DNA of 42,824 nt from Armatimonadota bacterium (GCA_026392155.1 JAPLCP010000155.1:1-42824), one strand, 5' to 3'; shown: positions 1-42,824, counted from the stretch's first letter. Translations and numbers: made by a program. Notes: a model not told the origin generated them from the sequence alone.

Positions 1-9
1 AGTTTCTCT

Positions 10-1434
10 ATGCCGACTAGCCCACACTTCACCCGCTCGACATCCCGTCGCGACTTTCTTGCTCGCGCCGGAGTCGGTTTTGGTGCGCTTGCTTTGAGCG
101 CACTTCTCGCCGATGAGGCACAGGCGCAGACGGTCAAGAAGTCACACTACCCGGCCAAGGCCAAGTCGGTGATCTTTTTATTCATGTATGGTGGCCCGAG
201 CCAGATGGATACGTTTGATCCCAAGCCCGGCCTCGATAAATACCATGGCAAGACCATGAGTGTCGCCTTGCCCTCTGCCGGGGAGATCAAGACCTTTGGC
301 GGCGGCAACAACGCGCCACTGATGCGTAGCACGATCCCCTTTAAGAAATACGGCAAGAGCGGCATCGAGGTGAGCGACTTCTTCCCCCATGTCGGGGGCT
401 GCGTCGATGACATCTGCTTCGTACGCTCGGTCTTTGGCAACTCCAACAACCACGCCCCGGCGCTCTTTGAGATGAACACGGGGACGATTCTCCAAGGGGC
501 ACCGTCGCTGGGAAGCTGGACGACCTACGGCCTTGGCTCGGAGAACCAGAACCTCCCCGGCTTTGTCGTGATGCTCGATCCCCGTGGCGGCCCGATTGGC
601 GGCGCTCCGAACTGGGCGAGTGGCTACATGCCCGCCAGCTACCAGGGAACGGTCTTTCGCCCCAGTGGCGTCCCGATCCTAGACCTCAAGCCTGGTGCGG
701 GAGTCAGCGACGATAACCAAAAGCAGGACCTGGAGCTTCTCGCGCAGCTCAACCACGAGCACCCCACAGCCCGGCCCGGCGATAGCGACCTAGATGCCCG
801 TATCAAGAGCTACGAGCTGGCCTACCGGATGCAGATGGCCGCCCCCGAAGCCGTGGACTTCGCAAAAGAGACGGAGGAAACCAAGGCGCTCTACGGCATA
901 GACAAGCCCGAGACAGCAGATTTTGGGCGCAAGTGCCTCCTGGCGAGGCGCATGGTCGAGCGCGGCGTGCGTTTCATCCAGCTCTACTCGGGTGGGGGGC
1001 ACGGCGACGATACCTGGGACGCACATGGCAATATCGAGAGCAACCATGGCAAGCACGCGAGGGCGACCGACAAGCCCATTGCGGGCCTGCTCCAAGACCT
1101 CAAGCGCCGTGGGCTTTTGGACTCCACTCTGGTGGTCTGGGCGGGCGAGTTTGGGCGCATGCCGATCTCGCAAGGTGGCGCGGGCCGCGATCATAATCCC
1201 GGCGTTCAAACGGTCTGGCTAGCGGGGGGAGGCATCAAAGGCGGCACGGTCGTGGGCTCCTCAGACGAGGTCGGCTACAAGGCGGGCGATGATCCACACC
1301 CTATCAACGACCTCCACGCGACCATTCTTCACTGCATGGGTCTAGAGCACACGCAACTGACGTATCTCTTCAATGGCCGCAACCAGCGCCTCACCGGCAC
1401 CGGCGGCACAATAATCAAGAAAGCATTGGTATAA
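10..1434 (+). CDS. DUF1501 family exported protein
   Basis: The 474-aa protein begins with a Tat-like signal: SRRDFL at residues 12-17, then an Ala/Leu-rich core ending near AQAQ at about residue 40. The DUF1501 hallmarks are visible: GGPSQMDTFDPKP at about 61-73 and WAGEFGRMP with a following GRDHNPG near the C terminus. The family belongs to the alkaline phosphatase/sulfatase-like fold; its substrate is unknown. It is normally encoded beside a DUF1549/DUF1553 cytochrome-like protein, which may lie just outside the left edge. The stop codon abuts the start of the next gene, so the two are probably co-transcribed. The ATG at 10 is the only start that keeps the signal peptide. A paralogue lies at 33336-34811. 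Confidence 0.9.
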   Translation: MPTSPHFTRSTSRRDFLARAGVGFGALALSALLADEAQAQTVKKSHYPAKAKSVIFLFMYGGPSQMDTFDPKPGLDKYHGKTMSVALPSAGEIKTFGGGNNAPLMRSTIPFKKYGKSGIEVSDFFPHVGGCVDDICFVRSVFGNSNNHAPALFEMNTGTILQGAPSLGSWTTYGLGSENQNLPGFVVMLDPRGGPIGGAPNWASGYMPASYQGTVFRPSGVPILDLKPGAGVSDDNQKQDLELLAQLNHEHPTARPGDSDLDARIKSYELAYRMQMAAPEAVDFAKETEETKALYGIDKPETADFGRKCLLARRMVERGVRFIQLYSGGGHGDDTWDAHGNIESNHGKHARATDKPIAGLLQDLKRRGLLDSTLVVWAGEFGRMPISQGGAGRDHNPGVQTVWLAGGGIKGGTVVGSSDEVGYKAGDDPHPINDLHATILHCMGLEHTQLTYLFNGRNQRLTGTGGTIIKKALV

Positions 1435-2409
1435 ATGAAAACAACGACGATTCTGGCGGCACTGCCGCTGACTGCTATATTGGCGACAAGCGCTCAGGCA
1501 AAGCCGCCGTTTGCGGAAAAAGAGGGTATCAAGTGCACCTACTGTCATAGTGGGATGCAGCCCAAGCGCAACTACCGCGGCGACTACTACAAGCTCCATA
1601 ACCTCTCCTTTGCGGGCTTTGACGATGCCGCCGAGGCGAAAAAAGCGGGTGTGGAGATCGCGCCGCTGGCGGAGCTGAAGCCTAAGAGCCTGACGCCACC
1701 TGCGCCCGCCAAGCCCGTGGAGCCACCCAAGCCCAAGTACAACCCCGTCTACCCTGGGCCTGGAGAAGTGGTCTTTGGCGAAGGCCCAGACGGTATCGTG
1801 AAAGACGGCAAGCCGGTTGCGAAGGGCTGGACATCGCTCTTTAATGGGAAAGACCTTAAGGGCTGGAACCTTGAGAAAGGCTACTGGTCGGTGGTGGACG
1901 GTGCGATTGTGGGAGACAAGAAGGGCAGCACACCCAAGCACCACTATCTCTTCAGTGACATGGACTACTCTGACTTTGAGATGCACATTGATGTGAAGAT
2001 GGATGGCTACAACTCTGGGGTCTGCACACGCATCAAGCCGACGTCGTTTGATGATGCGCCGGGCTACCAGGTGGACATGGGCGAGGGGTACTGGGGCTGT
2101 GTCTGGGACGAGCGCCGCCGTAGCAAGAAGATCTACGACTTCCCCAAGGCCGATGCGGATCAGATTGTCAAGAAGAACGACTGGAACCACTACTACATCC
2201 GCCATGTGGGAACCAAGACCGTGATCTACCTCAACGGTGTCAAGACCGCCGACGGCGACGATCCCGAGGCGTTTCTCTCCGGCCCGATTGGCTTCCAGCT
2301 CTGCCACGGCAACAACACGGTCGCCAGCTTCAAGAATATCTACATCAAGACGCTCGCCAAGCCCACCAAGGGCACTGCACCCAAGAGCGACATGAACCCC
2401 AAGCCGTAG
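1435..2409 (+). CDS. DUF1080 (3-keto-disaccharide hydrolase-like) protein with N-terminal CxxCH motif
   Basis: The 324-aa protein has a Sec signal peptide (residues 1-22, ending AQA). A single c-type heme motif CTYCH follows at residues 34-38. After a Pro/Lys-rich linker (about 85-110), a DUF1080 concanavalin-like domain runs from about 131 to 308, with the typical GWTSLFNGKDLKGWN opening. Family members bind or cleave sugars, some as 3-keto-glycoside hydrolases. The start codon directly follows the TAA of the DUF1501 gene with no spacer, which suggests translational coupling. Joining a heme-binding-like segment to DUF1080 is uncommon in my experience. Whether heme is really attached cannot be told from sequence. 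Confidence 0.85.
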   Translation: MKTTTILAALPLTAILATSAQAKPPFAEKEGIKCTYCHSGMQPKRNYRGDYYKLHNLSFAGFDDAAEAKKAGVEIAPLAELKPKSLTPPAPAKPVEPPKPKYNPVYPGPGEVVFGEGPDGIVKDGKPVAKGWTSLFNGKDLKGWNLEKGYWSVVDGAIVGDKKGSTPKHHYLFSDMDYSDFEMHIDVKMDGYNSGVCTRIKPTSFDDAPGYQVDMGEGYWGCVWDERRRSKKIYDFPKADADQIVKKNDWNHYYIRHVGTKTVIYLNGVKTADGDDPEAFLSGPIGFQLCHGNNTVASFKNIYIKTLAKPTKGTAPKSDMNPKP

Positions 2410-2414
2410 TTTTT

Positions 2415-2500
2415 GTCCGGCCGATCAGAACGGCCGGACTGAAGAGCCTTCGGCTGCGAAGGCCGTTCCGGCCATAATTTGGTATGGCCGGAACGGCCTT
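2415..2500. terminator. Cluster of inverted repeats between convergent genes
   Basis: Three hairpins follow one another: arms 2415-2423/2431-2439 (9 bp, loop 7), 2445-2448/2452-2455 (4 bp), and a perfect 17-bp arm pair 2459-2475/2484-2500 with an 8-nt loop. They lie between the stop at 2409 and the convergent stop at 2543. They probably serve as a bidirectional terminator, although no clear U-tract follows. The GGCCGGAACGGCC-type arms resemble REP-like intergenic repeats; compare 26557-26682. Confidence 0.6.
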
Positions 2501-2542
2501 TGTAGCTTTAGCTCTACAGCCATGCCGTTACAATCGGCGTGG

Positions 2543-3523
2543 CTACCCCGGATACCAGATAACTCGGGGATCTTCTGTGGGACGCTGGTAGTCGTAGGCG
2601 GCGTCTATGAGCTTGGCCGTATCGTAGATGGGTTTCCAGCCGAGGAGAAAGCGTGCCTTGGCGTTGTCGAGCCAGGTGGTGTGAAACTCGGTGGTGACTT
2701 TTACGCTGGGGAAGCCGCGTGTCTGGGCGAGATACTCCGCCACAAAGCCATAGTCCACGGGCTCGTCCATGCAGATATTAAAGGTCTGCTGGCGAGCCTT
2801 TGGATGGTTCAGCGCCGCCAAGATCGCCGTTACCAGATCGCTGACATGCACAAAGTTGCGCTTGATCGGGTTGCCATCGGGATCGCAGAGAACGGGAACC
2901 GTTTGACTGGCCTGGTAGCTGTCCGCCGCCTCAGCCCCGACTAAGTCGCGCCAGCGTGGGCCGCCAAAGACATCGTCGCCGAAGCTCTGCGTGTACTTGA
3001 AATCGTCCTTTTCCATGATCCAGGGCGCACGCAAACAGCAGCCGTTGAGGCCGTACTGGATGTAGTACTGCTCCAGCATCACTTCCTCTAGGACTTTCGA
3101 AAAAGCATAGCAGCCCTGGTAGGCACTGTGGCGCTGGGTCTCGGTGACGGGGATCGGGTGCGGGTAGACAAAGTGTCCCATGCCCGCGTCGCCGCCGATT
3201 AGTACCAGCTGCTCGAACGTCGGGGAGAGCCGCGCCTCTTCGAGTAGCCAGAAGAAGCCCTTGATCGCGACATCCATGATGTCCTCGGGGGTCTCTTTGC
3301 AAGTCGCCAGATGGAGCACATGCGTCACGCCGTCTAGCGCCCGCTTGACATCGTCGCGTGACGACATCGAGCCTTTCACCACTTCCACCCGCTCGCTCGT
3401 CTCCAGCACCCGGTTGTGGCAGAACGCCCGCACAATCGCCCCACTAAAACGCTCGTCGGCGAGAAACGCCTTCACAAATGTCTGCCCGACTTTTCCCGTC
3501 GCACCTGTTACCAAGATTCTCAT
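2543..3523 (-). CDS. NAD-dependent epimerase/dehydratase (extended SDR)
   Basis: The 326-aa cytoplasmic Rossmann protein has the nucleotide-binding motif GATGKVG at residues 7-13 and the catalytic YxxxK as Tyr139-Lys143 (YAFSK). Length and architecture fit extended SDRs that epimerise or dehydrate nucleotide sugars or related substrates; the exact substrate cannot be read. The ATG lies 6 nt downstream of a TATTAT hexamer, with no SD sequence, so the transcript is probably leaderless. The gene is divergent from the BNR-propeller gene and shares its promoter. A second, distantly similar SDR is at 25550-26542. Confidence 0.88.
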   Translation of the reverse strand: MRILVTGATGKVGQTFVKAFLADERFSGAIVRAFCHNRVLETSERVEVVKGSMSSRDDVKRALDGVTHVLHLATCKETPEDIMDVAIKGFFWLLEEARLSPTFEQLVLIGGDAGMGHFVYPHPIPVTETQRHSAYQGCYAFSKVLEEVMLEQYYIQYGLNGCCLRAPWIMEKDDFKYTQSFGDDVFGGPRWRDLVGAEAADSYQASQTVPVLCDPDGNPIKRNFVHVSDLVTAILAALNHPKARQQTFNICMDEPVDYGFVAEYLAQTRGFPSVKVTTEFHTTWLDNAKARFLLGWKPIYDTAKLIDAAYDYQRPTEDPRVIWYPG

Positions 3524-3540
3524 GCGCGTATAATACCCGC
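3524..3540. promoter_or_regulatory. Overlapping divergent leaderless promoter pair
   Basis: Only 17 nt separate the two divergent start codons. The palindromic core GTATAATAC (3528-3536) gives TATAAT at 3529-3534 for the plus gene and TATTAT (plus positions 3530-3535) for the minus gene. Each hexamer is exactly 6 nt from its start codon. Neither has an SD sequence or a recognisable -35 box. Two polymerases could not occupy this site at once. Confidence 0.7.
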
Positions 3541-6186
3541 ATGATTGCCAAAGCCTTTGCTCTGCTCGTGCTTCTTGCCCTTGCCACGCTTCCCACAGTG
3601 GCGCAAGTCACGCCTACGCGCTACGACTGCCTCACGTGGCGCTGTATTGGCCCGTTTCGTGGGGGACGAACCGTCGGGGCCGAGGGCGTGATCTCCCAGC
3701 CCAATGTGCTCTTTATCGGGGTGAATAATGGCGGGGTCTGGAAGACGACAGACTACGGCCTGACTTGGAAGCCGATCTTTGATAGCCAGCCCACGGGCAG
3801 TGTTGGGTGCCTGGCGGTTGCCCAGAGCCGCCCCAACACGATCTATGTCGGCAGTGGCGAGGGCCTTCAGCGCCCCGATCTCTCAGTGGGCGATGGGGTC
3901 TACAAAACCACCGACGGTGGCAAGAGCTGGGTGAACACGGGCCTCAAAGACGGCTTGCAGATCAGCGATATCTGTGTGGATCCGAAGAACCCGGATCGTG
4001 CATTCGCGGCAGTGCTGGGCCATCCTTATGGCCCCAATAAAACGCGTGGGCTCTTTCGGACGCTCAATGGTGGCAAGAGCTGGGAGCGCGTGCTCTACAA
4101 AGACGAGAACACAGGCGCGGTTGAGGTCGCGCTTGATCCGACCAACCCCAATACGGTCTACTGCTCGCTCTGGGCGGCGCGGCAGGCACCCTGGGAGAAT
4201 GGGGTTTGGCAGGGAACGACCAGCGGCTTGTTCAAGTCCACGGATGGCGGCACGACCTGGATGGCACTTACCAAGGGCCTGCCAACAACTGCACAGGGCC
4301 TCGGGCGGATTGGGTTCTCAGTGTTCGATTCCAAGCGGCTCTACGCCACGGTGGACGCGACCACGGGCGGCGGCATCTACCGCTCTGACGATGGCGGCAA
4401 GAGCTGGACCTTCACCAACGGTGAGCCGCGTGTCTGGAGCCGTGGGAGCGACTTTGCTGAGGTGCGCGCCGATCCCAAGCAGCGCGATGTGGTCTATGCC
4501 GCCAATACGTCTACCTACAAATCTGTCGATGCGGGGAAGACCTTTGTTTGCATCAAGGGCGCACCTGGTGGCGATGACTACCACACGATCTGGATCAACC
4601 CGACCAACCCTCAGATTATTCTGCTGGCCGCGGATCAGGGCGCGACAATCTCCGTGAATGGGGGGGAGACTTGGAGCTCGTGGTACAACCAGCCGACCGC
4701 GCAGTTTTATCATGTCAGCACCGACAATCAGTTTCCGTACTGGGTCTACGGTGGCCAGCAAGAGAGCGGCTCGGTAGGGATTGCGAGCCGTGGGCAAGAT
4801 GGCCAGATCACGTTTCGGGACTGGCATCCGGTCGGGGCCGAGGAGTACGCCTATGTTGCCGCCGACCCGCTCAACCCCGATCTGATTTATGGTTCCAAGG
4901 GCAGCAAGTACAATAAAAAGACCGGCGAGGTGACCAGCATTCAGCCCAAAATAGACGGCCTGCGCTACCTACGCACCATGCCGATGCTCTTCTCTGAGGC
5001 CGACCCGCACACGCTCTTTCTGGCGAGCAATCGGCTACTCAAGACCCGCGATGGTGGCACAACCTGGGAAGCGATCTCACCCGACCTGAGCCGCGAGACC
5101 TGGGATGTCCCCGCATCTTTCGCAGCGGTCTCCCGTGATGGTAAGACCATGCAGCGCCGGGGTGTGATCTACGCCGTCGCACCCTCACCCACAGATATCA
5201 ACGTGATCTGGTGCGGCACCGACGATGGCCTGCTCTGGCTGACCCAGGACGGCGGCAAGAACTGGACAAACATGACCCCGCCAGAGATTTCGTCGTGGAG
5301 CAAGATCGCCCAGCTGGAGGCCAGTCGCTTTGTGCCGGGCCGCGCCTACGCCGCCGTGAACCGCCTGCGCTGCGATGACAACAAGCCCTACATCTATAAG
5401 ACCGATGACTTTGGTAAGACCTGGAAGCTCATTGTCACCGGTCTGCCTGACAATGCCCCGGTGAACACCGTCCGTGAGGACCCCAAGAAGCCTGGCCTTC
5501 TCTACTGTGGCACGGAGCGCATGGTCTGGTTCTCCAGCGACGACGGGGTGCACTGGAACCCGCTGCGCAACAACATGCCCGCCACGTCCATCCGTGATCT
5601 CGTCGTCCACGACGACGATCTCGTCGTCGGTACCCACGGGCGCTCGTTCTGGATTCTGGACTCCATCACCGCTCTTCGCCAGCTCTCCAGCGAGCCCGTC
5701 GCCCTCTACGCCCCAACCGTCGCCTACCTCGTGGACTGGAACCGCAACACAGACACGCCCCTTCCCCCGGAGGAGCCCGCCGGTCAGAATCCCCCCGATG
5801 GCGTCGTGATCGACTACTACCTCGCGCTAACGGCAAAGGAAGTTCGTCTCGAAGTGCGCGATGCCCAAGGCAAAGTTGTCCGGAAATGGAGCAGCACCGA
5901 CAAGCCTGAGTTCATCGATCCCCTCAAGCTCACCGTCGATCCCCGCTGGGCACGCCCCTGGCAGCCGCTTTTAGCCACCTCAGGCTCCCACCGCTTTATC
6001 TGGAACCTGCGCCAGTACGCCCCCGCCAGTGGTCTTGGCATGGACGCCATCTGGCAGAACACCCCGACGTCCAAAGCCCCGTGGGTTGCTCCGGGAGCCT
6101 ACACCCTCCACCTCACCGTGGATGGGAAAACCAGCGAGCAGAAGCTAGACGTAAAGCCCGACCCGCGAAAAAGCCCCAGACGGTAA
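3541..6186 (+). CDS. Exported BNR/sortilin-type beta-propeller protein
   Basis: The ATG at 3541 gives 881 aa with a clean Sec signal (MIAKAFALLVLLALATLP..., cleavage near VAQ). The in-frame ATG at 3478 would add a non-signal extension antisense to the neighbouring gene and precede the -10 box. About ten BNR/Asp-box repeats of the form S/T-x-D-x-G-x-T/S-W are visible, such as TTDYGLTW, TTDGGKSW, STDGGTTW, SDDGGKSW, TRDGGTTW and TQDGGKNW. They imply one or two VPS10/sortilin-like propellers, followed by a C-terminal beta-rich domain. Such proteins are often called glycosyl hydrolases, but no catalytic residues can be assigned. It is probably periplasmic or extracellular. Confidence 0.88.
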   Translation: MIAKAFALLVLLALATLPTVAQVTPTRYDCLTWRCIGPFRGGRTVGAEGVISQPNVLFIGVNNGGVWKTTDYGLTWKPIFDSQPTGSVGCLAVAQSRPNTIYVGSGEGLQRPDLSVGDGVYKTTDGGKSWVNTGLKDGLQISDICVDPKNPDRAFAAVLGHPYGPNKTRGLFRTLNGGKSWERVLYKDENTGAVEVALDPTNPNTVYCSLWAARQAPWENGVWQGTTSGLFKSTDGGTTWMALTKGLPTTAQGLGRIGFSVFDSKRLYATVDATTGGGIYRSDDGGKSWTFTNGEPRVWSRGSDFAEVRADPKQRDVVYAANTSTYKSVDAGKTFVCIKGAPGGDDYHTIWINPTNPQIILLAADQGATISVNGGETWSSWYNQPTAQFYHVSTDNQFPYWVYGGQQESGSVGIASRGQDGQITFRDWHPVGAEEYAYVAADPLNPDLIYGSKGSKYNKKTGEVTSIQPKIDGLRYLRTMPMLFSEADPHTLFLASNRLLKTRDGGTTWEAISPDLSRETWDVPASFAAVSRDGKTMQRRGVIYAVAPSPTDINVIWCGTDDGLLWLTQDGGKNWTNMTPPEISSWSKIAQLEASRFVPGRAYAAVNRLRCDDNKPYIYKTDDFGKTWKLIVTGLPDNAPVNTVREDPKKPGLLYCGTERMVWFSSDDGVHWNPLRNNMPATSIRDLVVHDDDLVVGTHGRSFWILDSITALRQLSSEPVALYAPTVAYLVDWNRNTDTPLPPEEPAGQNPPDGVVIDYYLALTAKEVRLEVRDAQGKVVRKWSSTDKPEFIDPLKLTVDPRWARPWQPLLATSGSHRFIWNLRQYAPASGLGMDAIWQNTPTSKAPWVAPGAYTLHLTVDGKTSEQKLDVKPDPRKSPRR

Positions 6187-6214
6187 ACGTCTGGCAAGCC
6201 GGACGCTTACCGTC
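6177..6214. terminator. Possible terminator hairpins after the BNR gene
   Basis: Two mutually exclusive stems overlap the stop codon (TAA 6184-6186): CAGACG/CGTCTG (6177-6182/6188-6193) and GACGGTAA/TTACCGTC (6179-6186/6207-6214). No U-tract follows. The convergent permease gene ends at 6245, so these may separate converging transcripts. The support is modest. Confidence 0.35.
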
Positions 6215-6244
6215 GCGGCTGGTCGGGTATTTATGATGAGTGCT

Positions 6245-9200
6245 TTACTCGCTCCGCAGGGCTCCCAGCAGCGAGCCACGGAGTGCCGCTATAGTCGCGA
6301 GCCACACCCAGAGCAGACCGCTTCCTAGAACCGCGAGGAGGGTGATGCCGAGGCTGACAAAGGGAATGCCGACACCGGGCGTTTTGAGCGACGGCAGGAC
6401 GGCCACGAGTGCGGCGGCAACTCCGACGGCAAGACCCAGAAACAAGAGCAAGACGTGCTCGGAGAAGACAAGCTGGTGGAGGGATTTTTTCGTGAACCCA
6501 ATCGCGCGGAGCAGGGCGAGCTCGCCCTGGCGCTCTAGGACATTGCGTAGGACGATCACGCCGAGGCCGAGGCTTCCCAGGAGTAGGCCCATGCCGCCGA
6601 GGATCGCAAAGATCGAAAGATAAGTGTTCTCCACGGCGCTGAACATTCCCAGGCGCTCCGGAGTCGTAACCACACTCAGGCCCGTGTCTTCTAGACCACG
6701 GGTGAGTGCCTCGGCGAGGGCTTTTATCTTGGCTTCGGGCGCATCAATCAGAAACACCTGGTAGCCGCTGTGGTTGGCAAAGAGCTTCGTAAAGTGGCGC
6801 TCGGAGAGGATGAGGTTCCCCTGGAGCACGGAGTTGTTGATGATACCCACGACTTTCAGTTTGTGCTTCGTGCCGCGATCATCGGTGTAGTCAATGAGCT
6901 GGCCCACACCCGAATGCAGCATCCACATCACGGTGTTCATGTCCCCGATGACAGGGATTGTGTCCGTGCCATCGCTGGTCTCCAGCAAGTCCCAGGGATT
7001 GGCTTTTTTATCGGCGAGCGACTGGCTAAACCCGAAGGCGCTGCGTTCTGCGAGGCGCTTAGGATCAACTCCCAGCAGGCGCGGGGTCTGGGCGCGGTTG
7101 AGGTTCAGACAGCTCGCCTCGTCACCCTCTCGCAAGCGAAACGGAACGACTTTCGCCTCGGTCATCTCAGCCTCGTCCAGCCCGAAGGCATCGCGGCCCT
7201 CGGCGGAGTTCAGATCCTGGTAGACGGGAAGCGAGGCCTCGGCGTAGAGGGCAAACCCGCCCGTCCCCGACGAACGCTCGCGGGCGGCCTCGCGCGGATC
7301 ATGCCGATTAGCCCCCACGGCGATCACGAGAAAGCTCCCACAGGCAAGCAGCGTGATCGCGCCCGTGCTGCGTGAGAGTCGCCGCGCCGCATTGCGCCGC
7401 CCAACACTCGTCAGGCTCAGCGCCCCTTCCGTGATCTCAAGCCTCCGCAAGAGCTGCCGCGCCGCCAGAATCCCGGCGATGAGCAGAAGCATTCCCGAGC
7501 CAAAGAAAATCCCCGCCGCCTCTTCGCCGTGCTTGCCGATGCCAAAGAACGCGAGGCCGACAGCAAGGAGAGGGAGAAGGAGCGTCCAAGGAACCCTCCT
7601 CCCCAGCCCTCCTCCCGAGAACCATGGGAGGAGGGGGAGCCGCTCCCTCCTCCCATCCTGCCTCCCAGGATTGGGAGGAGGGCCGGGGAGGAGGGAAAGA
7701 AGCGCTTGCGCCGAGGCTTGGCCTTGCTTGCGGGCGACGAGCCAGATCACGAGGAGTGCGACCAGAAAGCTGCCGATGCCACCGCCGATCAGCGTCTCGG
7801 GCTTGGCGTAGTAGGTCAGCGGCGAGCCCACGACGGCATCTTTCCAGACGCTTCCCAGTCCGGCGATCACGGCGCGGGTATAGAGGGTGGCGACAAAAAC
7901 ACCAGCGATGCTGGCGAGAAAGGCGATCAAGCCACCTTCGAGTAGGAGCAGGGTGCGGACGCGGCGTGGCGTGACGCCGATGGCGAGCAGTGTCCCCATC
8001 TCGCGGCTGCGCTGCTCCACCCCAAAGCCGAAGAGTAGGGCGGCGAGAAGAAGCGCAGCGATGATCAGAAAAATACTGAAGCCTAGGAAGAGCGAGCCAA
8101 AGTCCATGGAGTTGGCGCTGGCGGAGAGGGCACGCTCGCGGATGGGCTGGAAGAAAAGCCCCAGTGCGGCGGGGCTGAGCGCCTGGCGGACGCAGGCCTC
8201 GACGGTCGCCGTGTCGGACTTGTAGCGAATCGCAGTGAGGTTGCCAAAGCGGTTGTTCCAGATGGTTTGGCCGGCCTTGAGCGTGATAAAGGCCTTGGGC
8301 GTGCCACGAAAGGCGCTCCAGTACGCTTGGTCTTTGTCGCGGATTTTCTCCAGGTCAATGGGCACGCCTGGCTCCCAGTCACGGCAGTCTTTCTTGTCCG
8401 AGAGGCCAGGGATGTCCGGCATGAGCGTAGGATCGAGCGTCGGGCCGGAGAGCGGGACGATGCCGCGCACGGTGAACTCACTGGTGTGCTCTTCGAGCTT
8501 GCGCAGTGGCCCCACGAGCCAGTAGCTTAGGCTGACCTTGTCGCCCACCTTCGCCCCGAGCTCGTCGGCGAGCCACTGGTTGATCAGCGCTTCGTCGTCG
8601 GTCATGCCTTGTGGCAGAGGAGCGCCCTCTAGCGCAGCGACCGTGGAGTAGGGCACGGATTTTGTACCAAGCGTCAGGCGGTTGACAAAGTAGGTGAGAA
8701 TACGGCGGGCACCGGGCTGCGCAGTCTCCGCGGCTTTTGCGACCTCGGGCTCCAGAAAAACACGGTCGGTGCGCAGCTCTAGCTCGCCCGTGGCGGGAAC
8801 GGGCTTGAGCTTGAGGCCCGCGTCGGTGAGTTTCCATTTTTCCCAGAGCGCACGGGTCAGCGCATCCGTGGCCGTTCCTTTGCCGACCAGCAGAAGATTG
8901 GCGCGGCCTTCCTGCCCAATGGCTTTTTGGAGCGTGGCACGGGGAATAAAAGCGTTGTAGGGCGGGATCTGGTTGGCATCGAGGCTGAAGTTACCAAAGA
9001 GCTGCTCGGTGATCACAAAGCGCACCGGCAGGCGCAGGGCGACTGTGGCGTCCTCTATCTTGGAGAGCGGAGCATCACGCGAGAGCAGGCTGGGCTTGTC
9101 CACACGGATTAGAACCTCATCGCCCACATCGACGCCTAAAAACTTCGCCAGACGCTCGTTGAGCGCGACCCCGTCCTCGGCCATGTTGACTGTGCCCGCG

Positions 9201-9553
9201 CCGCCTAGCTTCCAGAATGCCTCATCCACCCCGACGACTTGGACGCGCCCGGCGCGCGCTGTTCCCTCGCTATTGGCCGCCGCACCGCGCAGCAGAATCG
9301 AGGCCGAGGTCGGGGCCGCCACACCGAGCTCGTTGGTCAGTTCCGTGCGGAAAAAACGCCCCGGATTATAGAGCGCATGCTCAATCCCCCCAATGCGGGC
9401 TAGGGCTTGCTGCATCAGGCTATAGCGCACCGAGTCCCCGACCGCCAGTGCGCCCGTGAGGATCGCCGCCGCCAGCACCGCGCCCAAAAACACCCCAAGG
9501 TGGGCTTTCTTGTGGAACTTCAGCCCCGCCAGCGCGAGCTTAAGGAGGTTCAT
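6245..9553 (-). CDS. ABC transporter permease, FtsX/MacB-like, two-domain
   Basis: The 1102-aa membrane protein has an N-terminal transmembrane helix (residues about 17-38), a large periplasmic region, and an FtsX-like helix set near 490-620. A second periplasmic region follows, then a C-terminal FtsX set (about 985-1090) containing the typical NVLERQGELALLRAIGF segment. This duplicated plan matches permeases of MacB/LolE-type exporters, which move lipids, lipoproteins or peptides by mechanotransmission. Its ATPase is encoded directly upstream. Residues about 619-654, in the link between the halves, are encoded by an in-frame repeat pair and read as a Pro/Gly/Arg-rich insert. A G-tract from another repeat lies just before the ATG; no normal SD is seen. 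The substrate is unknown. Confidence 0.88.
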   Translation of the reverse strand: MNLLKLALAGLKFHKKAHLGVFLGAVLAAAILTGALAVGDSVRYSLMQQALARIGGIEHALYNPGRFFRTELTNELGVAAPTSASILLRGAAANSEGTARAGRVQVVGVDEAFWKLGGAGTVNMAEDGVALNERLAKFLGVDVGDEVLIRVDKPSLLSRDAPLSKIEDATVALRLPVRFVITEQLFGNFSLDANQIPPYNAFIPRATLQKAIGQEGRANLLLVGKGTATDALTRALWEKWKLTDAGLKLKPVPATGELELRTDRVFLEPEVAKAAETAQPGARRILTYFVNRLTLGTKSVPYSTVAALEGAPLPQGMTDDEALINQWLADELGAKVGDKVSLSYWLVGPLRKLEEHTSEFTVRGIVPLSGPTLDPTLMPDIPGLSDKKDCRDWEPGVPIDLEKIRDKDQAYWSAFRGTPKAFITLKAGQTIWNNRFGNLTAIRYKSDTATVEACVRQALSPAALGLFFQPIRERALSASANSMDFGSLFLGFSIFLIIAALLLAALLFGFGVEQRSREMGTLLAIGVTPRRVRTLLLLEGGLIAFLASIAGVFVATLYTRAVIAGLGSVWKDAVVGSPLTYYAKPETLIGGGIGSFLVALLVIWLVARKQGQASAQALLSLLPGPPPNPGRQDGRRERLPLLPWFSGGGLGRRVPWTLLLPLLAVGLAFFGIGKHGEEAAGIFFGSGMLLLIAGILAARQLLRRLEITEGALSLTSVGRRNAARRLSRSTGAITLLACGSFLVIAVGANRHDPREAARERSSGTGGFALYAEASLPVYQDLNSAEGRDAFGLDEAEMTEAKVVPFRLREGDEASCLNLNRAQTPRLLGVDPKRLAERSAFGFSQSLADKKANPWDLLETSDGTDTIPVIGDMNTVMWMLHSGVGQLIDYTDDRGTKHKLKVVGIINNSVLQGNLILSERHFTKLFANHSGYQVFLIDAPEAKIKALAEALTRGLEDTGLSVVTTPERLGMFSAVENTYLSIFAILGGMGLLLGSLGLGVIVLRNVLERQGELALLRAIGFTKKSLHQLVFSEHVLLLFLGLAVGVAAALVAVLPSLKTPGVGIPFVSLGITLLAVLGSGLLWVWLATIAALRGSLLGALRSE
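7594..7695. repeat. Type-B palindromic repeat pair inserted in the permease gene
   Basis: The unit CCCTCCTCCCCAGCCC (7594-7609) is followed by a second, inverted, one-mismatch copy (7680-7695). Between them lies the hairpin CCTCCCAGGATTGGGAGG (7661-7678). The same hairpin and unit recur in the opposite orientation at 25511-25546. The element keeps the permease frame open and adds low-complexity residues. Confidence 0.8.
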
Positions 9554-9561
9554 GGTGTTTA

Positions 9562-9650
9562 TTCCCCCCTAACCCCCGCCGAGCGGGGGGACAACAAGGT
9601 ATTTTCCGCATATCCCCCCCGCCGGGCGGGGGATGGGGGGGTGGGGGTGG
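9562..9650. repeat. Type-A palindromic repeat pair between ABC transporter genes
   Basis: Copy 1 (9562-9592) contains CCCCCCTAACCCCCG and closes as a hairpin on its G-tract. Copy 2 (9612-9650) is a diverged inverted copy. The pair fills almost the whole 100-nt gap between the ATPase and permease genes. The 15-mer is identical to the two copies inside 33461-33545. Confidence 0.8.
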
Positions 9651-9653
9651 TTT

Positions 9654-10322
9654 TCATACGAGCAGCCCCTCGTCGAGACGGTAGGTCTTGCCCTGCTTGG
9701 CGGCCAGCTCGGGGGAGTGGGTGATGACGAGGAGCGCGACTCCTTCTTCTTTGTTGAGCTCGATGAGCAAATCCGTGAGGTTGTTGGCGGAGTCTTGGTC
9801 CAGTGCGCCCGTGGGCTCGTCGGCCAATAACAGCTTGGGCTCGTTGAGGAGCGCCCGCACGACCGCAACCCGCTGGCGCTCGCCGCCGGAGAGCTGACCG
9901 GGGCGGTGCGCGAGCCGCTCGCCTAGGCCTACACGGTTCAGCAGGCGCTTGGCGCGGGGCTCAGCAGGCTCCTTGCGCTGTGCGGGGCCTTCTGCGAGCG
10001 TGGGAATCAGGACGTTTTCGAGGACCGTGCACTGGGGGAGCAAGTGATGGAGCTGGAAGATCATCCCCAGCTTCTGGCTCCGTACCCGCGCCAGGGCTTT
10101 CTCGTCCAGCCCGATCAGGCTCGTCCCCTCCAGAGTAATGCTCCCACTATCCGGTGACTCCAGCGTCCCGATAATATTGAGCAGCGTACTCTTGCCCGAC
10201 CCCGACGGCCCCACAATCGCGGCCATCTCCCCTGCAGCCAGGCTCAGGTTCACCCCGCGCAGGACAGGCTTCTCCACCCCGACAAAACTCTTGACGATTC
10301 CCGAAAGCTCCAGCAGACTCAT
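9654..10322 (-). CDS. ABC transporter ATP-binding protein (LolD/MacB type)
   Basis: The 222-aa cytoplasmic ATPase has Walker A GPSGSGKST (about residues 38-46), the signature LSGGERQR, Walker B LLLADEPTGALD and the switch His in VITHS. The TGALD-type D-loop and length place it in the LolD/MacB/FtsE subgroup, which pairs with FtsX-type permeases such as the one downstream. The start lies 4 nt after the stop of the 67-aa gene, so it is part of the operon running from the alditol oxidase. The nature of the exported cargo is not evident. Confidence 0.93.
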   Translation of the reverse strand: MSLLELSGIVKSFVGVEKPVLRGVNLSLAAGEMAAIVGPSGSGKSTLLNIIGTLESPDSGSITLEGTSLIGLDEKALARVRSQKLGMIFQLHHLLPQCTVLENVLIPTLAEGPAQRKEPAEPRAKRLLNRVGLGERLAHRPGQLSGGERQRVAVVRALLNEPKLLLADEPTGALDQDSANNLTDLLIELNKEEGVALLVITHSPELAAKQGKTYRLDEGLLV

Positions 10323-10326
10323 GTGT

Positions 10327-10530
10327 CTACTTTACCCGATAACTCTTGCCGTCGTCGCTGTGGGAGAGTAGGTAGTTCCCCGACCACTCGTCCCAGCCCG
10401 CTGCGAGGGCGATCCCCTTGCGCACGAAGCCCTCTGCGAGCAAGTGCGCGACCACCTCCTCCCAGAGCACTTCCGGGGAGTCGTCGAAGTCGAGGGTGAG
10501 GTGGCCGTTGGTGGCGGGGTAGAGAGTCAT
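10327..10530 (-). CDS. 67-aa hypothetical protein
   Basis: The ATG at 10530 overlaps the TGA of the upstream MBL-fold gene by 4 nt (ATGA); starts further upstream would extend deeper into that gene. The product is small and acidic, with no signal peptide or transmembrane helix. It has a mixed alpha/beta look, with a central amphipathic helix (EVLWEEVVAHLLAEGF) and a short WDEWSGNYLL strand. I do not recognise the family. Its conserved operon position suggests a real gene. Confidence 0.65.
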   Translation of the reverse strand: MTLYPATNGHLTLDFDDSPEVLWEEVVAHLLAEGFVRKGIALAAGWDEWSGNYLLSHSDDGKSYRVK

Positions 10531-11369
10531 AGCTCCAGCAAGTCCCACCCGGTGACAATCGTGCCGCTGAAGTGTGGCTTGACAGCATCGTGCCAGGCCG
10601 AGTCGGGGAGGGGGGCGCCGCCGGGGACGAAGTGGGAGAGCACGAGGGTCTTGACTCCTGCTTCGGTGGCGACCCGGCCCACTTGCTCGGGCGTCGAGTG
10701 GCTGGCATGCAGATGCTCCCGGAGCGTTTTCGCGTTGGGCTCGCTGGCGATGAGTGGCTCTAGGGCACTGGGAAGCATGATCTCATGAACGAGGACATCC
10801 GCTCCTTGGGCCAGCTCCACAACACCCTTGCTGTAGGTCGTGTCGCCGGAGAAGACAAAAGACCGATCGGGGGTGTCGAAGCGGTACGCGAACGAGTGCT
10901 TGAGCGGCGGGTGAGCATTGAGCGTGCAGCGCACCGTCACGCCGTTCTCGCTCAGTAGCTCACTGGGTTTGGTGATTTCTCGCACGCCCACAAAGCTCTC
11001 AAATGGCGGACGGCCTTCGTCGGCGATTCGTGTTTTGATGTCCAGTGCTTGAAACGCCTGGAAGTGGCGCAGCATGGCCTTAAGCGGCGGTGGCCCCCAG
11101 AGCGTAATCGGCTTTGTGGGGTTAGTCGCCCACGCCAGCAAGGCGAGCGTCCCAATATCGGCGCTATGGTCAGAGTGCTGGTGGGTGAGAAAGACATTCC
11201 GAAAGCTATTGATCCCAATCTTGGCCTTTGCAAGCTGTTGCCCCACCCCATTGCCCGCGTCAATGATAAACGTCTCCTCGCCCACTACCAATGCATACGC
11301 CGATGGTGCCCGATTTGCCTTTGGTGTCGGCCCGCCCGCCGTTCCCAGAAGAACGAGCCGTGTACTCAC
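10527..11369 (-). CDS. MBL-fold metallo-hydrolase (RNase Z-like)
   Basis: The 280-aa cytoplasmic protein has the metal-binding motif HQHSDH (about residues 63-68), an upstream IIDAGNG strand, a later FSGDTTY Asp motif and a terminal LSHF histidine. These are the usual di-zinc ligands of the RNase Z/arylsulfatase-like branch of beta-lactamase-fold hydrolases. The RNase Z exosite arm is not evident, so tRNA processing is unlikely and the substrate is unknown. The start is GTG, overlapping the TGA of the alditol oxidase gene by 4 nt. Confidence 0.88.
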   Translation of the reverse strand: MSTRLVLLGTAGGPTPKANRAPSAYALVVGEETFIIDAGNGVGQQLAKAKIGINSFRNVFLTHQHSDHSADIGTLALLAWATNPTKPITLWGPPPLKAMLRHFQAFQALDIKTRIADEGRPPFESFVGVREITKPSELLSENGVTVRCTLNAHPPLKHSFAYRFDTPDRSFVFSGDTTYSKGVVELAQGADVLVHEIMLPSALEPLIASEPNAKTLREHLHASHSTPEQVGRVATEAGVKTLVLSHFVPGGAPLPDSAWHDAVKPHFSGTIVTGWDLLEL

Positions 11370-12598
11370 GCGAGAACGGTCTCCAAGAATGCATTTGTAA
11401 ACTTCCCTTCCGGATCGAAGGCTTCTCGTAGGCGCAGGAACTCGGGGAGCTTGGGGTAGCCGGTGGGCTTCATCGTGAAGACTTTACCCCAGTGGGGACG
11501 CGGGTCAAAAGGGGCGAGGGCTTCTTCAATAACCGGCAGCAGCGCGAGGACTTCGGGGATATTTTGTTTCCAGGTGAAGTGAAAGCCCACTGAGTCGCGC
11601 TGGTAGTGGGGGCTGAGCCAGAGGTTGTCGGCGGCGATGGTGCGAATCTCGGAGATCATGAGCTGGGGAGCGAGTTTATCGCGCAGTGCGGCGATGGCAG
11701 TGAAAGCGGCGAGGGCGTTCTCGCGGCCCACGAAGTACTCGCTCTGGAGCTCCGCGCCGCTGCTGGGGGTGAAGGCGAGCTTGAAGTGCGGCAGGCGCTC
11801 GTGCCAGGGGCCGGGAATGCCGCACTGGGTCGTGCAGCTCTCGGTGGAGTGGTCGGGGAGGGGATGGCGGTTCTCAGTGGCTTTTTGCGCCCCAAAGAGC
11901 GTCTCGGGAAAGTCGCCGGTTTTTGACTTCACCCAGACCTGGTTCACAAACGCGCTCTGCCAGTCTGTGAAGAGGCTGACGGAGTAGCCACTGCCGGTGA
12001 TTTCGTCGAAGTGCGTGAGCAGCGCCTCAACCGGGAGGTTGGTGTAGGCGGTCTGCGCAATCTCAAAAGTGGGCTGGATCTTAAGCGTGAGCTGGGTGAC
12101 CACGCCCAGTGCGCCCAGATGCACCACCATACCGTCGAAATCATCGCCGTGGGTTTCGCGGGAGAGAGTCACTCTGTTGCCGCTGGCCTTGACGAGCTCC
12201 ATTCCCACCACCGAAGTCGCGAGGTTTCCATTGCCGTCACCGGAGCCATGCGTACCCGTTGCCACGGCCCCTGCCACGGAGATATGCGGCAGGGACGCCA
12301 GATTAGGCAGTGCGAAGCCTTCCGCGTTTAAGTACACGGCTAGCTCGCCGTAGCGCACGCCGCTCTCAATCGTGACGGTTCGTTTCTCCCGATCCACCCC
12401 GAGGATCTTGGTGAGCTTCTCGGTCGAGATCATGTCCTCGGGGCAGTCGGCAATCGCATTGAAGCAGTGGCGCGTCCCGAGGGCGCGTAGCTGTCGGCAC
12501 TGACAGACAAGATCCTGCACCTGCGCCACACTCGTTGGTCTGTGCAACCACTCCGCACTATACGTTAGATTGCCCGCCCAGTTTTTCTGGCTTTCCAT
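11366..12598 (-). CDS. aldO: Alditol oxidase (FAD-dependent, VAO/ALO family)
   Basis: From the ATG at 12598 the protein has 410 aa, near the 418 aa I recall for Streptomyces alditol oxidase. Features of that enzyme seen here are NWAGNLTYSA near the N terminus and RALGTRHCFN, whose His aligns with the residue that covalently holds FAD. LPHISVAGAVATGTHGSG, SSGAELQSEY and HWGKVFT also match. It should oxidise sugar alcohols (xylitol, sorbitol or similar) to aldoses with release of hydrogen peroxide. The longer frame starting at 12637 would overlap the preceding gene and ignore the -10 box at 12605-12610. No signal peptide is seen. It heads the MBL/67-aa/ABC operon. Confidence 0.85.
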   Translation of the reverse strand: MESQKNWAGNLTYSAEWLHRPTSVAQVQDLVCQCRQLRALGTRHCFNAIADCPEDMISTEKLTKILGVDREKRTVTIESGVRYGELAVYLNAEGFALPNLASLPHISVAGAVATGTHGSGDGNGNLATSVVGMELVKASGNRVTLSRETHGDDFDGMVVHLGALGVVTQLTLKIQPTFEIAQTAYTNLPVEALLTHFDEITGSGYSVSLFTDWQSAFVNQVWVKSKTGDFPETLFGAQKATENRHPLPDHSTESCTTQCGIPGPWHERLPHFKLAFTPSSGAELQSEYFVGRENALAAFTAIAALRDKLAPQLMISEIRTIAADNLWLSPHYQRDSVGFHFTWKQNIPEVLALLPVIEEALAPFDPRPHWGKVFTMKPTGYPKLPEFLRLREAFDPEGKFTNAFLETVLA

Positions 12599-12604
12599 GC
12601 GGCT

Positions 12605-12610
12605 ATTGTA
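12605..12610 (-). promoter_or_regulatory. -10 box TACAAT for leaderless alditol oxidase transcript
   Basis: TACAAT lies exactly 6 nt upstream of the ATG at 12598, with no SD sequence. It begins just after the stop codon of the HupE-type gene, so the oxidase operon can be transcribed on its own. Confidence 0.6.
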
Positions 12611-12612
12611 CG

Positions 12613-13644
12613 CTACAAAAGGCGTGTGACGAACCACCAGAGTCCGGCGAGGCCAATTCCCACGGAGAGCATTTTAAGGAGTGTGGCATGGAGTGTGGGC
12701 TTATCGTCGGCGAGCTTGGCGAGCGCGGGGGCGACCGCAATCACAATCAAGGCTTGTCCACACTCGACGCCGAAGTTAAAGGCTGCCAAGGCAACACCGA
12801 GTGCTTGCTGAGGGAGCCCCACTTCCGAAAGTGCGCCCGCAAAGCCAAAGCCATGGATCAGGCCAAAGCCAAAGGCGAAGACCTCTCCCCTAGCCCCTCT
12901 CCGGCTTCGCGAAGCGGGGGAGATGCGGCGCAGGTTCTCCACCGCAATGGCGACAATCGAGAGTGCGATGAGCGGCTCGACGAGGCGTGGCGAGGGATTC
13001 CAAATGCCCAGGGCCGCGACCGTGAGCGTGATACTGTGGGCCAGCGTAAAGGCCGTGACAGTCTTGAGGAGCGTTTTTAAGCCGCCGCCCAGGAGCAGCA
13101 GGCCCAGCACAAAGCAGACATGATCCGGCCCGCCGAAGATATGGCTGACTCCCTCACGCACAAAGCGCAGAAACACCTGCCAGCGGCTCTCGGGCGGCTC
13201 GTGGCTTAGCAGCAGAGCGGGGTGTGCCGCGTCCAGAACCGTTTCCTGCACCAGGGAGCCCTCACGCAGGACACTGACGACTAGCTTGGAGCTAGGGTCA
13301 TTGGGGTAGAGACGCGCGAGCACCTCGGGGGCGGCCACTTCTTTGTCCAGTGTCGCCTGCCAGGTCACCAGATCGTTGGGATCGTCGCGCAGGAGGTTGG
13401 TTTTCTGCGGCGCGAAGTCCGTGCCGGAGAAGCGCAGCCGGACGCGCCTCCGAAACGCCAGATCCATCGTCAGCGGCTCCAGCGGTTTTCCCTCAGCCTC
13501 GGTAAGCAAGCTGATGTGTGTTGTCACACTCACCACGGTTTTCCCGCCACCGACAATCACCCGCAGCCCCGAGAGCATCGGATCGTGCGCGAGCGCCGGG
13601 AGTGCCATAAGGAGGGCAAGACAGAGGGTGAGGAAGCGGCGCAT
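12613..13644 (-). CDS. HupE/UreJ-family membrane protein
   Basis: The 343-aa protein has a signal peptide (residues 1-19, ending ALA) and an extracytoplasmic N-terminal domain to about residue 160. About six transmembrane helices follow. The family motif GPDHVCFVLGLLLLGGG, the AHSITLT helix and GLIHGFGFAGAL are all present. HupE/UreJ proteins are linked to nickel or cobalt uptake, but many members in other neighbourhoods have no known substrate. The ATG shares one base with the TAA of the upstream YHYH gene, so the two are translationally coupled. A Ser/Arg-rich insert at about residues 240-254 comes from a palindromic repeat. Confidence 0.85.
   Translation of the reverse strand: MRRFLTLCLALLMALPALAHDPMLSGLRVIVGGGKTVVSVTTHISLLTEAEGKPLEPLTMDLAFRRRVRLRFSGTDFAPQKTNLLRDDPNDLVTWQATLDKEVAAPEVLARLYPNDPSSKLVVSVLREGSLVQETVLDAAHPALLLSHEPPESRWQVFLRFVREGVSHIFGGPDHVCFVLGLLLLGGGLKTLLKTVTAFTLAHSITLTVAALGIWNPSPRLVEPLIALSIVAIAVENLRRISPASRSRRGARGEVFAFGFGLIHGFGFAGALSEVGLPQQALGVALAAFNFGVECGQALIVIAVAPALAKLADDKPTLHATLLKMLSVGIGLAGLWWFVTRLL
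12883..12925. repeat. REP-like palindrome inside the HupE-type gene
   Basis: The segment shows CTCCCCTAGCCCC followed by a CTTCGCGAAG turn and a GCGGGGGAG return arm. Its layout resembles the type-A elements and 39045-39076. It is in frame and falls in a loop between predicted helices. Confidence 0.55.
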
Positions 13645-14648
13645 TAGTTGGGAGGAAGCTCCGTTTTGCCCAGGAGCTTGAGACCATCGGCGCTGTACTG
13701 ATAGAGCGTGTTACCGCGCTGGATAAAGAGAAACTGCCCTCGTCCTGCCATACTTGCGCCACCTGGCTGCCCGCCGCCGACTCCTCCGGGAGGCCCCCCG
13801 GGGCCACGTCGCTGGAAGCTGGCATCGGGCTTGCCACGGAACTTGCGGGGGATGAAGGGATAGGAATCCGTGAGGACATAGTAATATGTGCCCTTGGGAA
13901 ACTCGGGAGTCACGCCGTAGCGCCCGTTCCAGGGGTCGAGATCGCCGCTGCCTTTGGTAAACTCAAAGTCACTCTCAAACGAGCCGTCGTAGGCTCCGCC
14001 GGGGCCATCGCCACTCTCACGGTTGCCGCTCTTGAGCTTGTAGCTGGCCTTGAGCTTCTTCAGCGGCGATTTGGCGCTGGCTGCGCTGCTGTAGCCGTAG
14101 TTTCCGTAGATCGGGTAGCCATCGGCGGCCCAGCCTACTAGCGCCATCTTATGTTGCCAGTCCAGCTTCTTGAGTAGGCCCATCGGCATTCCGTGGTAGT
14201 GGTACGCCCCATTGGGCTGCACATGCGCGAGGTTGTCGTCCACGCCCAGACCGCCGCGTGCGCCCATAAAGCCCGTCATTGCCTCGTAGCGCCACTGGCG
14301 GTTGCCGTTCCAGAACTCCGCCGTTGTCGGGTCAAACGTGACACCATTGACCGCGATCCCAAAGTTCTGCCCCGTGTCCGTCCCACCGTTCTCATCGGGC
14401 TCTGGCTTGACCGGCACACGGAACGCGTAGTTCTGCGGCGAGATGGAGTTGGGATTCCCCCGGTTGGGAAACTGCCCCGTCACATGGTCGGGAATCCCAT
14501 TGGCCGTGATATAGCGAAAGCCCTCGCGAACCTCGATCTTAACCTCGTTCTTAAAGCCCCCTGCTGTCTGACTCTGTGCTCGAAGCGCGATCGTGGCAGT
14601 CAGTGTCGTTGCCAGCCCCGTGATAAGAAAAAGCGTGTTGCGTTTCAT
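13644..14648 (-). CDS. Exported YHYH-domain protein
   Basis: The 334-aa protein has a Sec signal (cleavage near ALRAQS). Its YHYH domain includes the name-giving GAYHYHGMP at about residues 150-158 and GWAADGYPIYGNYGY. The YHYH family is defined by this His/Tyr motif and its function is unknown; the His residues suggest metal binding, which is inference. A Pro/Gly-rich stretch (about 283-303, QRRGPGGPPGG type) precedes the C terminus, which ends with a short strand-rich segment. The promoter carries the TTCATG-type box at 14674-14689 and a TAAAAT -10 box 9 nt from the ATG. The gene is coupled to the HupE gene downstream. A second YHYH protein is encoded at 16644-18134. Confidence 0.85.
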   Translation of the reverse strand: MKRNTLFLITGLATTLTATIALRAQSQTAGGFKNEVKIEVREGFRYITANGIPDHVTGQFPNRGNPNSISPQNYAFRVPVKPEPDENGGTDTGQNFGIAVNGVTFDPTTAEFWNGNRQWRYEAMTGFMGARGGLGVDDNLAHVQPNGAYHYHGMPMGLLKKLDWQHKMALVGWAADGYPIYGNYGYSSAASAKSPLKKLKASYKLKSGNRESGDGPGGAYDGSFESDFEFTKGSGDLDPWNGRYGVTPEFPKGTYYYVLTDSYPFIPRKFRGKPDASFQRRGPGGPPGGVGGGQPGGASMAGRGQFLFIQRGNTLYQYSADGLKLLGKTELPPN

Positions 14649-14657
14649 CGTGCTCTG

Positions 14658-14689
14658 ATTTTAAGCTGATCCAATGAAGAAGTCATGAA
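14658..14689 (-). promoter_or_regulatory. Direct-repeat box E and -10 of the YHYH-hupE operon
   Basis: On the minus strand, TTCATGACTTCTTCAT (14689-14674) is followed by a 10-nt spacer and TAAAAT (14663-14658). The half-sites repeat every 11 bp and occupy the place of a -35 box, as expected for an OmpR/PhoB-type activator. Confidence 0.7.
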
Positions 14690-14711
14690 GCAGATAAGCT
14701 GAGGGGGCAAT

Positions 14712-15245
14712 CTATTCAAACCGCGGAAAGAAGAACCCAGCGAAGACTTTTGCGAGAGGTTTTGTCGAAATTTGTCGGGCGTTGAGAATCGTGTAGTCAC
14801 CATTCGGGGTGACTTTTTCCTCGATCATAAAGACATCCGTGATTGGGTTTTTATCGCTGTCATGAATGATGTTTCGTCGCACCAGAAAGCCGCCCGAGAC
14901 TGCCTGAGTAGTTGTCCCAAAGTAGCCCGAAGACGCACGTGTTCCCACTGGCTGAACCTCGGCCCAAGCTCGCTCTTTTGGGAAGTCTTGCATGAAGTAC
15001 CAGGTTGTCTCTGAGGTTCTGAGTCGGACAAAATCAAGCGCGGCTTCCGGTGAAGAAACCTCAACTTTGTCTTTGAACTGAGAAAGCGTGGTGATTTTTG
15101 TACGCTGCTTACCCTCTTCAAGATAAAGTTTTACAAATGCCTCAAGAGGATAACCAATTAGACCATTGTGAGGAATATCAATAATGAGTTTTCCCTTGAC
15201 ACGAAACAATGTCTTGATTGGTTTTCCTATATCTGGATAGTGCAT
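14712..15245 (-). CDS. 177-aa hypothetical protein of lower GC
   Basis: The ATG at 15245 lies 4 nt after the stop of the stalk-domain gene. Longer starts would run antisense-like through that gene's end. There is no signal peptide or transmembrane segment, and the family is not recognised. The protein is strand-rich, with RVKGKLIIDIPHNGLIGYP near the start and a hydrophobic, aromatic end (VFAGFFFPRF). The coding region is visibly richer in A+T than its neighbours, especially 15070-15240, suggesting recent acquisition. No SD sequence precedes the start, so translation may depend on coupling. Confidence 0.65.
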   Translation of the reverse strand: MHYPDIGKPIKTLFRVKGKLIIDIPHNGLIGYPLEAFVKLYLEEGKQRTKITTLSQFKDKVEVSSPEAALDFVRLRTSETTWYFMQDFPKERAWAEVQPVGTRASSGYFGTTTQAVSGGFLVRRNIIHDSDKNPITDVFMIEEKVTPNGDYTILNARQISTKPLAKVFAGFFFPRFE

Positions 15246-15249
15246 CGTG

Positions 15250-15933
15250 TTAGTCGCAGTTGGGGCGGACGATTGCCTTGACATCCACGCGGAAAGTCGG
15301 ATCGGGGACGGTGAAGCGAAGCGCGGTTCCGGTAAGGCCTTTGGGATCAAAGCGCAGGATCAGACGGACGGGTTTGCTCGCGGACTCCGTCTCAAAAAGC
15401 AGTGTTTGGGTGTTGCCTGCTCCCTGTGCCAGCCCAGAATCGCGTAGCTCGGGGGCATCGGAGCGGGCAGGGATCGAGTTGCCGTCCTCTAGTACCAGAG
15501 TCACGCCTTGCCAGCCGGTTCCCGCGGGCGCAACACCGCCAAACTTGCTGCCATTGCGAATCTCAACTTTTACTTTCCAGCCCATTCCCTCGGTGGTGGG
15601 ATCGGCTTTCTCGACGCTCATCACTTGAAAGCGCCAGATGCCATTGAAGAGCCACTCGCCGCCTTTGCCCTCAACGGCATTTTGTTGGTTCGCTCCACCC
15701 GCACCTATGGTTGTGGAAGCCGTAGGTAGTGTCAGCTCGACGCCGCCACGGGTGTACCGCACGCCCACTCCTGCGGCTTTGAGTGCGTCTGCCGAGACAT
15801 ACGTCGTCCCTTTGACCACGACAGCGCCTGCTGGTATGGATTTTCCATTGATCCGCAGGCTTAGTGCCTGCTGGGCCGCGGCCATCGAGGCCACGGCCAG
15901 AGTGACGATTCCCAGTCCGTAGATACGTTTCAT
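15250..15933 (-). CDS. Exported stalk-domain (copper amine oxidase N-like) protein
   Basis: The 227-aa protein has a signal peptide (residues 1-20, ending AAA). It is followed by a small stalk-like domain: SLRINGKSIPAGAVVVKGTTYVSADALKAAGV and VELTLP, as in PF07833 stalk domains. The rest is beta-rich and resembles a DUF4352-like or Ig-like extracellular fold (residues about 95-225), which I cannot assign firmly. A clear GGGAG ribosome site precedes the ATG. A possible TAGAAT -10 box lies 20 nt upstream, so the gene may have its own promoter as well as read-through from the YHYH/PEBP gene. Confidence 0.75.
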   Translation of the reverse strand: MKRIYGLGIVTLAVASMAAAQQALSLRINGKSIPAGAVVVKGTTYVSADALKAAGVGVRYTRGGVELTLPTASTTIGAGGANQQNAVEGKGGEWLFNGIWRFQVMSVEKADPTTEGMGWKVKVEIRNGSKFGGVAPAGTGWQGVTLVLEDGNSIPARSDAPELRDSGLAQGAGNTQTLLFETESASKPVRLILRFDPKGLTGTALRFTVPDPTFRVDVKAIVRPNCD

Positions 15934-15966
15934 CTTCGGGTTCTCCCAAAGAGATTCTACCCTGAA

Positions 15967-16647
15967 TTAGCGCAAGGGGAACCCGGAGACATCCAGATCG
16001 GGTTTGGTTGTCCAGCGGGCTTTCCAGCCGGGTTTTTCGATCTTGGTGCGGAAGAGAACGGTATTGTCTTTGTCTAGGTCGCTGGTCCAGATAAACTTTG
16101 CGCCCTCGAAGTTGTAGTCGTAGTAGGGCTTTTTGGGGTTGACGCGCTGAGGGGTGAACTCGGTGGCGCTGTCCCACTTGGAGTCATCGAAGCTGGGGAG
16201 ATACCAGCTGGTCGGGATCGGCTCGTACTTGACAGGCGGGGCGCTGAAAATACGCTTGGCCTTCCACTTGGCATCGCTGATGGTGCCATCGCTGAACTTC
16301 AGCACAAAGCCACCATCACCGATATGGTCGCCGTACTCAAAGCCGGTTTTCGGGTCGGCGTTGTCCTTGGCGATAATGGCGATTGTCATCGGGTACTCGG
16401 GGAGAATATTGACATTGACGACATTGTGCGGCAGGAAGTCAATCGGATCCACGGCGACTAATTTCCCGTTGATGTACATCGCAAACCAGTTGTCGGCGTA
16501 GATATTGGCCTGGATCACATCACCCATCTCAGGCTTGATGATCCCTGCTTGGCCGCCACGCGGTGGCTGTGCTATCGCCAGAGCGAGGCTTCCTGCGCCG
16601 ACCAGAGCACCCAGAAAAAACGGGAGCTGCTTCTTAAATTTCATCAT
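15967..16647 (-). CDS. Exported hypothetical protein, galactose-binding-like
   Basis: The 226-aa protein has a signal peptide (residues 1-26, ending AIAQ) directly followed by PPRGGQAG. The body carries features often seen in carbohydrate-binding jelly rolls: ADNWFAMYINGKLV, FDDSKWDSATEF, and VLFRTKIEKPGW near the end. No catalytic motif is visible. The start overlaps the TGA of the YHYH/PEBP gene (ATGA), so the two are translationally coupled and the products may act together outside the cytoplasm. Confidence 0.75.
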   Translation of the reverse strand: MMKFKKQLPFFLGALVGAGSLALAIAQPPRGGQAGIIKPEMGDVIQANIYADNWFAMYINGKLVAVDPIDFLPHNVVNVNILPEYPMTIAIIAKDNADPKTGFEYGDHIGDGGFVLKFSDGTISDAKWKAKRIFSAPPVKYEPIPTSWYLPSFDDSKWDSATEFTPQRVNPKKPYYDYNFEGAKFIWTSDLDKDNTVLFRTKIEKPGWKARWTTKPDLDVSGFPLR

Positions 16648-18134
16648 TCGGACCTTTGTCTTTCGTAGGCGACATTGAGCACCGACGCGCTCAGAATCTT
16701 GCCCTCCATGGCTTTCAAGAGCGCATCACGAGTCACGCCCGACGAGGCATCGAGCTTGACTTGATCGGAGAGGGCGTAGAGCGTCAGGATGTACCATTTC
16801 TTGCCCGGCCCTTGTGAGCAGGGCGGCGCGTACTGACTGCGGCGGTTGACTGTATTGACCCCCCGCGCTCCAATCGCCCGATCGTTCTGTGGAATCGCCT
16901 TGATGTCCGGGGAGATATTGTAGGCGAGCCAGTAGACATGAGGCGCTTCCGTCTCACCAGGCGGGTAGTGGTGCATCACCAGCGCGAACGACTTGGTTCC
17001 CGCTGGTGCGTTCTTCCACGCCACGGGCGGCGAGGCGCTCTCACCGTCGCAGGTGAAGGCTTTGGGAAGAAGCCCGCCATTCTCCACTACCGAGCTAATG
17101 AGCTGAAAATCCGTGGGCTTGGCAGGCGTGATGGTCGGTCCGGGACGCTCTTGTGGACGACCACGGCCCTGATTTTGTTGCCTACCCTGTCCGCCGCCTT
17201 GGCCGCGCTGTGGGTAGTTGAGCGTGATCGCCCTGCCTTCCGGGTTGACATAGTCAAACGTGTAGCTGCCGTTGTCTTCCACTTTGTAGTTCACAAGGCA
17301 TGTCTGGCCCTGGATCACATAGGTCAGCGAGTAGCTACCCGGTGTGGGGCGCGAGAACGCTGTGATCTTGGCACCGGGCAGAGGCGGCGTGTCCGGGCGC
17401 GGGCTCTGAGCACGCGGCTGTGGGTCCACCTGCCCTCCAATCTCCTGTACCTCACCGTGGAAACCGCCGTTGAGATAGGGATAGGTCTTTGTCCCGTGGT
17501 AGTGGTAGCCGATAGCCGATGTGGTGTGCCCGTTGAACGCATCCAGCCCGGTGACGGGCTTGCCATCAGGCTCGCTCTGCCCGTAGATCGCGTAGCCGTC
17601 CAGGGCGTAGGCAATGGGCTTGCCCTTCCCGACAAGCTTTTCGAGATAGAGCGGTGCGATATGGTAGTGGTAGTCGTCGGCGCGGCCACAGTGCCCACCA
17701 AACTCATCCAGCTCTCCGATCTTAAATGAGTCCACCCCCCGGTTATTGAGCGCATTGAAGATCGGGACACCATCGGCGGCAAGGGCCATTGCGCCCCGGA
17801 AAAAGTGGGTCTTGCCTGAGAGCGGATTGGCGGCAGGGACGGGCCTCAGCGGAAACTGCCAGGCGTTGCTACCCACATAGCGCTGAGGAATTGGCACCTG
17901 CTGCTGCCACGCCGTGATCCCGACCATCAGCGGGTGATCCGGCATCCCATCCGACTCGACATAGAAGTTCTTCGCATCCGCGCGAGTCTTCACTTTCGGC
18001 GCAAAAGGCTTAAAGCTCGCCGCAATCGCCTCCACGGTTGAGGACGATGTTACGGTCTGACGGTGTGCCGCAATGGCAATCACCGGCACCGCCGCCAGCC
18101 CGAGTGCCGAGAACAACCAGAGTCTTGGTTTCAT
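16644..18134 (-). CDS. Exported YHYH domain fused to YbhB/YbcL (PEBP) domain
   Basis: From the ATG at 18134 (chosen by the -10 box 7 nt upstream and the signal peptide MKPRLWLFSALGL...) the protein has 496 aa. An N-terminal YHYH domain shows DDYHYHIAPLY, ALDGYAIYG and a second IGYHYHGTK. A Gly/Gln/Arg/Pro-rich linker of about 30 residues follows. A C-terminal YbhB/YbcL Raf-kinase-inhibitor-like domain then shows FTCDGESASPPVAW, HVYWLAYNI, QYAPPCSQGPGKKWYILTLYAL. The PEBP fold binds anionic ligands and in bacteria has no settled role. Box C lies upstream, and the gene overlaps the next one by 4 nt. Confidence 0.85.
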   Translation of the reverse strand: MKPRLWLFSALGLAAVPVIAIAAHRQTVTSSSTVEAIAASFKPFAPKVKTRADAKNFYVESDGMPDHPLMVGITAWQQQVPIPQRYVGSNAWQFPLRPVPAANPLSGKTHFFRGAMALAADGVPIFNALNNRGVDSFKIGELDEFGGHCGRADDYHYHIAPLYLEKLVGKGKPIAYALDGYAIYGQSEPDGKPVTGLDAFNGHTTSAIGYHYHGTKTYPYLNGGFHGEVQEIGGQVDPQPRAQSPRPDTPPLPGAKITAFSRPTPGSYSLTYVIQGQTCLVNYKVEDNGSYTFDYVNPEGRAITLNYPQRGQGGGQGRQQNQGRGRPQERPGPTITPAKPTDFQLISSVVENGGLLPKAFTCDGESASPPVAWKNAPAGTKSFALVMHHYPPGETEAPHVYWLAYNISPDIKAIPQNDRAIGARGVNTVNRRSQYAPPCSQGPGKKWYILTLYALSDQVKLDASSGVTRDALLKAMEGKILSASVLNVAYERQRSE

Positions 18135-18141
18135 AGTCGCT

Positions 18142-18173
18142 ATTATCCTGGAAAGAAATGAAGCATGCATGAA
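18142..18173 (-). promoter_or_regulatory. Direct-repeat box C and -10 of the YHYH/PEBP operon
   Basis: TTCATGCATGCTTCAT (18173-18158), a 10-nt spacer, then GATAAT (18147-18142), which is 7 nt from the ATG at 18134. This is the best match to the consensus and would give an almost leaderless transcript. Confidence 0.75.
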
Positions 18174-18185
18174 GACGTAGAATGT

Positions 18186-19538
18186 CTACTTCTTGGTGAA
18201 CTCGTGGCTAAAGGCCTTAGATGCCTCGCCGTTTTCGGTTCGCACAAACGTAAAGCTTGCTTTTTGTGGTGTCACACTGAGCTTGATAATCCCGGAGCCA
18301 TCGAGCATCTTGCCTTGTTTGTAGCCGTACTCCTCGGCGCTACGGCTGCCACCACCGCGCCCGTGACTGGGCTGGGGGACACACTGGTAGATGATGCCAT
18401 CCACTTCCTGGTGTGCGAAGAGATGATCGTGGCCGTGGAAGACCGCACTGACCTTGTTTTTCAGTAGGAGCTGATGGATGGGCGCGTCCCAGCCAGGACG
18501 TTTTTCTTTGAAGGCATCGGTGCCATCGGCGCTCTTGCCGCCCCACTCCCAGAGCGGCGCCGCCTCTGCGCCCCCGCGTCCGTCGCGGCCCAGCCCCCCG
18601 ACGAGATTATGGATAAAGACAAACTTCCACTTTGCCTTGCTGGTTTCCAGGGTCTTCTTGAGCCAGTCATACTGCTCTTTGCCAAGCGTCACGTACCAGT
18701 TGTCAGTGATCTCGTTGGCACCTCCGTTGCCGTTCTGGCCGCCGCGACGAGGACGATTGGTGGTGTGCCCGTAGGGATCGAGGCCGATGAGAAGCGCATC
18801 GCCGGACTCGTAGGCCCAGTGGTTCTCGGGGGCGCTAGGGAAGTAGCGCAGCCGCTCCTGCTGCGACCAAGAGGCCATCTCCCGATCCGCGCCACGTTCA
18901 CCGTCGTGGTTGCCCGGCACCATCAAGACAGGAACGTGGGCCTGGTCGAAGTAGTAGCGCTGGGCAATATACTGCGCGTGGGCGTCTTTGAAGTTGGGGT
19001 ACTTGTCGGTCATGAACGTGTCGCCCAGGTCCACCATGAAGTCTGTGTCGCGCATCGCGGCCAGCGAGCGCAGATAGACCGCCTGTACGCTTCCGCCATC
19101 GAGGTGGGAGTCGGCCTGTATCGAGAAAGCCATGGGGCTCCCGGCGGGGCGTGTGGTCACAAAGCTCCGCTCGGGCGAGGCAGATTTCTCAAACTTCACC
19201 TGCCAGTAGACCCGTGCCCCCGGCGCAAGCCCCTTCAGCTCCAGCACAACCGGCTCGCCCTTGGGGAACTTGGTGCGCGGCAGGCTCTTGGTCAGCTTTC
19301 CGGGCGCACTGCCGTAGACCAAGCTTCCCTCGGAGTCGGTGTAGCACAGCACGCTTACCGTTGCGCTTGTCTTGGTGACCCGCCCGACTACCATATCGTA
19401 GTCATGCACCGGAACCTCCGTCCGATAGACCACCGGCGGCCCGCCCTGCCGCCGTCCCTGAATTCCCCCCCCTCCCCCCCGCTCGGCGGGGGGGAAGGGG
19501 GAGGATAAAACGAGCAGAAGAGCAAGTACGAGCTTCAT
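18186..19538 (-). CDS. Exported purple acid phosphatase-like metallophosphoesterase
   Basis: The 450-aa protein has an N-terminal hydrophobic signal, an Fn3-like domain (about residues 45-125), and a calcineurin-like catalytic domain. Metal-ligand motifs in order are QADSHLDG, DLGDTF, PGNHDG, FIHN and GHDH. This matches dinuclear metallophosphoesterases of the purple acid phosphatase type, which hydrolyse phosphate esters outside the cytoplasm. A palindromic repeat encodes residues about 12-25, so the signal cleavage region is unusual. Further Gly/Arg-rich loops occur in the catalytic domain. The ATG overlaps the sulfatase TGA by 4 nt, and a GGAGGAGGA ribosome site precedes it. Confidence 0.88.
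   Translation of the reverse strand: MKLVLALLLVLSSPFPPAERGGGGGIQGRRQGGPPVVYRTEVPVHDYDMVVGRVTKTSATVSVLCYTDSEGSLVYGSAPGKLTKSLPRTKFPKGEPVVLELKGLAPGARVYWQVKFEKSASPERSFVTTRPAGSPMAFSIQADSHLDGGSVQAVYLRSLAAMRDTDFMVDLGDTFMTDKYPNFKDAHAQYIAQRYYFDQAHVPVLMVPGNHDGERGADREMASWSQQERLRYFPSAPENHWAYESGDALLIGLDPYGHTTNRPRRGGQNGNGGANEITDNWYVTLGKEQYDWLKKTLETSKAKWKFVFIHNLVGGLGRDGRGGAEAAPLWEWGGKSADGTDAFKEKRPGWDAPIHQLLLKNKVSAVFHGHDHLFAHQEVDGIIYQCVPQPSHGRGGGSRSAEEYGYKQGKMLDGSGIIKLSVTPQKASFTFVRTENGEASKAFSHEFTKK
19462..19503. repeat. REP-like C/G-tract palindrome in the metallophosphoesterase signal region
   Basis: C-tracts, a CGCTCGGCG turn and a G-tract return arm form a hairpin like the type-A elements. It is in frame and encodes SPFPPAERGGGGG at the end of the signal peptide. 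Confidence 0.6.
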
Positions 19539-20926
19539 AGTCCTCCTCCTCCCTGACCTTTCTTGCGACCGCCTTGGCCACCCCCGCCGCCCTTACCGCC
19601 ACGCTTGATATTGGTCTCGGTGGGCTTGCTGGGATCGTAGTCAGGGTTGATGGTTGCAAACTGGGCATTGATCTCTTTGAGATAGTCCGTCAGGCGCTTC
19701 TCCAGATCGGCACGCTTCTCGGGTTGAGCCGGCGCGACATCGGTGCGCTCCGACGGGTCTTTGGCAATGTCGTAGAGCTGGACGCTGCCCGTCTCGTAGA
19801 ACTTGATCAGCTTCCAGTTGCCCAGAACGATCGCCGATGCCGGGCCGCCGTTGTCAAAATCATAGTGGGGGAAGTGGAAGAAAAGCCCCTCACGGGAGCG
19901 CTTGACCACGCCCGTGCCGCCGGACTTGAGAATCGGCAGGAGGCTCCCGCCCTCGATCCCTGTCGGCAGGCTCTTGAGCCCGGCGAGGCTGGCGATGGTG
20001 GGGAAGAGATCGACGCCTGTGGCGGGGACATTGGAGGTGGTATTTGCCGCGATCCCAGGGCCTTTGACGAGAAGTGGGACACGAATCCCGCCCTCAAGGA
20101 CGTGGCCTTTGCCGCCGCGCAGGGGGAAGTTGCGTCCCGGCGTCCCGTGGTCCGTGGTGTAGAGAATATAGGTATTGCTCTCGGCGTTTTGTGCCTTGAG
20201 CGCCTGCATCAGCTCCCCAAGCACCTTGTCCATGTCCTCCTGCGCCTTGTCTTCTTTGCTGGCGTACTGGTCGAGCTGGAGGTAGAAGGGCTTGCCCGCC
20301 TTGAGCTGCTCGGTGATAAATGTCACGCTCTTCTGGCCCGTGAGCGGGGTCTGCTCGGTGCTGGGATCGGCGCTATTGTCGGGGCCGCCGTTGTTATTGG
20401 GGCCATCATTGACCGGGAACCCGTGGCGGCTGGGGTTGGCACGCCCGACATGCCACTTCCCAAAGTGCGCCGTGGCATAGCCCTCGCTCTGGAGCAGCTC
20501 AGCAATCGTGGTCTCGCGCTCCGCAAGCTCGGTGCTGGTCTGTGGGGCGCGCAGTTTAGTATTGCCCACTTCGCCTTGCCTGCCCTCATTGACAAAGGTC
20601 ATGTGGAGCTGTGCCGGGCTCTTTCCCGTGAGCAGCGCCGCCCGCGAGGGCGTGCAGCGTGGTGAGGCGGCGTAGAACTGCGAGAAACGCATCCCGCCTT
20701 GGGCAAGCGCCTCGAAGTGGGGCATCCGGACACCATTGTTCTTTGCACTCGGGCTTTTCGGGTCTTGCGCAAAGGGCAGGCTACTCCAGCCATGGCCCTC
20801 GCCCTCAATCACGATAAAGTTAGGTCGCTTCGCTGCACTTTGTGAGTGCGCCTGTGCATTCTTTACAGGAGTGTTTCCTAGCAAAAGGCACCCACCCAGC
20901 AGTGTAAAAGAGAGAACTTTTTTCAT
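19535..20926 (-). CDS. Exported sulfatase with atypical metal-site motif
   Basis: From the ATG at 20926 (signal peptide MKKVLSFTLLGGCLLLG..., box A and -10 just upstream) the protein has 463 aa. The formylglycine signature CTPSR in ASPRCTPSRAALLTGKSP is intact. GKWHVG, TTDHGTPGRN, GGKGHVLEGGIRVP and the C-terminal LYDIAKDPSE segment are also typical. The usual N-terminal DD calcium ligands are replaced by IEGEGHGW, which is unusual. The C terminus ends in a Gly/Gln/Lys-rich tail. It should cleave sulfate esters if active; activation by a formylglycine-generating enzyme elsewhere is assumed. Earlier starts up to 21001 would cover the promoter. Confidence 0.88.
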   Translation of the reverse strand: MKKVLSFTLLGGCLLLGNTPVKNAQAHSQSAAKRPNFIVIEGEGHGWSSLPFAQDPKSPSAKNNGVRMPHFEALAQGGMRFSQFYAASPRCTPSRAALLTGKSPAQLHMTFVNEGRQGEVGNTKLRAPQTSTELAERETTIAELLQSEGYATAHFGKWHVGRANPSRHGFPVNDGPNNNGGPDNSADPSTEQTPLTGQKSVTFITEQLKAGKPFYLQLDQYASKEDKAQEDMDKVLGELMQALKAQNAESNTYILYTTDHGTPGRNFPLRGGKGHVLEGGIRVPLLVKGPGIAANTTSNVPATGVDLFPTIASLAGLKSLPTGIEGGSLLPILKSGGTGVVKRSREGLFFHFPHYDFDNGGPASAIVLGNWKLIKFYETGSVQLYDIAKDPSERTDVAPAQPEKRADLEKRLTDYLKEINAQFATINPDYDPSKPTETNIKRGGKGGGGGQGGRKKGQGGGGL

Positions 20927-20933
20927 ACTCCTC

Positions 20934-20965
20934 AGAATTGCCGAAAAAAATGAATTCCGCATGAA
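20934..20965 (-). promoter_or_regulatory. Direct-repeat box A and -10 of the sulfatase operon
   Basis: TTCATGCGGAATTCAT (20965-20950), a 10-nt spacer, then a weak AATTCT (20939-20934) that keeps the key A2 and T6. The -10 lies 7 nt from the ATG at 20926. Confidence 0.65.
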
Positions 20966-20974
20966 TCCCAAAGC

Positions 20975-21011
20975 AAAACGAGGCATGAAGTCGCACTTCA
21001 TGCCTCGTTTT
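20975..21011 (-). terminator. Intrinsic terminator of the LTxxQ gene
   Basis: Perfect 17-bp arms (20975-20991 and 20995-21011) enclose a 3-nt loop. Read on the minus strand, the stem starts 13 nt after the stop codon at 21025 and ends in TTTT. It separates the LTxxQ gene from the sulfatase promoter. Confidence 0.8.
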
Positions 21012-21024
21012 TAGGGGGGATAGG

Positions 21025-21492
21025 CTAGCCGCCGCCTTTGCCACCCTTGCCCGCCTTACCGCCGCCACCTGCACCGCCCGCGGGAGGGCCACCAGGACCA
21101 CCTTGGCCACGGCCACCACCTTGACCACCGCGCTGGCTGCTGCGAATCTCTTCCAGCTTCTTTTTCTGCTCTGGGGTCAGAACCGAATTAATCTGATCAG
21201 TGTGCTTGGTGCGTAGTGCCGTCATTTCCTCACGCTGCTTGTCGGTGATGCCCTGAAGTTTTGTCTTCTGTGCCTCGGTTAGCCCCAGCTGCTCCAGAGT
21301 CTCCATCGTCATCCCACCGCCACGCTGGCCACCACCACGCTGACCGCCGCCGGGGCCGCCTTGACCACGACCACCGCCTTGACCACCGCCTTGGCCACGT
21401 CCACCACCACCTGCGGGAGGCTGAGCCGAGGCAAGCACGCCAAGAGCTAGCACCGCAACGAGAGAAACCATCATCGATCGAGTTGTTTTCAT
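21025..21492 (-). CDS. Exported LTxxQ (Spy/CpxP-like) protein with Gly-rich flanks
   Basis: From the ATG at 21492 (AAGGAG 11 nt upstream; the GTG at 21504 sits too close to that SD) the protein has 155 aa. It has a Sec signal ending ASA and a Gly/Gln/Arg-rich segment of about 35 residues. A helical core contains LTEAQKTKL and LTPEQKKKL, which are two LTxxQ repeats. A second Gly/Pro/Lys-rich tail ends the protein. LTxxQ proteins such as Spy, CpxP and ZraP are periplasmic chaperones or metal binders controlled by two-component systems. The divergent response regulator gene and box D fit that pattern. Confidence 0.8.
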   Translation of the reverse strand: MKTTRSMMVSLVAVLALGVLASAQPPAGGGGRGQGGGQGGGRGQGGPGGGQRGGGQRGGGMTMETLEQLGLTEAQKTKLQGITDKQREEMTALRTKHTDQINSVLTPEQKKKLEEIRSSQRGGQGGGRGQGGPGGPPAGGAGGGGKAGKGGKGGG

Positions 21493-21516
21493 GGAAATAT
21501 CCACTCCTTCAACGCC

Positions 21517-21548
21517 GTTATATTCCTAAAAAATGAAAAATGAATGAC
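21517..21548 (-). promoter_or_regulatory. Direct-repeat box D and -10 of the LTxxQ gene
   Basis: GTCATTCATTTTTCAT (21548-21533), a 10-nt spacer, then TATAAC (21522-21517). The TCAT half-sites are 11 bp apart. It is the most diverged of the five boxes but has a good -10 in exactly the expected place. Confidence 0.65.
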
Positions 21549-21567
21549 GGCAACATCTCAAATCTTA

Positions 21568-21600
21568 TTCATGCCAGATTCATCTTTTTCGCGGCACAAT
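21568..21600 (+). promoter_or_regulatory. Direct-repeat box B and -10 of the two-component operon
   Basis: TTCATGCCAGATTCAT (21568-21583), an 11-nt spacer, then CACAAT (21595-21600). It suggests autoregulation of the response regulator. It is divergent from box D, with 19 nt between the boxes. Confidence 0.65.
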
Positions 21601-21610
21601 GGAGGCTACG

Positions 21611-22282
21611 ATGCGTGTGCTGGTTGTAGAGGATGACGACGTGATTGCGGGCCTGCTTCAGCAAGGACTCGAAGACGTAGGGTACTCGGTTGTGGTGGCC
21701 TACGATGGCCGTGAGGGTTTGCGTGAGGCGAGCGAGGGTGTGTTTCACCTGATCTTACTCGACATCATGCTGCCGGGGCTAGATGGCATGGCGGTCTGTA
21801 AAGCCCTGCGGGATCGGCGCAACCGCACGCCGATTCTGATGCTCACGGCGCGCGATGGCATAGACGATAAAGTGCGTGGCCTCGATAGCGGAGCCGATGA
21901 CTATCTGGCCAAGCCCTTTGATTTTAAAGAGCTACTCGCGCGGGTGCGCGCTCTCACCCGGCGGGAGCGGGCACAGAAGAGCAATCTGGTTCGGGTCGCG
22001 GACCTTGAGATTGATACCCTGGAGCACGTGGTGCGGCGTGGTGGGCGCGAGCTAGGGCTTAGCCACCGAGAGTTCGAGCTTCTCCTGGCACTGGCATCGC
22101 ACGAGCGGCAGGTCTTCACCCGTGCGATGATCCTAGAGCGGGTCTGGATGAGCGAGCCCACCAGCTCAAATGTGGTCGATGTTTTTATTAAGTCGCTACG
22201 CAAGAAAGTGGACGAAGGCCACGAGGTCAAGCTGATCCAGACGGTCTGGGGTGTAGGCTACACCCTGCGAGGCCCGGAGTGA
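21611..22282 (+). CDS. OmpR-family response regulator
   Basis: The ATG at 21611 has GGAGG 5 nt upstream and gives 223 aa. The receiver domain shows the acidic pair in VVEDDD, the phosphoacceptor Asp51 (LLDIMLPG), the conserved Thr in LTARDG and Lys101 in LAKPF. The C-terminal winged helix (about 128-222) shows the GRELGLSHREFELL and VWGVGYTLRG signatures of the OmpR/PhoB class. Such proteins bind direct repeats with 11-bp spacing, exactly what is seen at boxes A-E, so this gene is the likely regulator. It overlaps the kinase gene by 4 nt (GTGA). Confidence 0.93.
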   Translation: MRVLVVEDDDVIAGLLQQGLEDVGYSVVVAYDGREGLREASEGVFHLILLDIMLPGLDGMAVCKALRDRRNRTPILMLTARDGIDDKVRGLDSGADDYLAKPFDFKELLARVRALTRRERAQKSNLVRVADLEIDTLEHVVRRGGRELGLSHREFELLLALASHERQVFTRAMILERVWMSEPTSSNVVDVFIKSLRKKVDEGHEVKLIQTVWGVGYTLRGPE

Positions 22283-23607
22283 GGCGCACGCTGATCCTCT
22301 GGAATACCGTGGCCTTGCTGGTGCTCTTTGGCACTCTCGGTGTGGTCGTGCGGCAGATCGTGAAAGCGGGCATGTACGGGGTGGTAGATCGTGAGCTGCA
22401 GCTCCGTGCCCAGCGCTTTATCGAGCGCCCTCCCCGATTTGAAGGCAGTAATCCCAACCGCCGTCCCCCAAAAGGCCAGGCAGACCCATTCAAGCCCCAC
22501 CGCTACGATCTCAACGGACAGTCCATGATGCAGCCAGGCAGGCCGCTCTGGGACGAAGCTGCGTTTGCACGGGCTCGGGAAGGGGAGGCGCTCACCACGA
22601 CCATCAAGAGCGATGGCGAGCCGCTTCGGGTGCTCTCGCTGCCGGTACGGGAGCAGGGGATCGTCATGGGAGTGGTGCAGGTTACCTACCCCGTGGCGGA
22701 AGTCGAGCGGGCGGGGCTCTTGCTGGATCGGGCACTGGTCGCCTTTATTCCGTTCGTCTTACTGGCGGCTTGGGGAGGGGCAATGCTCCTCACCAACCGC
22801 GTCTTGCAGCCCGTCAAGCAGCTCACCAAGGCGGCGGCACTGCTCAGCGCCCAGACCCTCTCTGAGCGCCTTCCGGTCAGTGGCGACGATGAGTTTGCGA
22901 CTTTGGCGACGACGTTTAATGGCATGCTGGAGCGGCTGGAGGTTGCCTTTGAGCAACAAAAACGCTTCACGGCAGATGCGAGCCACGAGCTAAAGACACC
23001 CCTGACACGTCTCAAGGGCATGGCCAGCATGGCACTCGTCGGCCCCCCGACACCCGAGCGCTTGCTCGCGACCCTCCAGAACATTGACCGCGCCTCCGAC
23101 ACCATGACGACTCTGGTGCAAGACTTGCTGCTCCTGGCTCGCGGCGATGCCGGGCACCTCGGTGAGAGCCGAAGCGATGTCTCTGCGCAGAGCTTGCTGG
23201 AGCAGGCACGAGAGCGCGTGCTACGCCCCGGCACCGCGCCGATCACCCTCCGTGTCGAGGACGAAGCGCTGACCTACTGGGGCAATGAGTCCGAGCTACT
23301 GCGCCTGCTGACCAACCTGCTCGAAAACGCCCTGCGCCACACGCCACCTGAGGGAAGTATCACGGTTTGTGCTCAGCCGAGTCGCATCACCGTGACCGAT
23401 ACGGGAAGTGGGATCGCGCCGGAGCACCTCCCCCGGCTCGGGGAGCGCTTCTACCGCGTGGATAGTGCCCGCGCCCGCCTCGATGGCGGAACTGGCCTGG
23501 GACTCGCTCTCTGCAAAAGCATTGTACAGGCGCACGGTGGGACCGTTTCATTTACCAGTGCGCCAGGCCAGGGAACCACCGTGACCGTGCAGCTCGCTGA
23601 GCTATGA
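22279..23607 (+). CDS. Sensor histidine kinase
   Basis: The 442-aa protein starts with GTG overlapping the regulator stop. Transmembrane helices lie at about 6-28 and 151-173, enclosing a periplasmic sensor region of about 120 residues with a Pro/Arg-rich middle. A HAMP domain follows, then the H-box SHELKTPLTRLKG with His236. The N-box NLLENALRHTPP, DTGSGIAPEHL, FYRVD and GGTGLGLALCK complete the ATPase domain. The layout resembles CusS/QseC-like kinases. The stimulus is unknown; the sensor region shows no recognised ligand motif. Confidence 0.93.
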   Translation: MRRTLILWNTVALLVLFGTLGVVVRQIVKAGMYGVVDRELQLRAQRFIERPPRFEGSNPNRRPPKGQADPFKPHRYDLNGQSMMQPGRPLWDEAAFARAREGEALTTTIKSDGEPLRVLSLPVREQGIVMGVVQVTYPVAEVERAGLLLDRALVAFIPFVLLAAWGGAMLLTNRVLQPVKQLTKAAALLSAQTLSERLPVSGDDEFATLATTFNGMLERLEVAFEQQKRFTADASHELKTPLTRLKGMASMALVGPPTPERLLATLQNIDRASDTMTTLVQDLLLLARGDAGHLGESRSDVSAQSLLEQARERVLRPGTAPITLRVEDEALTYWGNESELLRLLTNLLENALRHTPPEGSITVCAQPSRITVTDTGSGIAPEHLPRLGERFYRVDSARARLDGGTGLGLALCKSIVQAHGGTVSFTSAPGQGTTVTVQLAEL

Positions 23608-23652
23608 TATAATCAGAAGTTGCCCCCGCGCTATGGCTTGCGCCTGCGGGGG
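23608..23652 (+). promoter_or_regulatory. Promoter and leader hairpin of typA
   Basis: TATAAT (23608-23613) begins one base after the kinase stop codon. The predicted leader starts near 23620 and folds CCCCCGC/GCGGGGG (23623-23629/23646-23652), followed by TATTTTC. The G-tract of the stem is also the only SD-like sequence before the ATG at 23660. Confidence 0.55.
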
Positions 23653-23659
23653 TATTTTC

Positions 23660-25492
23660 ATGTCAGGTTTTATCACTATGCTCAGAAATATCGCTATTAT
23701 TGCCCACGTTGACCACGGAAAGACGACCCTCCTTGACGGAATGCTCAAGCAGGGTGGTGTCTTCCGCGAGAATCAGGAAGTCGCCGAGCGGGTGATGGAC
23801 CGCATGGACCAGGAGCGTGAGCGCGGCATCACGATTATCTCCAAGCACACGGCCCTCACCTACAAAGGCCACAAGATCAATGTCGTAGATACCCCCGGCC
23901 ACGCGGACTTTGGCGGGGAAGTCGAGCGCGTGCTCTTGGTGGTGGATGGTGTCTTGTTGCTCGTGGATGCTGTGGATGGCCCGATGCCACAGACACGCTT
24001 TGTGCTGGAAAAGGCCCTCTCCGCCGGCCTGAAGGCAATTGTGGTGATCAATAAGATGGATCGCCAGGAAGCACGCCCCGACTGGGTGGTCAACGAGACC
24101 TTCGACCTCTTTGCGGAGCTGGGCGCCTCCGATGACCAGCTTGACTTCCCGATTGTCTATGCCACCGCGCTGGACGGTCGCTCGTCGCTGAACGAAGACT
24201 ACGCGGATGCGGTAGATCTCCAGCCACTCTTCGACACGATTCTCTCCGCGGTTCCTGAGCCTAAAGTAATCGCGGATAAAGATGCCCCGACACAGGCGAT
24301 GATCTCGACCATCGATGGCGACCCGTACTTAGGTCGCCTGGGAATTGGGAAGCTCTTTGCGGGGACGCTGCGCCCCAACCAGCAGGTGACGGTCTTCCGC
24401 CGCGATGGCTCCCGCTACAACTCCCGGCTCCAGAGTGTCTTTGTCTACGAGGGCATGAAGCGCATCCCGGTAGAAGAAGCCTACGCCGGAGATATTATCG
24501 CCGTGACAGGCCTCCCCGAGGTCACCATTGGAGAGACCATTGCCACAGGCGACGATCCCCAGCAGATCCCGCCGCCTACCGTGGACGATCCGACCCTTCA
24601 GATGACCTTCGCCGTGAATACGTCGCCGCTAGCAGGCCGCGAAGGGCAGTTCTCCACCAGCCGCAAGCTGCGTGAGCGCCTCTTTAAAGAGCTAGAGACC
24701 AACGTGAGCCTCAAGGTCGAAGAGAGCGAGACCCCCGATAGCTTTATCGTCTACGGGCGCGGCGAGCTTCACCTCTCAGTACTCATTGAGACGATGCGGC
24801 GTGAGGGCTATGAGCTTCAGGTCTCGATGCCCGAGGTGATCACCCGAACCGGCGAGAACGGGGAGAAGCTGGAGCCTTTTGAGCGCGTGTTTATCTCGCT
24901 CCAAGAGGAGTACTCGGGGAGCATTGTGCAGGCACTCGGGGAGCGCCGTGGTGTGCTGATGAACATGCAGCAGTCTGATCGAGGCGACACACGCCTTGAG
25001 ATCGTCATCCCGACCCGTGGCCTCCTAGGATTCCGCTCGCGCTTCTTGACCCTGACCCGTGGCACGGGAATCATGTCCGCTCTGCTGGAGGGCTACTTGC
25101 CTTGGGCTGGGCCGCTGCCCCATAGATCCCAGGGGAGCCTGATCGCCAATGAGAATGGGGTGACAACCAACTTCGGACTCGCCAACGCCGAGGAGCGTGG
25201 GGAGCTGTTCATTGGGCCTGGTATCGAGGTCTACGAAGGCATGATCGTGGGGCGCCACCAGCGTGAGGGCGATCTCGTGATGTCGGTGACCAAGACCAAG
25301 CAGCTCACCAACATGCGTGCCTCGACCAGTGATGTCTCCGTGCGCCTTACCCCGCCGTCTGAGATGGGGCTAGACCGCGCGATGGAGTACATCGGCCCGG
25401 ATGAGCTGATGGAAGTGACCCCGAAGAACATCCGCATGCGCAAGCGCGAGCTGAACTTCAAGATGCGCAAGCGCTCCGAAAAGGGCGAGTAA
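23660..25492 (+). CDS. typA: Ribosome-associated GTPase BipA/TypA
   Basis: This is a translational GTPase of about 610 aa (E. coli BipA has 607). It shows G1 [10 protein letters not shown]2 RGITI, G3 [11 protein letters not shown] and G4 NKMD, then beta-barrel, EF-G III/V-like and C-terminal BipA domains ([33 protein letters not shown]). It acts on the 70S ribosome and its assembly, notably in cold or stress. I take the ATG at 23660 because of a GGGGG tract 7 nt upstream. The ATG at 23678 ([11 protein letters not shown]) is the alternative and matches the usual N terminus closely. The ATG at 23633 lies inside the hairpin and is rejected. Confidence 0.95.
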
Positions 25493-25496
25493 ACTC

Positions 25497-25548
25497 CCTC
25501 CTTTCCCCTTCCTCCCAATCCTGGGAGGAGGGGCTGGGGAGGAGGGAT
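25497..25548. repeat. Type-B palindromic repeat after typA
   Basis: The segment carries the hairpin CCTCCCAATCCTGGGAGG (25511-25528) and GGGCTGGGGAGGAGGG (25531-25546). It is the reverse complement of the type-B units inside the permease gene. It lies between convergent typA and the SDR gene and may also act as a terminator. Confidence 0.75.
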
Positions 25549-25549
25549 T

Positions 25550-26542
25550 CTACCCCCGGTACGCCGCAATCACCGCATCTTGCCGAGCGTTCACGTCCGC
25601 ATCTACCGTCTGGCGCGCTGGGTCGGCTCTAAACCACTCCAGAGCTCTCTGCACACCCTCGGCCCAGAGCACCTCCGCTTTATAGCTCGGAACAAAGCGC
25701 TTGATCTTGCTATTATCCAGCACCACCGAGTTCACCTTGTCCCCGATCAGCGTCCCCTCCCAGTCCGGGTAGAGCGCCATGCAGAAGTCCGACGGCACGT
25801 GCACAAAGTCAGCCTTCACCCCGAGGGCATCGGCCACGGTCTGAAAGAGCTGGTTCCAGCAGAGGACTTCGTCGCTGGTGATATGAAACGCCTCGCCATA
25901 AACCTCGGAGCGGCCCAGCAGGCTCGAAAACCCCTTGGCGAAGTCCCCGTTCCAGGTGTTGGTCCACAGCGAAGTCCCGTCTCCGGGCACGATCACCGGC
26001 TTGCCGCTCAGCATCCGCTCCACGGCAGTCCATGGGTGTGCCCAGCTATTGAGAACCAGCGGCAAGTTCGCGTGGCCATAGGTCAGCGACGGCCTAACCA
26101 CCGTGTACGCCTGCTTGCTCTGGCCCGCGAGAAGCGCCTCACAGGCAATCTTATCGCGTGAGTACTGCCAGTGCGGGTTCTCTAGCGGCGTCTCCTCCGT
26201 GATCAGATAGTGCTTAGGCGGCTTCTGGTAGCAGCTCGCCGAGGACACAAACACAAACTGCTCCGCCAAGCCCTCGACAAGTGCGAGGCGCGACTCCAAG
26301 TCTTCCGGGGTAAACGTGATAAAGTCCGCGACGGCATCAAAAGGCCCGTGCATCGCTAGAACCCCCTTTAGCTCCCCTTGATCGCCCGTCACATCTCCGG
26401 TGATCACCGTCACGCCTGGCGGTGGGAGGTATTTCTTCGAGGAGCCCCGGTTGAGCAGAAACACTTCCTGACCTTGCCGCACCGACTCTTCCACACAGGC
26501 CGACGAGATAATCCCGGTGCCCCCGATATACAAAACACGCAT
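25550..26542 (-). CDS. NAD-dependent epimerase/dehydratase (extended SDR)
   Basis: The 330-aa protein has a Rossmann start MRVLYIGGTGIIS and YSRDK as the catalytic YxxxK. The C-terminal region is like the CSP41/mRNA-binding SDR group (FHITSDEVLCWNQ, then a FVPSYKAEV-type segment). The substrate is probably a nucleotide sugar, but this is not certain. The upstream CAGGAG site is 6 nt from the ATG, so unlike several neighbours it has an ordinary leader. It is convergent with typA. Confidence 0.87.
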   Translation of the reverse strand: MRVLYIGGTGIISSACVEESVRQGQEVFLLNRGSSKKYLPPPGVTVITGDVTGDQGELKGVLAMHGPFDAVADFITFTPEDLESRLALVEGLAEQFVFVSSASCYQKPPKHYLITEETPLENPHWQYSRDKIACEALLAGQSKQAYTVVRPSLTYGHANLPLVLNSWAHPWTAVERMLSGKPVIVPGDGTSLWTNTWNGDFAKGFSSLLGRSEVYGEAFHITSDEVLCWNQLFQTVADALGVKADFVHVPSDFCMALYPDWEGTLIGDKVNSVVLDNSKIKRFVPSYKAEVLWAEGVQRALEWFRADPARQTVDADVNARQDAVIAAYRG

Positions 26543-26556
26543 GCGTTTCTCCTGTC

Positions 26557-26682
26557 CGCCGGTTGAAAACCGGCGTCTGCAATGGCGTCCCGCCGCAAAG
26601 CCCGTGCCGGGCTACAACGAACTCTAGCCCGGCACGGGCTTTACAGCGCATCGCGCTACTCGATGCCCCGTTCACGGGGCAT
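26557..26682. repeat. Cluster of perfect inverted repeats
   Basis: Four hairpins follow each other: 26557-26564/26568-26575 (8 bp), 26597-26613/26626-26642 (17 bp, loop 12), 26645-26649/26653-26657 (5 bp) and 26663-26671/26674-26682 (9 bp, loop 2). They fill the gap between the DUF4440 stop and the SDR start. The last one read from the minus strand lies directly after the DUF4440 stop and may terminate it. Confidence 0.7.
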
Positions 26683-26686
26683 TATT

Positions 26687-27142
26687 CTATTTCGCCTCGG
26701 GAATTTTTGTGGTCTGCCAGGCGGCGAACTTCCACTCGCCCTTTTGCCGCGTCCAGACCTCGGTGAAGCGTGCCTTGAACGCAACGTCGTTCTCGCCCGC
26801 CTTCACCTTCACTTCTGCAACTCCCGTAATAACCACGGTGTTGGCGTAGGTCTGGTGTTTCTTCTCCGAAAGAGTTACGGCCAGATACTTGGTCGTGCCG
26901 GTCTTCATCGCCTCCAGCAGCGTCTCTTTGGTGTCCATCTTGCCGCTGGAGTGCGTGTAAGTTAGGTCTTTGGTGAAGATCGTCTCCAGTGCCGCCAGAT
27001 CACCCTTTACCATCGCCTCGATGCGCTTGGTATCCGCCGCATTGGTTGCTTCAATCGCTTCTGCGCGGGTGGGGCTCTTCTGCTGAGCAAAAACGGGTGC
27101 GGAGACCACAAGGGCCGCACAGACAAAAAGTGAGCTTTTCAT
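26687..27142 (-). CDS. Exported DUF4440 (NTF2-like) protein
   Basis: The 151-aa protein has a signal peptide (residues 1-19, ending VFA) and an NTF2-like fold of the DUF4440 type. It shows a helical start (AIEATNAADTKRIEAMVKGDLAAL), then IFTKDLTYTHSSGKM and a final FTEVWTRQKGEWKFAAWQTTKI strand pair. Such domains bind small ligands or act as isomerase-like folds; no function is assigned. A perfect extended -10 box lies 6 nt upstream of the ATG without an SD, so the mRNA is probably leaderless. Confidence 0.88.
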   Translation of the reverse strand: MKSSLFVCAALVVSAPVFAQQKSPTRAEAIEATNAADTKRIEAMVKGDLAALETIFTKDLTYTHSSGKMDTKETLLEAMKTGTTKYLAVTLSEKKHQTYANTVVITGVAEVKVKAGENDVAFKARFTEVWTRQKGEWKFAAWQTTKIPEAK

Positions 27143-27148
27143 GCCGGG

Positions 27149-27157
27149 ATTATAGCA
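27149..27157 (-). promoter_or_regulatory. Extended -10 promoter TGCTATAAT (leaderless)
   Basis: TATAAT (27154-27149 on minus) with the upstream TGC of an extended -10 lies exactly 6 nt from the ATG at 27142. It is the strongest of the leaderless set. Confidence 0.75.
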
Positions 27158-27164
27158 TAGAAAG

Positions 27165-27192
27165 CCTGCCCCCTACTCCCCACGGGGGCAGG
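27165..27192 (-). terminator. Hairpin at the end of the helicase gene
   Basis: CCTGCCCCC (27165-27173) and GGGGGCAGG (27184-27192) form a 9-bp stem around a 10-nt loop that contains the TAG stop. CTTTCT follows on the minus strand. It is a probable terminator placed just upstream of the DUF4440 promoter. Confidence 0.5.
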
Positions 27193-30100
27193 TGAAGAAG
27201 TAGGGGCACGACGGGCACTCGTCGCGCTCGGTGGGGGTGGCGGGGAAGACCTTGAGGGCGATTCCACGGAGGGCTCTATCGTAGTCGTCTAGGTGCCGCT
27301 CGCGGATGCGGGGGCGGTCGGCAACGGGCAGGCGGCGGCCATCTTGGAGAAAGCGCACGAAGACCTGATCGGGGCCGAAGGTCTCCTGGAGGAGTGAGAG
27401 GCGCAGATCCGGGTCGGCTTTATCGGCATCGGGAGCGGGGGGCTTGCGGAGGGTGCGGCGCTCCACCTGGCGCGTGCTCTCGCTGAAGTCATCGGGGCGG
27501 ACGAGAATGGTTCCACTGTCGAGGGGCAGAGCCATCAAGGGGCGCTGGTTTGGCGGGCAGGCGGGGACACTCTTGGCGACGATCTCCCGTGCCAGCTTTT
27601 CGTAGAGCGGGTAGGCCGGGTCGCTCTGACTCGGGCCATGCTCGCGCCAGAGGGATTCTAGAGCGCTCGTCGGCTGCGACGACGAGAGGGCAGCAAGAAC
27701 CGCCCGCTTAAAGCTTTCGTAGGCAGAGGCGCTCCCGACAGGCTTTTCCTCGACCACCTGAAACTCATAGCGCTTGGGGCAGCGCAGGTAGAGCTCGGCA
27801 TCGGGCGCTTTCACCTCGGGGTGTGTTGGGGGTGTTTCGGGCGGTGGCAGCTCGTTTTCGGAGTCCTTGCTGCGCCAAAAGATTGTCTCCACGCCCTCCA
27901 CATTATCGAGGCAGTTGAGTAGCGGCGACGGGCGGGCGCTCATGCGACCATGCTTGACGGCGCGGGAGAGCACTAAGTGATCGCGTGCACGGGTGAGCGC
28001 CACAAAAAACAGGCGCGCCTCTTCCTCGGAGGCGACCGTCCCAGGCTCCTCTTTTGCCTCTCCCTCCTCGTCGGGAAGCGGCGTGAGCAGGCCGGGCATG
28101 GGGCGCGGGGGGAAGCGGCCTACGGCTAGGTTCGGCACAAAGATCGCAGGGAACTCCAGCCCCTTGGCACCGTGCACGGTTAAGAGGTGAACCGCGTCCT
28201 CGCTCTCGTTGATCGGGGCTGCGGGGGCGGTACCTAGGCGCGTCAGGCGGCGCAGGTGCTCCAGAAACGCCTGGATGAGCCGTGTCTCCCCGATGCGGAG
28301 AATGGCCTCCCGCTCCCGAAACGTCAGCGCGAGCATCAGCAGGCTCGTCACCGCCTCGGGCTCCGCCAGCGTGCGTGCCAGCCCCTCAGCGCCATAGAGC
28401 ATCTCAATGAGTGCATCGTAGGCATCGGCATTTGTCTCGACTTGCTCATCCAGCCTTGCAAGAAGCATACGAACATCGGGGCGGGTGAGCAAGCCGCCTT
28501 CGTCGGGGCCGGGGCCAACGGGAATGCCACGGGCGACAAGGGCTTTCTTCAGGTTGCGTGCCTGGTTTCGGGTCCGGCAGAGCACGGCCAGCTCGCGCCA
28601 GGCGTAGCCGGCCTCGGTATACTGCTGCATCGTGCTCGCCATGCCCCCTGCCTGGCCCGCATCGTCGGGAGCAATCGCCAGCGTTGTCGAGGCAAGTCCC
28701 TCCCGCCGTGGCTCCCAGACCGCGCTGCCTTCGCCGCTGGCCTGCCCAAAGAGCGAGACCAGTCCGGGGCGGGACCTATAGTTCACCGCCAAGTCCATGC
28801 GCCGACCGCCCGGGAAGTCCTCGGCGAATCTTGCCACATTAGCGGGCGAGGCACCGCGAAAGGCATAGATCGCCTGCCGCAGATCGCCCACCGCCCAGAG
28901 CGCCGTGCCATCCGGCCCGGTCAAGAGCTGAACCAGCCGCGCCCCCGAGCGGTTGATGTCTTGGTACTCATCCACCAGCACCTGCCGCCACTTGCCTCTC
29001 TCCCCCGCCAGCACGTCCGAGTAGCTTTCCAGCAGGCGCAGGGGCCGCACGACCAAGTCTGCAAAGTCCAGCGCCCCGTGCTCGTGAAGCAGGCCCTCGT
29101 AGGCGGCGTAGAGCCGGGCGATATCTTGCCAGATCTCATCGCCGCTTGTCTCGGCACGCTGCGCCACTTCCTCGGGAGTCAGGCCGCTCTCTTTCACTTT
29201 GGAGATTGCCCGGAGCGCTTCGGGGAGAGGGTAGGCGGGGTCGTGTAAGTACCGCAGGGGCCCTAGCTCCAGCCCCGCAATGCGCCGCTCCAGAAGCGCA
29301 AATGCCTCAGCCTCCGTCAGCATCAAGGGGCGCGGCGGGAGCCCGGCAAGCTTCCAGTGCCGCCGCAGGAGATCTAGCCCATAGGAATGAAACGTGGTGA
29401 TGGCCGCTCGTGCTGCGATGGTCTCGTCCTCGCTGGCGATGCGCTCCTGCATCTCGGCGGCAGCTTTTCGGGAGAACGTCAAGGCGAGGATATTCTCCGG
29501 CCTGACATTTTTCTCGCGTACCAGAAACAAAACCCGCGCCGTCAGCGTGCGTGTCTTGCCCGTGCCTGGCCCCGCCCCCACCAGAAGCGGCCCGTAGTCG
29601 GCCTTGGCGGCGGCTTCTTGGGAGTCATCGAGGCCCGTCGCCAGGCTCTTCTCCACGGGCGTCTTTTCTAGGGCGGGCAGCACGAGCGGCGCGGTGAGCT
29701 GGGCGATGATTGTGGCAAGTGGCAGCCCGAGCTTTTCCGCCATCTCCACCGCATCGAGCTTGTCGTCAATAAAGAGCTTACGGGCCAGCGGTGCCGGAAG
29801 AAGAAACTCCCGTGCGTAGACATTGGCCTCCGTCTCGCGGCGCTGCTTGGGGCCGTAGCCACTGCCCGCGCTCTCCGGAATCTCCGCCAAGTCGCCCTCG
29901 TCGCAGCGGCACTCCTCCGGGCTATGATGGAGCTTTAAGTGCCCCAGCTCATGTGCCAGAATCAGCCGCCTTTCTTCAGGCTTGGCATCGTCGCGCACCC
30001 ACACTGCCGCTGCTTCGACATCCAAGACCGCATGTGCCATAAACAGCAGGGGGTCGCGGCGTGGGCGCGGGCGCACCGCCAGCCCGGCGGCAGCAAACGC

Positions 30101-30199
30101 CGCCTCTAGCAAGGCATCGGCGCTGACGCCTAAAGTATCGGGAAGGGCAGCGCGGTCAGCGCGAGCATGAATACGGGCACGGCTCCAGTCAGAGATCAC
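27173..30199 (-). CDS. ImmA/IrrE metallopeptidase-UvrD helicase fusion with C-terminal Cys cluster
   Basis: The 1008-aa protein starts at a GTG 5 nt after a TACAAT box. Residues about 1-175 form an ImmA/IrrE-like zinc peptidase: HELGH at 83-87 and the downstream E-x-x-A-N-x-x-A-R-E-F-L-L-P helix (about 122-136). A UvrD/PcrA superfamily-1 helicase follows: GAGPGTGKT (208-216), FSRKAAAEM, TTFHSYG, LVDEYQDI, GDLRQAIYAFRGA, VNYRSRPG, LTVHGAKGLEFPAIF and FVALTRARDHLVLS. The C terminus resembles AddB/RecB-like nuclease ends, with LRCPKRYEF and C-x2-C-x5-C at 995-1004, suggesting an Fe-S cluster. The nuclease core (RPDDF, then VERRTLRKP) looks degenerate. The role is probably in DNA repair or defence. 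Confidence 0.88.
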   Translation of the reverse strand: MISDWSRARIHARADRAALPDTLGVSADALLEAAFAAAGLAVRPRPRRDPLLFMAHAVLDVEAAAVWVRDDAKPEERRLILAHELGHLKLHHSPEECRCDEGDLAEIPESAGSGYGPKQRRETEANVYAREFLLPAPLARKLFIDDKLDAVEMAEKLGLPLATIIAQLTAPLVLPALEKTPVEKSLATGLDDSQEAAAKADYGPLLVGAGPGTGKTRTLTARVLFLVREKNVRPENILALTFSRKAAAEMQERIASEDETIAARAAITTFHSYGLDLLRRHWKLAGLPPRPLMLTEAEAFALLERRIAGLELGPLRYLHDPAYPLPEALRAISKVKESGLTPEEVAQRAETSGDEIWQDIARLYAAYEGLLHEHGALDFADLVVRPLRLLESYSDVLAGERGKWRQVLVDEYQDINRSGARLVQLLTGPDGTALWAVGDLRQAIYAFRGASPANVARFAEDFPGGRRMDLAVNYRSRPGLVSLFGQASGEGSAVWEPRREGLASTTLAIAPDDAGQAGGMASTMQQYTEAGYAWRELAVLCRTRNQARNLKKALVARGIPVGPGPDEGGLLTRPDVRMLLARLDEQVETNADAYDALIEMLYGAEGLARTLAEPEAVTSLLMLALTFREREAILRIGETRLIQAFLEHLRRLTRLGTAPAAPINESEDAVHLLTVHGAKGLEFPAIFVPNLAVGRFPPRPMPGLLTPLPDEEGEAKEEPGTVASEEEARLFFVALTRARDHLVLSRAVKHGRMSARPSPLLNCLDNVEGVETIFWRSKDSENELPPPETPPTHPEVKAPDAELYLRCPKRYEFQVVEEKPVGSASAYESFKRAVLAALSSSQPTSALESLWREHGPSQSDPAYPLYEKLAREIVAKSVPACPPNQRPLMALPLDSGTILVRPDDFSESTRQVERRTLRKPPAPDADKADPDLRLSLLQETFGPDQVFVRFLQDGRRLPVADRPRIRERHLDDYDRALRGIALKVFPATPTERDECPSCPYFFTCPRGE

Positions 30200-30204
30200 G
30201 CGCT

Positions 30205-30210
30205 ATTGTA
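30205..30210 (-). promoter_or_regulatory. -10 box TACAAT of the helicase fusion gene
   Basis: TACAAT ends 5 nt before the GTG at 30199. There is no SD sequence, so a leaderless GTG-initiated message is predicted. Confidence 0.55.
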
Positions 30211-30489
30211 GGCCGAAAAACGCCCGTTTGCCCGAACTGTATTTTAGAGTCCGAGCAGTCGCATAAGCTCGTCGCCGGAGAGGGTTACCGTATTGTTGGC
30301 ATATTTTGCACCCGTGTAAGCGGAGCCGGAGCGCAAAAATAGCTTCGGGAGAGAGCCGTGTGATAAAAGGTAAGAGCAAGAGATACGGTTCGTTCCATGG
30401 AGGCATTTTATGCAAACATGGCTCTTTGTGTGACTGCTCTGTGATAAGAGGGAATATTCGTAACGCTGTCGAAGAGTACTCTCATCATC
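30211..30489. other. Intergenic region with a possible gene remnant
   Basis: A minus-strand frame ending at TAA 30246-30244 reads back through SGDELMRLLGL, AKYANNTVTL and KLFLRSGSAYTG, with codon use like real genes but no start codon. It may be the 3' relic of a lost gene. The rest of the gap must hold the promoter of the DUF1549/DUF1553 gene, which I cannot place convincingly. Confidence 0.25.
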
Positions 30490-33339
30490 ATGAATGCTCT
30501 AAGACTTGCTTCGTGTGCGCTTCTCAGCGCGATCTGTATTGGCATGAGCCTGGCGACTCCCCCCCCAGCCCCCGTCGAGCGGGTGAGAACGGGGGCAGTT
30601 GTCTTCAACCGAGACATTCGCCCGATCCTCTCTGACAACTGCTTTGCCTGCCACGGCCCGGATAAGAACAAGCGCCAAGCAAATCTGCGGCTCGACGGGC
30701 CGAATCGCGCCGTTGTGCCGGGCGATATTCTGGCAAGCTCGCTGGTGCGCGAGGTGCGTAGCGGGGCGATGCCGCCCGCAGATTTTCACAAGAAGCTCAC
30801 CGAGTCGCAGAAGCAGCTCCTGATGCGCTGGATTGGCGAGGGGGCCAAGTACCAGAAGCACTGGGCCTACGAAATGCCTGTCAAGCCCGCGATTCCGGCG
30901 GGCAAGAGTGCGATTGATTTTCTGGTGCAAAAGCGCCTCGCAGAAATCAAGCTCAAGCCGTCGCCCACTGCCGACCGACGCACTCTCATCCGCCGCCTGA
31001 GCTTCGATCTCTTGGGCCTGCCACCGTCGCCGCAGGAAGTGAGCGCGTTTGTCAATGATAAAGCCCCCGATGCCTACGCGAAACTGGTAGAGCGGCTGCT
31101 GGCCAATCCTCACTACGGCGAGCGCATGGCCCAGAGCTGGCTGGATGTGACACGCTTTGCCGATACGATTGGCTACCACAGCGACACGCCGCGCAATATC
31201 TGGCCGTATCGGGACTACGTGATCAGCGCCTTCAACACCAACAAGCGCTTCGATAGATTTACGCGAGAGCAGCTCGCCGGGGATTTGTTGCCCGATGCCA
31301 GTCAAGAGACGCGGGTCGGGTCGGCGTTCAATCGGCTCCTCTTGACCACGGAAGAGGGCGGGGCGCAGGCCAAGGACTACGAGGCGCGCTATCTCACCGA
31401 TCGGGTGCGTGCTGTCGGGACGGTCTGGCTGGGGCAGACCACGGGCTGTGCCAACTGCCATGATCATAAGTTCGACCCCATCACCCAGCGCGACTTCTTC
31501 CGTCTGGGGGCCTACTTTGCCGATATCGAGGAAGGGATTATCGCCGCCCGTGAGCCGGGGATGCTCGTCCCCACGCCCGAGCAAGCCCGCGAGCTGGCAA
31601 GCCGCGAGGCGCGTGTCTCGGAGCTTCAGAAGCGCTATGAGGCGATCTGGAAGCCACTCAAGCCCATCAAATCCGCGGCGCTCGGCGGCACCGTGCTGAC
31701 TGTCCAGCCCGACAATGCCGTTCTCGCCAGCGGCCCCAACCCGGATAAGAACACCTACACCCTGGAGCTGGCTGCCTCAGGGACTCTCACCGGGCTGCGG
31801 CTCGAAGTGCTCCCTGATCCGTCTCTGCCGGCGCGTGGCCCGGGCCGCGCAGGCAATGGCAACTTCGTGCTCAGTGAGCTGGCCCTAGAGCGCCTCAAGC
31901 CCGGTGCAGAGCCGCAGAAGCTGACTTTCTCCAAGGCGCAGGCCTCCATTGAGCAGGCGTCGTTTGCCGAGGCCCACCCCGACAAGCGCTGGAGCGCCGC
32001 CTCCGCCCTCACCCCCGATAGCTTTGGCTGGGCGATCCTGCCCGATGCGGGCAAGCCCCACGAGCTTGTCGCTACGCTCGTCGAGCCGCTCACCCTGGCC
32101 GATGGCGAGACGCTTCGCCTGACTCTGGTGCAGAACCACGGCACAGAGCACAACTTGGGCAAGTTCCGCCTCACCGCCTTGACCGGAACCGAAGTGCCTG
32201 AGACCCTCAAGAAAGAGCTCGCCGATGCCCGAAAAGCCAAGACGGACTACGAGGCCAGTATCGGGCGCTGCCTGGTGACGGTTCAAAATACCAAGCCACG
32301 CACGGTACGGATTCTCCCCCGTGGTGACTTCCTCAACGAGACCGGCGAGGCAGTCACCGCGGCAACACCAGGCTTTCTTCCGAAAAGCACGGGTGGGAGT
32401 CGGTTAGATCTCGCCAACTGGCTGGTCTCGCGGGAGAATCCTCTCACGGCGCGGACGGTGGTGAATCGCTTCTGGAAGCAGTTTTTTGGCAACGGTGTCA
32501 GCAAGGTGCTCGAAGACCTCGGGGCGCAGGGCGAGCCGCCCACAAACCCCGCGCTCCTGGACTGGCTGGCCTGTGAGTTTGTGGACAGTGGCTGGGATGT
32601 GAAGCATCTGGTGCGGCTAATGGTAAACAGTAATACCTACAAGCAAGCCTCAACAGCAAGTAAAGTACTCCTTGCTGCGGATCCCTACAACCGCGAGTAC
32701 GCCCGCCAGAGCCGGTTTCGCCTGGAGGCCGAGGAGGTGCGCGACAATGCCCTCGCCATCTCCGGGCTGCTCTCTCTCAAGCTCGGGGGGGCGTCGGTGA
32801 AGCCCTACCAACCCGAGCGCTACTGGGAGAACCTGAACTTCCCCGTGCGCGACTGGACCGCCGACAAGGGCGAGAGCCAGTACCGTCGTGGGCTCTACAC
32901 CTGGTGGCAGCGCAGCTTCTTGCACCCGTCGCTCCTGGCCTTCGATGCCCCCAGCCGTGAGGAGTGTACCGCCGAGCGCAACCGCTCCAATATCCCCCAG
33001 CAGGCCCTGGTGCTCCTCAATGACCCGACCTATGTGGAGGCCGCGCGCGCTTTTGGGGTGGGAATCCTGACCCAGACCAGCGGCACCCCGGAGCAAAAGC
33101 TCACCTGGGCGTTCCAGCAAGCGCTCCAGCGCAACCCGAGCGTGAGCGAACAGAAGACACTGCTTATGGTCTACAACCAGCAGCTTGCCGCTTACAAAGC
33201 CGACACGACTGCCTCGGACGCGCTCCTCAAGACCGGCTATGCCCCCCTCCCCACATCGCTCGACAAGCCCGAGCTCGCGGCCTGGACCCATGTCGCCCGC
33301 GTGCTCCTCAACCTCCACGAGACGATAACACGACCATGA
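30490..33339 (+). CDS. DUF1549/DUF1553 protein with PSCyt1 cytochrome-like domain
   Basis: The 949-aa protein has a signal peptide (residues 1-22). A planctomycete-type cytochrome C domain follows with CFACH at 51-55 in FNRDIRPILSDNCFACHGPDK. DUF1549 comes next (about 125-330; DLLGLPPS, HYGERMAQSWLDVTRFADT), including a second CANCHDHK heme-like motif near 320. A carbohydrate-binding-like middle and DUF1553 (about 635-900; NRFWKQFFGNGVSKVLEDLG, NRSNIPQQALVLLNDP) complete it. These proteins are abundant in planctomycetes and relatives and are thought to help degrade complex polymers, without proof. It overlaps the following DUF1501 gene by 4 nt (ATGA). Confidence 0.92.
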   Translation: MNALRLASCALLSAICIGMSLATPPPAPVERVRTGAVVFNRDIRPILSDNCFACHGPDKNKRQANLRLDGPNRAVVPGDILASSLVREVRSGAMPPADFHKKLTESQKQLLMRWIGEGAKYQKHWAYEMPVKPAIPAGKSAIDFLVQKRLAEIKLKPSPTADRRTLIRRLSFDLLGLPPSPQEVSAFVNDKAPDAYAKLVERLLANPHYGERMAQSWLDVTRFADTIGYHSDTPRNIWPYRDYVISAFNTNKRFDRFTREQLAGDLLPDASQETRVGSAFNRLLLTTEEGGAQAKDYEARYLTDRVRAVGTVWLGQTTGCANCHDHKFDPITQRDFFRLGAYFADIEEGIIAAREPGMLVPTPEQARELASREARVSELQKRYEAIWKPLKPIKSAALGGTVLTVQPDNAVLASGPNPDKNTYTLELAASGTLTGLRLEVLPDPSLPARGPGRAGNGNFVLSELALERLKPGAEPQKLTFSKAQASIEQASFAEAHPDKRWSAASALTPDSFGWAILPDAGKPHELVATLVEPLTLADGETLRLTLVQNHGTEHNLGKFRLTALTGTEVPETLKKELADARKAKTDYEASIGRCLVTVQNTKPRTVRILPRGDFLNETGEAVTAATPGFLPKSTGGSRLDLANWLVSRENPLTARTVVNRFWKQFFGNGVSKVLEDLGAQGEPPTNPALLDWLACEFVDSGWDVKHLVRLMVNSNTYKQASTASKVLLAADPYNREYARQSRFRLEAEEVRDNALAISGLLSLKLGGASVKPYQPERYWENLNFPVRDWTADKGESQYRRGLYTWWQRSFLHPSLLAFDAPSREECTAERNRSNIPQQALVLLNDPTYVEAARAFGVGILTQTSGTPEQKLTWAFQQALQRNPSVSEQKTLLMVYNQQLAAYKADTTASDALLKTGYAPLPTSLDKPELAAWTHVARVLLNLHETITRP
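30556..30600. repeat. Degenerate REP-like palindrome near the start of the DUF1549/DUF1553 gene
   Basis: A C-tract, AGCCCCCGTCGAGCGGG and a later G-tract recall the type-A element. It encodes PPPAPVERVRTG right after the signal peptide. It is more decayed than the other copies. Confidence 0.4.
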
Positions 33340-34811
33340 AAATCACAAGGGAAGACGAACTCAAGCAATTCCGCGCGCAGCAACTGACCCGCCGGGCGCT
33401 GCTAGGCAAGGCCACCCAGGGCCTCGGGGCACTAGCCTTCGCCTCGCTAGAGGCGAAAGCTTCCCCCCTAACCCCCGCCCGGCGGGGGGAATCTAAGGAA
33501 TCCCCTTCCTATTTGTCCCCCCGTTGGACGGGGGTTAGGGGGGTGGCTCCCAAGGCCAAGCGCGTGATCTGGCTGAGCATGGCGGGTGGGCCATCGCACT
33601 TAGAGACCTTCGACCCCAAGCCCAAGCTCGCGCAGATGAACGGCCAGCCCATGCCCGAGAGCATGACCAAGGGCCAGCAGATCGCGCAGCTCCAGGGTCA
33701 GAAACTCACCTGCTTTGGGCCGCAGCTCCCGTTTGAAAGATTTGGAAAGAGCCAGATCGAGATCTGCGGGCTCTTTCCCCAGCTCGGCTCGGTGATTGAT
33801 GAGGTCTGCTTTATCCGCTCCATGACCACGGATGCCATCAACCACGACCCGGCGCACATGTTCATGAACACGGGTAGCCAGATCGCGGGCAGGCCGAGTA
33901 TGGGCTCGTGGATTACCTACGGGCTGGGGAGCCTTGCCAAGGACCTGCCGGGGTTTGTGGTGCTGACCTCGCTGGGCCAAGGCGGACAGAACCAGCCCAT
34001 CGCGGCGCGCCAGTGGAGCAGTGGCTTTCTGCCGAGCAAGTACCAGGGCGTCCAGCTGCGTAGCAAGGGCGACCCGGTGCTCTATCTGACCAACCCGAGC
34101 GGCGTGACGCGTGGCCGGCAAGGGACAGATATCGCGGCGATCAATGCGCTCAATAAAGCGTACAACTCCCTCGTAGACGACCCGGAGATCGCCACAAGAA
34201 TCGCGCAGTATGAGCTGGCCTTTCAGATGCAGGCGTCGGTGCCGGACTTAATGGACATCTCGCAGGAGACAAAAGAGACCCTGGAGCTCTACGGCTGTCA
34301 GCCAGGCGATGGCTCGTTTGCCAGCAACTGTTTGTTGGCGCGGCGGCTTGCGGAGAAGGGCGTGCGCTTTATCCAGCTCTACCATAAGGACTGGGACCAC
34401 CACGGCGATATTAAAAACGGCGTGACGCTAAAAGCCAAGGAGATCGATCGGGCGTGCATGGCGCTCATCACGGATTTAAAGCGGCGCGGGATGCTCGACG
34501 ACACGCTGATTGTGTGGGCGGGGGAGTTTGGGCGCACCCCGATGTCGCAGGGCAATGGACGTGATCACCACAACAAGGCCATGACGGTCTGGCTGGCGGG
34601 GGCGGGGGTTCACGGGGGGATGGTATACGGGGCCTCCGATGAGCTGGGCTACGCCGCAGTCGAGAATATCACGACGGTGCACGACCTCCACGCAACTATG
34701 CTCCACCAGCTCGGTATCCAGCACGAGGCGTTTACCTACAAGTTCCAGGGGCTCGATGCCAAGCTCACGGGGGTTGAGGGCGCAAGCGTGATCAAGAGCA
34801 TCTTGAGCTAA
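33336..34811 (+). CDS. DUF1501 family exported protein
   Basis: The 491-aa protein has a Tat-like signal (LTRRALLGKATQGLGALAFASLEAKA). DUF1501 motifs follow: VIWLSMAGGPSHLETFDPKP and, near the end, VWAGEFGRTPMSQG with GRDHHNK. It is the standard partner of the DUF1553 protein and overlaps that gene by 4 nt. Residues about 43-70 (SPLTPARRGE...WTGVRG) are encoded by two inverted type-A repeat copies placed between the signal peptide and the mature domain, and have no counterpart in the paralogue at 10-1434. The frame stays open, so the protein is probably functional. Confidence 0.9.
   Translation: MKITREDELKQFRAQQLTRRALLGKATQGLGALAFASLEAKASPLTPARRGESKESPSYLSPRWTGVRGVAPKAKRVIWLSMAGGPSHLETFDPKPKLAQMNGQPMPESMTKGQQIAQLQGQKLTCFGPQLPFERFGKSQIEICGLFPQLGSVIDEVCFIRSMTTDAINHDPAHMFMNTGSQIAGRPSMGSWITYGLGSLAKDLPGFVVLTSLGQGGQNQPIAARQWSSGFLPSKYQGVQLRSKGDPVLYLTNPSGVTRGRQGTDIAAINALNKAYNSLVDDPEIATRIAQYELAFQMQASVPDLMDISQETKETLELYGCQPGDGSFASNCLLARRLAEKGVRFIQLYHKDWDHHGDIKNGVTLKAKEIDRACMALITDLKRRGMLDDTLIVWAGEFGRTPMSQGNGRDHHNKAMTVWLAGAGVHGGMVYGASDELGYAAVENITTVHDLHATMLHQLGIQHEAFTYKFQGLDAKLTGVEGASVIKSILS
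33461..33545. repeat. Type-A palindromic repeat pair inside the DUF1501 gene
   Basis: Copy 1 (33461-33491) and inverted copy 2 (33514-33545) each contain CCCCCCTAACCCCCG, identical to copy 1 at 9562-9592. The two copies face each other across 22 nt, as in BIME elements. The pair is in frame and adds about 28 residues. Confidence 0.85.
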
Positions 34812-34844
34812 AGCCTCCCTCACTTGTGGGGGCAGGGGGCTTTA
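34809..34844. terminator. Bidirectional terminator containing both stop codons
   Basis: TAAAGCC-T-CCCT (34809-34820) pairs with AGGGGGCTTTA (34834-34844) with one bulged base and a 13-nt loop. The TAA of the plus gene and the TAA of the minus gene are the two ends of the stem. Confidence 0.7.
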
Positions 34845-35390
34845 TCCCCAGCTCTGGCGCATCTCGTCGGTGGTGTCGGGGTCGTTGCCGAGGGCGCTGG
34901 CGAACGACTCTTGAGTGGCCTGTGGGGCAGAGTCGCTGCGGTAGCTGGCTCCGGCGGCGAGCTGCGGGGGCTGGCGCAGGTAGCGAGCAAGCTCGTCCAC
35001 ACTTCTGTCGAGTTTCTCGGCGAGCTGGGAGAGTAGCGCCTGCGGGATGGTCTCAAACGCGACCAACCGTCGGTGCAGCTTCCAGAACAGCCCGAGGGGC
35101 AACTTCAGCGCAGCGGCGAGGCTCTCGGCCGTGTGGCCTTTGGCCTCCGCGACGGACTTTAGGCTTGCGAAGGTGGCGGCGCTGTAGGCCACGCGCTTCT
35201 CGCGGAGCACAGACAGGCCAATGGACTGAGCATGGGCTCCATTTGCGCTGGCAGCGGGGAAAGCACGGTCAGCAGCCAGGTAGGCGAACTCGCGAGCTTG
35301 CGCGGGGTAGCGTGCTGCCCAGTCCGCCACTTGTGCTGTGGTGTCATTGGCAAACTCTATTAAAATCGTATCGGCTAGCTCTTCGTTCAT
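34842..35390 (-). CDS. HTH-like partner protein of a sigma factor
   Basis: The ATG at 35390 overlaps the sigma-factor TGA by 4 nt (ATGA) and gives 182 aa, without signal or transmembrane segments. The N-terminal helices (FANDTTAQVADWAARYPAQAREFAYLAAD) are followed by a segment resembling a lambda-repressor-like HTH: ESLAAALKLPLGLFWKLHRR, then LLSQLAEKLDRSVDELARYL. The C terminus is disordered and Ser/Ala-rich. I read it as a cytoplasmic regulator of the sigma factor or a co-acting DNA-binding protein. No classical zinc anti-sigma motif is present. Confidence 0.7.
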   Translation of the reverse strand: MNEELADTILIEFANDTTAQVADWAARYPAQAREFAYLAADRAFPAASANGAHAQSIGLSVLREKRVAYSAATFASLKSVAEAKGHTAESLAAALKLPLGLFWKLHRRLVAFETIPQALLSQLAEKLDRSVDELARYLRQPPQLAAGASYRSDSAPQATQESFASALGNDPDTTDEMRQSWG

Positions 35391-36169
35391 TTTTCGTTCC
35401 ACTCCCGCAGTTTCTGCTCCGCACGGCGCAGGTAGTTACGTACCGTCCGCCCTGTCACTCCCATGATCTTCGCCACGGTCTGGCGCTTGGGATCGTCGCT
35501 CTCTTCCGGCAGTCCCTCGATGTACTTTAGGTACACCGCCAGGCGCTCGTGCTCGGCGAGAGCGGTGAGTGCCTCGCCATACTCCGCTAAGGCTTCCGGC
35601 CCCGGCCCACTATCGCGGATCCGGAGCATGGAGGACTCGCCGCTCTCGCTCGCCTCCTGCTCACTGCTCTCACGGAGCTGGACATCCAGGCTTGCTTGCC
35701 GCTTCTCCACCAAGTTCCAGAGCCGTCTGTCCAGACACACCCAGAATCGCACTTCCCAAAACTCTCCGGTCGCCTCTCGTGAGAAGAGCGCATCGAAGAG
35801 AAGCGCGAACAGATCGCGCGTCACGTCGTCCGCATCTTCCTGAGGGAGCCGCCACTTGGCAAGCTGTCGGGCGATATGCCCACTCACGCGCTCGGTCAAA
35901 AGCTCCGCGATCCCCCACGCCATCTCGTCATCACCGCGCACCGCGCACTCCCGAAGCGCATAGACCAGAGTCTCTTCCCGAAGCCTCGCGGGGCTACCGG
36001 CAGGCTCTCGGGCGAGGAGCGTCTCTCTGCGCGCCCGGGAACGCATTTTACAGAGACGCTGGATCTCTTCCTCTGCCTGTCGCTCTCGTTTATAGGGACT
36101 ATTGTCCTCTCTACGGGTTCGGGTCAAGGGGCGGTAGGCCCAGTTTTCTGCGTTTGATGCGTCTATCAT
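35387..36169 (-). CDS. Divergent sigma-70 family (ECF-like) factor
   Basis: The ATG at 36169 gives 260 aa; a GTG at 36193 would give 268. The C terminus carries region 4, with a clear HTH (RQTVAKIMGVTGRTVRNYLRRAEQKLREW, about 229-257). Region-2-like helices near 100-160 are diverged (AWGIAELLTERVSGHIARQLAKW, then DLFALLFDALF). The long basic N-terminal extension (RTRREDNSPYKRERQAEEE) is unusual for ECF factors. The promoter may be the TAAAAT at about 36208-36213. It is translationally coupled to the HTH-like partner, suggesting a regulatory pair. Confidence 0.75.
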   Translation of the reverse strand: MIDASNAENWAYRPLTRTRREDNSPYKRERQAEEEIQRLCKMRSRARRETLLAREPAGSPARLREETLVYALRECAVRGDDEMAWGIAELLTERVSGHIARQLAKWRLPQEDADDVTRDLFALLFDALFSREATGEFWEVRFWVCLDRRLWNLVEKRQASLDVQLRESSEQEASESGESSMLRIRDSGPGPEALAEYGEALTALAEHERLAVYLKYIEGLPEESDDPKRQTVAKIMGVTGRTVRNYLRRAEQKLREWNEK

Positions 36170-36357
36170 GGAGGGTACTGTCTGGGAGGGCACAAACCCG
36201 GAAAAAGTAATTTTACGAGTTTTGTGCCTGATAAAATGGAAAGTGTCGCTTTATTATAACCTGAGGAACCCTGAGAGCTGATAAACAGTTTGAAGGATTA
36301 TCTCGCGAAGTGTATCAGATTGACTAGGAAAGTATTCCTTGAGGTAGGCATTTGGCG

Positions 36358-37722
36358 ATGAAGGAACGGACGTTGAGTATGACAAGAAAAGAGCTACTCT
36401 CTCTGCTGGGAGTGAGCGCAATGACAGTGGCACTAACAGGGTGTAGCGGCGGTGGAGGTAATGGTGGCGGCATAACTCCTCCCTCTTCGCGTCTCCAAAA
36501 GACGGGCACTCCCAGTCCTCAGGGCAGTAGCTGGAGCATTGTTGGCGAGGGGGCTGATGTTCAGCCGAAGAAGAAATGGACCGTGCTGGTCTTTATCAAT
36601 GGTGCCAACGATCTAGAGACCTATGGCGTTCTCAACATGAACCAGATGGAGAAGATCGGCTCGACGGCGGATGTCAATATGGTGACCCAGTTCAAGCGAA
36701 TTGGGGGGCGCTTTGACAACTCAAACGGCGACTGGAGCGACACGCGCCGCTATTATGTTGACCGTGATGGTAACGACTCCACGATCACCTCCACCCTAAT
36801 CTCCCAGAGCGATAGCATTGATATGGGAAGTCCCAGTGAGCTTCAGGACTTTATCAACTGGGGCGTGCGGACATTTCCCGCCGAGCGCTATAACCTCGTG
36901 ATCTGGAACCATGGGGCAGGCTGGCGCTCGGTGAAGACGCGCTCACAGCGGCCTCCCGCGACACGTGGGGTTTCCTACGACGATACCACCAACAATCATA
37001 TTGACACGATCGCGGTTCCCGGAGCCATTGTGCACCCCGAGGGCAAGAAATGGGATCTGCTCAGTGTGGACTGCTCGCTGATGCAGATGATTGAGGTACT
37101 CTATGAGTGGCGCGATACCGCCAACTATATCGTCGGCTCCGAGGAGTCCCCACCCGGTGAGGGCTATGCCTACGACCTGACGATGGGGAAGCTGGCAGGC
37201 AACCCCGATATGGATGGCAGAGCATTGGCAATCCACTATGCCGAAGATACCTCGACCCGCTTTGCCAATCTCTATGGCATCACGCAGTCCGTGGTGGAGA
37301 CAGCACGTGTGCCAGGTATCGTGAGTGCGCTCAACGATCTTGGGGCAACTCTTATGGATCTCAAGGCCAGCTTTGGTCCCGATATCAGCCTCGCCCGAGA
37401 AGATGCGCAGTCTTATGAGTACGCCGAAAACAAAGACCTGCTACACTTTTTAGATCGTCTTGAGGTGCGGGTCAACGATGCGACTCTGAAGCAAAAGACA
37501 GCGGCGGTGCGCAACGCTGCTAAAGCGGCGATTGTTCGCAATGTCACGACCAAGCAGTACTCGCCCAACTCCCAGGGAATCGCGGCATTTCTTCCGACCC
37601 CGAGCCGCTACCGCTCGATAGATATTCAGCAAGCCAATGGTTTTGGGCAGCGCTACACGCTGCTCAAGCTTTCCCAAGATGCCCCACGCTGGCAGGAGTT
37701 CTTGGCGAACGGCCCCGTGTGA
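36358..37722 (+). CDS. Clostripain-family (C11) cysteine peptidase, lipoprotein
   Basis: The ATG at 36358 gives 454 aa; a TTG at 36352 with GAGG 7 nt upstream is also possible. A lipoprotein signal ends in LTGC with the lipid-anchor Cys at 29, followed by a Gly-rich spacer. The C11 fold starts at KWTVLVFINGANDLE. The catalytic dyad is probably His185 (IWNHGAGWR) and Cys239 (LLSVDCSLMQ). ESPPGEGYAY follows as in the family. C11 peptidases cut after basic residues and can self-activate. It ends 18 nt before the hairpin that terminates it. Confidence 0.88.
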   Translation: MKERTLSMTRKELLSLLGVSAMTVALTGCSGGGGNGGGITPPSSRLQKTGTPSPQGSSWSIVGEGADVQPKKKWTVLVFINGANDLETYGVLNMNQMEKIGSTADVNMVTQFKRIGGRFDNSNGDWSDTRRYYVDRDGNDSTITSTLISQSDSIDMGSPSELQDFINWGVRTFPAERYNLVIWNHGAGWRSVKTRSQRPPATRGVSYDDTTNNHIDTIAVPGAIVHPEGKKWDLLSVDCSLMQMIEVLYEWRDTANYIVGSEESPPGEGYAYDLTMGKLAGNPDMDGRALAIHYAEDTSTRFANLYGITQSVVETARVPGIVSALNDLGATLMDLKASFGPDISLAREDAQSYEYAENKDLLHFLDRLEVRVNDATLKQKTAAVRNAAKAAIVRNVTTKQYSPNSQGIAAFLPTPSRYRSIDIQQANGFGQRYTLLKLSQDAPRWQEFLANGPV

Positions 37723-37739
37723 GTCCATGCTGGTGAAGG

Positions 37740-37784
37740 AAATCCTCCTGTGCGCACCGAATGGTGGTGTAGGAGGATTTTTTT
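37740..37784 (+). terminator. Terminator whose stem holds the next gene's SD
   Basis: AAATCCTCCT (37740-37749) pairs perfectly with AGGAGGATTT (37771-37780), and a run of seven T (37778-37784) follows. AGGAGG in the right arm is also the SD of the oxidoreductase gene, whose ATG at 37785 comes straight after the T-run. The loop holds a smaller CACC/GGTG stem. Confidence 0.75.
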
Positions 37785-39035
37785 ATGCCATTTCGTCTGG
37801 CACTGGTGGGTTGTGGTGGGCAAGCGGGGGGTGATGTCCCCAATATCGCCTCGCACAAAGAAGTCAAGATTGTCGCGGTCTGTGACCCCGATAAAGGGGC
37901 ACAAGCACGCTTTGGGGAGCGCTATAGTGTCCCCGAGTCGGCGCGGTTTGCGGACTACGAGAAGCTGCTCAATACCGTGGAGTGCGACGCGGTCTTCTGC
38001 GCCACGCCCGATCACATGCACGCTCCTGTGGGCCTCAAGGCGCTCTCGCTAGGCCGCCATGCCTATGTGCAGAAACCTCTGACGCGCGGCGTCGGTGAGG
38101 CGCGTGCGATGCGCTTGGCGGCGGAGAAGCACCCAAAGTCTGCTACCCAAATGGGCATCCAGATCCACGGTGAGGGCAGCTACCGCACGGCGATTGCCTG
38201 GCTTAATGCAGGCGTGCTGGGCAAGATCCAAGAGATTCACTCGTTCTGCGGCAAGGGCTGGGGCGGCGCGCGCCCGCCGCGCATGGCGGAGATGCCCCCC
38301 GCAAACATGGACTGGAACCTCTACTGTGGGGTCAGCCGCAAGGTTCCCTTTCTCCCCGACGAGTTTCATCCGGGCAACTGGCGGCGCTGGCAGAACTTTG
38401 GCACGGGGACACTAGGCGATATGGCCTGCCATATTCTTGACCCGGTGCTCTCTGGCACGCGTCTGAGCACGCCGCTCTCGGTGGTGAGCCACTTGGAGGC
38501 CCCACCCAATGTGCTGAACTTCCCCTACAACGCCCATATCACCTGGCAGCTCGCCGGAACCCGTAGCACGGCCAAGACCGTCGCGCTACACTGGTATCAC
38601 GGCGACACGCGCCCCGCCAAAACACTCCTGCCTGAGATGTTTGAGGAGCTCAACACGGGCTCGGTGGTGGTCGGGGAGTATGGCAAGATGGTCGTCCCGC
38701 ACTGGGCGACTCCCTCGGTCTGGGACAACAGTGGCAAGCGTGTCGAGAAGCTTCCCGCTAAAGTGGAGTCCGTCAGCCACTACCACGAGTGGGTGGATGT
38801 CGCGCTAGGCCGCAGCCCCGGCCACGGCCCCACGCCGGGCAAGTGTAGCACCCACTTTGGCTACTCCGGCCCGCTCACCGAGATCGTCCTGATGGGCAAT
38901 ATCGCCTCGTGGCAGCCTGGCAAGACGCTGAACTTCAACCCCGATGCCTGCCAGTTCTACGGCGACGGCGCAGGGGATGCCAACTTCCGCCTCCTGCCGC
39001 TCTACAGCCGCGACTGGAACCCCCTCGCCATGTAG
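37785..39035 (+). CDS. Gfo/Idh/MocA family oxidoreductase
   Basis: The 416-aa protein has an N-terminal Rossmann fold with VGCGGQAGG (8-16) and AVCDPD. The substrate-site Lys97 lies in YVQKPLT, the family's EKP-like motif. The C-terminal alpha/beta domain shows GWGGARPPRM, MDWNLYCGV and GTLGDMACHILDP, features of the large planctomycete-type subgroup. No Tat signal is present, so it is cytoplasmic. It probably oxidises or epimerises a sugar or inositol derivative with NAD(P). Translation may be limited by the hairpin that covers its SD. Confidence 0.92.
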   Translation: MPFRLALVGCGGQAGGDVPNIASHKEVKIVAVCDPDKGAQARFGERYSVPESARFADYEKLLNTVECDAVFCATPDHMHAPVGLKALSLGRHAYVQKPLTRGVGEARAMRLAAEKHPKSATQMGIQIHGEGSYRTAIAWLNAGVLGKIQEIHSFCGKGWGGARPPRMAEMPPANMDWNLYCGVSRKVPFLPDEFHPGNWRRWQNFGTGTLGDMACHILDPVLSGTRLSTPLSVVSHLEAPPNVLNFPYNAHITWQLAGTRSTAKTVALHWYHGDTRPAKTLLPEMFEELNTGSVVVGEYGKMVVPHWATPSVWDNSGKRVEKLPAKVESVSHYHEWVDVALGRSPGHGPTPGKCSTHFGYSGPLTEIVLMGNIASWQPGKTLNFNPDACQFYGDGAGDANFRLLPLYSRDWNPLAM

Positions 39036-39044
39036 CGTTTTTCC

Positions 39045-39076
39045 ACCTCCCCCTTCCTGCTTTGCGAAGGGGGGAC
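39045..39076. repeat. REP-like palindrome after the Gfo/Idh gene
   Basis: CTCCCCCTTC, a CTTTGCGAAG-like turn and a GGGGGGAC return arm form a hairpin similar to 12883-12925. It lies in the 91-nt gap to the BlaR1 remnant and may terminate the oxidoreductase gene. Confidence 0.5.
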
Positions 39077-39126
39077 TTTACGGACGGAGATGTAAAGCCC
39101 TCATTTGAGTTGGAGACAGCTCCATA

Positions 39127-39315
39127 TTAAAGAGTTGTGCCTGTAGTCCCAGAAGTTCTACCTGCACAGGCATGCATTCCCTCGCCAGCATGTCCATTTT
39201 CGCCCCCCTCACCCCCGGCTAGGGAGCGAGCGCGGCGCAGGGCAACTGCCTCTAGCAGGAGTGCGAGTGCCAGCAAGACCGTGGCCTTGACGATCAGCTC
39301 CAAGATCGGGCTCAT
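39127..39315 (-). pseudogene. Truncated BlaR1/MecR1-like (M56) sensor gene
   Basis: The 62-codon frame starts inside the BlaI stop (ATGA overlap), the usual place of blaR1. It begins with one transmembrane helix, ILELIVKATVLLALALLLEAVALRRAR, like the first helix of M56 sensors. It then turns into non-membrane, Gly-rich sequence through a C/G-rich REP-like stretch (about 39205-39240) and stops. The HExxH peptidase, further helices and sensor domain, several hundred residues, are absent, and the next gene ends only 91 nt further on. I read this as a deletion remnant; a small membrane protein is less likely. Confidence 0.65.
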
Positions 39316-39701
39316 GGCACCTTCTCGTTTTCTTTCGCCTCCGCAATTAAAGCGGAGAGCCGGGCAAGCTGGTCCTCGCTGAGGGTGCGCTCTTTGGACT
39401 GCAAGAGCGTGGCAACCGTGCGCTCGATCGAGCCTCCAAAGAAAGTGGTGACAACCCGCTCTAGAGCCGTCTTTGCGACTGCTTGAGCGGGGGCGATGGG
39501 CAGGTAGATATAGCGCCCCTCTTCTTCGGTGTGTGTGAGGTGCCCTTTTTTCTCCAGAATCCCAAGAAGTGTCCGAACCGTGTTGTAGCCGGGCGGGTCG
39601 GGGAGTGCTTCGAGCACCTCGGCGACACTGGCCTGCCCGCGCTCCCAGATAATGTCCATCAGCTGTCGCTCGCGCCGGCTCAGCTTCTCACTTGCTTCCA
39701 T
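39312..39701 (-). CDS. BlaI/MecI/CopY-type transcriptional repressor
   Basis: The ATG at 39701 gives 129 aa. The N-terminal winged helix shows LSRRERQLMDIIWERGQASVAEVLEAL, GYNTVRTLLGILEKKGHL and a YIYLP wing, the standard BlaI pattern. A C-terminal dimerisation part (about 75-129) follows. Such repressors are normally inactivated by cleavage by the co-encoded BlaR1 protease, which is truncated here. The promoter contains a 16-bp palindrome overlapping the -10 box, so autorepression is likely. The upstream start at 39719 would precede the -10 box and is rejected. Confidence 0.88.
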   Translation of the reverse strand: MEASEKLSRRERQLMDIIWERGQASVAEVLEALPDPPGYNTVRTLLGILEKKGHLTHTEEEGRYIYLPIAPAQAVAKTALERVVTTFFGGSIERTVATLLQSKERTLSEDQLARLSALIAEAKENEKVP

Positions 39702-39736
39702 GCGAAAATTTTCGCACATCGGCGTTTAGTTGTCAA
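39701..39736 (-). promoter_or_regulatory. blaI-type promoter with palindromic operator
   Basis: TTGACA (39736-39731), a 17-nt spacer, and GAAAAT (39713-39708) form the promoter; the ATG is 6 nt after the -10. The perfect palindrome TGCGAAAATTTTCGCA (39701-39716) covers the -10, the start site and the first base of the ATG. It is a probable repressor site. Confidence 0.75.
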
Positions 39737-39767
39737 GAGTTTGGTGCGAATTTTTTAGCATTTGTTT

Positions 39768-40508
39768 TTAGAGCACGGGTCTGCCGCCGCGCCAGTCCGC
39801 AAAAACCAGCTCAGTGCTCGTGAGGACACGGGTTAGCTTGCGCGGCTGGGCCATGCTCCCTATGTAGACAGCATTTTCTCGTTTGCCATTGATCGTGCGG
39901 TTAAAGCAGGTCACAAAGCGCTTGTGATCGGGGGCGACACAAAACCCGCTCCAGCCGTACTCACCCCACGGCTCCGCCTTGCCCGTGGCCAGGTTTATTA
40001 GCACTGCCGTGTGCCACTTGCCCTCGCGGTTGCCGCCCGCAAGCTGGACACCGAGCACGGCTGTTGAGGTGTGGGGGAGGGCACTCAGGCGCAGAATCCC
40101 GCCGCTGATTCCTGTCTCGTCGAAGAGCTTATGGGCGGCGGGGCTGAGCGTGATGGTCTTGGGGGGAGCGTTGCCCACGCGAAAGCCCGTGACATAGTCC
40201 TCGGTATTGATGGGGGTGATGGTGCTCTTTTCTGGTTCAGGAGTGGGCGGTGCGCTGCGCTTTTTATTCTTGCCGTTTTCGTCGCACTCGTACCACTCTA
40301 GAATGTCGTCGCCTGCGTCATCGGCCTTGCCGGTGGAGAGGCCGTAGGAGATGCGCTTGCCATCGGCGCTCCAGCGCGGCGACTGGCAGGCGCGGCTCTC
40401 TTGTGTCAGGCGGACTCGCTGCGTCCCTTCCGGCGTCGTCCGCCAGAGCTGCGCCACTTTATCGCCCTTCAGCGCCGCGGAAACAATCAGTGTGGGGAGG
40501 TTAGACAT
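39768..40508 (-). CDS. PD40/TolB-type beta-propeller protein
   Basis: The ATG at 40508 gives 246 aa and overlaps the end of the isomerase gene by 8 nt. Propeller-type blades are visible: KVAQLWRTTPEGTQRVRLT, then SPRWSADGKRISYG, the PD40 hallmark. Similar blades follow with WSGFCVAPDHKRFVTCF. There is no signal peptide, so it is cytoplasmic despite its TolB likeness. It may report or bind a partner of the isomerase; no enzyme motif is visible. Confidence 0.75.
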   Translation of the reverse strand: MSNLPTLIVSAALKGDKVAQLWRTTPEGTQRVRLTQESRACQSPRWSADGKRISYGLSTGKADDAGDDILEWYECDENGKNKKRSAPPTPEPEKSTITPINTEDYVTGFRVGNAPPKTITLSPAAHKLFDETGISGGILRLSALPHTSTAVLGVQLAGGNREGKWHTAVLINLATGKAEPWGEYGWSGFCVAPDHKRFVTCFNRTINGKRENAVYIGSMAQPRKLTRVLTSTELVFADWRGGRPVL

Positions 40509-41304
40509 AGGGAAGTACCAAAGCTCTCTGCCGCTCCAGGCTCTCCCAGACATTTCCGGGCTCGCCGTAGACCAGTGTGTAGGGGCCAGCGAACTCCGCG
40601 GCGCGGGTGAGCTCTAGGCACCGCAGGAAGTCCTCGTCGCTGTCCCACTTGGCGTGGCAGCCCTCGGCGTACTCGGCGATCTGCTCTAGGTTGCTGTACT
40701 TGTCCGGGCCGCCCCAGTTGCCAAAATCGAAGGTCATGCCTATCGAGCCGCCCGTCTCTTCCATCAGCGTATGGATCGCTTCGGGGGTGGAGAGCGTGGG
40801 GAACCAGTTTTCCGTCATGACATGCACGCCGCGCACGTAGGCCTCCATCGCGATAATCTTAAACTGCGCAATGGACTTTGCCAGCGACTCATCGGTGAGG
40901 GGCTGCTTGCCGCCGATAATGCGGACACACTGCGCCCCCAGCTGGGATGCCTTATCAATCCAGCCGATGATCCAGTCTCGATCCCGATCTCCAAACTCCG
41001 GGTGGTTGAGATCGCCATCGTCGATCAGCAGGCTCCAGAGTGCGACTCCGGCTTCTTCGCGTGCCGCTGCCCACTCGTCTAAGTAGCAGGCGCTGGTGTT
41101 GGGAAGATGAAAGTGGCACAGCTCCATGGTGGTGATGCCGCGTCTTGCCAGCTCACGCGGGAGATGCAGTAAGTCAAGCGACGCACTATCGCGTGGGGGC
41201 ATCAGGCGACCTTCGGGATCACCGGGTCTGCCAGGGGCAACGGTGCCTATGAGCTCATGAAGCGCCCAAGTCGAAACCGAGAGGCGCAGAGGTGTCTGGA
41301 TCAT
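40501..41304 (-). CDS. Sugar phosphate isomerase/epimerase (TIM barrel, AP_endonuc_2)
   Basis: The 267-aa protein shows the xylose-isomerase-like TIM-barrel pattern: RLSVSTWALHEL at strand 1, GITTMELCHFHLP, VRIIGGKQ, VHVMTENWFP (metal-ligand Glu), IGMTFDFGNWG (metal-ligand Asp) and a terminal TLVYGEPGN with Glu. Members isomerise or epimerise keto-sugars with a divalent metal. The ATG is 6 nt from a TACAAT box with no SD. It forms a two-gene operon with the PD40 protein. Confidence 0.87.
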   Translation of the reverse strand: MIQTPLRLSVSTWALHELIGTVAPGRPGDPEGRLMPPRDSASLDLLHLPRELARRGITTMELCHFHLPNTSACYLDEWAAAREEAGVALWSLLIDDGDLNHPEFGDRDRDWIIGWIDKASQLGAQCVRIIGGKQPLTDESLAKSIAQFKIIAMEAYVRGVHVMTENWFPTLSTPEAIHTLMEETGGSIGMTFDFGNWGGPDKYSNLEQIAEYAEGCHAKWDSDEDFLRCLELTRAAEFAGPYTLVYGEPGNVWESLERQRALVLPYV

Positions 41305-41310
41305 GGAAAC

Positions 41311-41316
41311 ATTGTA
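41311..41316 (-). promoter_or_regulatory. -10 box TACAAT of the isomerase operon (leaderless)
   Basis: TACAAT lies exactly 6 nt before the ATG at 41304 and no SD is present. This is the same layout as the alditol oxidase promoter. Confidence 0.65.
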
Positions 41317-41362
41317 GCGTATTTTTCTTCACTGGTTGTTATACGGGTTTTTGAGTTTTGGA

Positions 41363-41493
41363 TATATTGATTATCATTATGGCGTGTATATTGTATTTAT
41401 AAATTACGAAATGCAATAGTTAGCGATGTTTAGATGCTTTTATGTGCTTGTTGACTATGTATCTATACATTTTATGAAGAATTTTAAAGAGGA
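41363..41493 (+). promoter_or_regulatory. AT-rich promoter region of the HAF-repeat gene, with Fur-box-like site
   Basis: TTGACT (41451-41456) and TATGAA (41473-41478, 16-nt spacer) are a plausible promoter, and AGAGGA just before the ATG is the SD. Further up, 41363-41381 matches 16 of 19 bases of the E. coli-type Fur box by my count (core TGATTATCATTAT). In such AT-rich DNA this could be chance. Confidence 0.35.
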
Positions 41494-41497
41494 ACTT

Positions 41498-42824
41498 ATG
41501 TCTATCCGAATATCTCCGCTTTGGGGTCGCGTTGCCTTAATGGGATCTCTGGGAATTGCGCCCGTTGTTGTTGCGCCTGCAGCACATGCCACCAGCTTTT
41601 TCACCGACCTTGCGAGTACATTTCCCTCTGTCTACAGCTACGGCAGTGCGGATGGCGCGACCGTAGGCTGGGCCGAGGATGGAGTTAGCCTCTATGCCAT
41701 GTACTGGGATAGTGCCAGCAATGCGATAAATTTACATCCCGCAATACTGGGGGACAACTCTGCCTCGCTTGCCTTAGGGGTTTCGGGTGACCGGGTTGTG
41801 GGCTGGGGGCTTGGCGATGCGACAGGCGGCTCGATACACGCTCTTGTTTGGAACAACTTGGTGGCTAGCGATCTGCATCCCAGCTCGCTCTTGGGGACAG
41901 GCTACTCCTCCGCGCTTGGCATTAATGCAGCAGGCGATAAGATCGTGGGCTATGCAACCGCTACCGATGCAGACCTGGTAAGCAATGGTTATGTAGGAGG
42001 TGCATTTTCTCCTGTTGCCCGACGCTGGGACAATGGGTTTAACTGGATCTTGCCTGTCAATACTCTCGACAGTGCAGGCCAGCGCATCTCGTCCTCAGCG
42101 GCCTTTGGAATCAGCGGCAACATTGCGGTAGGCAATGGGTTCTTTGAGACCCAGGGCTATGACAGCGCGATTCTCTGGGATGGCATCACCAGCTACCGCC
42201 TGAGTGATCTCTACTCCCAAGCTCGTGCGATTGATGGCGGCGAGCTGGGCCTGAGTGGAGCGCGTACCGTTGGCGTTCAGGAGAACCAAGCCTATGTTTG
42301 GAATGGAGTCAGCAGCGGGACAAGCCTGCACCCCACGAGCTATCTGGGAGTGGGGGGCACCTCCGAAGCTCGTGCGATCTCTGGCAATCTGATCGTGGGA
42401 GTGGGGGCAGGCGCAAACACGGCCAACCTCAACCGCGCACTAGCTTGGCAGAATGGTGTTTTTTACGATCTTCACTCCCAGCTTGGTCTGGCGGACGATG
42501 CCATCTCGGAAGCGACTTCTGTAGATAGTCAGGGCTATGTCTCAGGCAACTACATCGTTAATGGCGAGAAAAAAGCCTTCCGGGTGAAGTTTACGCCCGT
42601 TGGGGGAGGCACACCGACGCCTGAGCCCATCGCCACACCTGTCCCAACCCCCATTCCTACCCCTGTCCCAACCCCGGAGCCGATTCCTACCCCTGCACCG
42701 ACTCCCATGCCAACCCCAGAGCCGATCCCAACACCCGCTCCGACTCCGGTGCCAACCCCAGAGCCGATCCCAACGCCCGAGCCGATTGCAACGCCTGCTC
42801 CTACCCCAGAGCCCATTGCGACGC
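41498..42824 (+). CDS. Exported HAF-repeat protein, 3' end cut by the window
   Basis: An open frame runs from the ATG at 41498 (SD AGAGGA upstream) to the window end, at least 442 aa. A signal peptide ([19 protein letters not shown]..., ending AHA) is followed by repeated strand motifs, AxLW-x-N-x-V/AxxW-D type with [13 protein letters not shown] and [11 protein letters not shown]. These resemble the extracellular HAF repeat family and suggest a beta-propeller. From residue 373 on it becomes a Pro-Thr-rich repeat ([13 protein letters not shown]). The product is probably a surface or secreted protein; the tail may be a wall or matrix spacer before a missing C-terminal domain. Confidence 0.8.
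42614..42824 (+). repeat. Pro-Thr repeat tract in the HAF gene
   Basis: Degenerate tandem units of about 42 nt encode [14 protein letters not shown] (14 residues) with shorter PIATP variants. The tract continues beyond the window. The antisense Gly/Val-rich frame here is only its shadow. Confidence 0.85.

Follow-up and report, generated by a model that had tools for sequence, protein, structure and literature searches.

In Synechocystis, the CopR site has been given as TTCATN4-5TTCAT (PMC4182526; Giner-Lamia 2012), and in arrays CopRS controls copMRS and copBAC only (PMC4182526). Read directly, the pSYSX copM and copB promoters carry TTCATCCTGATTTCAT and TTCATCTTGGTTTCAT, both of which are TTCAT-N6-TTCAT, with CAGACT 10 nt downstream of the copM box. 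The window analysed here, a stretch of 42,824 nt from an Armatimonadota bacterium, has the same box with the same -10 spacing and, as in CopRS, a putatively autoregulated OmpR-type regulator with an adjoining kinase. However, the window regulator is merely 38% identical to Synechocystis CopR and scores 189.8 bits with the RppA model (cut-off 250), in which CopR itself reaches 384 bits. Its predicted regulon is also larger, with no RND operon in the window. We consider that the window regulator probably works like CopR, yet is not an RppA/CopR equivalog.

The E. coli CusRS and HprRS systems are represented by TIGR01387 and TIGR01386, the best-scoring NCBIfam models of the window regulator and kinase, but both proteins fall under the curated cut-offs (239.5 bits against 279.2 for the regulator and 212.9 bits against 292.55 for the kinase). 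TTCAT-N6-TTCAT was not found at two or fewer mismatches in the E. coli cusR-cusC intergenic region; therefore, not every heavy-metal regulator can be expected to use this motif. PhoB sites, like those of the window, consist of 11-bp direct repeats placed some 10 nt ahead of the -10, and the E. coli phoB promoter (TTCATAAATCTGTCAT-N10-CATAAT) is one mismatch from the window pattern. Unlike the window boxes in general, the pho box has GTCAT-type half-sites; moreover, phosphate genes are not recurring box targets and the genome containing the window has a separate PhoBR candidate. Finally, CpxRA with CpxP or Spy offers the precedent of an LTXXQ periplasmic protein adjoining an OmpR-type system, but the best model of the window regulator is TIGR01387, neither CpxR nor CpxP is a best model here, and the LTXXQ protein is far under the Spy and CpxP cut-offs, both models matching weakly.

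The box itself is therefore already known, being the CopR site of Synechocystis with the geometry of a pho box. The initial annotation had called the system undescribed, which does not hold for the box or its -10 spacing. The gene content of the box regulon, on the other hand, appears undescribed in the literature searched, where we found no papers linking YHYH and LTXXQ and none relevant to YHYH function.

Five boxes in a 7-kb block

Direct reading of the sequence places a paired TTCAT-N6-TTCAT at all five coordinates and strands given by the initial annotation, four of them exact and the fifth being GTCAT-N6-TTCAT (Table 1). In the window and the 7-kb block, exact TTCAT pairs occur four times at spacing 6 and at most once at any other spacing from 1 to 15. 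The proposed 11-bp repeat of the half-sites is thus confirmed by an excess at spacing 6 only. Allowing one mismatch, five matches are observed against 1.1 in shuffles, a level reached in none of 100 dinucleotide shuffles. The -10-like hexamers also stand at the distances claimed, 10 nt in four cases and 11 nt in one, though the hexamer of box 3 is a weak match. An 11-bp direct repeat about 10 nt 5' of a -10 is accordingly found at the regulator's own promoter and at the target promoters. At box 5, an ATG at 21599 overlaps the -10.

Table 1. Genes, boxes and -10 elements, numbered from the first letter of the window
Feature	Position	Strand	Remark
HupE/UreJ_2-like membrane protein gene	12613..13644	-	PF13795 E 2e-44; overlaps YHYH
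YHYH protein gene	13644..14648	-	PF14240 E 2e-63
Box 1 -10, TAAAAT	14658..14663	-	10 nt past box
Box 1, TTCATGACTTCTTCAT	14674..14689	-	5' of YHYH-hupE
Second ORF 3' of YHYH-PEBP	15250..15933	-	no Pfam match; same operon predicted
Secreted-like ORF	15967..16647	-	no Pfam match; overlaps YHYH-PEBP, same operon predicted
YHYH + PEBP two-domain protein	16644..18134	-	PF01161 E 4e-22, PF14240 E 1e-9
Box 2 -10, GATAAT	18142..18147	-	10 nt past box
Box 2, TTCATGCATGCTTCAT	18158..18173	-	5' of YHYH-PEBP
Calcineurin-like phosphoesterase	18186..19538	-	PF00149 E 4e-11; overlaps sulfatase
Sulfatase	19535..20926	-	PF00884 E 3e-41
Box 3 -10, AATTCT	20934..20939	-	10 nt past box; weak match
Box 3, TTCATGCGGAATTCAT	20950..20965	-	5' of sulfatase-phosphoesterase
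LTXXQ (Spy/CpxP-like) periplasmic protein	21025..21492	-	PF07813 E 9e-8
Box 4 -10, TATAAC	21517..21522	-	10 nt past box
Box 4, GTCATTCATTTTTCAT	21533..21548	-	5' of LTXXQ; GTCAT type, one mismatch
Box 5, TTCATGCCAGATTCAT	21568..21583	+	5' of response regulator, autoregulatory position
Box 5 -10, CACAAT	21595..21600	+	11 nt past box
OmpR/PhoB-family response regulator	21611..22282	+	PF00072 + PF00486
Membrane sensor histidine kinase	22279..23607	+	HAMP, HisKA, HATPase

Pfam matches agree with the gene identities first assigned, and the start given for the regulator, 21611, is correct. The regulator combines a Receiver with a Trans_reg_C domain and is adjacent to a HAMP/HisKA kinase, which is the OmpR/PhoB-family architecture. 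Because gene ends overlap, the block suggests the transcription units YHYH-hupE-..., YHYH-PEBP-ORF-ORF-ORF, sulfatase-phosphoesterase, LTXXQ and regulator-kinase. Searching by sequence for a structure of the YHYH protein of the window gave none.

Conservation before homologous genes and across the phylum

In G001, a genome of the same genus whose regulator is 91% identical to that of the window, hupE, YHYH, phosphoesterase, sulfatase, LTXXQ, regulator and kinase stand in unchanged order and four boxes are kept. Box 1 is retained at the YHYH orthologue (TTCATGACTTCTTCAC, L130:9630), and the LTXXQ orthologue carries GTCATCAATTCTTCAT at the box 4 position, a box also retained in many other genomes. 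The YHYH-PEBP block is missing from this locus; orthologues bearing boxes are found elsewhere in G001 (L160, 66% identity) and in G010 (L214, 50% identity). YHYH homologues with a box occur in G063, G070 and, at C68, in the window's own genome (G000), while HupE/UreJ_2-like homologues in G059 and G060 bear a box of their own. Box 3 is kept 5' of the sulfatase in G001 and in G005, G009, G010 and G011 of genus g5. In genus g5, the regulator is divergent to the sulfatase, the phosphoesterase follows the sulfatase where the contig extends far enough, and the sulfatase box is exact in all four genomes, with the regulator box (one mismatch) present in three of them. Conservation upstream of orthologues, as expected of the shared control proposed in the initial annotation, was thereby found for relatives of all five box genes.

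The regulator promoter itself was compared more widely. With up to one mismatch allowed in 300-bp upstream segments, a box precedes 34 of 42 homologous regulators, from source genomes that are often incomplete, versus 51 of 6652 control segments (0.8%). Six Acidobacteria loci have a box 5' of the homologous regulator, five exact and one with a mismatch. In G001 and in five of these six loci, CACAAT (once CAAAAT) lies 11 nt past the regulator box. We found no convincing upstream box at the Cytophagaceae homologues, which are about 44% identical.

Searched exactly, TTCAT-N6-TTCAT-N10-TANNNT occurs at 115 sites in 46 of 291 Armatimonadota genomes, against 20 sites in 17 genomes when one extra spacer base changes the spacing to N7. 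The N7 spacing was taken as control instead of the reversed pattern, since the frequency of ATGAA at the starts of genes would bias the latter. At positions left free by the pattern, the -10 leans to the TATAAT consensus (T third, A fifth) and a pyrimidine is favoured before the second half-site. The box was found in 41 of 85 genomes with the regulator versus 5 of 206 without it (Fisher P = 1e-20), the N7 control giving P = 0.05; both values overstate independence, the genomes being related by descent. Of the 115 sites, 109 fall in genomes that also encode a close relative of the regulator, and 17 stand 15-112 nt 5' of a regulator of the window-regulator family. The association is not uniform: in one family (f14, at least 84 genomes) the regulator is present in 31 genomes and exact boxes in just 3.

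Using simple longest-ORF calls across the phylum set, we assigned families to 108 proteins downstream of boxes. The regulator (16) and LTXXQ (12) are followed by DHOR (6), the DUF1559 pseudopilins (6), YHYH (5), HlyD/CusB-like proteins (4), the intradiol-type Dioxygenase_C (4), MauG (3), the TolC-like OEP (2), HupE (2) and CusF (2). ECF sigma factors and DUF5666 also recur, and in G014 the genes after a box-bearing MacA-like gene encode a MacB-like permease and an ABC ATPase. The 25 families most often found downstream of boxes include neither Pst nor PhoU.

Predicted mechanism and signal

Given the co-occurrence in the phylum and the 17 sites placed to drive such regulators, it is very probable that the regulator at 21611 binds the boxes and activates transcription, its own included, while covering the -35. 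The tandem sites would be occupied by the phosphorylated regulator, two monomers binding head to tail on one helix face. With the downstream half-site ending 10-11 nt before the -10, the regulator would stand in place of the -35 and recruit RNA polymerase (class II activation). It would activate the operon that encodes it and the kinase, four divergent or downstream units in the window, and dispersed envelope and redox genes across the genome. The comparative data, including the 34 of 42 regulators and the co-occurrence, support what the initial annotation had put forward on these points: a box-binding, autoregulated regulator, an activator box in the position of the -35, and a regulon that takes in the four neighbouring target promoters. 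Conservation of the box, its spacing and its link to the regulator is strongly supported by sequence comparison; from it we infer physical binding, phosphorylation dependence, the direction of control and the signal. The CopR mode of recognition, TTCAT-N6-TTCAT with a -10 ten bases on, would then be conserved in cyanobacteria, Armatimonadota and Acidobacteria.

TTCAT is frequent because start regions with ATGAA give it on the opposite strand, and the boxes might be chance AT-rich motifs resembling -35 elements. This has next to no probability and is refuted at the comparative level by the specificity for N6 over N7, by the shuffles and by conservation at homologues (34/42 against 0.8%). The phosphoesterase and sulfatase genes, and the single mismatch separating the E. 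coli phoB box from the pattern, could alternatively be read as pho boxes serving a phosphate-starvation regulon. We rejected this very improbable reading on model scores, on the downstream families and on a better PhoB/PhoR candidate elsewhere in the genome. The window regulator scores 239.5 bits with the CopR model versus 198.3 with PhoB, the latter below the curated cut-off, whereas the candidate at C83 has 245.9 bits with PhoB, 161.4 with CopR and a PnpS/PhoR kinase; pst and phoU are not among the frequent targets. A further reading, in which several paralogous regulators use these boxes and the five promoters form part of a network of overlapping control, seems to us unlikely. Several genomes do have 2-4 close paralogues of the regulator, and in the window's own genome the paralogue at C132 and its LTXXQ neighbour have similar boxes (TTCAG/TTCAC-N6-TTCAC), the equivalent LTXXQ promoter in G001 (C2:1454960) having an exact one; some boxes may accordingly belong to another regulator. 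However, a search allowing one mismatch gave no box at the C28 and C98 paralogues, hence the box is not common to all, and the sulfatase-phosphoesterase pair remains linked to the window regulator in G005, G009, G010 and G011.

Under activation by the window regulator, the signal sensed by the kinase would most likely be copper, or else an oxidative or envelope stress linked to it. We give copper/redox about an even chance as the signal, because of the box and of the multicopper oxidase, CusF and CusB-like targets. The window itself contains no copper-handling genes (CusF, CusB-like, multicopper oxidase), no obvious His/Met copper site was seen in the kinase sensor domain, and the sulfatase, pseudopilin and ECF sigma targets give no pointer to copper. 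The same promoter mechanism could instead answer general envelope protein-folding stress in a Cpx/Spy-like manner, with LTXXQ as feedback partner of the kinase. This is favoured by LTXXQ, the commonest target after the regulator and here divergent to it, and by MacAB/TolC export genes, which predominate together with secreted proteins. LTXXQ proteins are also found in metal sensing (ZraP, CnrX), though, and the box is the same as the copper-responsive one, CusF, multicopper oxidase and di-haem peroxidase are among the targets, and the kinase's best score is with a heavy-metal model. We therefore regard folding stress as a possible signal, if a somewhat improbable one.

Putative targets dispersed over the genome

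In the window's own genome (4.77 Mb), exact TTCAT-N6-TTCAT occurs 12 times, four of them in the 7-kb block; with up to one mismatch there are 168 copies, and several low-mismatch sites inside genes were left uncounted. The single linked block first envisaged does not stand, since the promoter type is dispersed over this genome. It precedes the YHYH paralogue at C68, a di-haem oxidoreductase (DHOR) at C227, also in G001, and a CCP_MauG peroxidase at C41, whose 32-bp site is identical in G001. With one box mismatch, it is found at C95, before a gene joining a multicopper oxidase to an AhpC/TSA domain, and at C129, before an ECF-like sigma factor in both this genome and G001. In the two genomes it also precedes hemA (C179). 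Two thioredoxin-like ORFs with in-frame TGA, probable selenoproteins, have the same promoter type (C71 and C119).

In a phylum that has been little studied and in which few regulons are characterised, these sites supply a defined motif together with its predicted regulator, and place YHYH, DUF5666, HupE_UreJ_2 and DHOR, families of unknown role, under testable copper/redox or envelope-stress control. Tentatively, a deeply conserved, CopR-like subfamily of regulators may control an undescribed regulon for envelope copper/redox defence throughout Armatimonadota, autoregulating at least in Acidobacteria. If so, YHYH, HupE_UreJ_2 and the DHOR/MauG peroxidases would gain their first common physiological role, in which the multicopper oxidase-peroxiredoxin fusion and the thioredoxin-like selenoproteins would join. 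Many sites in the window's genus also have a common inner GACTTC (TTCATGACTTCTTCAY).

Thioredoxin-like and redoxin-fusion genes with box-type promoters

Three thioredoxin-like ORFs with box-type promoters, two in the genome of the window (G000) and one in a genome of the same genus (G001), have in common an in-frame TGA codon, which lies in the context (C)xGVSG(I/M)W-TGA-PGK. On the 3' side of this codon lies a stem-loop in which L366 (GACAAGAGTCTCTTGTC) and L371 (GACAGGAGTCTCCTGTC) differ by a paired change, and G000 contains a SelB match exceeding the model cut-off. The three ORFs probably encode selenoproteins. Another box-type promoter precedes a gene for a single 633-aa protein in which a multicopper oxidase is fused to an AhpC/TSA-redoxin domain.

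Positions of the ORFs with box-type promoters
Feature	Locus	Contig	Coordinates
Thioredoxin-like ORF with in-frame TGA	L366	G000:C71	
Thioredoxin-like ORF with in-frame TGA	L368	G000:C119	
Thioredoxin-like ORF with in-frame TGA	L371	G001:C7	
Multicopper oxidase-AhpC/TSA-redoxin fusion ORF	L369	G000:C95	1493-3394

Inner sequence and variants of the box

Besides both half-sites, many boxes in this genus share the inner sequence GACTTC (TTCATGACTTCTTCAY), found at about 7-8 sites each in G000 and G001 (for example, 14674-14689 in the window). At L359 (G000:C132), a paralogous regulator-kinase pair with a divergent LTXXQ-like gene, the boxes are the variants TTCAG-N6-TTCAC and TTCAC-N6-TTCAC with -10 elements TACAAT/TACTAT, possibly reflecting cross-talk or diverged specificity. 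At a contig end (L012, G000:C130:68677-68719), three TTCAT-like half-sites in 11-bp steps precede an ABC ATPase. In the actinobacterium Mycolicibacterium houstonense (L089), an exact TTCATGCCAAATTCAT is located on the opposite strand, ~140 nt upstream of a regulator 44% identical to that of the window.

Distance from the -10 element to the start codon

For four of the window's five boxes (genes at 14648, 18134, 20926 and 21611), only ~6-10 nt separate the -10 element from the start codon, and the distance is similarly short at the window genes at 27142, 30199 and 41304. This recurrent spacing suggests that leaderless or near-leaderless mRNAs are common in this genome.
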